IMG/VR virus record: IMGVR_UViG_3300031553_000020
Span: 1 to 32,979 of that record
Direction: 5' to 3' (one strand)
From: a virus
Length of the DNA: 32,979 nt
Shown here: positions 1-32,979 of the stretch, piece by piece
How the letters are laid out: every line of letters starts with the position of its first letter
Position numbering within the stretch: position 1 is the first letter of the stretch
Translations under genes and position numbers: made by a program
Notes under the pieces: generated by a model
What the model was told of the DNA's origin: nothing
The model's input: the letters and a program-made list of their open reading frames with translations, nothing else
The model's database searches: none

Positions 1-111
1 CGCTATGTCCGGGCGGTACTACTTGCCTGGCTGGGAGTGCCGCGGTGACTCTGACCCGCGCATTTCTTTACACTAAAAAAGGGGAAAGGAGAATAGCAGA
101 TGGAAACTGAG
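1..111. repeat. 140-bp direct repeat, copy R1 (right part, across circle junction)
   Basis: Bases 1-111 are identical to 1048-1158. Bases 1-98 are also identical to the window end, 32882-32979. If the ends are joined, the full repeat is 32853-32979 plus 99-111, 140 bp, matching 1019-1158. It holds the 3' end of the replication gene, the intergenic leader with its ribosome site, and the first codons (METE) of the next ORF. The identity breaks at 112 versus 1159. Confidence 0.95.
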
Positions 112-327
112 AAGCCGTTATTGAGCAACGAGGACATGGCCGTTGCCTTGTCCGAACTGCATCTGGAAGGGCTGATAGAGTTCCGGGGTGATGAGGCGTT
201 TAAACTGACAGACAAGGGGTTAGACTATGCTTTCAAGATGTGGGAGCCGATACCGCCGAAGGATAAGGTAGTGCTGTTTTATTTGCTGGATTTGGTGGAG
301 GCGATAGGAGAGCTAGAGAAGGAGTAA
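100..327 (+). CDS. Small winged-helix-like protein of the replication operon (75 aa)
   Basis: No family is recognised with certainty. The 75-residue product is acidic and predicted helical; its middle part (residues 13-45, including LSELHLEGLIEFRGDEAFKL and TDKGLDYAFKM) reads like a winged-helix unit: helix, beta-hairpin wing, helix. A clear ribosome site (ggggaaaggag) lies upstream of the ATG. The stop is three bases before the replisome organizer gene, so the two are probably co-translated, and it may assist or regulate initiation (inference). The leader and first four codons lie in a 140-bp repeat that also precedes the ORF at 1147, so two different genes share one translation-initiation region. 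Confidence 0.7.
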   Translation: METEKPLLSNEDMAVALSELHLEGLIEFRGDEAFKLTDKGLDYAFKMWEPIPPKDKVVLFYLLDLVEAIGELEKE

Positions 328-330
328 CCG

Positions 331-1095
331 ATGGCTAGAACACAGAAGGATACAGTTAGCTATTTCCCGCACGATGCTTATTCCTCGGCCAAAAGTGACA
401 CTGTGACAGTGCTCCAGAGCAGATATGGTAATGACGGATATGCCTTCTGGTTCAAGCTGCTGGAGAATCTGGCTACGACCGGTGGGCATTATATTGACCT
501 GAGAAATCCCGCCAGGTTGCAAGTGTTTATGGCCAAGATGGGCGTCGAGAAATTACTGGGTGTAGAAATGCTTAATTTACTTGTAGAAATGGAGGCCATT
601 GACAAGGAGCTCTGGGAGTCGAAGGTAATCTGGTGTCAAAACTTGGTAGATAATGTCGCCGATGTCTATAAAAACCGCCGGCGGGAAATACCCCAAAAAC
701 CGATAATTACAGGCAATAATCGAATAACTACAGGGAGTAATACCAAAACTACAGGTAGCCTATCTGTAGAAATACCACAAACTAAATTAAATAAAACTAA
801 ACTAAATAATATTAAAGGAGAGGGAGAGGGGGGTATGGGGGGAGATTCCACACCCTCACCAGCTGCTCAGAAGGTATTAGATATGTTTAACAAGAAATTC
901 CCGTATGCCTTCGGGAGAGAGCCTAACAGCAGGGAACAGGCGCAGCTGAGGGACTTTGCCGCCGAGGTCGCCGTCGCCGGCGGGGCCACGGAAAAACAGA
1001 TACATGACGCTTTTGCCGAGGCGGCGGGCCAGAATAAGTGCAATGTCCGCTATGTCCGGGCGGTACTACTTGCCTGGCTGGGAGTGCCGCGGTGA
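331..1095 (+). CDS. Replisome organizer / replication initiator (DUF4373, Lin1244/Lin1753-like)
   Basis: The 254-residue protein starts with SYFPHDAYSSAKSDTVTVLQ and continues RYGNDGYAFWFKLLENLATT (residues 7-50), the pattern of the Lin1244/Lin1753-like N-terminal domain of phage replication proteins, a winged-helix DNA-binding domain. A low-complexity linker (about 112-165) carries three imperfect 7-residue repeats (ITTGSNT-like) and a K/N-rich stretch. A C-terminal helical domain (about 180-254) is likely to contact helicase or its loader by analogy with DnaD/lambda O type proteins (inference). The linker-encoding DNA contains 21-bp iterons and an AT-rich tract and may be the origin. The last ~26 codons lie in the 140-bp repeat, of which a second copy lies across the circle junction. 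Start ATG follows gagaaggagtaaccg. Confidence 0.8.
   Translation: MARTQKDTVSYFPHDAYSSAKSDTVTVLQSRYGNDGYAFWFKLLENLATTGGHYIDLRNPARLQVFMAKMGVEKLLGVEMLNLLVEMEAIDKELWESKVIWCQNLVDNVADVYKNRRREIPQKPIITGNNRITTGSNTKTTGSLSVEIPQTKLNKTKLNNIKGEGEGGMGGDSTPSPAAQKVLDMFNKKFPYAFGREPNSREQAQLRDFAAEVAVAGGATEKQIHDAFAEAAGQNKCNVRYVRAVLLAWLGVPR
702..823 (+). other. Candidate replication origin: three 21-bp iterons plus AT-rich tract
   Basis: The hexamer TACAGG occurs at 708, 729 and 750, exactly 21 bp apart, in the consensus AAnTACAGGnAnTAAT (copies 702-722, 723-743, 744-764; copies 1 and 2 agree at about 15 of 21 positions). It is followed by an almost pure A/T stretch (778-820), a natural unwinding element. The whole lies inside the linker region of the initiator gene, as the lambda origin lies inside gene O. 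The layout is seen in the sequence; the origin role is inference. An alternative is a purely protein-level 7-residue repeat. Confidence 0.6.
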
Positions 1096-1158
1096 CTCTG
1101 ACCCGCGCATTTCTTTACACTAAAAAAGGGGAAAGGAGAATAGCAGATGGAAACTGAG
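1019..1158. repeat. 140-bp direct repeat, copy R2
   Basis: This is a perfect match to the repeat that spans the joined window ends (32853-32979 then 99-111). It covers the last 26 codons of the replication gene, the 51-bp intergenic leader and the first four codons of the next ORF. The two copies are 1,047 bp apart on the circular map and flank ORF 100-327 and most of the replication gene. Confidence 0.95.
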
Positions 1159-1332
1159 GGATGGGGTAAATGTTTCGGCACTCCAAAATGGCATTACTTT
1201 GTAGATGGTAGGAGTTTATGCAGGCGGTTTATGCTCTTCGGCCCTACGGATTTAGAGCAAGGGAATGATGACTCACCTGATAACTGCAAAGATTGTACCA
1301 AAAGATTAGTCAAAAGGAATAAAAACGTTTAG
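1147..1332 (+). CDS. Small Cys/His-rich protein, possible zinc ribbon (61 aa)
   Basis: Family not recognised. It has cysteines at KCFG and SLCRR and a C-terminal NCKDCTK pair, plus a WHYF histidine between the first ones, an arrangement that could bind one zinc. The first codons (METE) and the strong ribosome site lie in the 140-bp repeat, so its translation start is copied from, or shared with, ORF 100-327. It sits between the replication gene and the Mom-like gene. Confidence 0.65.
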   Translation: METEGWGKCFGTPKWHYFVDGRSLCRRFMLFGPTDLEQGNDDSPDNCKDCTKRLVKRNKNV

Positions 1333-1356
1333 CCTCACACCTAATGGGGAGGGGGA

Positions 1357-2289
1357 ATGAGAACACTAATAGATAATTATTGGATAGAGGTTACGAAGTT
1401 CGACCCCCGTGTGGTTGGTCTATATGAGAAGCATTATTCAGCTCGCAGGAATGTCCCGCCTAGTGTACGGCGCCAAAGGGGGATATTAAGACCTGGAGAG
1501 TCTATGACTTTATTAACAGTGGATTGCAGGGCTTTATTTGCTTGGGGAAATGGCATAGATGATTGCATACCACCCCAGAGTGGTATTAATTGCGCTGTCT
1601 TTAGGAATACGGGAGATGTTCTCTCTAGCGAATTGATAAAAGAAGCTGACGAAATGGCTTGGCGCCGTTGGCCTCCAGAATTGAGGCACTATACCTATGT
1701 TAATGCCGATAAGATAAAATCATCACACCCTGGCTACTGTTTTCGTATGGCTGGATGGGACTACCAACGTGATGAGAGAGGCAACCCCGTGAAAACTAAA
1801 GGTGGCTTATACATATTAGAAATTTTTGCCAATGAAGCCCCTACTGTGAAAGGGGGAGAGATGAAACCTTGGGAGATAGTCATAAAAGATAACATTGACC
1901 CGGGTATACGAAGGAAAATTAAGCGCATCCTCAAGCCAGTTCGCTCTATCGGCAACCCACAGAAATGCCTCTTCTGCGGTATTGATACGACTTGGACTAT
2001 AAACCACCAGCCTGTCTGCCCTAAGTGCTCTGTTGAGTATGGCTTCCTCGGTGAAGAATGGCTCGGAGGCCCTTGCGAAGTCTGTGGCCGTCAGAGTGAA
2101 TGGTGGACTGAAGGCGACCCGCAGCACGACCTTTGCTACATTCACCGTGATGCCTGGTTCCACTGGACAATGTCTGAGCTGGGCTTGATTGACTCTAAAG
2201 TTGAGCCGGAGAAGTGGCACCAGGCTTGGGCGGAAGGCTGGGCCAGGTTTATCGCCGCCATGAAGGAAAGGGAAAAACTATCAGTATGA
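1357..2289 (+). CDS. GNAT-fold protein resembling phage Mom DNA-modification enzyme, with zinc-ribbon C-terminus
   Basis: The 310-residue protein begins with a region (about 10-150) containing VVGLYEKHYSARR, GESMTLLTVDCRALFAWG, INCAVFRNTGDVLSSELI, MAWRRWPP, TYVNADKIKSSHPGYCFRMA and GWDYQ. This resembles GNAT-type N-acyltransferases of the Mu Mom class, which modify adenine in phage DNA to evade host restriction. The C-terminal part (about 200-265) has four cysteine pairs or near-pairs (CLFC, CPKC, CEVC and a later C-H) fitting one or two zinc ribbons. Mom function is inference from family resemblance; it could be another GNAT enzyme. It follows the replication genes and precedes a RuvC-like resolvase. 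A GGGGAGGGGG ribosome site precedes the ATG. Confidence 0.5.
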   Translation: MRTLIDNYWIEVTKFDPRVVGLYEKHYSARRNVPPSVRRQRGILRPGESMTLLTVDCRALFAWGNGIDDCIPPQSGINCAVFRNTGDVLSSELIKEADEMAWRRWPPELRHYTYVNADKIKSSHPGYCFRMAGWDYQRDERGNPVKTKGGLYILEIFANEAPTVKGGEMKPWEIVIKDNIDPGIRRKIKRILKPVRSIGNPQKCLFCGIDTTWTINHQPVCPKCSVEYGFLGEEWLGGPCEVCGRQSEWWTEGDPQHDLCYIHRDAWFHWTMSELGLIDSKVEPEKWHQAWAEGWARFIAAMKEREKLSV

Positions 2290-2313
2290 CCATACTGCGA
2301 AAGGAGAGACAGA

Positions 2314-2790
2314 TTGAAGTTCTTGGCTATCGACCCGTCTTCCACCGTCCTCGGCTGGGCTATCTTCCAGGACGAGGACCTGCTAGCCTGGGGGACCATC
2401 AGTACCAAGAAGGTCGCCTATGACCACCGGTTCGTGCATATCGTGGGGGAGCTGCGGCAACTCCATACAACGTATGGCTTTACCGAGGTAGCCTGCGAGC
2501 GGGCTATCCGGTTCAAGGGCAAGAGAATACCGGCCCTTGAGGTGGCGGTTATGAGCATCAAGAAGTGGGCGAAGATGGGGAAGATGCCGGCGTCCTTCTA
2601 CAGCCCCGGGGAGTGGAAGCGGACTGTCACCGGATCCGGCAGCGCCGACAAGGCGGCGGTGGCCCGGGTGGTTTATCTGCTCTATCCCCAGCTGGCCCCG
2701 GACCTGAGCGACCACGTTACTGATGCTATAAGCATCGGGCAGCATCATTATGGAGTAAGGAAGATGGAGAGGATGGCCGGGAATGGCTGA
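2314..2790 (+). CDS. RuvC-like Holliday junction resolvase
   Basis: The 158-residue product starts MKFLAIDPSSTVLGWAIF, the first RuvC/RNase-H-fold strand with its catalytic aspartate (D7) and the GW signature. A second acidic residue is in the strand EVACERAIRFKG (near residue 64), and the C-terminal SDHVTDAISIGQHH supplies the last acidic residue (D of TDA). The size matches the RuvC family. Role: resolving branched DNA from replication or recombination before packaging. The start is TTG at 2314, with AAGGAGAG 7 bases upstream. It overlaps the next ORF by 8 bases. Confidence 0.8.
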   Translation: MKFLAIDPSSTVLGWAIFQDEDLLAWGTISTKKVAYDHRFVHIVGELRQLHTTYGFTEVACERAIRFKGKRIPALEVAVMSIKKWAKMGKMPASFYSPGEWKRTVTGSGSADKAAVARVVYLLYPQLAPDLSDHVTDAISIGQHHYGVRKMERMAGNG

Positions 2791-2998
2791 GGGTGTTAAA
2801 CTGATAACCTATGAATTGACTCCCCTCCAGGCGGCTCTCATCGAGTGGGGGAAGTTGCACCCGTATGGTAAACTAAAGGAGCTGCAGTACCAGGACGGGG
2901 TGCCGGTCCGGGCCGAGATGTACTTGGGGGATGGGACCGGGACAGAGACAGTGCTGTTTGATAAAATAGCCAGGAAAGTGGGGTTACTGAAGGAGTAG
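2783..2998 (+). CDS. Hypothetical 71-aa protein
   Basis: No family recognised. It begins MAEGVKLITYELTPLQAALI, has two predicted amphipathic helices around a short beta-hairpin (VPVRAEMYLGDGTGTETVLF), and ends in a helical KIARKVGLLKE. It overlaps the end of the RuvC-like gene and lies 2 bases before the next ORF, so it belongs to the replication operon. It could be a small accessory DNA-binding protein, but nothing proves it. Confidence 0.65.
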   Translation: MAEGVKLITYELTPLQAALIEWGKLHPYGKLKELQYQDGVPVRAEMYLGDGTGTETVLFDKIARKVGLLKE

Positions 2999-3000
2999 AA

Positions 3001-3411
3001 ATGGACACTAGCGAAACTTATATTAAGATGAGGTTGGCAGCTATACCTGATTTGGGCATGGGCACCCCGCCAAACCTCCCCCTCGGCAATGATGGCCCTG
3101 CTTGGGTAGATTACTGCGTCTTTATAGACAGGCATGGTAACTACTACTACTCAAGAATAAATATGCAGCCCATTGGCGAGGTTGTGCTGTCTACCACCAT
3201 GCTTGAACGCCAAGACCAGTTGCAGGAGATGTTGGGGGATTGCAATAATCCTTACCCCATCATTGAAAGCTTTGTGGACTACGCTTTGAGCTGTAAAAGG
3301 TTGGATGGTAGCGAATGGATATTTACCTCAATGGAACAACTCTGGCTGGCCTTTGTGATGGCCGAAAAGTATAACAAAATCTGGGATGGGGAGAAATGGG
3401 TTAACAACTAA
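3001..3411 (+). CDS. Hypothetical 136-aa protein, last gene before terminator
   Basis: Not recognised. It is mixed alpha/beta, acidic, and rich in aromatic residues (YCVFIDRHGNYYYSRI, WLAFVMAEKYNKIWDGEKW). The C-terminal phrase WLAFVMAEKYNKIWDGEKWV is reminiscent of small phage early proteins without known activity. It starts 3 bases after the previous stop and is followed 29 bases later by a strong terminator, so it closes this transcription unit. Confidence 0.65.
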   Translation: MDTSETYIKMRLAAIPDLGMGTPPNLPLGNDGPAWVDYCVFIDRHGNYYYSRINMQPIGEVVLSTTMLERQDQLQEMLGDCNNPYPIIESFVDYALSCKRLDGSEWIFTSMEQLWLAFVMAEKYNKIWDGEKWVNN

Positions 3412-3439
3412 ATAACCAGTCGCTGACCAGGGGAAACCG

Positions 3440-3486
3440 GAGGCGGCCTTCTGAGCTTAATTGGCTCGGAGGCCGCCTCTTTTATT
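3440..3486 (+). terminator. Rho-independent terminator
   Basis: A perfect 10-bp GC stem (GAGGCGGCCT at 3440-3449 with AGGCCGCCTC at 3470-3479) is extended inward by further pairs with one bulge, and is followed by TCTTTTATT. It separates the replication genes from the regulator cluster. Confidence 0.9.
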
Positions 3487-3517
3487 ACCGGATTACCGAG
3501 GTTCGATAAGGTGAGAT

Positions 3518-3712
3518 ATGAATAGATTAGCCTGTCCGATATGGGAGTGTCTGAAGCCGGAGCAACTGGGCCGGTTGGCCCTCTTACAGTGGAAGCTCTA
3601 CGGCACCAAGTTAGAGCTGATGACTCGGCCTGACCTCAGCGGTGTCGAGTCACTTGAGGAGATAGACCGGCTGATGCGTATTCCCACAAAGCGGAGGCGG
3701 CTAATCAAGTGA
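3518..3712 (+). CDS. Hypothetical 64-aa protein
   Basis: No family recognised. It has two short helical segments (CLKPEQLGRLALLQWKLYGT and SGVESLEEIDRLMRI) and a basic tail (PTKRRRLIK), compatible with a small nucleic-acid-binding or adaptor protein. ATG is preceded by AAGGTGAG. Its stop codon overlaps the GTG start of the next gene (GTGA), implying translational coupling. Confidence 0.6.
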   Translation: MNRLACPIWECLKPEQLGRLALLQWKLYGTKLELMTRPDLSGVESLEEIDRLMRIPTKRRRLIK

Positions 3713-3957
3713 GCTATAAGAAGGTGGACAAGGATTATCTTCGCAGGGATACCGGCTGCGAGTTTGCCCCCTCCTGCCTTAACTGTCCTTTTGAGGTCTG
3801 TGTTTATGAATACCCCGGCGGTAAGAAGGCCTGGCTAAAAAAGGAGAGGAATAAGTCTATCAAAGAGCTCCGCCAAAAAGGCAAGAGCACTAAAGAGCTG
3901 GCGGAGATGTTTAAGGTTGGAGTAAGGGCCATCCAGAGGGTGCTTAAAGGTGAATGA
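3709..3957 (+). CDS. Small Cys-cluster / helix-turn-helix regulator (82 aa)
   Basis: The N-terminal half has four closely spaced cysteines (CEFAPSCLNCPFEVC, residues 14-28), a likely metal-binding cluster. The C-terminal half (about 48-80) is a helix-turn-helix of the type SIKELRQKGKSTKELAEMF followed by VGVRAIQRVLKG. Such Cys-cluster/HTH proteins are common in phages and elements of uncultivated anaerobic bacteria. Likely role: DNA-binding regulator (inference). GTG start overlaps the previous stop. Confidence 0.7.
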   Translation: MSYKKVDKDYLRRDTGCEFAPSCLNCPFEVCVYEYPGGKKAWLKKERNKSIKELRQKGKSTKELAEMFKVGVRAIQRVLKGE

Positions 3958-3970
3958 CCTCTGGTGGGCA

Positions 3971-4126
3971 TTAGAAGAGCTGCGATTGTCCATTAAGTTG
4001 GGCTTCAAGCTCTTGTATACGTTTGGCCTTAGCCTGAAGCACAAGATAGTGTTTTTTATTCGGCAACCCTTCCAAGTTTCGGGGGCGGTTATCATCTTTA
4101 ATTCCGTTCAGGTGATGGATTATCCA
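3971..4126 (-). pseudogene. Remnant of HNH endonuclease C-terminus
   Basis: Read on the minus strand, this segment gives WIIHHLNGIKDDNRPRNLEG and then KAKRIQELEAQL and a stop. That is the second half of an HNH motif (HH, N, DN..N) with the C-terminal helix usual in phage HNH enzymes. No matching N-terminal half is visible upstream: the reading frame above 4126 gives unrelated residues. It sits in the 190-bp gap between two + strand regulator genes, so it looks like the relic of a past HNH insertion. Confidence 0.65.
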
Positions 4127-4147
4127 TAATAGCAACAGGATGCAAAG

Positions 4148-4582
4148 GTGTCTCAAGTAGAGTATTCATATAAGGAATTCACCTTCACGCTTGAGCAAGT
4201 AAAGTGGGCATTGGCCAACTTATCGACATTGAAAAATGGTGAGTGGCCTAGAGAGCCGACTGGGAGTGGTTATCAAGACTGGGCATTTAAGTCGAAGGGA
4301 ACTAAAACAGAAGCTAGTTTTGTAAAACCTGCATTGATAGCAGCAGAAATTGAAATCCGACTGGAGAACGCCGGCCAGGACGGCGCCATGTGCAAGATGG
4401 AGTATATCTACGGGGAAGATGAAGGGAGCATAGCCCGGCACTGGCATCTACCTGTCTGGGTAATTCAGAGACGGATTGACCGGGCGCTAAATTACTGCTG
4501 CGGGTGGAAGCGAAAAAAGATGCGGTATTCGGGCTGGAGCAAACAAAAGGACTACCGCAGGAGTAGTCAAATATCCTCTTGA
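4148..4582 (+). CDS. Putative late-gene transcription regulator (ArpU/RinA-like)
   Basis: The 144-residue protein ends in a helix-turn-helix with the pattern YIYGEDEGSIARHWHLPVWV followed by IQRRIDRALNYCCGWKRKKM, resembling the sigma-4/HTH end of ArpU/RinA-type activators. These genes usually sit, as here, just before the terminase genes and turn on late transcription. Residues 60-90 are acidic/helical. The GTG start (4148) is preceded by a weak AGGATG. Its stop codon is embedded in the -35 box of a strong promoter (4579). Function is inferred from fold pattern and position; family membership is not proven. Confidence 0.55.
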   Translation: MSQVEYSYKEFTFTLEQVKWALANLSTLKNGEWPREPTGSGYQDWAFKSKGTKTEASFVKPALIAAEIEIRLENAGQDGAMCKMEYIYGEDEGSIARHWHLPVWVIQRRIDRALNYCCGWKRKKMRYSGWSKQKDYRRSSQISS

Positions 4583-4608
4583 CAACATCTCCCGAATTGA
4601 ATTATACT
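4579..4608 (+). promoter_or_regulatory. Sigma-70-type promoter, candidate late promoter
   Basis: TTGACA (4579-4584), an 18-bp spacer and TATACT (4603-4608) make a near-consensus promoter. The expected start is near 4614-4616, directly ahead of two hairpins. It lies at the end of the putative late regulator gene. Confidence 0.75.
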
Positions 4609-4614
4609 TAATTC

Positions 4615-4671
4615 TTGAGGGTGCTTTGCGCCCTCTCTGCATTTTAGCCCACCGCTAGTCGGTGGGTTTTA
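4615..4671 (+). terminator. Short leader RNA: two hairpins, the second a terminator
   Basis: The transcript from promoter 4579 would begin here. Hairpin 1: GAGGGTGC (4617-4624) with GCGCCCTC (4628-4635), an 8-bp stem with a 3-base loop. Hairpin 2: CCCACCG (4648-4654) with CGGTGGG (4660-4666), then TTTT. Without antitermination the product would be only about 55 nt. A promoter, short RNA and terminator beside a late regulator matches the lambda pR'-6S-tR' plan (inference). Confidence 0.7.
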
Positions 4672-5085
4672 ACTTATTCTTGGCAATGCTTTTTCTATCT
4701 TGCGATGGCAACCTGGGCAGACCCACACGCCGATATTAGGGTTTGAATCTGACCAATGGTGGTATTGCAAATTAGTATCTCGTCCGCAGTATTGGCATTG
4801 ACTGTTTTCGGGGTATGGTAATTTATTTAAGCCTTTTATATCCTTTCTCTTCGAATTTTGCCCATATCTTATTTCGTGATTGCGTCTTCGTATTTGTCTT
4901 GCGGCATTAACTACTTCTTTACGGGCTACGGCATAGGCTAACCGTTCTTCTCTATGGGCATAATAATAAGCAAGGGCTTGACGCCGATAAATTTCTGGGT
5001 GTTCCGCTGCGTAGGCTTTAAATTTAGCTTTAATTTCCTCTTTGTGTTTTAAGTAATATCTTTGCGCATCCTCTTTTTTCCCCAT
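4669..5085 (-). CDS. HNH-type endonuclease, minus strand (138 aa)
   Basis: The C-terminal part (about 95-135) has CQYCGRDTNLQYHHWSDSNP and VWVCPGCHRKIE: two CxxC zinc pairs around the HH of a zinc-stabilised HNH nuclease. The N-terminal 90 residues are strongly basic and helical (YYLKHKEEIKAKFKAYAAEH), typical of the DNA-binding arm of free-standing phage HNH enzymes. It is one of only two intact minus-strand genes and lies between the late regulator/terminator and the terminase genes. No ribosome site is seen, but a promoter ends 6 bases before the ATG, suggesting leaderless translation. It could be a homing endonuclease; in many HK97-type phages an HNH protein near terminase also helps cutting at packaging. 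Confidence 0.8.
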   Translation of the reverse strand: MGKKEDAQRYYLKHKEEIKAKFKAYAAEHPEIYRRQALAYYYAHREERLAYAVARKEVVNAARQIRRRNHEIRYGQNSKRKDIKGLNKLPYPENSQCQYCGRDTNLQYHHWSDSNPNIGVWVCPGCHRKIEKALPRIS

Positions 5086-5091
5086 GTATCA

Positions 5092-5120
5092 AGTATAACA
5101 GAACACTAAATAAAAAACAA
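5092..5120 (-). promoter_or_regulatory. Promoter for the reverse HNH gene (leaderless)
   Basis: On the minus strand TTGTTT (5120-5115), a 17-bp spacer and TATACT (5097-5092) lie 6 bases before the ATG at 5085. Transcription would start at or next to the ATG, in agreement with the lack of a ribosome-binding site. Confidence 0.55.
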
Positions 5121-5132
5121 CATATTTTATTT

Positions 5133-5176
5133 GGGGCAGCTGGGGAGAGCCGTAAGGTGACGCTCCTCTCTGCCCC
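5133..5176. other. Large imperfect hairpin upstream of terS
   Basis: GGGGCAG (5133-5139) pairs with CTGCCCC (5170-5176), with an inner bulged stem. It lies between the HNH gene and the small terminase gene, a usual place for packaging (cos/pac) or control sites. No T-tract follows closely on either strand, so a terminator is less likely. Function unknown. Confidence 0.45.
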
Positions 5177-5211
5177 TACTCTATTCCCATTATTTTTTGA
5201 GAAATATAATC

Positions 5212-5742
5212 ATGGCAGGAAGAAATACAAAACTAACCCCGGCGCTCCATAAGAAGATAGTCAGGCTGCTCCGTGGGGGCAATTACTTCGAGACGGCCTG
5301 CACGGCCTGCGGGATTACCAGGCGGACCGGCTACAACTGGCTGAAGGCTGGTAAGAAGGCGAAGGACGGCGGCTCTCGGCAGTTCTACCTTGACGTAGAA
5401 AAGGCTAAGGCCGAGGCTGAAATCGAGCGGGTCCAGCACATCCGGAAGGCTGGCCGGGGCGGGGCGCTCATCAAGCGGGTCACCTATACCAAGAAGGACG
5501 GGACTGAGACGGTGGAGGAACACTTCGCCCGCCCGGAGTGGCAGGCCGATATGACCCACCTGGAGCGGCAGTATTTCGACAGGTGGGGTAAGAAAGAGAA
5601 GCACGAGCTTACCGGAAAGGATGGTAAGCCGATAGAGGCGGAGATAGATGCCAAAGGGAAACTCCTTGATGCACTCAATAAGTTTGCTGCCGGAGCAGGA
5701 GCGGCGGAAGGCGATAAACCGTCTGACACAACAGGAGGCTGA
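5212..5742 (+). CDS. terS: Terminase small subunit
   Basis: The 176-residue protein recognises the packaging site on concatemeric DNA and hands it to the large subunit. The N-terminus has a helix-turn-helix (residues ~8-40: ALHKKIVRLLRGGNYFETAC and CGITRRTGYNWLKAGKKAK) as in Nu1/terS families. A central helical part with QFYLDVEKAKAEAEIERVQH is the oligomerisation region, and the acidic/glycine tail is flexible. ATG 5212 is preferred; an in-frame TTG at 5197 would add five residues. Neither has a good ribosome site, and a TATAAT lies directly before the ATG (5205-5210) without a clear -35, so initiation here is unclear. It overlaps terL by 95 bases. Confidence 0.8.
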   Translation: MAGRNTKLTPALHKKIVRLLRGGNYFETACTACGITRRTGYNWLKAGKKAKDGGSRQFYLDVEKAKAEAEIERVQHIRKAGRGGALIKRVTYTKKDGTETVEEHFARPEWQADMTHLERQYFDRWGKKEKHELTGKDGKPIEAEIDAKGKLLDALNKFAAGAGAAEGDKPSDTTGG

Positions 5743-6964
5743 GGCTCTCCTTTACGACTGGGAAGCCTGGGCCCGGCCGAACCAGCTGCCACCGGCCTGG
5801 GCCTGGTACATCTGGCTTATCCTCAGCGGGCGGGGCTTCGGGAAGACCCGCACAGGCAACGAGCTGGTTATCAGGTGGGCCAGGGAAGGCTATAACCCCA
5901 TAGCTCTGATAGGCCAGACCAAGGCCGATGTGCGCGATACCATCGTCGAGGTCGGCGACAGCTCCATCCTGAAGATAAGCCCGCCCTGGTTCTACCCGGA
6001 GTACGAGCCCTCCAAGCGGCGGGTGATATGGCCGAACGGGGTGCTGGGCATCATCTATTCCGGGGATGAACCGGACCAGCTGCGCGGCCCGCAGCATGCC
6101 AAAGCCCTCGTGGATGAAATATCAAAGTATAAATACCCGCAGGATACCTGGGATAACCTGATGTTCGGCCTGCGGATCGGCTCCAACCCCCAGGCGGTGG
6201 TGGCCACTACCCCCAGGCCCATCAAGCTGATTAAGACACTGCTCAAAGACCCGAAGACAGCTATCACCCGTGGGCACACGATGGATAACAAGGCCAACCT
6301 GGCGCCATCTTTCCTGAAGTATATCATCGAGAAGTATCAGGGGACACGGCTCGGCCGGCAGGAGCTGGACGGGGAGGTGCTGGACGATAACCCCGATGCC
6401 CTCTGGAAGCGGGACAGGATAGACGAGCTGAGGGTCAGGCAGCACCCGGACCTGACCCGGGTCGTGGTGGCCATAGACCCGGCGGCTTCGGATAATCCGG
6501 AGTCGGCGGAGACGGGCATTATCGTGGCCGGCATTGCGATGTTTAATGGGCAGCTCCACGGCTATATCCTGGATGATTTAACGATAAGGTCTTCCCCCAG
6601 CGGCTGGGCGACCGCCGCGGTAACCGGATACTACAAACACAAGGCCGACCGGATAGTCGGCGAGGTCAATAACGGCGGGGACATGGTGGAGCACACGGTC
6701 AGGACGGTTGACAAGAACGCGTCCTATAAAGCCGTCCATGCCAGTCGTGGTAAGGCGGTCCGGGCGGAGCCGGTGAGCGCCCTCTACGAGCAGGGGCGAG
6801 TCCACCATGTCGGCTTCTTTGCTGAGCTGGAAGACCAACTCTGCGAGTGGGTGCCCGGGGGCACCTCGCCGGACCGGCTCGATGCGCTGGTCTGGGCCCT
6901 TACCGAGCTGATGATTGAAGAGTCCAAGCCCCCGAAAGAATTTATGATAGGAGTAGCGGCTTGA
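5648..6964 (+). CDS. terL: Terminase large subunit (ATPase/nuclease)
   Basis: The 438-residue packaging motor has the Walker A SGRGFGKT (60-67), Walker B ALVDE (153-157) and a coupling motif ATTPRP (187-191) in the ATPase half. The C-terminal RNase-H-like nuclease has likely metal ligands in VVAIDPAAS (D277), GEVNNGGD (E339) and PDRLDALVWAL (D412). Length and motif order fit the Terminase_6/HK97-type family. ATG 5648 has GGAG 8 bases upstream; ATG 5669 is an alternative. The long overlap with terS is unusual but not rare. The stop overlaps the portal start (TGATG). Confidence 0.95.
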   Translation: MPKGNSLMHSISLLPEQERRKAINRLTQQEAEALLYDWEAWARPNQLPPAWAWYIWLILSGRGFGKTRTGNELVIRWAREGYNPIALIGQTKADVRDTIVEVGDSSILKISPPWFYPEYEPSKRRVIWPNGVLGIIYSGDEPDQLRGPQHAKALVDEISKYKYPQDTWDNLMFGLRIGSNPQAVVATTPRPIKLIKTLLKDPKTAITRGHTMDNKANLAPSFLKYIIEKYQGTRLGRQELDGEVLDDNPDALWKRDRIDELRVRQHPDLTRVVVAIDPAASDNPESAETGIIVAGIAMFNGQLHGYILDDLTIRSSPSGWATAAVTGYYKHKADRIVGEVNNGGDMVEHTVRTVDKNASYKAVHASRGKAVRAEPVSALYEQGRVHHVGFFAELEDQLCEWVPGGTSPDRLDALVWALTELMIEESKPPKEFMIGVAA

Positions 6965-8970
6965 TGTTAAATGATCTTAGAAGCAGGATAGCCATAGCCC
7001 TTCTCCCAAAGAAAAACGGAGAGAAGGCAGTCAACACCGCGGCCTTGAATCCCTTCCAGATTCTCTCCCTGCAGTATGCCGGCGTCCCGGTCTATACCGA
7101 TATGACGGTGAGGAAGGCAACCCGCGAGGGCTATAAAATCAGCGTCTATGTCTACCGCGCCGTGAGGACGATTATCCAGGCTTCCTCGGCCGTGCCTTGG
7201 GTCATCCTGGATAGCAAGGGCGAGAAGATGGAGGGCCATCCCCTGGCCAAGGTGCTGCAGAAGCCCAACCCGGAGTTCGCGGGGCAGGACCTGATAGAGT
7301 TCCTGATCGCCCACCTCGAGCTGACGGGGAATGCGCTCTGGCAGCCGATTATCGTGGGAAAGCAGGTCAAGGAGATATGGCCGGTGATGCCCGACCTGGT
7401 CAAGCCTATCCCCTCGGATGTCCCCGGTGAGTGGCTGAAGGGCTGGCAGGTGACCAGTGCCGACGGGAGCCAGCGGACAGTACCCCAGAGCCAGTTCATT
7501 CACTTTATGATGGTCGACCCGGGCAACCCTTATTGGGGTATGGGTCCGCTGCAGGCAGCTGCCCGGACCATCGACACCGATAACGAAGCCCAGGACACCC
7601 AAAAAATTTCAATGCAGAATAGAGGTGTTACCGACGGGGTCTTCACCCATGAGACTCCGCTGACGCCGGAGCAGTTCGAGGAGTCACGCCGGCAGATAAA
7701 GGAATACTTCCTGGCCAAGAGCAGGAGACGCGAGCCCTGGGTGCTGGGCGCCGGCGCCAAGTGGAACCAGATGTCCCTGACCGCTATCGAGATGGACTAT
7801 ATCGCCTCCAGACTCCACAACAAGCGAGACATAGCCGGGGCGTTCGGGATAAGCCCGATATTCCTCGGAGATTTAGAACAATCGTCCTATAACAATATGA
7901 TGGAGGCTCGCAAGGCTCTCTATGAAGATGTTGTCATTCCGCTGCTCGACGATATCAAGTCGACGCTCAATCTAAGGCTGGCCCCGATGTACGGGGACAT
8001 TACGATTTCGTATGACACCTCCAAGGTGGCCGCCCTCCGTGAAGACTTTACCAAGAAGGTGGAGCAGGCCAAGAACTTGTGGGCGATGGGGGTCCCGTTC
8101 GACCAGATAAACGAGAGACTGGAGATGGGCTTCAACGAATTCCAGGGCTGGGGCCTGAGTTACCTGCCCCTGACCCTCTTGCCGGCCGGAGCTCCTACGA
8201 AGGCAGGAGTCAAGGCCGCCGACCTGGAGACAGAAGAGGCCAAGGCCGCTCAGTGGAAGAGAATAGACCGCCGGCGCGTCGCCTGGTGGGGAGTGGTTAG
8301 CGGGAAGGTCATCCCGCTCTATGAGGCGGAAGCCAAGGCGATAGAGAAGGCGCTGAAGGGCATTAAGGCCCAGGCCGACCTGGAGAAGGTCATCAACGGG
8401 GCCATCGACGGCATGGCGCCGGAGTGGGAGAAGACGATGACCGCTATCCTGGGTGCTCTTATCGAGGACTTCGGGACTGTAATCGCTGAGGATTTCGGCG
8501 GCAAGTCCTCCGGGGGGAGCGAGGCGAAATGGGTGTTCGACCCGATGAGCCTGGCTGCCGTGGCCTGGATGAAGAAGAACGGCGCTGCTGACGTGAAGAG
8601 CATACTTGACACCGACAAGGCCGAGATGAGAGCCGTCCTGGTAGCCGGGCAGGAAGAGGGCTTGAGCACCGTGCAAATCGGCCGTAATATGCGGCAGTTC
8701 TATACAGACCGGTCGCCGTATAAGGCGATGAGGGTAGCCCGCACGGAGACATCTCATGCTGCCGGCTTCGGGCAGAGGGAAGCTGCCAGACAGGCGGGAG
8801 TAGTGAAAACTCACACCTGGGTCACTTCACGCGATGATAGGGTCCGTGATTCCCATGCTGCTCTTGATGGTGAAACTGTGGATTTCAATGAACCTTACTC
8901 TGATGGCTCGATGTACCCCGGTGAGCTTGACATCAACTGCCGATGTGTGGAGAGCTTCGGGACCAGATAA
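6964..8970 (+). CDS. Portal protein fused to MuF (head morphogenesis) domain
   Basis: Residues 1-420 (of 668 from ATG 6964) are an HK97-type portal: the ring through which DNA enters and leaves the head. Markers are YRAVRTIIQASSAVPWVI, HPLAKVLQKPNPEFAGQDLI, LTGNALWQ, HFMMVDPGNPYWGMGPLQAA and RDIAGAFGISPIFLGDLE with YNNMMEARKALYEDVVIPLL. A helical linker (~440-590) leads to a C-terminal MuF/SPP1-gp7-like domain (RVARTETSHAAGFGQREAAR, TWVTSRDDRVRDSHAALDGE, MYPGELDINCRC). MuF is usually a separate gene next to the portal; here it is one uninterrupted frame. TTG 6961 is a second possible start. Confidence 0.9.
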   Translation: MLNDLRSRIAIALLPKKNGEKAVNTAALNPFQILSLQYAGVPVYTDMTVRKATREGYKISVYVYRAVRTIIQASSAVPWVILDSKGEKMEGHPLAKVLQKPNPEFAGQDLIEFLIAHLELTGNALWQPIIVGKQVKEIWPVMPDLVKPIPSDVPGEWLKGWQVTSADGSQRTVPQSQFIHFMMVDPGNPYWGMGPLQAAARTIDTDNEAQDTQKISMQNRGVTDGVFTHETPLTPEQFEESRRQIKEYFLAKSRRREPWVLGAGAKWNQMSLTAIEMDYIASRLHNKRDIAGAFGISPIFLGDLEQSSYNNMMEARKALYEDVVIPLLDDIKSTLNLRLAPMYGDITISYDTSKVAALREDFTKKVEQAKNLWAMGVPFDQINERLEMGFNEFQGWGLSYLPLTLLPAGAPTKAGVKAADLETEEAKAAQWKRIDRRRVAWWGVVSGKVIPLYEAEAKAIEKALKGIKAQADLEKVINGAIDGMAPEWEKTMTAILGALIEDFGTVIAEDFGGKSSGGSEAKWVFDPMSLAAVAWMKKNGAADVKSILDTDKAEMRAVLVAGQEEGLSTVQIGRNMRQFYTDRSPYKAMRVARTETSHAAGFGQREAARQAGVVKTHTWVTSRDDRVRDSHAALDGETVDFNEPYSDGSMYPGELDINCRCVESFGTR

Positions 8971-8990
8971 TTTAACAGGGAGATAGCGCA

Positions 8991-9233
8991 ATGCAAAATG
9001 GCTTATTTGAGAAGATGATAGACGAGGCTGCCGAGGAAGTCGCCAACAAAGGCTGGAAGGGGGCCGACGAGAAAGCCGTAACGCTGGCGGCATTCGGCCT
9101 ATTGTATAAGCTGGTCAGCAACAGGATGCACAGTATCTCAAAACCCTTCTGGTGGGCGGCCGGCGTTATCGGCGCCGGCGTCCTCTGGTATATAGTGAGC
9201 AGCTTAATAAGCTTGGTAACAGGCAACGGTTAA
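8991..9233 (+). CDS. Small single-pass membrane protein between portal and protease (80 aa)
   Basis: Residues 1-45 are amphipathic helical. Residues about 53-76 (WWAAGVIGAGVLWYIVSSLI) form one hydrophobic segment with a short polar tail. No family recognised. The ATG follows GGGAGATAGC, and the gene sits in the head operon between portal and protease. It might be a minor virion or membrane-interacting protein; a lysis role is less likely from its position. Confidence 0.65.
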   Translation: MQNGLFEKMIDEAAEEVANKGWKGADEKAVTLAAFGLLYKLVSNRMHSISKPFWWAAGVIGAGVLWYIVSSLISLVTGNG

Positions 9234-9251
9234 CTGAAAAGGGAGGTCAAA

Positions 9252-10487
9252 ATGAAACCGGAACACAAGACAGTCAGCTTTGAAATTAAGGAAGTCGACG
9301 AGGAGACAGGGGTTTTCACGGGCTACGCAGCTACCTTCTCGAAAAAGCCCGACTCATACGGCGATATTATCGAGCCCGGCGCGTTCGCCAAGACCCTCAA
9401 GGAAGCGGGGAATCGGGTAAAAATCCTCTGGAATCACAATACACTTGAGCCGATAGGCAAGCCCGACGAGCTGCTGGAGGATGACAAAGGCCTGCTCGTG
9501 AAGGGCAAGCTGAGCCTCGGTGTCCAGCGCGCTAAGGAAGTCCTGAGCCTTATGAAAGACGGCGTTATCACCGAGATGTCTATCGGCTACGATACGTTGA
9601 AGGAATCGTGGCAGGATGGCATCCGCCACCTCCAGGAGGTCAGGCTCTGGGACGTATCGCCGGTAACCTTTGCCGCCAACCCGGAGGCGATCGTGCTGAG
9701 TGTCAAGAAGGCAACGACCTTTGCCGATTTACCTCTGGCGGACCGTGAGGACGAGTGGGATGCCACCGCTGCGGAGAAAAGGGTCCGCGCCTGGGCCGGC
9801 GGAGAGGATAATCTAAACTGGAATAAGTACCGCCAGGCCTTCTACTGGTACGACGAGGAGAGCCCCGAGCTGTTCGGGAGCTACAAGCTGGGCTTCGCCG
9901 ATGTTGCCGGCAGCAAGCTTACCGCTATCCCGCGGGGGATCTTCGCCGTTGCCGCGGTGATAATGGGCGCCAGGGGAGGCGTCCAGATTCCCGAGGCCGA
10001 CATGGCAAAGGTTAAGACCCACGTCGAGAAATATTATACCAAGATGCAGAAGGAATTTGACGACGAGGAGATAATCGCCCCATGGAATAAGGCCGAAACT
10101 TTTAACTGCGAATGTGTCGAATGTGGGCACGAACTTATATCTGAGAAACACTGCAGCGATATCAAATGTCCGGAATGTGGAGGTGAGATGAGAAGGGCTG
10201 AGCGCCCCGGCCCGGGGAAAGAAAAGGCAGGGCGTGTCTTGAGCGCCACAAACCTGGCGAAAGTCCAGGCGGCGCTCGCTGCTCTCCAGGCACTTCTCGA
10301 GGCTGCTATAAGTGAGTCAGAGCCGGAGAAATCCACTCAGCTCGCGGAAGCTACCAAGGAAGCCGCGGAACTGGAGATTGTAGTGGCGAGTCTCAAGGCA
10401 GAGAATGACGGCTTCGATGTGAAGGTAGCCGAGAGGCGCATCGAGGCTATACTCGAAACCATCAACAAAAAACAGGAGGTAAAATAA
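9252..10487 (+). CDS. HK97-type prohead protease with extra domain, zinc ribbon and scaffold-like tail
   Basis: Residues 1-150 are a U35/HK97 prohead protease: VFTGYAATFSKKPDSYGDII, GAFAKTL, KILWNHNT (catalytic His) and ITEMSIGYDT (catalytic Ser), then LWDVSPVTFAANPEAIV. This enzyme cleaves the scaffold part of the capsid protein during maturation. Residues about 155-275 are a second conserved domain (ADREDEWDATAAEKRVRAWA ... YKLGFADVAGSKLTAIPRGI ... VKTHVEKYYTKMQ), found after proteases in other phages. Residues about 291-318 form a zinc ribbon (CECVECGHE ... CPECGGEM). The remainder is a coiled coil, possibly scaffolding. At 411 residues it is about twice a plain protease. The ribosome site is GGGAGGTC. 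Confidence 0.9.
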   Translation: MKPEHKTVSFEIKEVDEETGVFTGYAATFSKKPDSYGDIIEPGAFAKTLKEAGNRVKILWNHNTLEPIGKPDELLEDDKGLLVKGKLSLGVQRAKEVLSLMKDGVITEMSIGYDTLKESWQDGIRHLQEVRLWDVSPVTFAANPEAIVLSVKKATTFADLPLADREDEWDATAAEKRVRAWAGGEDNLNWNKYRQAFYWYDEESPELFGSYKLGFADVAGSKLTAIPRGIFAVAAVIMGARGGVQIPEADMAKVKTHVEKYYTKMQKEFDDEEIIAPWNKAETFNCECVECGHELISEKHCSDIKCPECGGEMRRAERPGPGKEKAGRVLSATNLAKVQAALAALQALLEAAISESEPEKSTQLAEATKEAAELEIVVASLKAENDGFDVKVAERRIEAILETINKKQEVK

Positions 10488-10489
10488 CC

Positions 10490-11689
10490 ATGGAAGCAAA
10501 GGAAGCAAAAGAACTTGCTGACCTGGTTCAGAGTGCAGTGGAAGAGCTGCACAAGGCCGTGGAGCGCCAGGACGCTGAGATTAAGAAACTCGGCGAGCCT
10601 ACGGCCGAAACCAAGGCAACCATCGACGCGCTCAATACCCGCATCGACGAGCTGGAGGTTAAGCTCCAGCGCCAGTCCATTCCGGCAGCCGGTGCTCCTG
10701 ACGCCCAGACTGAAGAGTCCAAGGCACGCACCGCAGCCTTCTTCAAATTCGTGAGGCAGGGTGAAGCGGGTTTAACCCCGGACGAAAGGAAGGCCCTTGT
10801 CGAAGACGCCACCGGCCAGTACCTCGTGACTCCTGAGCTCGAGTCCGAGATTGAGCGCACACTCCCCAATATAACCGTTATCCGCCCACTGGCAACAGTG
10901 AGGCCAATCAGCAAGGACCGGCTCAAGCTTCGCAGCCTGAGTGAGGTCACTGTCGGCTGGGGTAAACTGGAAACAGGGGAGGAACCCACCGAGGGCGGAG
11001 GGGTACCGGGAGCGCCGACTTACCAGTACGCGGAAGACCTCTACGGTCTGGCCAAGATTGGTGAGGACGAGATGGCGGACAGCGACATTAACCTTCAGTC
11101 CATCCTGGCCGATTCGTTCACCAGGGCAATAGGCGAGGCTGAAGACGCAGCCTTTGCAGTCGGGCGCGGTCACACTACCTACGAAGAGCCGGAGGGCATC
11201 ACCGTAAATGCCACCCTGACCGGTGCCACCGTTACCACAACTGCAGCCGGTGCCATCACCATCGAGAAGTTCCTGGAGATGGTTTACACCTGCCCTGCCC
11301 AGCACCGCAAGAACGGGGTTTTCATCTGGAATTCCCTTACCGAGCTGGCCGCAAGGCAGCTGAGGGGAGATGGCGGAGGCGGAGCCGGTACCGGGCCGTT
11401 CCTGTGGCAGCCGAGCGTTGCCGCCGGCAAGCCCAACACCTTCGTCGGCTATCCCGCCTACTGCCAGGACGACATGCAGTCCCTGGCCGGGGCGGCCCAG
11501 GTCATCGCCATCTTCGGCGACCTCAAGGCTGGCTACCGGATAATCGACCGCCAGGGCATCACCCTCCAGCGGCTCTCCGAGCTGTACTCCGAAGCAGGCC
11601 TGGTGGGCTTCAAGGTCCACAAGAGGGTCGGCGGCGGGGTGATAAAGCCCGCCAACAAAGCCCTGGTCCTTCTGACCGAGCACGCCTAG
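10490..11689 (+). CDS. Major capsid protein, HK97 fold
   Basis: The 399-residue protein forms the icosahedral shell. Residues 1-65 are a coiled coil (KELADLVQSAVEELHKAVER), the delta/scaffold part removed by the protease. The rest shows the HK97 family course: TGQYLVTPELESEIERTL, TVIRPLATVRPISKDRLKLR, YGLAKIGEDEMADSDINL (E-loop to P-domain), FIWNSLTELAARQLRG, NTFVGYPAYCQDDM, AIFGDLKAGYRIIDRQGITL and VGFKVHKRVGGGV. It follows the protease by 2 bases with an AGGAGG site 11 bases before the ATG, consistent with high expression. Confidence 0.95.
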   Translation: MEAKEAKELADLVQSAVEELHKAVERQDAEIKKLGEPTAETKATIDALNTRIDELEVKLQRQSIPAAGAPDAQTEESKARTAAFFKFVRQGEAGLTPDERKALVEDATGQYLVTPELESEIERTLPNITVIRPLATVRPISKDRLKLRSLSEVTVGWGKLETGEEPTEGGGVPGAPTYQYAEDLYGLAKIGEDEMADSDINLQSILADSFTRAIGEAEDAAFAVGRGHTTYEEPEGITVNATLTGATVTTTAAGAITIEKFLEMVYTCPAQHRKNGVFIWNSLTELAARQLRGDGGGGAGTGPFLWQPSVAAGKPNTFVGYPAYCQDDMQSLAGAAQVIAIFGDLKAGYRIIDRQGITLQRLSELYSEAGLVGFKVHKRVGGGVIKPANKALVLLTEHA

Positions 11690-11776
11690 CAATAGGTGAA
11701 GCGAATAGAGAGAAATAAAATGGGGGTGCGTGACTGGGAACATTACCGTCCCATCCCCTAAAAAGGAGACACTATA

Positions 11777-12355
11777 ATGGGAGCAAATTACCGAGGATAC
11801 AATCCTGTAACAGAGGACGACATCTGGACTATCGCAGGTGAGCAAAAGGTAGCGGATGGTGGCGAGATTAAGGTGGAGAGTGGTGGTAAGCTGACGATAG
11901 AGAGTGGGGGCATAGTCGAAGGTGGGCCCCTCGCCGTACAAGAAATCACCTTTGTGGAAGACGGCGCCGGTACTTATACTGGTTCAGTTACCCTTCCTGC
12001 CGGTGCGACTTTAATAAATGTGATTGTCCACGCTGTAGCACTTTGGACTGCTGGAACGAGTGCGGCCCTAATCGTGGGCGATGTCGCTGACCCTAACGGC
12101 TTCTTTGATGCCGTTAACCTGAAGGCGACTGACTTGCTTGCTGGTGAGTCCATAGATTTCGCTCACACTGGTGGCTGTGAGGGTGCCGATGTTGATGCCC
12201 CGGCCGCTGCTGTTGCAGTAAGGCGACGTTATCTGGCTGGAGCAAGGGTTGTCACCGGTGAGGTAACTTCAGTAGGTGCAGGAACTGCTGGCCGAACTCG
12301 CATAACTGTTCTCTACTCAATGCCTGCTACATCAGTATTGGCGACAAAAGCATAG
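11777..12355 (+). CDS. Possible head decoration/fibre protein (192 aa)
   Basis: Not firmly recognised. The N-terminal third is a glycine-rich beta-repeat (GGEIKVESGGKLTIESGGIV), as in head-fibre or decoration proteins. The C-terminal part (~55-190) is beta-rich with small residues (TGSVTLPAGATLINVIVHAV), like a jelly-roll or Ig-like virion domain. It lies directly after the major capsid gene with a strong AAAAGGAGAC site, the common place for decoration proteins. Confidence is high for a gene, lower for the role. Confidence 0.6.
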   Translation: MGANYRGYNPVTEDDIWTIAGEQKVADGGEIKVESGGKLTIESGGIVEGGPLAVQEITFVEDGAGTYTGSVTLPAGATLINVIVHAVALWTAGTSAALIVGDVADPNGFFDAVNLKATDLLAGESIDFAHTGGCEGADVDAPAAAVAVRRRYLAGARVVTGEVTSVGAGTAGRTRITVLYSMPATSVLATKA

Positions 12356-12372
12356 ATTCGCTAATAGGATAG

Positions 12373-12403
12373 CCTTACCCTTCGGCAAGGTAGGGACTCT
12401 TTA
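12373..12403 (+). terminator. Weak terminator/attenuator after head genes
   Basis: TACC(C)TT pairs with AAGGTA around a CGGC loop (12376-12392), extended by CCT/GGG, followed by ACTCTTT. The same CCTTACCC-GGTAGGG stem type is used in the terminator at 25832. It could lower transcription from head to tail genes. Confidence 0.45.
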
Positions 12404-12407
12404 ACCA

Positions 12408-12449
12408 GGGGGGAGCCCGGCGCTTACTCCTTCCGCTGCGGTTCCCCCC
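12408..12449. other. GC-rich hairpin upstream of tail genes
   Basis: GGGGGGAGCC (12408-12417) pairs with GGTTCCCCCC (12440-12449), a 10-bp stem with one G-T pair. No T-tract follows. It may protect mRNA ends or act with the hairpin just upstream. Confidence 0.5.
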
Positions 12450-12474
12450 CCATTACCCACAAAAGGAGGATGAT

Positions 12475-12672
12475 ATGCGTGTCAGGGTACTAAAGGAATT
12501 CATTACTGCTAACCGGGCTTTCCATGTCGGGGAAGTCGCTGAGATTGACCCCAGGAAGGCAGCCGGCTGGCTGGCGGCCGGGCTAGTGATGCAGGACAAG
12601 AGCCTGGATGGGGCGAGTGAAACAAAGGCTAAACCTACCCCGAAAACTAAGCATAAACGGAGGAAAACATGA
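12475..12672 (+). CDS. Small basic-tailed head protein (65 aa)
   Basis: The first 45 residues (MRVRVLKEFITANRAFHVGE, EIDPRKAAGWLAAGLV) look like the small beta domain found in many phage head-tail region proteins, where a strand, a GE turn and a helix ending in AxxLxxxGxA/V occur. The tail is lysine-rich (KAKPTPKTKHKRRKT) and probably disordered. A strong AAAGGAGGATG site precedes it. It overlaps the next ORF by 4 bases (ATGA). Confidence 0.6.
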   Translation: MRVRVLKEFITANRAFHVGEVAEIDPRKAAGWLAAGLVMQDKSLDGASETKAKPTPKTKHKRRKT

Positions 12673-13232
12673 TAGGCAAAATAGGGCTGAAATACCATTC
12701 CGGCTGGAGGGTGCGCCACTGGCGTAAGGATGAGCACGGTATCTACCGCCTCATCTGGCAGGATATCGCCATAGACCGCAACATCCTGCATGACACAGGG
12801 GAAATCGCCATCCTCTCGGCCTTTTTCGCCACGGCCATGACCAACTACGGCGCTCCCCCGGCCAACCTCTATCTCGGCCTGGATAAGCGGGCATCGCTGG
12901 CTGAAGCCGATACCCTTGCCACCCTGGACGAACTCTCCAAATCGGGCTATGAGCGCAAGGCGCTATCTTCTGCCGGCACAGGCGCCAGCGGGCAGGACTT
13001 CTATATCAACCAGCCGGGGGCTTACTACAGGGCGGATAGCGCAGAGGTGGAGTGGACGGCGGGGGAGAACTGGGTGGATGCCGTCAAAAATATCTTCCTC
13101 TGCACCGATTCAGTTGCCGTAGCAGATGGAGATGGCGACCATCTCGTTTCCAGTCTAGCCCTGACCGCTAACCGCACCTTATTGAGCGGGGACAAACTGG
13201 ACGGGTCTTTATATATCGGCCTTTCGGAGTGA
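12669..13232 (+). CDS. Virion structural protein (187 aa)
   Basis: The family is not named, but its plan parallels the protein at 23532: a basic beta start (GWRVRHWRKDE), then NIL...G.I, a stretch with LYLGLDKRASLAEADTLATL and a beta-rich end (ADSAEVEWTAGENWVDAVKN). Such proteins occur among phage tail/baseplate parts. It starts with ATGA overlap with the previous gene and is 3 bases before the large repeat protein. Confidence 0.6.
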   Translation: MIGKIGLKYHSGWRVRHWRKDEHGIYRLIWQDIAIDRNILHDTGEIAILSAFFATAMTNYGAPPANLYLGLDKRASLAEADTLATLDELSKSGYERKALSSAGTGASGQDFYINQPGAYYRADSAEVEWTAGENWVDAVKNIFLCTDSVAVADGDGDHLVSSLALTANRTLLSGDKLDGSLYIGLSE

Positions 13233-13235
13233 TAG

Positions 13236-14993
13236 ATGCCTTACGCAGTAATTGAACCTTCAGGCTGTGGCATAGTCAAAGATGTAGCCAAACTGCGAGT
13301 TGACTTATTCCTCAATGAGACTGACCCGCACTACGATAAGCATTATGTCTTTGTGCCCGTTATTCCTGAAGGGGGCTATCCTGGGGCGGTTGATGCTGAA
13401 GGCACGCCCAAAAATCAGGCCGACTATGACGCTTGGCTTGAGTCCTTGCCCCATATCTGGCAGAATAACCCCTTTCACTCTCACAAGATATGGCTACCAG
13501 ATGCGGGGGCTTCCGATAACTATATCAACGAGCAGATAGAACGCACCCTTAATTACTTCTATGCCTTCCATCAGCACTGTTGGGATACAAGCGTTCCTTT
13601 CATAGAGAACTGGAAGAAAGTCCCCAAAGTAAAAGGCTCTATCCGTGATGTATTCGTAAGAGGCGACCCGAATGACAGTCTAGCCAACCAGCAGAAGATA
13701 GCGGACATTACCAACCGAATAAATGAGTTCCAGATAAGTGCTTCAAGAGTCCCCCCTACCGATTTGAATATAGGGGAGAAGGGGACGATTGATGTAGGGG
13801 AGACTACTAATCTAAGCTATGATTGGTCAGGATACACTCTTGTCGATAAGGCTAATCCAGCTAATGCCGATGGCACAATAGATACTGTCTTGGTCTACCC
13901 AAATGTCACTGTAACCAATGTGGAACTTGCCACTTTTTATGTTGTTTCAGGGAATAACCTCACGAGCAGGGATAACGAAACTTATATTGGAGAAATCGCT
14001 AGTGGGGGAGAGCGCACCCTTACTGGGCTATCTATAGATATTCTTACTACCGATTATATCGGTTTGTGGCATGATTCTGGGAAATTTTACGGAGTGATGT
14101 CTGGAGCTGGGGGGTTATGGTATGCTGCTGGAGATAAAATCCCCTCTGATAATCAGGCTTTTTCTTCTCTGGCTACTGCTAGCGTCTACCTCTACGGCAC
14201 AGGAACAGAGAGTGGGGGTGGGGAAACCTATAATGAGACAGGCCATGAGCAGGTAATCCTCGCCGTAGGTGGGCAATCGGGGAAGCAGACCATGACCGAG
14301 GCTAGAGGGCAGGTCATAGTGGCCGAGATGGGCAAGGCCGATATCCAGACTATGCTTGAAGCCCGTGGGCAAGTTATCCTGGTCGAGCAGGGGCACACCG
14401 ACCAGGCCATCTTCGCCGAGACTGGCCACCTCCAGACTGTCCTGGCATCATTAGCCCAGACCGACCTGGCCACCTTCTCCGAGTTAGCACACCTTGAAAC
14501 CATCCTCGCCGTGATAGGGGAATCAGACCTGGCCACCTTTGCAGAAACCAGCCATCTCCAGGTCATCCTGGCAAACCAGGGGGAGAGCGACCTGGCTATC
14601 TTTTCGGAGCTGGGGCACCTGGAGGAAGTATTAGCCATCTTAGGTGAGGAAGATACCTATATCCCCGTGGGTGGTGTGGTCTATGACGAAACCGGGCACT
14701 TGCAGGCGATACTATTCATGTCCGGGGAGTCCGATAATCTCAGGTTTACCGAGACGGGCAAGGTACAGGCTATCCTGGTCACCACCGGGGAGAGCGATAC
14801 CGCCACCTTTGTCGATGCTCACGGCCAGGTGATATTAGTTAAGCTCGGTGAGAGGACAATCCGCATCCTGAAGAAGATAAGGCGGAAATCGGATATACAT
14901 AACCTGGGCAGGATGCAGGCCAGTTATAACCTCGGAACGATGCAGGGTAGATATACTCTAGGCGAGGGGGAGAAGCGAAATGTCATTAAATGA
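13236..14993 (+). CDS. Large virion protein with ten tandem 20-residue repeats (585 aa)
   Basis: Residues 1-170 form a unique mixed domain (including DPHYDKHYVFVPVIPEGGYP). Residues about 175-330 are beta-rich, like an extracellular carbohydrate-type domain. Residues ~332-542 consist of ten imperfect repeats of 20-21 residues with consensus F.ETGHLQ.ILA..GESDLA (one interrupted by a small insert, IPVGGVV). The end is basic (RTIRILKKIRRKS) and repeats LGxMQxxY twice. A regular 20-residue period suggests a beta-solenoid or fibre shaft. Probably a surface or adhesion protein; the position between head and connector genes is unusual for a tail fibre. It overlaps the connector gene by 14 bases. 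Confidence 0.65.
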   Translation: MPYAVIEPSGCGIVKDVAKLRVDLFLNETDPHYDKHYVFVPVIPEGGYPGAVDAEGTPKNQADYDAWLESLPHIWQNNPFHSHKIWLPDAGASDNYINEQIERTLNYFYAFHQHCWDTSVPFIENWKKVPKVKGSIRDVFVRGDPNDSLANQQKIADITNRINEFQISASRVPPTDLNIGEKGTIDVGETTNLSYDWSGYTLVDKANPANADGTIDTVLVYPNVTVTNVELATFYVVSGNNLTSRDNETYIGEIASGGERTLTGLSIDILTTDYIGLWHDSGKFYGVMSGAGGLWYAAGDKIPSDNQAFSSLATASVYLYGTGTESGGGETYNETGHEQVILAVGGQSGKQTMTEARGQVIVAEMGKADIQTMLEARGQVILVEQGHTDQAIFAETGHLQTVLASLAQTDLATFSELAHLETILAVIGESDLATFAETSHLQVILANQGESDLAIFSELGHLEEVLAILGEEDTYIPVGGVVYDETGHLQAILFMSGESDNLRFTETGKVQAILVTTGESDTATFVDAHGQVILVKLGERTIRILKKIRRKSDIHNLGRMQASYNLGTMQGRYTLGEGEKRNVIK

Positions 14994-15777
14994 TACGGCA
15001 CTGGTGACAGTGACCGAGGCCAAATCTTACTTGAGGGCGAACGCCGCCGCTTCCCTACAGATACCGGCCGAGTATGTCGGCATGGGAGACGGCGAAACCG
15101 TGGGGTTTACCCTGGATAATACCCCTGTGAGCGGCAGTCTGAAGCTCTATGTCAATGGCGTGCTCCAGGTGGAGGGCACCGATTTCACTTTGAGCGGGGC
15201 GACGATAACCTTTACCGAGGCTCCGGCCGCTGTCCCTATCACCGCCAGCTATGATGCCGCTGCCGGCGACAATACCTTCGAGAGCTATGACGATGCGCTC
15301 CTGGAAATCTTAATCAATGCGGCCACCAAGAAGGCCGAGGACTACACCGGACGGGCATTTATTCAGCGTGAGATTACCGAGACACGTATCGGTGATGGCA
15401 CCAAGATTCTGAAGCTCTACAAGCAGCCCGTGACCGAAATTTCAAGCATCACCCTGGACAGCGACGAGATGACCGATTACTCCGAGCGGCTCTCTATCGG
15501 GAGGCTGTACCACCTGGTTGTCTGGACTCTGGACAGCGAGATAGAAGTAACCTATACCGCCGGCTACGCAGCGACCCGGGCGGCGACTCAGGCCTTAGTC
15601 CCGGACGCGGTCACCGCCGTCATGGTGGCCGTGGCTTTCTGGTACGACAACCGCCTGGGGGTCAAGTCGGAGAATATCGCCGGCGTCGGGTCAGTGGACT
15701 ACGGGGAGCCGTCAGAGATGCCTCCAGAAGCCTTGAGGTTGCTCGATTCCCTGAGGGTAAGTGTAGGTATTGGGTGA
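14980..15777 (+). CDS. Head-tail connector (gp6-like) with inserted beta-domain
   Basis: The framework is the gp6/YqbG-like connector: TVTEAKSYLRA at the start, then LLEILINAATKKAEDYTGRA and C-terminal PDAVTAVMVAVAFWYDNR. This ring attaches below the portal. Between helix 1 and helix 2 (residues ~30-92) sits an extra beta-domain, GDGETVGFTLDNTPV ... LKLYVNGVLQ ... ATITFTEAPA ... ITASY. The same type is found in the genes at 17636 and 21990. The protein is about 265 residues against roughly 100-200 for plain family members. Confidence 0.8.
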   Translation: MSLNDTALVTVTEAKSYLRANAAASLQIPAEYVGMGDGETVGFTLDNTPVSGSLKLYVNGVLQVEGTDFTLSGATITFTEAPAAVPITASYDAAAGDNTFESYDDALLEILINAATKKAEDYTGRAFIQREITETRIGDGTKILKLYKQPVTEISSITLDSDEMTDYSERLSIGRLYHLVVWTLDSEIEVTYTAGYAATRAATQALVPDAVTAVMVAVAFWYDNRLGVKSENIAGVGSVDYGEPSEMPPEALRLLDSLRVSVGIG

Positions 15778-15848
15778 AACCATTGTCTTTATCGTTAACC
15801 CCGTCCAAAAGCCATCCTGATGCGTCTGACAGGGTTTGAGAGGGGAAT

Positions 15849-16163
15849 ATGTTATCAAATATTCTTAGGCACAGAGTTCAAATACAAGAGAAGGTTACAA
15901 CTCAAACCGCTACAGGTGCTGTAGTGGTCTGGAAGCCGGTGCAGTGGGTCTCCGCCCGGGTCGTCCCCCTGGATGCCAAGGCGAGGGCGGTCTACCAGCA
16001 GCTCCAGAGCAACGTGACCCACAAGGTCGTACTGCGCGGGAGTGTCTCCCTCTCCTTGGGTAAGAACCGCCTTATCTGGGGGGCAAAGATCCTGGGGCTG
16101 GCGGAACCTCCGCAGGTACTCGGCCAAACTACTGTAGTTATGGTGGGTGAAAGCAATGGCTGA
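15849..16163 (+). CDS. Head-tail adaptor (SPP1 gp16 / Phage_H_T_join-like)
   Basis: The 104-residue beta-barrel protein has the family signs: LRHRVQIQEKVTTQTATGAV, VQWVSARVVPLDAKAR, VTHKVVLRGSVSLSLGKNRL and a GLAEPPQVLG turn. It closes the lower connector. Gene order (connector, adaptor, gp10-like, completion, tube) is the canonical siphovirus one. It follows a 71-bp gap with GAGAGGGGAA as ribosome site and overlaps the next gene by 8 bases. Confidence 0.85.
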   Translation: MLSNILRHRVQIQEKVTTQTATGAVVVWKPVQWVSARVVPLDAKARAVYQQLQSNVTHKVVLRGSVSLSLGKNRLIWGAKILGLAEPPQVLGQTTVVMVGESNG

Positions 16164-16578
16164 CGGCTGTGAGGTTAAGCTGACGTTCCACACCGATGAG
16201 GTGGTCAAGGCTATCGATGATGCCCAGAGCAAGTTGATGTCTGAAGCCGTCAACGAGGTCAGGACCCAAACCCTTGAGACGCTTAGCGGCACCCGCAGCG
16301 GCCGGACCTACAAGGTGCCGGGCACCGGCCGGACTTACACCGCCTCCGCCCCGGGTGAGCCCCCGGCGCAGGCTACAGCTGAGTTGAGGCAATCGGTTGA
16401 TACCAAGATAGAGGCTGAGGGAAACACTCTGGCAGGCTATGTCGGAACAGACAAAATTCAGGGGAAGATGACTGAATTCGGTACCCGCAATATGGCTGCC
16501 AGGCCGTGGCTGAGAGTCAGCTTCGAGAAGGCAATGCCTAAAATAAGGGGGATATTCGGGAAGAAATGGCTACCGTAG
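16156..16578 (+). CDS. HK97 gp10-like tail-completion protein
   Basis: About 140 residues from ATG 16156 (GTG 16147 is an in-frame alternative). The central block GRTYKVPGTGRTYTASAPGE followed by PPAQATAELRQSV and the end TEFGTRNMAARPWLRVSFEK are diagnostic of the gp10 family, which joins the connector and the tail tube. A 13-base overlap with the next gene indicates coupled expression. Confidence 0.9.
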   Translation: MADGCEVKLTFHTDEVVKAIDDAQSKLMSEAVNEVRTQTLETLSGTRSGRTYKVPGTGRTYTASAPGEPPAQATAELRQSVDTKIEAEGNTLAGYVGTDKIQGKMTEFGTRNMAARPWLRVSFEKAMPKIRGIFGKKWLP

Positions 16579-17003
16579 ACACTCAGAAATCACTGCTCAC
16601 TTACCTCTTCAACCTGCTGACCACCGATGATACCCTGAAAGCGGCCATGGGCGGGACGGTCCGCCTGTACCATACCTGGGCGGAGCCGGATGCCGTGTTT
16701 CCTTACCTGGTCCACCGGATTGACATCGCCGCGGCCGAGCCGTTTGTGATGAGGCAGGCAATCTACTACCTGGACATCTGGAGCGACAGCCCGAATGCCG
16801 ATGCAATACTGGCTATCAGGAAGAGGCTGATAGAGCTGCTCGATGAGCTTGAGCCCTCTACCACAGATATCGCTGGCGGGAGGCTCTGGCTTCAGGCCGA
16901 TGCGTTTATCCCGGAGAGCGAAGGGGGAATATGGCACTACGCTACTCAGTGGAATTTGAGGTACTACAGGAAGACGGAGGTGGCAGGAATATTGAGCAGA
17001 TAA
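16566..17003 (+). CDS. Tail terminator/completion protein (DUF3168-like)
   Basis: 145 residues: SLLTYLFNLLTTDDTLKAAM, then VFPYLVHRIDIAAAEP, YYLDIWSDSPNADAILAIRK and a C-terminal YATQWNLRYYRK beta strand. This matches the small DUF3168/gpU-like family that caps the end of the tail tube. Position directly before the tail tube gene agrees. Confidence 0.8.
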   Translation: MATVDTQKSLLTYLFNLLTTDDTLKAAMGGTVRLYHTWAEPDAVFPYLVHRIDIAAAEPFVMRQAIYYLDIWSDSPNADAILAIRKRLIELLDELEPSTTDIAGGRLWLQADAFIPESEGGIWHYATQWNLRYYRKTEVAGILSR

Positions 17004-17057
17004 ATTTCGGGGCGAGAGCCCCTCGATGGATCAAATAATTTCAGGAGGTAAAAGGAA

Positions 17058-17609
17058 ATGGCTGTTGTAAAACACGGAGTAAGCGCGAACACACCGGACC
17101 GTATCTTGATAGATGCGGGAGCGGTCTACACCGGCTGGACCAGCGTAGCAACGCCGGGAACATTGCTCGGGGCGACCAAGGGGGGTAACGTCTTCGAGGT
17201 TAACCGAACAATCAGGCGTATTGATCCTGATGGAGCCAAAGGGCCGGTTAAGGGTTTTCGTAGGGTGGAGGATGTCGTTGCCACTCTCACCGTCAACCTG
17301 ATTGAGATTACCGAGGCAAACCTGCTCAAGGCGCTCGCCGGTTCTTCGGCAACGGGTCACGTCATCACCGGAGCCGAAATAGATGATGATGACTATATCA
17401 GCAAGGTCGCCCTGGTTGGCACGATAACCGGCTTCGACGGCACCGCAAAACCCATCATCTGCGTGCTGAGTAACGTGCTGGTCGACGGGCCGTTCAGCCT
17501 TGCCCTGAATCCCAAGGATGAGGCGGTCATCAAGCTGGTCTTTACGGCTCATTATGCCGACTCCGATCTTGACACTGAGCCGTGGAGTGTGGAGTATCCG
17601 GCCGCGTGA
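17058..17609 (+). CDS. Tail tube protein, paralogue 1
   Basis: 183 residues, beginning VVKHGVSANTPDRILIDAGA and containing LGATKGGNVFEVNRTIRRID, DGAKGPVKGFRR and FSLALNPKDEAVIKLVFTAH, with a final EPWSVEYPA. This is the tail tube (major tail protein) pattern: a small beta-barrel that stacks as hexamers. The next gene is a longer copy with the same framework, so the tube gene was duplicated in tandem. AGGAGGTAAAAGG precedes the ATG. Confidence 0.85.
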   Translation: MAVVKHGVSANTPDRILIDAGAVYTGWTSVATPGTLLGATKGGNVFEVNRTIRRIDPDGAKGPVKGFRRVEDVVATLTVNLIEITEANLLKALAGSSATGHVITGAEIDDDDYISKVALVGTITGFDGTAKPIICVLSNVLVDGPFSLALNPKDEAVIKLVFTAHYADSDLDTEPWSVEYPAA

Positions 17610-17635
17610 GTGGAGGGAATAAATGGAGGTGAACT

Positions 17636-18436
17636 ATGACAGTAGTTAAGCATGGAGTAAGCACAGATAGCCCTGACAGGCTGCTCATCGATGCCGGCGC
17701 CGTCTACTTCAACTTTATCGATGCCGATAGCCCCGGCACGCTCCTCGGTGCCACCCGCGGGGGTAACACCTTTGAGCTGGCCAGGACCATCAGGAAGATG
17801 GAGGCAGACGGGGCGAAAGGGCCGGTCAAGGGCATGAGACGGCTGGAAGAGGTGATGGCCACCCTCAAGGTCAATATGCTGGAGCTGACCGCGGAAAATC
17901 TGCGGAGGGCGATAGCCGGGGCTATATATTCCTCGGGTACCACCTTGATAGAGGATGAAGCAGTCGGAGACGGAGACGGAGAGACCTTAGTTTTTGCCCT
18001 GGACCATGCGCCGGTGCAGGAGAACAGCGAGACCATTGCCGTGGTCGACAGAGGCGCCCAGGTGCTTCTCGCCGATTACACGATAGACTATGCCGCAGGT
18101 TCTATCCAATTCGTTGTTGCGCCTGAAGATGGAAAGGCGATCACCGCCACCTATTATTACATCTCAGCTGCTGCCGTCATCGGTGGTGAAACAACGGAGG
18201 CATACAAGTACCTTATCAAGGACGCCGCCTATATCGGCAACGTGGCCATCGTGGGCACCCTCACAGGCAAGACCAACCCGGTCATTGTCATAATCACCAA
18301 TGCCCTCTGTGACTCCGGGTTTAGTCTAGCGCTGGCGCCCAAAGACGAGGCGGTGCCGGTAATAACCTTCACCGCGCACTACCTCAATACCGACCTGGAT
18401 AGTGAGCCGTGGAGTTTGATTTATCCTGCCAGTTAA
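17636..18436 (+). CDS. Tail tube protein, paralogue 2 with inserted beta-domain
   Basis: 266 residues. The first 100 and last 75 residues align closely with the previous gene product (VVKHGVSTDSPDRLLIDAGA, DGAKGPVKGMRRLEEVMATL, FSLALAPKDEAVPVITFTAH, EPWSLIYPA). Residues ~104-178 are an insertion, GDGDGETLVFALDHAPV ... DYTIDYAAGSIQFVVAPEDG ... ITATYYY, replacing a short loop in paralogue 1. The inserted domain probably projects from the tail surface. Tubes made of two paralogues are known in some phages; here one subunit may be decorated. Confidence 0.85.
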   Translation: MTVVKHGVSTDSPDRLLIDAGAVYFNFIDADSPGTLLGATRGGNTFELARTIRKMEADGAKGPVKGMRRLEEVMATLKVNMLELTAENLRRAIAGAIYSSGTTLIEDEAVGDGDGETLVFALDHAPVQENSETIAVVDRGAQVLLADYTIDYAAGSIQFVVAPEDGKAITATYYYISAAAVIGGETTEAYKYLIKDAAYIGNVAIVGTLTGKTNPVIVIITNALCDSGFSLALAPKDEAVPVITFTAHYLNTDLDSEPWSLIYPAS

Positions 18437-18458
18437 AGCAAATCAAGGGAGGACTACA

Positions 18459-18809
18459 GTGGAAAACAAGGTTAGACCCCTGATCGTTACGGACGTCTTC
18501 GCTGTCGCTCGTATGCTGAGCAAGGTGACAAAGGGAGCGCGGGCAGAGCTCGCCGCGGCTATGTCAGCAAAGAAGAAACCTGACCCCACGGAGTTGGGCA
18601 TGGTGCTCTTTCAGAGCATGTTTACCGAGACCGAAGAAGACCTGAAGGCATGGATGGCCGATCTGATTGGCAAGACCAAAGAGGAGTTCGCGGTCATGTC
18701 AGCTACAACGGTGATAGACATTATTGAGGCGCTTTTCGAGCAGGAGGACATCAAGGATTTTTTCGGTCGAGTCTCTCAGTTAGTTGGCAGGCTTACCAAG
18801 AAGGCCTAG
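18459..18809 (+). CDS. Tail assembly chaperone (gpG-like)
   Basis: A 116-residue acidic helical protein between tail tube and tape measure, the invariant place for the chaperone that coats the tape measure during tail assembly. The second half is VLFQSMFTETEEDLKAWMAD and KEEFAVMSATTVIDIIEALF. It contains a slippery heptamer near its end (18758-18764), and a long frame without its own start lies downstream in -1. The normal product ends ...LVGRLTKKA at 18809. Confidence 0.85.
   Translation: MENKVRPLIVTDVFAVARMLSKVTKGARAELAAAMSAKKKPDPTELGMVLFQSMFTETEEDLKAWMADLIGKTKEEFAVMSATTVIDIIEALFEQEDIKDFFGRVSQLVGRLTKKA
18758..18764 (+). promoter_or_regulatory. -1 ribosomal slippery site T TTT TTC
   Basis: In the chaperone frame, GAT TTT TTC GGT gives the heptamer T_TTT_TTC, a classical X_XXY_YYZ site. 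After slippage the -1 frame stays open for 122 codons to the TAA at 19130. This mirrors the lambda G/G-T arrangement. Confidence 0.75.
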
Positions 18810-19132
18810 CTAAGCTTTTTGACCCGATACAGGCTCGGTATCACTGGGAGGATGATATTATCAACCGCCTTCCCTTCTCCCGCTTTAAACAGCTCTTAAA
18901 AATCTCAGCCGAAGCGAGAGAGAGGGAGGATAAGGATGCGTTCATCAAGGCTGCTTTTATAGCGCATCAACTGGGCGCCGGAGGGGGGAAGAACTTCGGT
19001 GATTATCTCCGTGAGCTAGGGCTGTTGGAAGGGCAGATAGCTACGGGTACACCCCCGGCCCGGGATCTAACCAAGAAAGAAGCAATCGCTAAAGCAGAGG
19101 AAATCCTGAGAATGGCAAGGAAGCAGGTTTAA
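18764..19132 (+). CDS. Tail chaperone extension (T-domain), made by -1 frameshift
   Basis: In the -1 frame the sequence reads ...YQEGLAKLFDPIQARYHWED, then RFKQLLKISAEAREREDKDA, FIKAAFIAHQLGAGGGKNF and TKKEAIAKAEEILRMARKQV, stop 19130-19132. It has no ATG/GTG start of its own near its beginning, so it must be translated as a fusion with the chaperone (about 102 + 122 residues). In lambda, gpGT binds the tail tube protein through the T part. The content of K/E helices fits. Its stop overlaps by two bases the stop of the minus-strand gene 19129-19434. Confidence 0.8.
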   Translation, partial: RSSLSVSWQAYQEGLAKLFDPIQARYHWEDDIINRLPFSRFKQLLKISAEAREREDKDAFIKAAFIAHQLGAGGGKNFGDYLRELGLLEGQIATGTPPARDLTKKEAIAKAEEILRMARKQV

Positions 19133-19434
19133 GTTTGTGATTGTTTCTTCAGTTCATTTAGCTTGTGTAATAAAGACCTTGCCTCGCCATCATCCTTCTC
19201 GGCTTTTGACAGGACTTTTGACGCCTCTGTAAGTTTCTGCGGGTTCTCTATGTACCCTACCTTCAAGGTATCCCGGACATATTTCTTGGCTCGATTCTCT
19301 TGGAATTTGGGGATTGTCTCGGAAATGCCCTCCAAAACCTTCCAGATTCGAAATACCAACAGGAGTAAGAAAATCGAGTAGAGTAGCCCCAGGGCTCCAA
19401 TAATCGAGTAAACGATTGCGATCGTTGTTCCCAT
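19129..19434 (-). CDS. Antisense small membrane protein in the tail operon (candidate moron)
   Basis: 101 residues: one or two N-terminal membrane segments (residues 4-32, IVYSIIGALGLLYSIFLLLL), then a basic/acidic helical cytoplasmic part (ENRAKKYVRDTLKVGYIENP ... LLHKLNELKKQSQT). Family not recognised. It sits convergent to the chaperone and divergent from the tape measure gene, with its own near-consensus promoter and a perfect AAGGAG ribosome site. An independently transcribed foreign gene in a structural operon is the definition of a moron; such genes often alter the host surface or exclude other phages. That role is inference. Confidence 0.75.
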   Translation of the reverse strand: MGTTIAIVYSIIGALGLLYSIFLLLLVFRIWKVLEGISETIPKFQENRAKKYVRDTLKVGYIENPQKLTEASKVLSKAEKDDGEARSLLHKLNELKKQSQT

Positions 19435-19455
19435 TTTGATCTCCTTTCGAAGTTA

Positions 19456-19484
19456 AATATAGTATGGAAAATCTTTTAAGTCAA
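19456..19484 (-). promoter_or_regulatory. Promoter of the antisense membrane-protein gene
   Basis: On the minus strand TTGACT (19484-19479), a 17-bp spacer and TATATT (19461-19456) are followed by AAGGAG (19446-19441) and ATG (19434). All spacings are optimal. It lies in the leader of the tape measure gene, so the two transcription directions interfere here. Confidence 0.8.
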
Positions 19485-19497
19485 GAGGACGGGTAAA

Positions 19498-21990
19498 GTG
19501 AACGTATTCGAGCTTTTCGGGAAGGTTGCTCTCGATGGGAGCGCGAAGGTAAAGGATGAGCTGACTGGGCTGGAGAAGAAGACTCAGCAGGTCCAGAAAG
19601 GTATGCGGGTCATGGGTGCCGCATTTACTGCTGTGGGCGTTGCCGGCCTGGCCATAATCAGCTCAACCAAGAAGATAAATGCCCAGCTTGGTGTGACGGC
19701 GCTGAATCTTGGCGTTACCACTAAGGAAATGCGGGACCTAACCCTCGCAGTTACTAATGTGACTTTCGCCATAAGCGAGGTTACGGCAACCTTTGATTTA
19801 TTGGCCAGGGCTGGGGTAAAAGACACGGAGGTCCTGAAGGCTACAGCCACAGCCTTCGATACCCTTGGTGACGCTACCGGTAATACGGCTAGCATTACTG
19901 CCGGCATTATGATAGATGCAATGAAGACCTTCGGCCTTACAGCTGAGGAAATAGCCAGTAAGGGCGACATGATGACCCACATGGCCAGAAATAGCACAAT
20001 AGGCCTCGAAGACTTCGCCACAATGGTTGGATACACAGACCAAGAAATGGTCGCTGCTGGACTCACCATCGAAGATATGGCGGCTATGATGATGTATATG
20101 GGCGATAGCGGCATCGCACCTGGAAAGGTCATGCTTAGAGAGTGGCAGGCGGCGGTTACTCGATCAAAGAAAGAGAACATCTCTATGACCGAAGCTCTCG
20201 GTATGACAAGCGAAGAGTTGGCCAAGTATAATGGCGGTCTGCAGGATTCCGAGGGGGTAATGCAGCAGTTTGCTGATGCCGCGAATGAGCAATATACCAT
20301 CATGGACAAGCTCAAACAGAAGTTCAGCGAGATAACTCTAGGAATGAGTGGTTTCCTTGAGCCTTTGGAGCCGATACTCGCCGGCATGACAGCTTTGGGG
20401 CCGGCAATGATATTCCTATCGACCTCTGTAGGACTGGCCACCGTTAAATGGATAGCCCATACAGCCGCCCTGATAGCACACAGGATAGCTGCCTTAGCTT
20501 CTGCGGCCGCGAATGCAATCCTCAATGCCTCTTTAGGGCCAGTAGGATGGGCCTTAATCGCAGTAGCCACTGCAGCAGCCATCGTAATCCCCCTTATCCT
20601 GAAATTGACCTCAGCAAGCAAAGAAGCTTCTAAGGGAATGGATGACTATACAAAGAGCCTTTTTCAGAATGAATTAGCATCCACACTTACCACCGCTGAA
20701 TGGGTCCGGGCTTATGAGAAGGGCTATTTGCTAGAGGACCAGGTAGTGAAGATCGCCCGTGGCTTGGGCATCAGCACCGAAAAACTCGTAGAGAATATGC
20801 AGGCTGCGGGGTTGCTGGAAGCTGTTATTTCCGACGGCACCGAAACGGGAAGACTATATATCCGCCAATTAGAAGACCAGGTAACCGGGCTTGCTGCAGT
20901 AAACCAGCAAATGTCAGAGACTACCGCGGCTCAAGAAGCCCTTACTGATTCGTGGGATGATTTTCTGACCGAACTAGACCCCAGTGTCAGAGCCTTCAAA
21001 GAATACGGTTTAACAACTGAAGATGTTATCCAGTATATGACGAGAGCTGGTGATTCCATAGATTCAGTCGTGCAAAGCCTTAGCGATCAAGGTATCGAAG
21101 CTAACAATGTAAAATATCATCTCGAGGAATTGGGGATAGCAGCCAGTGACGTCGCTGATTTTGTAGGGAAGAAGCGTCAGGCGATTGAGGAGGAAAAGAC
21201 TGCTGACGAAGAAGCAGCTATCGCTGTAGAGGAATTGCGAAAGCAGCTCCAGTACGAGGCAAGTGACGCCGGCAAGGTAGGGCTGACTACGAGGGATGTA
21301 ACGGCTGCACTTATCGCCCAGGGCTGGACTACTAAGAGAATCGCCGATTTATGGGCACGGCTTGGCGATGATGTTAATTATGCCGACCGTTATCTTAAGG
21401 CTGCCGGGCTCACTTCATCTGAAGTTGACGCCATACTCAAAGAACTTGGGATTACGGTGGATGGGGTGGCGAGCAGTTACGACAAGCTTACCGGCAGCGT
21501 CACGGGCTACGGTGCGGCCGCTACCAAAGAGTTTGCGGAGTTAGAGGCGATGTATAAAGCCGGCGGAAAGACTGGCTACGCCGAGTATTTATGGCAGTCA
21601 GAGTGGGGGCGGAAGGCTATCGCCGGTGATATAGCAGCGGCACAGGCGGGGGCAGCAGCAAGCCAAACAGCGATGTCATCTGGAGCATCAGCAACAGCAG
21701 CCTACACGGCGGGCACAATATCACTTTCGCAGGCTATGTCAGCGTGGGCACAGCATGGCTTCTCATACCAGCATGGCGGTCCGATCCCAGAACCTACGTT
21801 ACTTTATGGATTGATGTCAAAGCGACCTTACGCTCTAGCAGGTGAAGCAGGGAAGGAATATATCTCTCCCGTCTCCCCGAGCGGGAAAGCGGTTAATATC
21901 TATGTCCAGCTTGACGGGAAAACAATCGCAAAGGCTATCGGCCAACCACTTGTAGATGAAATCCGAGTTAGGACAGGGCTAAAGAGTTAA
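19498..21990 (+). CDS. Tail tape measure protein (830 aa)
   Basis: It sets tail length and passes into the host at infection. The start (residues 1-60) is NVFELFGKVALDGSAKVKDE with a coiled coil. The middle has hydrophobic helices (LGPAMIFLSTSVGLATVKWI, LGPVGWALIAVATAAAIVIP) typical of membrane-inserting tape measures. Then follow repeated helical segments (GLTTEDVIQYMTRAGDSIDS, LTTRDVTAALIAQGWTTKRI), and the end YQHGGPIPEPTLLYGLMSKR ... LAGEAGKEYISPVSP is the common family terminus. At about 1.5 angstrom per residue the tail would be around 125 nm (rule of thumb). The GTG start at 19498 has GAGG 9 bases upstream. It ends in TAATG, overlapping the hub gene. Confidence 0.9.
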   Translation: MNVFELFGKVALDGSAKVKDELTGLEKKTQQVQKGMRVMGAAFTAVGVAGLAIISSTKKINAQLGVTALNLGVTTKEMRDLTLAVTNVTFAISEVTATFDLLARAGVKDTEVLKATATAFDTLGDATGNTASITAGIMIDAMKTFGLTAEEIASKGDMMTHMARNSTIGLEDFATMVGYTDQEMVAAGLTIEDMAAMMMYMGDSGIAPGKVMLREWQAAVTRSKKENISMTEALGMTSEELAKYNGGLQDSEGVMQQFADAANEQYTIMDKLKQKFSEITLGMSGFLEPLEPILAGMTALGPAMIFLSTSVGLATVKWIAHTAALIAHRIAALASAAANAILNASLGPVGWALIAVATAAAIVIPLILKLTSASKEASKGMDDYTKSLFQNELASTLTTAEWVRAYEKGYLLEDQVVKIARGLGISTEKLVENMQAAGLLEAVISDGTETGRLYIRQLEDQVTGLAAVNQQMSETTAAQEALTDSWDDFLTELDPSVRAFKEYGLTTEDVIQYMTRAGDSIDSVVQSLSDQGIEANNVKYHLEELGIAASDVADFVGKKRQAIEEEKTADEEAAIAVEELRKQLQYEASDAGKVGLTTRDVTAALIAQGWTTKRIADLWARLGDDVNYADRYLKAAGLTSSEVDAILKELGITVDGVASSYDKLTGSVTGYGAAATKEFAELEAMYKAGGKTGYAEYLWQSEWGRKAIAGDIAAAQAGAAASQTAMSSGASATAAYTAGTISLSQAMSAWAQHGFSYQHGGPIPEPTLLYGLMSKRPYALAGEAGKEYISPVSPSGKAVNIYVQLDGKTIAKAIGQPLVDEIRVRTGLKS

Positions 21991-23522
21991 TGAGCACGAT
22001 AAAGATTGACGGTATTGAAGTTGTTACCGCCAAGGATTCGCTTGTTGTTGAATGCCGCATTGAGGAACGTAGCACGGCCGATTTCGATGTCATAGACCTG
22101 GTCGGTGCTGCCAGCTATACCCGGGGCCAGCCGGTCGAAATCCGCGACCCGGACGATAACCTGGTGTTTGGCGGCTTCATCGACACGCCGAGCTCCCAGC
22201 GTGCATACCCGGGCGGCGGCCTTATCCATCATATCTCCTGCATGGACAATCACTACCTAGCCGACAAACGCCTTGTGGTTAATTCCTATGTATCCCAAAC
22301 AGCAGGGTATATCGTAGAGGATATATTCGACCATTATCTCTCCCTCGAAGGCGTTACTATCGGGGAGATACAGGCCGGGCCAACGGTGGCCCAGGCCATA
22401 TTCAACTATGTCAAGGTTTCCAATGCCTATGATGCACTGAAAGAATTGTCGGGGGCTTTTACCTGGTTTATAGACAATGAAAAGAAGCTCTATTTTATTG
22501 ATAGGGCTACTATCTCAGCCCCCTGGCAATTAGACTGGACCACCCATAAAGCGGAAAGAGACAGCGTTAGTCTGACGACCGGGAATCCCTTATACCGGAA
22601 TTTTCAGTATATCTGGGGCGGGACCGATATAACCAGCGTGCAAACAGCAACTTTCACCGGAGATGGGGTTATTAAGACATTTACCCTGGGGTATCCCCTG
22701 GCGGCGGAACCTGTAATTACCGAAGATGCCGCCCCGATGGATGTGGGCATCAAGGGGATAGAATCGGGGAAAGATTACTACTGGTCGAAGGGCGACAGCG
22801 CGATCTATGCAGAAGTAGCCCCCGGTGTAGGTGTCGTCGTTGCCGTTAGCTACTACGGGCAGTATCCTCTCATTGCAATGTCCCTTGATAGTGCCTCTAT
22901 CGCGGCGAGGAAAGTTATTGAGGGAGGAACCGGGATAACTGAAGACATCGAAAGGGAAGCGTGGCACGAATCCAAGGAATCAGCCAGAGAATCCGCACAG
23001 GGGAAACTAACTCAATATTGCCAGGATGCCGAGAGGTTTAATTATCAGACACTCGAAAGTGGTCTTTTACCTGGCCAGCTTCAGGAAATCACCTATGCAC
23101 CTTTCGGCTTTACCGCTCATCAGATGTTGATAGAGTCGGTATCTGTTAGCTCCCAAGGCGGGATAATTAGCTACAATATAACCTGCATTACCGGACCCAT
23201 TCTCGGTTCCTGGAGCAAGTTCTTTAATAAACTATTCGTACGGCAAGACCAGTCAATTCGTGTGGGTGGCGAGATGCTGTTAAAGCTGATAGCTCAGCCC
23301 GAAAGTTTAGACCTGGTCGAAACCCCTAGTGATGAAGAGGACGACTTCTCTGGTGGTCTGGTCAATAGATGGCTCAATTCAGCCCCGATAGATGCCGGCT
23401 CCCTGGGGAATGTCCAGCATGAAGCTCTGGCTCTGGCCGAAGCTGTAGACGACGGTGAGCATACCACCGAGGATTACGAGTGGGATGACGGGTGTCTGTG
23501 GGATATGGCTACTTGGGCGTAG
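21990..23522 (+). CDS. Tail hub / baseplate protein with inserted beta-domain (510 aa)
   Basis: The N-terminal 210 residues follow the gp27/gpD-like hub pattern of Gram-positive-type phages: VVECRIEERSTADFDVIDLV, YTRGQPVEIRDPDDNLVFGG, AGYIVEDIFDHYL and KELSGAFTWFIDNEKKLYFI. Residues ~219-290 are the beta-domain also seen in the connector and tube paralogue (TFTGDGVIKTFTLGYPLAAE ... VVVAVSYYG). The remaining part resumes hub sequence (ARESAQGKLTQYCQDAERFN, LLPGQLQEITYAPFGFTAHQ). It lies directly after the tape measure, as expected of the distal tail/hub. No peptidase motif is evident. Confidence 0.75.
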   Translation: MSTIKIDGIEVVTAKDSLVVECRIEERSTADFDVIDLVGAASYTRGQPVEIRDPDDNLVFGGFIDTPSSQRAYPGGGLIHHISCMDNHYLADKRLVVNSYVSQTAGYIVEDIFDHYLSLEGVTIGEIQAGPTVAQAIFNYVKVSNAYDALKELSGAFTWFIDNEKKLYFIDRATISAPWQLDWTTHKAERDSVSLTTGNPLYRNFQYIWGGTDITSVQTATFTGDGVIKTFTLGYPLAAEPVITEDAAPMDVGIKGIESGKDYYWSKGDSAIYAEVAPGVGVVVAVSYYGQYPLIAMSLDSASIAARKVIEGGTGITEDIEREAWHESKESARESAQGKLTQYCQDAERFNYQTLESGLLPGQLQEITYAPFGFTAHQMLIESVSVSSQGGIISYNITCITGPILGSWSKFFNKLFVRQDQSIRVGGEMLLKLIAQPESLDLVETPSDEEDDFSGGLVNRWLNSAPIDAGSLGNVQHEALALAEAVDDGEHTTEDYEWDDGCLWDMATWA

Positions 23523-23531
23523 GAGAATGAT

Positions 23532-24005
23532 ATGGAGACAAAAAAGAAGAATTCCTTAAAATTATACGGAAGGTGGAGGCTGGAGGCCCGCCACATCAAG
23601 ACGGGCGAGATAATTGTCAAAGAGGGCGAAAACCTTATTGCCACTGTAGGTAAGGGGCTGGTCGGCGACCTTATGATTGACACGGCTGGCTTCGACACGG
23701 GGTTGACCTTCTGCGCTATAGGTTCAGACAATACCGCCCCAAATGTCGCGGATACCACTTTAACGGTGGAGGAATTCCGAAAGGCGGTAACTTCTAGGTC
23801 AAGAACCGTGAATGAGATAACGATCACCACCTTCTTTACCGCTGCCGAATCAACCTATGCCATAGAAGAGGCGGGGATATTCGGGCACTCAACGGCCAGC
23901 GCAACACCAGACAGCGGGATTATTTTCAGTCATTGGCTGGTTTCCTTTGACAACTCGGGTGGCGTCTACGATATAACGATTTCTTATATTCTGACAATAG
24001 GGTGA
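23532..24005 (+). CDS. Distal tail structural protein (157 aa)
   Basis: Beta-rich: LKLYGRWRLEARHIKTGEII, GENLIATVGKGLVGDLM, LTFCAIGSDNTAPNVADTTL, EEFRKAVTSRSRTVNEITIT and IEEAGIFGHSTASATPDSGI. The IEEAGIFG and IGxDNTAPxxxDTTL motifs are common in small phage tail/baseplate proteins. The layout resembles the protein at 12669. It may be a wedge or receptor-proximal part. Confidence 0.65.
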   Translation: METKKKNSLKLYGRWRLEARHIKTGEIIVKEGENLIATVGKGLVGDLMIDTAGFDTGLTFCAIGSDNTAPNVADTTLTVEEFRKAVTSRSRTVNEITITTFFTAAESTYAIEEAGIFGHSTASATPDSGIIFSHWLVSFDNSGGVYDITISYILTIG

Positions 24006-24013
24006 GGTGAGAT

Positions 24014-24436
24014 ATGCCAATAGCAAGAGGACAACAGATATTGGCGGCGGATGTATTCCCGATAGCCGCAGGAGTTGGTGATATCCCAGAATGTTTTAAT
24101 GATACAGAAAATGGCTCTGCTGCCACTAGCTACGAGAAAGTGAAAGAGACCAGCCTGGCCAGAAGTGGAACTCTCAGAATCAAGTTTGATGTCAGGGGCC
24201 ATCTCTCTGGCACCGGTTACGGCAAAATTTATAGGAACGGAGCCGCAGTCGGGACTGAGCGGAGCAACAACACTGATACATGGGTGACCTTTTCTGAGGA
24301 TATTGCGGGATGGTCGGCTGCTGATTTGTGCCAACTATACACAAAGCATTCTGCCGGGGGATCTGCATGCAGTCAAGTACGGAATTTCCGTATTTATGTA
24401 AATGTTCCTGTCAATAATGTTGCGACAGTAGACTAG
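24014..24436 (+). CDS. Putative tail fibre/tip protein (140 aa)
   Basis: Not firmly recognised. Residues ~30-135 read like a beta-sandwich (SLARSGTLRIKFDVRGHLSG, GKIYRNGAAVGTERSNNTDT, SQVRNFRIYVNVPVN), a fold typical of receptor-binding or fibre domains. GGTGAGATATG precedes it. It ends in a short hydrophobic tail, NVATVD. Confidence 0.55.
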   Translation: MPIARGQQILAADVFPIAAGVGDIPECFNDTENGSAATSYEKVKETSLARSGTLRIKFDVRGHLSGTGYGKIYRNGAAVGTERSNNTDTWVTFSEDIAGWSAADLCQLYTKHSAGGSACSQVRNFRIYVNVPVNNVATVD

Positions 24437-24445
24437 GAGTATCAT

Positions 24446-24673
24446 ATGGAAAAGCAATTACCTTATATTCCAGAGAACAGAGATCAGATTATAGCAGAGC
24501 AAGAGGCTCTAGGCTTCAGACTATATGAAGAGCAGATGCATCATTCTGGATGGTGGCTTTTGTTTACCGACCAGCCTTATGTAGAATCTAAACCCGAGAG
24601 AGACCCCATCAAGGAAATAGATGAACTTAAGGCACGGCTAACAGGAATAGAAGCGAGGGTAGTACCGAAATGA
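24446..24673 (+). CDS. Small tail-region protein (75 aa)
   Basis: MEKQLPYIPENRDQIIAEQE, SGWWLLFTDQPYVESKPERD and a short coiled coil (IKEIDELKARLTGIEARV). The C-terminal coil suggests an oligomeric accessory factor for tail fibres. It overlaps the peptidase-like gene by 4 bases (ATGA). Function unknown. Confidence 0.6.
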   Translation: MEKQLPYIPENRDQIIAEQEALGFRLYEEQMHHSGWWLLFTDQPYVESKPERDPIKEIDELKARLTGIEARVVPK

Positions 24674-25203
24674 AATTGGAATCAGGGGATATAGGCGAAG
24701 TCAAGGGCGTGGGAACTCTACCCAAACTGAACGCCAAATTAACAGAGCCTCATACTGACCGCTTTCACTTCTTCTTAATCTGGAGGAAGGTCGGGGATGA
24801 CTGGATAATACTGGAGTCTATAGGTAAAGGAATAGCCGTTGGGAGGTTGTCCTTCTATGCTGGCCAGGATGTCAAGTTCTACCGTGTGAACTGCCCCGCA
24901 TATTACCGGCATCGAGCCCCGCTCGAGCTCACGAAATGGGGCAGGAGCAAGTACGATTACTCCCTGATTTTATCCATTATCATTCAAGGTCTATGGACAA
25001 TATTCAAGAATTTCATAAAAGGTGAGGGGGTCCACCCGATAAAGGCTGGCGATATATCCTGGAAGCACAACTCCGCCCTTGTCTGCACTGAAGCCGTTGA
25101 CATAGCCTATCTGTCTGTCGGAGTGAGTCTGACCGGTGGGACTGTCCCACTTCCGAGCGCTTTCAAGCAGGCAGAATTAGACGGTCTTATGGAGGAGATA
25201 TGA
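24670..25203 (+). CDS. Permuted NlpC/P60 (YiiX-like) cysteine peptidase/amidase, candidate endolysin
   Basis: 177 residues with an order of motifs like the circularly permuted NlpC/P60 group: an N-terminal SGDIGEV turn, a histidine in TDRFHFFLIWRKVGDDWIIL, then ESIGKGIAVGRLSFYAGQDV and GRSKYDYSLI. Near the C-terminus is the catalytic cysteine in NSALVCTEAVDIAY. Members cleave amide bonds of peptidoglycan or lipids. Followed by three small membrane-protein genes, it is the best endolysin candidate in the genome, where no other muramidase or amidase was seen. It could also be a tail-associated peptidase. There is no signal peptide. Confidence 0.6.
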   Translation: MKLESGDIGEVKGVGTLPKLNAKLTEPHTDRFHFFLIWRKVGDDWIILESIGKGIAVGRLSFYAGQDVKFYRVNCPAYYRHRAPLELTKWGRSKYDYSLILSIIIQGLWTIFKNFIKGEGVHPIKAGDISWKHNSALVCTEAVDIAYLSVGVSLTGGTVPLPSAFKQAELDGLMEEI

Positions 25204-25406
25204 GAGACACTCTGGCAATTTTATTTCTGCTCCTATTTTTACCCGCCTGGTTCGCCTTTATGTTCTGGATTGTTGCGAATTATCCTTTGAATGTGGCCGA
25301 GGCTCTTGGGATAGGTACGATAAACGGCGTCTTCCTTGCCGCATTTAAGGATATGTGGCAGTTTTACTTTAGAAAAGCTCCATTTCAACTTCCGGGGAAG
25401 AAATGA
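25200..25406 (+). CDS. Small membrane protein, candidate holin (68 aa)
   Basis: Residues 4-28 (LAILFLLLFLPAWFAFMFWI) are a strong membrane segment. A second weaker one may span LNVAEALGIGTINGVFLAAF. The tail is basic (FYFRKAPFQLPGKK). It overlaps the peptidase-like gene (ATGA) and the next small ORF. Two segments with a positive tail fit a class II-type holin; this is inference. Confidence 0.65.
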   Translation: MRDTLAILFLLLFLPAWFAFMFWIVANYPLNVAEALGIGTINGVFLAAFKDMWQFYFRKAPFQLPGKK

Positions 25407-25531
25407 TACTCTGGGCGGAGCTCTTTATCGGCTTCTTGATACTCTTTACGGTGACAATGACGGTGCTGGTGGGTTTCTGCCTGGTGTTACAGTTTTTGGC
25501 AACTTTGCTTGAGATTGAGAGGGAAGGCTAA
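25403..25531 (+). CDS. Single-pass membrane peptide in lysis cassette (42 aa)
   Basis: A short ORF in the third frame, ATG at 25403 overlapping the previous stop (ATGA) and stop TAA overlapping the next ATG (TAATG). It encodes one long hydrophobic span (ILWAELFIGFLILFTVTMTV, then LVGFCLVLQFLATLL) and ends EIEREG. The exact overlaps on both sides argue for translation. It might be a holin, antiholin or spanin-like part. Confidence 0.6.
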   Translation: MILWAELFIGFLILFTVTMTVLVGFCLVLQFLATLLEIEREG

Positions 25532-25773
25532 TGATTGATATTCTGAATTTAATAGGTAGTTTGGGTGTGGGGGCTTTTCTCGCCCTTATCATATTTTTTA
25601 TGTACCGCCGCGACCGGAACGAGACTCTAAGGCAACAGCGTGAAGATAGAAAGTTCATGGAGGATAGACTTACAAAGCTCCTTGAAGATGACCAACAAAG
25701 CCGTGAGGCAAACACCAGAACACTGACCGAGTTGACTACTCTTATTTCCAGATTGAATGGGAGATTGAAGTGA
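25531..25773 (+). CDS. Holin-like protein, membrane segment plus coiled coil (80 aa)
   Basis: Residues 3-25 form a membrane helix (LNLIGSLGVGAFLALIIFFM), followed by a charged helix (YRRDRNETLRQQREDRKFME) and a coiled coil to the end (RLTKLLEDDQQ ... LTELTTLISRLNGRL). This is the BhlA/UviB or XhlA-like layout of small phage holin-associated proteins. It is the last gene before the terminator at 25832. Confidence 0.65.
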   Translation: MIDILNLIGSLGVGAFLALIIFFMYRRDRNETLRQQREDRKFMEDRLTKLLEDDQQSREANTRTLTELTTLISRLNGRLK

Positions 25774-25831
25774 TACACAGATACCACTGACTAGCTTTGA
25801 GAGATGGAAATCTACGGGCTTTAAGCAATAC

Positions 25832-25870
25832 GCCTTACCCTTTATGGGGTAGGGCAGATTTTTTTATTTC
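25832..25870 (+). terminator. Rho-independent terminator ending the late operon
   Basis: GCCTTACCC (25832-25840) pairs with GGGTAGGGC (25847-25855), followed within 3 bases by TTTTTTTATTT. It lies between the late genes and the early promoter at 25903. Confidence 0.85.
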
Positions 25871-25902
25871 TATGAGTTTTTAGAAATTGGTCTAAAAAAG
25901 TA

Positions 25903-25931
25903 TTGACAGAGGGGTAATCATAGTTTAAAAT
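25903..25931 (+). promoter_or_regulatory. Strong early promoter
   Basis: TTGACA (25903-25908), a 17-bp spacer and TAAAAT (25926-25931). The predicted start (25938-25941) coincides with the ATG at 25941, so the first message is probably leaderless. It is the best early promoter visible, upstream of the HTH gene. Confidence 0.75.
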
Positions 25932-25940
25932 ATGGTTGTC

Positions 25941-26102
25941 ATGGCTTATAAAGATTATTTAGAACGGATAAAGGAACGGGACGAAAACCTTAGAAAATAC
26001 CACGAAGCCCACCCAGGCATGAGCCAGAGGGCACTTGCCAAGGTCTTTAAGGTTAGTCAGGCAAGGATATCTAAAATTCTCCAGAAACAGGGGGTTTCTT
26101 AA
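25941..26102 (+). CDS. Small helix-turn-helix protein, leaderless (53 aa)
   Basis: MAYKDYLERIKERDENLRKY, then HPGMSQRALAKVFKVSQARI and SKILQKQGVS. The second half is a full HTH (SQRALAKVFKVSQARISKIL). No ribosome site; the promoter ends 9 bases before the ATG. It is the first gene of the early region and is likely a regulator (repressor/Cro-like or activator). Its stop codon lies inside the conserved 12-base block of the structured element that follows. Confidence 0.7.
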   Translation: MAYKDYLERIKERDENLRKYHEAHPGMSQRALAKVFKVSQARISKILQKQGVS

Positions 26103-26231
26103 TAGAATATCCCGGTGCCAGGGCTTCTTTGCTGACATAACAATTACGTTGTCCGCCCCAAGCTAAAACTTTAATAATCCAAAAATCTATTTATGTCAGC
26201 TTTTGAAGCTCCAGAAATGGGGCTTTTTTTA
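26098..26231 (+). ncRNA. Structured intergenic element with competing hairpins (attenuator candidate)
   Basis: GCTGACATAA (26131-26140) is the exact inverse of TTATGTCAGC (26191-26200). GCTTC (26123-26127) can extend the stem with GAAGC (26205-26209). The latter bases also form the left side of a terminator (AGCTCC 26207-26212 with GGGGCT 26219-26224, then TTTTTTT). The two structures exclude each other, as in an attenuator or riboswitch. It stands before the pentapeptide gene. A related arrangement is at 31632. Folding was done by eye only. Confidence 0.5.
26207..26230 (+). terminator. Terminator upstream of pentapeptide gene
   Basis: Six-bp stem AGCTCC/GGGGCT with loop AGAAAT and a run of seven T. 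Part of the element at 26098; its left arm is also needed by the longer upstream stem. Confidence 0.65.
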
Positions 26232-26245
26232 TTAAGGAGGGGATG

Positions 26246-26902
26246 ATGGATAAAAAGGACTTAACCAAAATCCTGAATGACCATAAGAAGTGGGTAAATG
26301 GTGAAGGTGGGGAACGAGCCAACCTCAGTGACGCCGACCTCAGTGACGCCGACCTCAGTGACGCCGACCTCAGTGACGCCGACCTCAGGAACGCCGACCT
26401 CAGGAACGCCGACCTCAGGAACGCCGACCTCAGGAACGCCGACCTCAGGAACGCCGACCTCAGGAACGCCGACCTCTGGAACGCCGACCTCAGGAACGCC
26501 GACCTCAGGAACGCCGACCTCAGTGACGCCGACCTCAGGAACGCCGACCTCAGTGACGCCGACCTCAGTGACGCCGACCTCAGGAACGCCGACCTCAGGA
26601 ACGCCGACCTCAGGAACGCTGTTTTACACCCACCTACAATATTGCTTCTCTGTAATTGGGGCAAAGTCTCAGGCAAGTTGACATCTGAATTAATGAGATA
26701 CGATGCTGCTAACCACCCCAAACCACATAAATTCCAAGAATGGGCTGATGGTGGCGGTTGTCCTTACAGCAGTGGTTTTCCCCGTGTGGCTCACTTTCAA
26801 GAAAACAAGGAATTATGGAAGCCTGGAAAAGCCAAATCAGCCAGGGAACTTGTCTTGATGCTTTTTAAGGAAAAGAAAATAAAATATGACCCAAATCTTT
26901 GA
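26246..26902 (+). CDS. Pentapeptide-repeat protein (218 aa)
   Basis: Residues ~1-24 are a short helical lead ([20 protein letters not shown]). Then come 20 units of five, [20 protein letters not shown], giving a right-handed quadrilateral beta-helix. Last is a conserved C-terminal domain ([57 protein letters not shown]). Pentapeptide helices can mimic DNA (MfpA/Qnr) or scaffold contacts; the precise target here is unknown. ATG 26246 has AAGGAGG 5 bases upstream; ATG 26243 is too close to it. Encoded by near-identical 15-bp DNA units, so the length is probably variable. Confidence 0.8.
26318..26617 (+). repeat. Array of 20 tandem 15-bp units
   Basis: Unit GCCGACCTCAGTGAC or GCCGACCTCAGGAAC; the two forms differ at two bases that change together (SD versus RN codons), with one TGG variant. 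The array codes for the pentapeptide repeats. Such perfect units expand and contract readily, and short-read assembly may misstate their number. Confidence 0.95.
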
Positions 26903-26903
26903 A

Positions 26904-26931
26904 GCCCCGTCATCCACTAACCAGTCGGGGC
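26904..26931. other. Intercistronic hairpin after pentapeptide gene
   Basis: GCCCCG (26904-26909) pairs with CGGGGC (26926-26931), followed by ATTATA rather than a T-run. Possibly a weak terminator or mRNA-stabilising stem. Confidence 0.45.
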
Positions 26932-27021
26932 ATTATACACTAATCGACAAGAGATTGGAATACAGAATAGTAAAGGTAGAACTTTGAACCCAAAGGAACA
27001 TTATAGTGGCGGAGGTGGAAT

Positions 27022-27384
27022 ATGTCACAACCTATACGGATACGGTTCAGGGATAATAAAAATGAGGTCCTGGAATTTATCAAAAAGAACGGACAACTTG
27101 AGGCGTGTGATAAGTACGGAGTTACACTCATTCCTCTCCAAAACTGGTTGGCAAGAAAAGATGTTGTGGGGGATGCTAATTTTGGAGGAGTCGGCAGTGA
27201 TTATAAGTCTATGCCTTGGAGTGATTGGGCTTTACGTCAAGCGTATCTATCGGCTCACGAGTACAGAATTAAACTCCTTAAGAGGAAAAGAAGGTTAGAG
27301 AGGGAGATTGAGGAAGCAGAGCATGACTGCAAAAAGTGGGAACAGATGATAGTAAACCTTGAATTGGTTGAGGTGACGGAATGA
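27022..27384 (+). CDS. HTH/coiled-coil protein (120 aa)
   Basis: The N-terminal part (RDNKNEVLEFIKKNGQLEAC, YGVTLIPLQNWL) looks like a recognition HTH; the C-terminal part is a long charged coil (LLKRKRRLEREIEEAEHDCK). It is probably a DNA-binding dimer. GCGGAGGTGG gives the ribosome site. It shares an ATGA junction with the next gene. Confidence 0.65.
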   Translation: MSQPIRIRFRDNKNEVLEFIKKNGQLEACDKYGVTLIPLQNWLARKDVVGDANFGGVGSDYKSMPWSDWALRQAYLSAHEYRIKLLKRKRRLEREIEEAEHDCKKWEQMIVNLELVEVTE

Positions 27385-27815
27385 GCGGAGCAATCTTTGA
27401 TATCAAGAGAGATAATGAGTTAATCAAGACCGGGACTCATTTCTGGTGCCAAGCCTGCGTAGTTGCACGACCGGTTAAAGAACTTTCCCCCGACCCGCGC
27501 TATTGTAAATCCTGCTATGCGTTTCTTAAGGCCGAGGCGTCTCTTCTACCTGCCACCAGACACCCTGGTTGGACACCTAGAGCTGTTAAAGACCCAGCAC
27601 CCATACCATCGGGGGGGTCTGGAAATATGTCCACTGTAAACGGGGTAGAAAGGCGGGGACCGAAACGCAAGAATTTACCCCGGCAGAAAATCTTTGAAAT
27701 GGCCGATGCCGGGATGGGTGCCAAAATGATAGCCGGGCGATTAAAGGCGGAATACAGAATGAAGGTATCTTATAAAACCATCCAGAGGTTAATCGATGCC
27801 AACCATAAGAATTGA
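27381..27815 (+). CDS. Zinc-ribbon / HTH protein (144 aa)
   Basis: N-terminal zinc ribbon (FWCQACVVARPVKELSPDPR, YCKSCYAFLKAEA): two CxxC pairs. A proline/glycine linker leads to a C-terminal HTH (RQKIFEMADAGMGAKMIAGR, KVSYKTIQRLIDAN). The same two modules occur in reverse weight in the protein at 3709. Probably a transcription regulator of the early region. Confidence 0.7.
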   Translation: MSGAIFDIKRDNELIKTGTHFWCQACVVARPVKELSPDPRYCKSCYAFLKAEASLLPATRHPGWTPRAVKDPAPIPSGGSGNMSTVNGVERRGPKRKNLPRQKIFEMADAGMGAKMIAGRLKAEYRMKVSYKTIQRLIDANHKN

Positions 27816-28011
27816 CAGACCCTTCGACCACACGGAGAGAGTAAGGAGGGCTAACTACCTCTTGAAGTGCAAAAACCCGAACTGCGCCGGCACGGTGGTA
27901 GAGATTGATGGTGAGCGCCGGTGTATTTTATGCAACAGGCCACATGACGAAAACGGGGAACTAGCAGAGCCGAGGAAACTGGAACAACCCACCCAAGGAG
28001 GTAGGAAATGA
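27796..28011 (+). CDS. Small zinc-ribbon protein (71 aa)
   Basis: One zinc ribbon: KCKNPNCAGTVVEIDGERRC followed by ILCNRPHDENG (CxxxxC ... CxxC). The N-terminus is basic (RIDRPFDHTERVRRANYLL). It overlaps the previous gene by 20 bases and the next by 4. The product may act as a DNA/RNA-binding or protein-contact factor. Confidence 0.65.
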   Translation: MPTIRIDRPFDHTERVRRANYLLKCKNPNCAGTVVEIDGERRCILCNRPHDENGELAEPRKLEQPTQGGRK

Positions 28012-28199
28012 CCATGTATCCGGCAGTAAAAGAAACTCTAAAGCATCAAGACCAGTGCCCTATATGCGGGGCTAACTGGAAGGAACTTGAGGACTCACTA
28101 TCCGAAAGTGTCGGGAGTGAGAATTATCAGACCGCCCTTTGCATCATATTCAACTGCCGTGTTTGCAGGGCGAGATTTGAGGAGGAACTAGCCCCCTAA
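28008..28199 (+). CDS. Small zinc-ribbon protein (63 aa)
   Basis: CPICGANW near residue 17 and CRVC near residue 50 make a two-pair zinc ribbon with an acidic helical middle (KELEDSLSESVGSENYQTAL). ATG 28008 overlaps the previous stop; ATG 28014 is also possible. Function unknown. Confidence 0.65.
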   Translation: MTMYPAVKETLKHQDQCPICGANWKELEDSLSESVGSENYQTALCIIFNCRVCRARFEEELAP

Positions 28200-28219
28200 C
28201 GGGCTAAAGGAGAGGAAAG

Positions 28220-28489
28220 ATGGAAGCTAAAGATACGGTAATAAAATTTCAGTGTAGCCATAAAGTAAAAATTGGTAGTAAGGAATGGCACAATATAGAG
28301 GGCTATAATTTAGGCGCTCAAACGCAAGCTGAAATCTCATTTAAGGCAGGGGTAAAGAAAGTGGTGGAGTGGATAGAGGCACAAAGGATATCAGGATTCA
28401 CGATTATAGAGGGGGTTGGGGTTGGTATTCCCATATCAGAAGAAAAGTGGCAAGCCAAACTCAAGGAATGGGGAGTCCTAGCCCCATAG
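28220..28489 (+). CDS. Hypothetical 89-aa protein
   Basis: Mixed alpha/beta: VIKFQCSHKVKIGSKEWHNI, FKAGVKKVVEWIEAQRISGF and EEKWQAKLKEWGVLAP. The phrase KAGVKKVVEWIEAQ followed by EKWQAKLKEWG is frequent in small phage proteins of unknown use. AGGAGAGGAAAG precedes ATG. Confidence 0.6.
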   Translation: MEAKDTVIKFQCSHKVKIGSKEWHNIEGYNLGAQTQAEISFKAGVKKVVEWIEAQRISGFTIIEGVGVGIPISEEKWQAKLKEWGVLAP

Positions 28490-28508
28490 AGGGCTTAAAG
28501 GGGGTGAA

Positions 28509-28706
28509 ATGATTAAGGAACTTGAACAGTTAGTAGATTACTTTAGCACGGACAAGCTAATAAATGATGCTATAAAAGGTTCCATTATCGGTATGGGAAA
28601 GCCCTGCCTTGAGCCGTTTTCCTGGGCTACCGTACCGTTGAAATGCTGGTATGAGAATGAGCCCGAGCAGGATTGTCCCCATTATTTTTATAGGTGGGTA
28701 AATTGA
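28509..28706 (+). CDS. Hypothetical 65-aa protein
   Basis: MIKELEQLVDYFSTDKLIND with an aromatic, cysteine-bearing C-terminus (CLEPFSWATVPLKCWYENEP, DCPHYFYRW). No family seen. AGGGGGTGAAATG gives the start. Its stop (TGA 28704) overlaps the next gene's TTG start. Confidence 0.6.
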   Translation: MIKELEQLVDYFSTDKLINDAIKGSIIGMGKPCLEPFSWATVPLKCWYENEPEQDCPHYFYRWVN

Positions 28707-28927
28707 CTACCAGAGCCGAACAAATCGCAAAAGCAAAGATAGGCTTCATACCCGCTAGAAGGATGCAGATTATCACAGCTAACACCTCTAAAGGGGATTT
28801 AATCTTCACGATACACTGTGTCTGTGACCAGATATTTGGAGTCTCAATCAACAAGTTTAGAGTAATATGCCCCAACTGCGGGAGGGGGGCTTATTTGCAC
28901 AGCCTAATGAGGGATTGGAGTGATTAA
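28703..28927 (+). CDS. Small zinc-ribbon-like protein (74 aa)
   Basis: TTG 28703 (TTGA overlap with previous stop) is preferred; GTG 28694 would add three residues. The body is basic (TTRAEQIAKAKIGFIPARRM) and then has CVCDQIFGVSINKFRVICPN and CGRGAYLHS: likely four zinc ligands. The sequence after the first pair resembles ssDNA/RNA-binding ribbons. Role unknown. Confidence 0.55.
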   Translation: MTTRAEQIAKAKIGFIPARRMQIITANTSKGDLIFTIHCVCDQIFGVSINKFRVICPNCGRGAYLHSLMRDWSD

Positions 28928-28938
28928 AGGAGGGCAGC

Positions 28939-29109
28939 ATGGAAACACTGATTAAAATGGCGATGGAAGCTCTAGAGAAAAACCCGCTTATTGACGAGAT
29001 TGAGTTAGCTGAAGGGCAGTATAAAGTCAGGGTAGTCAGGAACGCCCCAAATATTACCTACTGGACTTCTTCGCCTTATCAATACAGCTACCAAACACCC
29101 CAGTATTGA
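28939..29109 (+). CDS. Small hypothetical protein (56 aa)
   Basis: METLIKMAMEALEKNPLIDE, IELAEGQYKVRVVRN and an aromatic tail (ITYWTSSPYQYSYQTPQY). AAAGGAGGGCAGC before the ATG is a strong ribosome site, which supports the gene despite its size. Tyrosine/serine-rich tail is unusual. Confidence 0.6.
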   Translation: METLIKMAMEALEKNPLIDEIELAEGQYKVRVVRNAPNITYWTSSPYQYSYQTPQY

Positions 29110-29136
29110 GCATCAAGTAAAAATAAGGAGGATACC

Positions 29137-30222
29137 ATGGATAAAGGATTTTGCCAAAAACACAATTGCGAGTTCGTTCTAACCGAGGGCTGCCCGCACT
29201 GCCTGGCCGAGAAGCGGGGGGAACGGTTCAAACCATCGCCTCTGTCTATCGTAAAGGTCAAATACTTTTCCGAAACTACAGGTGAATTAAGCGCGAGGGA
29301 ATATACCTATTACTCGATAGCTGCGCTACAGGTGGGTGATGTAGTTACTGTGCCAGTGAGGGACACCACAGCAAAGGCAAAGGTAAGCGCCATTGATGTA
29401 CCCGAAGCCGAGATAGCCGCCTTCAAGGATAAAGTGAAGGTGATACTGCCTAGCTCGAATGGTAGCCTAGCCGAAGCTGCGAGGGATGCTGGAGCGCAAG
29501 TGACCGAGGTATCTATTAGCGGGGGTATACCCAAAGGGATGGAAATTCCGAAAAGTACTACCACAACAACGGAGCCGGCGGAGGATGGTGTCTTAGTACA
29601 AAAGCCCGGCGGGGATATCGAGGTCAAGAATTATTACGAGCAGGCTTTAGGACTCAAAACCCATGCCGAGAAACGGGTTATCAAAACCGTAGCTGACCTT
29701 AAACTTGCCACCGATGACCTGTCCCTTATCTCCAAGATTATGAAGGCTTTGACAGACAAGAAGAAGGAATATCTCAAGCCCCTCAAAGAGCAGGTAGCGG
29801 CCATCACGGAGAATTATAAATTCTGGATGGAGCCGATAGAGGCCGCTAACACTATCACCCGCCAGAAGATGACGGACTATGACGCGGAGCAAAGACTTAT
29901 CCGACAGAAGCAGGAGGAGATTAACCGTAAGCGCATGGAGGCCGCCCAGGAAGAAGCGGCGCTGAATAACGGTGAGATAACCGAATCGGTAAATCTGGTT
30001 GAAGTAACGCCGGAAGTCAAGAGAACATCAACAGATATGGGCACGGCCAGTATGGTGGATTCGTGGAAATGGCGGGTTATCGACTTTGCTGCTGTCCCCG
30101 ATGCTTACAAGGTCATCGACTCCTCTCAGCTGACCGCCATCGCCAAGAAACACCACGACCAGAAGCAGGTGCCCGGAGTAAGATTCTACAACGAACCTAC
30201 TGTAAGGATGAGTACCAAATAG
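29137..30222 (+). CDS. Conserved phage protein with zinc finger and coiled coil (361 aa)
   Basis: Residues 5-25 contain CQKHNCEFVLTEGCPHCLAE, a likely zinc site. Residues ~30-115 form a small beta domain. Residues ~165-285 are a long coiled coil (KTHAEKRVIKTVADLKLATD, KKKEYLKPLKEQVAAITENY, RQKQEEINRKRMEAAQEEAA). The C-terminal block (DSWKWRVIDFAAVPDAYKVI ... VPGVRFYNEPTVRMSTK) is a conserved feature of proteins near phage recombination genes. It is placed upstream of the gp3/RDF-like gene, so a DNA replication/recombination function is likely. AATAAGGAGGATACC precedes the ATG. Confidence 0.65.
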   Translation: MDKGFCQKHNCEFVLTEGCPHCLAEKRGERFKPSPLSIVKVKYFSETTGELSAREYTYYSIAALQVGDVVTVPVRDTTAKAKVSAIDVPEAEIAAFKDKVKVILPSSNGSLAEAARDAGAQVTEVSISGGIPKGMEIPKSTTTTTEPAEDGVLVQKPGGDIEVKNYYEQALGLKTHAEKRVIKTVADLKLATDDLSLISKIMKALTDKKKEYLKPLKEQVAAITENYKFWMEPIEAANTITRQKMTDYDAEQRLIRQKQEEINRKRMEAAQEEAALNNGEITESVNLVEVTPEVKRTSTDMGTASMVDSWKWRVIDFAAVPDAYKVIDSSQLTAIAKKHHDQKQVPGVRFYNEPTVRMSTK

Positions 30223-30233
30223 GAGGAGTAAAC

Positions 30234-31403
30234 ATGCCAATTAAAGGACTGACCGAGAAGCGCCGACTGCCCCGGGAGGGCAAGATCCACCTTGGTATAA
30301 AGGCCACAACTAACAAGGCAGGGCAGGAATGCCCGCCTTACCCCAAGGCGGTGGACTATTTCGTGTTCCCTCAAGCCCATCCTCAATACCAGGAGCTGGT
30401 CGATACCTTCGGGGATAAGCCCAAAGAGCTCCGCATCGTTATACCTGTCAATAACGAGGAGCAGTTCGCAAGCCAATATTACCGGTGCTACTCCAAGAGC
30501 AGGGGCCTTATCTGCAAAGGGGACGGTGAAGTGGCTATGCGCACCGTGGATACTGTTACCGGCGCCATGGCCGATCGGGACTCTAAGACGGTAGAAATGC
30601 GGGAGGTCAGCTGTGAGGGTCGGGAGTGCCCCGATTATAAGGCCGGCAAGTGCAAGGAGATGATGAACCTGCAGTTTCTTTTGCCGGAGATAACAGGCCT
30701 GGGGATCTGGCAGATAGACACCTCCAGCATTAACAGCATCCGCAATATCAACGGGGCCGTGAGCTTGATTAAGGCTGTCCATGGGCGGGTGGCCATGCTG
30801 CCTCTCCTGCTGACCATGGAGAAGATAGAGGTTACCCCGCCGGGCGAGAAAAAGAAATCGGTGTGGGTGCTGAACCTCAAGAGCCCCACCACCCTGGTTG
30901 AGGCGGCTAAGCAAGCCATGCTGAAGCCGTTACAGCTTATCGCCGGCATGGGGCCCGAGGGGATTCTGACGCCGGTGCCGGATGATGAACGGCCTGAACT
31001 GATAACGCATGATTGGGAGGGGTCCATGGGCGACCCTATAGACCCCGACGTGGCCGCTATCCCGGCGAACCCTGAGGATTTATGGCCGCCCGGCCCCGAT
31101 GAGCAGCCCACAGCTTCAGCCCAGGCGGCACCAGCTGCTAAAGCAGCCGATAAAACGCCACCGGCTAAGGAAAAAGCCAAGCCACTGGCCAAAGCAGCCC
31201 CAAAAGCCACTGCCGAGCCTGCACCGGCGGGCCCGCCTAAAACTATCCAGGCTCTTTATAACTGGATAGCTTCGCACGGAAAGCAATATGGCCGCTCTTG
31301 GTTCCTGAAGAATTTCGGATATACCGAGGAGGAGTTGCGGAACCCGGCCAAGGTAGAGGCGGCTTACCAGGAAGTAATGCAAACTACGGGCTGGGAGAGC
31401 TAG
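30234..31403 (+). CDS. gp3 / recombination-directionality-factor-like protein (389 aa)
   Basis: From ATG 30234 (AGGAGGAGTAAAC upstream; the open frame continues further upstream without a better start). Residues 1-250 match the conserved block of the phiC31 gp3-like family: PIKGLTEKRRLPREGKIHLG, YPKAVDYFVFPQAHP, IVIPVNNEEQFASQYYRCYS, SRGLICKGDGEVAMRT, CEGRECPDYKAGKC, MNLQFLLPEITGLGIWQIDT and SSINSIRNINGAVSLI. In phiC31, gp3 switches the serine integrase to excision, but the family is widespread in lytic phages, where a ssDNA/recombination role is likely. Residues ~290-345 are A/P/K-rich linker; a small helical domain ends the protein (PKTIQALYNWIASHGKQYGR). No integrase is in this window. Confidence 0.7.
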   Translation: MPIKGLTEKRRLPREGKIHLGIKATTNKAGQECPPYPKAVDYFVFPQAHPQYQELVDTFGDKPKELRIVIPVNNEEQFASQYYRCYSKSRGLICKGDGEVAMRTVDTVTGAMADRDSKTVEMREVSCEGRECPDYKAGKCKEMMNLQFLLPEITGLGIWQIDTSSINSIRNINGAVSLIKAVHGRVAMLPLLLTMEKIEVTPPGEKKKSVWVLNLKSPTTLVEAAKQAMLKPLQLIAGMGPEGILTPVPDDERPELITHDWEGSMGDPIDPDVAAIPANPEDLWPPGPDEQPTASAQAAPAAKAADKTPPAKEKAKPLAKAAPKATAEPAPAGPPKTIQALYNWIASHGKQYGRSWFLKNFGYTEEELRNPAKVEAAYQEVMQTTGWES

Positions 31404-31430
31404 CCCGGGAAATAAATAAGGAGGAATAGG

Positions 31431-31493
31431 ATGGCAAAGATTATTTTAAATATGGGTAGGACCACAGGGCACAATTTGACAGTGACTATCTGA
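31431..31493 (+). CDS. Possible 20-aa peptide
   Basis: MAKIILNMGRTTGHNLTVTI with an excellent AAGGAGGAATAGG ribosome site. It is very short; the ribosome site is the only strong support. Could be a regulatory leader for the next ORF. Confidence 0.35.
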   Translation: MAKIILNMGRTTGHNLTVTI

Positions 31494-31503
31494 GGAAGAA
31501 ACC

Positions 31504-31605
31504 ATGAAAAGGTCTATTGTGGAAATCAAGGAAGCAATCAAAGCTTTTAGCAGAACGCCTGTAGAAGATGATGAGTTATATAGGATTATAAAGATAGAAA
31601 AATAA
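31504..31605 (+). CDS. Possible 33-aa peptide
   Basis: MKRSIVEIKEAIKAFSRTPV and EDDELYRIIKIEK. GAGGAAGAAACC precedes ATG. It is amphipathic and might be a small helical regulator. Low certainty. Confidence 0.45.
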   Translation: MKRSIVEIKEAIKAFSRTPVEDDELYRIIKIEK

Positions 31606-31631
31606 CCCAAGATACATTAAGAAAGGAGTCC

Positions 31632-31771
31632 CTTAATAGAATAGACCTGCCGGTGCTAATAGGGCTCTCATCAATGGGGGTCTCCAAAATATCAGGCTTA
31701 TTGGGAAGGGAATCTGAGCTGGCAGGAGCTTGAGCCGAGGAATGGAGCTAGAAAATAGCTTTTTATTGGGT
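31632..31771 (+). ncRNA. Possible second copy of the structured element
   Basis: It shares with 26098-26231 the exact 12-mer CTTAATAGAATA at its left end, then CCGGTGC and AGGGCT in the same order, and near its right end a block like C.AG.AATGG.GCT followed by TTTTTATT. The left-to-right block spacing is 118 versus 127 nt. CCTGCC/GGCAGG and TCCCTT/AAGGGA pairs exist inside. Similarity is modest. Frames at 31681-31855 give an alternative reading as degraded coding DNA. Confidence 0.35.
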
Positions 31772-31852
31772 GGGTGCGGATAAATTAAAGGGCGCACGAG
31801 TAGGCTCAAGTAAGGGCTGGGGTGCAATAGCAAAGTTAAATGGTGGGGAGAA

Positions 31853-31918
31853 ATGAATTGGAATGACGGGGTTAAGAAAACCTGGCTGACGACCTATGCC
31901 GAGATGGGGAGGAAGTAA
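31853..31918 (+). CDS. Possible 21-aa peptide before the HNH gene
   Basis: MNWNDGVKKTWLTTYAEMGR plus K; GGTGGGGAGAA precedes ATG and it ends 3 bases before the HNH start. The ATG overlaps the stop of a frame upstream (ATGA). Could be the coupling leader of the HNH gene. Confidence 0.35.
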   Translation: MNWNDGVKKTWLTTYAEMGRK

Positions 31919-31921
31919 GCG

Positions 31922-32380
31922 ATGACAGGAGACACGAGGGTTTTCAAAGAGCATAAACAGATATGGCACGCCTGTGAAAAATGTGGCAAAGAGCGCTGGG
32001 TTAGGCTTCGGAACGGTAAGCCCAGAAACAGGCTTTGCCTTGCCTGCATAAATTTAGGTCGTCATCTTACAGAACAAGAAAAGGCGAATATCTCTGGTGA
32101 AAAGGCTGGGAATTGGAAGGGTGGGCGCAGTTTAGACGATGACGGTTATATCCGAATAAAGCTTACACCTAATGACCCTTTCCATCCTATGGCTATGTGT
32201 AGGGGATATGTTTTGGAACATCGTCTCGTTATGGCTAAACACCTTAATCGCTGTCTTCACTCTCGGGAAGTTGTGCATCACAAGAATGAGATTCGAGATG
32301 ACAATCGAATAGAAAATCTCATGCTTTTTGCTAATAAAACTGAACATTTAGCTTGGCATCGTCATCGGGGAAAAAGATGA
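31922..32380 (+). CDS. HNH endonuclease with zinc finger (152 aa)
   Basis: Residues ~17-42 have a zinc knuckle (CEKCGKERW ... LCLAC), then a NUMOD-like linker ([20 protein letters not shown]). The HNH core is [12 protein letters not shown] ... [20 protein letters not shown] and the end is [11 protein letters not shown]. All core catalytic and structural residues (HH, N, DN, N, H) are there, so it looks active. It is a typical free-standing phage homing endonuclease. Its stop overlaps the next gene (ATGA). A remnant of a related enzyme lies at 3971. Confidence 0.9.
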
Positions 32381-32715
32381 TAGTTCAGCAACGAGTATCT
32401 CTTAAACGAGAACTGACCGAAGTTATCAAACGGCACCAGGGCCGTGACCGCGCCATTACCGGTATGGAGCTGGCTAAGATGCTCAATCAAAGGGACGACC
32501 GGAAGATAAGAATTTTGATAAGGGAGTTGATAGAGGGGAATCTGCCTATTGCGAGCTGTAGTTCGGGCTACTTCATACCCGTTACTTACCAAGAGGCCCA
32601 GGAATATGCAGACTCTCTAAAGGGCCGGCTAATCGAGGATGCCTTGCGCCGGCGGGATTTCCGCAGAGCCGCCGACTGTCATTTAAGGCCGGCCACACAG
32701 AGGAGGCTATGGTAA
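32377..32715 (+). CDS. Winged-helix DNA-binding protein (112 aa)
   Basis: From ATG 32377 (the longer ATG 32353 would overlap the HNH gene deeper): [60 protein letters not shown] and [20 protein letters not shown]. The order helix-helix-(NQRDDRKIR) recognition helix-wing (SSGYFIP) is the common phage winged-helix protein found near replication genes. It probably regulates early/replication transcription. Confidence 0.75.
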
Positions 32716-32957
32716 CTCATGAGGATTGGCAAGCGGAGGCTCTGGCCGAAGCCCAGGCCGAGTGCGACCGGGACAATCCGGTCGTCAGGAATATCACCTA
32801 TCACCGTTTCGTCAGCAAGTCGAAGGGGAGGCGAAACGGTAAGCAGCGTATCAGGCGGCGGGCCAGAATAAGTGCAATGTCCGCTATGTCCGGGCGGTAC
32901 TACTTGCCTGGCTGGGAGTGCCGCGGTGACTCTGACCCGCGCATTTCTTTACACTAA
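32709..32957 (+). CDS. Small protein with C-terminus supplied by the 140-bp repeat (82 aa)
   Basis: [40 protein letters not shown] and NGKQRIRRR are unique. The last ~33 residues (ARISAMSAMSGRYYLPGWEC) come from the repeat read out of frame to the replication gene end, so they are unlikely to be the original C-terminus. A basic RNA/DNA-binding function is possible. It overlaps the previous gene by 7 bases. Confidence 0.55.
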   Translation: MVTHEDWQAEALAEAQAECDRDNPVVRNITYHRFVSKSKGRRNGKQRIRRRARISAMSAMSGRYYLPGWECRGDSDPRISLH

Positions 32958-32979
32958 AAAAGGGGAAAGGAGAATAGCA
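32853..32979. repeat. 140-bp direct repeat, copy R1 (left part); includes 98-bp terminal redundancy
   Basis: Identical to 1019-1145. Bases 32882-32979 are also identical to bases 1-98, the window's terminal redundancy. A 98-bp overlap could be an assembler k-mer overlap on a circular molecule, a true direct terminal repeat, or a contig ending at an unresolved repeat. Confidence 0.95.

Follow-up and report, generated by a model that had tools for sequence, protein, structure and literature searches.

The window analyzed here, i.e. the 32,979 nt of IMG/VR virus record IMGVR_UViG_3300031553_000020, encodes a replication initiator whose own coding sequence very probably contains a replication origin, at positions ~555–821. 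The encoded initiator would bind iterons in this region, and an array of ANNA motifs with a five-nucleotide period would serve as a strand-specific unwinding and helicase-loading element. The repeats, their phasing and the selection at the DNA level on iterons and array can be read directly from the sequences; that the encoded protein binds here, that the DNA melts, that the helicase is loaded and that replication starts at this place we infer. A sequence-only reading had proposed a lambda-O-like origin in the initiator gene. The plan it described, phased iterons and an A/T-rich element between two domains, stands, but the protein is not a lambda O homologue; it combines Lin1244_N and DnaD-like domains.

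The record and the initiator gene

The window is a complete IMG/VR virus record and has 98 bp common to both ends. The end overlap falls inside an exact 127-bp duplication (1019–1145 and 32853–32979), thus circularity of the phage genome, which is probable, is based on synteny and not on the overlap alone. The first copy of the duplication spans the end of the initiator gene and the following DNA. The second sits just upstream of the initiator gene and contains the overlap (1–98). In the related genome L001 a homologue of the gene at 32431–32709 directly precedes the initiator, and the segment from ~32.72 kb to 0.32 kb is therefore an insertion relative to L001.

Almost all genes of the window are on the plus strand. 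The GC skew is positive nearly everywhere because the genes are co-directional, and it carries no origin signal. A cumulative skew minimum had been predicted at the site and is absent; the detrended minimum is at 26950 and the maximum at 4539.

The initiator displays the Pfam domain Lin1244_N (DUF4373; E-value = 3e-9, 37.8 bits against a cut-off of 25), which is also matched by all 102 aligned relatives, and over its full length it belongs to phrog_2562, “replication initiation protein” (E-value = 4e-24). The match to DnaB_2/DnaD (PF07261) is below the curated cut-off in the Pfam sequence search (13.3 bits against 22). A Pfam scan at E-values up to 1 gave only Lin1244_N and this weak DnaB_2 match, i.e. 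no O-type N-domain, and no AAA+ domain was found by Pfam.

In an AlphaFold model built with 102 homologues the N-domain is winged-helix-like, the C-domain is helical and the linker between them is disordered (pLDDT < 50 at residues 141–171), which agrees with the earlier placement of the repeats in the linker-coding part between two domains. The N-domain model resembles many winged-helix proteins (Z about 4–5.5). Comparison of the C-domain model with DnaD C-domains gives VIA-align Z values of 7.5 (2i5u) and 7.3 (2zc2), above most unrelated rows and below 8; the best Foldseek match is also 2i5u (E-value = 0.8, probability 0.96). A profile search of PDB sequences gave no match, the INPHARED phages show no DNA similarity to window positions 1–1400, and tblastn returned a single record, which is unannotated.

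Table 1. Positions of the initiator gene, iterons and array in the window.
Feature	Position	Strand	Remarks
Initiator gene, 254 aa: Lin1244_N winged-helix N-domain, disordered linker, DnaD-like C-domain	331–1095	+	Pfam, PHROG, AF2 model, PDB comparison
Coding part of predicted DNA-binding N-domain, residues ~11–117	361–681	+	Pfam 11–103; winged-helix matches, model residues 13–117
Inverted iteron copy, plus-strand TGTAGAAATG, minus-strand CATTTCTACA, inside N-domain coding part	561–570	-	Among top 3 window sites for outside motif
Inverted iteron copy, plus-strand TGTAGAAATG, 21 bp from the 561–570 copy	582–591	-	Best window site for outside motif
Iteron 1, AATTACAGG	705–713	+	Direct repeat
Iteron 2, AACTACAGG	726–734	+	21 bp from iteron 1; 7th best window site for outside motif
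Iteron 3, AACTACAGG	747–755	+	21 bp from iteron 2
Inverted iteron copy, plus-strand CTGTAGAAAT, minus-strand ATTTCTACAG, facing iteron 3	764–773	-	2nd best window site for outside motif
8 ANNA motifs, exact 5-nt spacing (ACTAA ATTAA ATAAA ACTAA ACTAA ATAAT ATTAA AGGAG); proposed unwinding/helicase-loading element	781–820	+	Run scan
Coding part of DnaD-like C-domain, residues 183–254	877–1092	+	VIA-align, Foldseek

Iterons in the window

The repeat-carrying linker comprises codons ~125–164 and is lysine-rich and charged. Its coding part carries three direct iterons and one inverted copy (Table 1). The direct iterons are centered on TACAGG and are exactly 21 bp apart, as the sequence-only reading had stated; its list was incomplete, since it lacked the inverted copy in the linker and the two in the N-domain coding part. 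Three equally spaced 12-mers this alike arose in 19 of 3000 synonymous-codon shuffles of the window gene alone. An equal or higher score for spaced 12-mers is reached at just one other place of the 33 kb, a pentapeptide-repeat gene near 26.3 kb. This gene (ADLRN repeats, 26243–26902) contains DNA repeats of 15 bp, and its other reading frames are open over long stretches. CTACAGG occurs eight times in the window (3.9 expected), and as TACAGG itself is not rare, the signal is the repeat array and not the hexamer.

A position matrix was made from 92 linker sites in 39 other genes (the outside motif, consensus GTTTCTACA) and applied to both strands of the window. Ranks 1–3 are the minus-strand copies near 580, 763 and 559, all within the initiator gene, and iteron 2 is seventh. 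The matrix was built from other phages only, thus it picks out the initiator gene without reference to the window.

The ANNA array in the window

The array follows the rule ANNAN, i.e. an A at positions 1 and 4 of each five bases (A1 and A4). On the minus strand of 781–820 this reads as 5′-TnnT-3′ every 5 nt, eight in register. It is the only ANNA run of five or more on either strand in the 33 kb, and an eight-unit run was obtained in 19 of 5000 synonymous shuffles. A nearly pure A/T tract of ~43 bp had been noted after the iterons; the stretch 778–821 is indeed A/T-rich, at 84% A+T and not nearly pure, and its 5-nt periodicity had been overlooked. The statistics from the window alone are modest, with p about 0.004–0.01 per feature, and the strength of the case comes from the relatives, which are not independent of one another.

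Conservation of the array in relatives

ANNA runs of at least six units are found in 77 of 102 relatives' genes, compared with 6.6 (maximum 11) in within-gene synonymous shuffles. The tract reads e.g. AGTAA AGTAA AGGAA AGTAA AGTAA or ACTAA ACTAA ATAAA... in relatives. An alignment of 62 arrays shows 81–100% A at A1 and A4 of units 4–7, although codon positions 1, 3 and 2 are all occupied by them in succession; positions 2 and 3 of the units vary. The autocorrelation of A exceeds that of synonymous shuffles at lags 5, 10, 15 and 20 (z = 21.7, 21.1, 8.8 and 12.3) and hardly elsewhere. Runs of at least seven number 69 inside initiator genes versus one outside, in 739 kb of flanking sequence.

Codon choice within the arrays of relatives found by protein similarity is exclusive or nearly so: serine is AGT in 68 of 68 cases (24% elsewhere), threonine ACT in 38 of 38, valine GTA in 84 of 84 and leucine CTA in 23 of 25. 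Because 5 and 3 are coprime, a pure (AGTAA)n has TAA in every frame. The third array unit is altered to AGGAA or ATAAA, which removes the stop codon and keeps both A's; each third unit is altered in this way because the array is also protein-coding and TAA stops are avoided. GC-rich lineages (L097, L118, L123, L127) retain A1 and A4 and have changes at positions 2, 3 and 5 (AGTAC, AGCAG, AGGAG). Pure A/T-richness as an account of the tract is thereby ruled out. A clear array is missing in 25 of 102 relatives, thus the protein family does not need the array in the gene.

Frames and helical phasing of iterons in relatives

In the linkers of relatives the sequence TTTCTAC is found in five peptide contexts (VST, SFY and FLP; VET and SRN when on the minus strand). 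It often occupies two frames of one gene, and both strands are used. Same-strand pairs 21 bp apart number 20, with 0.86 expected. Other lineages have other repeats; of all 77 array genes, 73 have repeated 7-mers ahead of the array (38 expected). Same-strand repeat spacings cluster at 21, 32, 42, 53, 63 and 74 bp, which are multiples of 10.5 bp and correspond to whole turns of B-DNA. For a period of 10.5 bp the phasing R is 0.863, whereas the null did not exceed 0.626. The most frequent spacing, 32 bp, is not divisible by three. Exactly 20 nt separate the last iteron from the array in 18 of 27 genes; the distance is longer in the window because the inverted iteron is interposed. The 21-bp pattern, whose loss in close relatives would have counted against the sequence-only reading, is kept in the close ones (L001, L005–L014); distant relatives have other whole-turn spacings or lack the element. 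Conservation beyond codon need had also been predicted, and the exclusive codons, the shuffles, the iteron frames and the phasing bear this out strongly.

These findings bear on the possibility that the repeats stem from selection at the protein level, acting on a charged disordered linker, or from neutral slippage of microsatellites. The linker is disordered and lysine-rich, 7-residue repeats (ITG/TTG) contribute to the 21-bp pattern, and several GC-rich pattern matches are plain microsatellites in short open reading frames. However this explanation is already contradicted by the exclusive codon choice, by iterons in different frames, by the 32-bp spacings, by an intergenic copy (L047, below) and by the retention of A1 and A4 at wobble and non-wobble positions alike while positions 2 and 3 vary. 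It is hardly credible.

Iterons and array outside the initiator gene in L047

The initiator of L047 has a short linker and no in-gene array. An eight-unit array is instead present in intergenic DNA ~400 bp upstream of the initiator on the opposite strand; all other arrays in the set of relatives are inside initiator genes. It is preceded by CTACATTAAC at 4715 and 4693 and by ACATTAAC at 4650 (22 and 43 bp apart), and repeats and array have the same relative orientation as the in-gene elements. This relocation of the repeats with the array is the strongest single argument that iterons and array form a DNA unit. L047:4560–4720 is a relocated origin candidate and a natural test case.

Two further explanations can be weighed here. 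The iterons may be operators for autorepression of the initiator, with the array a passive melting region or of no role in replication. Initiator autorepression at repeats is known for plasmid Rep proteins, and the repeats at 561–591 lie within the coding part. The sites however are 230–440 bp downstream of the start codon and not at a promoter, and both the conserved phased array 20 nt away and the joint relocation of array and repeats in L047 are left unexplained, which makes an operator function improbable. Alternatively the element may act on the mRNA, as an unstructured A-rich stretch or as an internal ribosome-binding site that yields a separate C-domain. In the window, AAAGGAG (814–820) is followed by an in-frame ATG at 835 (codon 169), which could start the DnaD-like C-domain. 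This ATG however is not kept in L003, and an element that works as DNA and not as mRNA is required by the minus-strand iterons, by the phasing along the helix and by the intergenic copy in L047; a role in the mRNA is very improbable.

Arrays in other phage initiators

A scan of IMG/VR with the AT-rich array pattern alone gave at least 120 loci, and among the matches listed 91 of 102 distinct open reading frames display Lin1244_N in a domain scan. The GC-rich array pattern gave at least 120 further loci; among those listed some are plain microsatellites in short open reading frames and a few are in DNA methylases or other genes. The listed GC-rich matches include 60 longer open reading frames. 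Lin1244_N is present in only seven of these, and the 60 match many PHROGs, which bear the names replication initiation protein, primosomal protein, DnaD-like helicase loader or O-like. L257, L303, L339 and similar IMG/VR contigs carry pure pentanucleotide microsatellites (AGGAC, AGCAC, AGTAG) in short open reading frames, which are unlike the graded ANNA arrays and possibly not from phages.

Two groups of initiators from among the GC-rich matches, MKQISWFKF and MAGDWIKM, were refetched by their N-domain only, the array not being used as query. The array is present in all eight non-redundant MKQISWFKF genes (0.14 expected) and in 6 of 33 MAGDWIKM genes (0.5 expected; mean run 5.3 versus 2.9), and the 170 kb of flanks of these genes have no run of at least seven. 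Runs of this length were also not found in lambda (O-P region), TP901-1 (early region), A118, phi11 or the Rac prophage region, nor was the array found in lambda O, TP901-1 rep or Rac ydaU. Thus the array is widespread but not universal.

The chances appear about even that tailed phages have in the 5-nt-phased ANNA/TnnT array a general origin element that has escaped recognition, i.e. a single-strand register like the DnaA-trios, located in the linkers of many non-homologous initiators (Lin1244_N, MKQISWFKF, MAGDWIKM, O-like and DnaD-like PHROGs). A helicase-loading step common to these phages would read it, and their origins could then be located from DNA sequence only. The five-base rhythm seems not to have been described before. 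The open-licence PMC literature yielded no paper on Lin1244/DUF4373 origins and no relevant paper that prints the array DNA or its peptides, although such absence is weak evidence.

Two other loci show related arrangements. An initiator-like protein at L250:3614–4654 has an HNH endonuclease domain between its N-domain and the array, as if inserted at the in-gene origin. E. coli K-12 ydaU of the Rac prophage (L528:5472–5563) displays AGATGTTCAAA-type repeats at spacings of 33, 33 and 12 bp, with an A-rich stretch after them; these YdaU linker repeats, which lack an ANNA array, are a candidate in-gene position of oriJ.

Comparison with known origins

In lambda, the O protein binds iterons in gene O and the adjoining 40-bp A/T region opens (PMC5043065). 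The annotated iterons are at codons ~116–144, so that here too iterons are located between initiator domains and are followed by an A/T-rich region. The lambda N-domain however is unrelated, its iterons are longer (18 bp as annotated) and no ANNA run reaches five units in its A/T region. By published description, oriL of SPP1 is similar in having direct repeats and an A/T-rich DUE inside a Gram-positive phage initiator gene, the replisome organizer gene 38 (PMC6316719), but SPP1 encodes its own loader and helicase. The rep gene of the lactococcal phage TP901-1 (annotated “experimental”) is comparable too: this Gram-positive phage is temperate, and its replication protein gene has repeats and a linker rich in A/T. 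The gene has no ANNA run of five or more, and its N-terminal sequence is unlike Lin1244_N by inspection.

Iteron plasmids (RK2, F, P1) also have iterons in helical phase, and their Rep initiators can bind one strand of the DUE, in which thymidines are important (PMC5043065, PMC10797057). Unlike these, the phage origin would be inside a coding sequence, and 5-nt ANNA arrays are not reported in the literature consulted. The basal unwinding system of DnaA boxes and DnaA-trios is comparable in that double-strand boxes stand beside a short-period array at a fixed distance. The period however is three in the trios and five (ANNAN) in the window array, and the window initiator has no AAA+ domain by Pfam.

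Opposite the DnaA-trios of B. subtilis oriC is the DnaD recognition element (DRE), with repeated 5′-TnnT-3′ on one strand of the unwinding region; DnaD binds single-stranded DNA with two such motifs and tolerates variable spacing between them (PMC10201434). The window array has eight TnnT in register on its minus strand, where at least two are needed. The arrays in phage genes differ from the DRE in their fixed 5-nt period and their 6–11 units, and in being present also in genomes that have no PF07261 protein.

Proposed mechanism

The Lin1244_N winged-helix domain would bind the iterons, with core TTTCTACA / AACTACAG. Their whole-turn spacing would place several subunits on one face of the DNA, and the neighboring duplex would be strained and would open in the 40-bp array just downstream of the iterons; opening of the array by an iteron-bound initiator is proposed by analogy with lambda and SPP1. 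The lower-strand TnnT every 5 nt would then act as a single-strand register by which one strand is held and the replicative helicase is loaded. The register may be read by the initiator itself or by a helicase-loading factor that it brings.

The identity of this reader is the weakest link of the mechanism. A specific version, which we consider possible though rather unlikely, is that the array is a DRE whose opened TnnT strand is bound by the DnaD-like C-domain of the initiator or by host DnaD, which loads the helicase. The TnnT motifs every 5 nt and the predicted DnaD-like fold of the window C-domain are consistent with this, and arrays are present in 15 of 16 genes with the YxxxIxxxW motif. 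Arrays however are also present in 62 of 86 genes without that motif, in a family from which L268 was sampled, a member with a DnaT-like C-terminus, and in genomes without any PF07261 match, e.g. isolate Phocaeicola coprocola (L111) and Bacteroidales MAGs of L105 and L118. The array genomes that have no PF07261 protein, and the other C-domains, exclude that DnaD from host or phage is the universal reader. A TnnT-reading paralogue or a convergent reader may act on the array. We favor as reader either the initiator or a loading step of a general kind; in this phage the reader may be of the DnaD-like version.

The origins of most phages are unmapped, and a short-period element that can be searched for in DNA and that marks the initiator genes of many families would place origins in many uncultured phages. 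Linker peptides such as SKVKESKVKE or EKRREEKRREE would be explained as a by-product of the DNA function. For initiators that lack an AAA+ domain, the array is also a testable handle on how they open DNA and pick the strand that receives the helicase.
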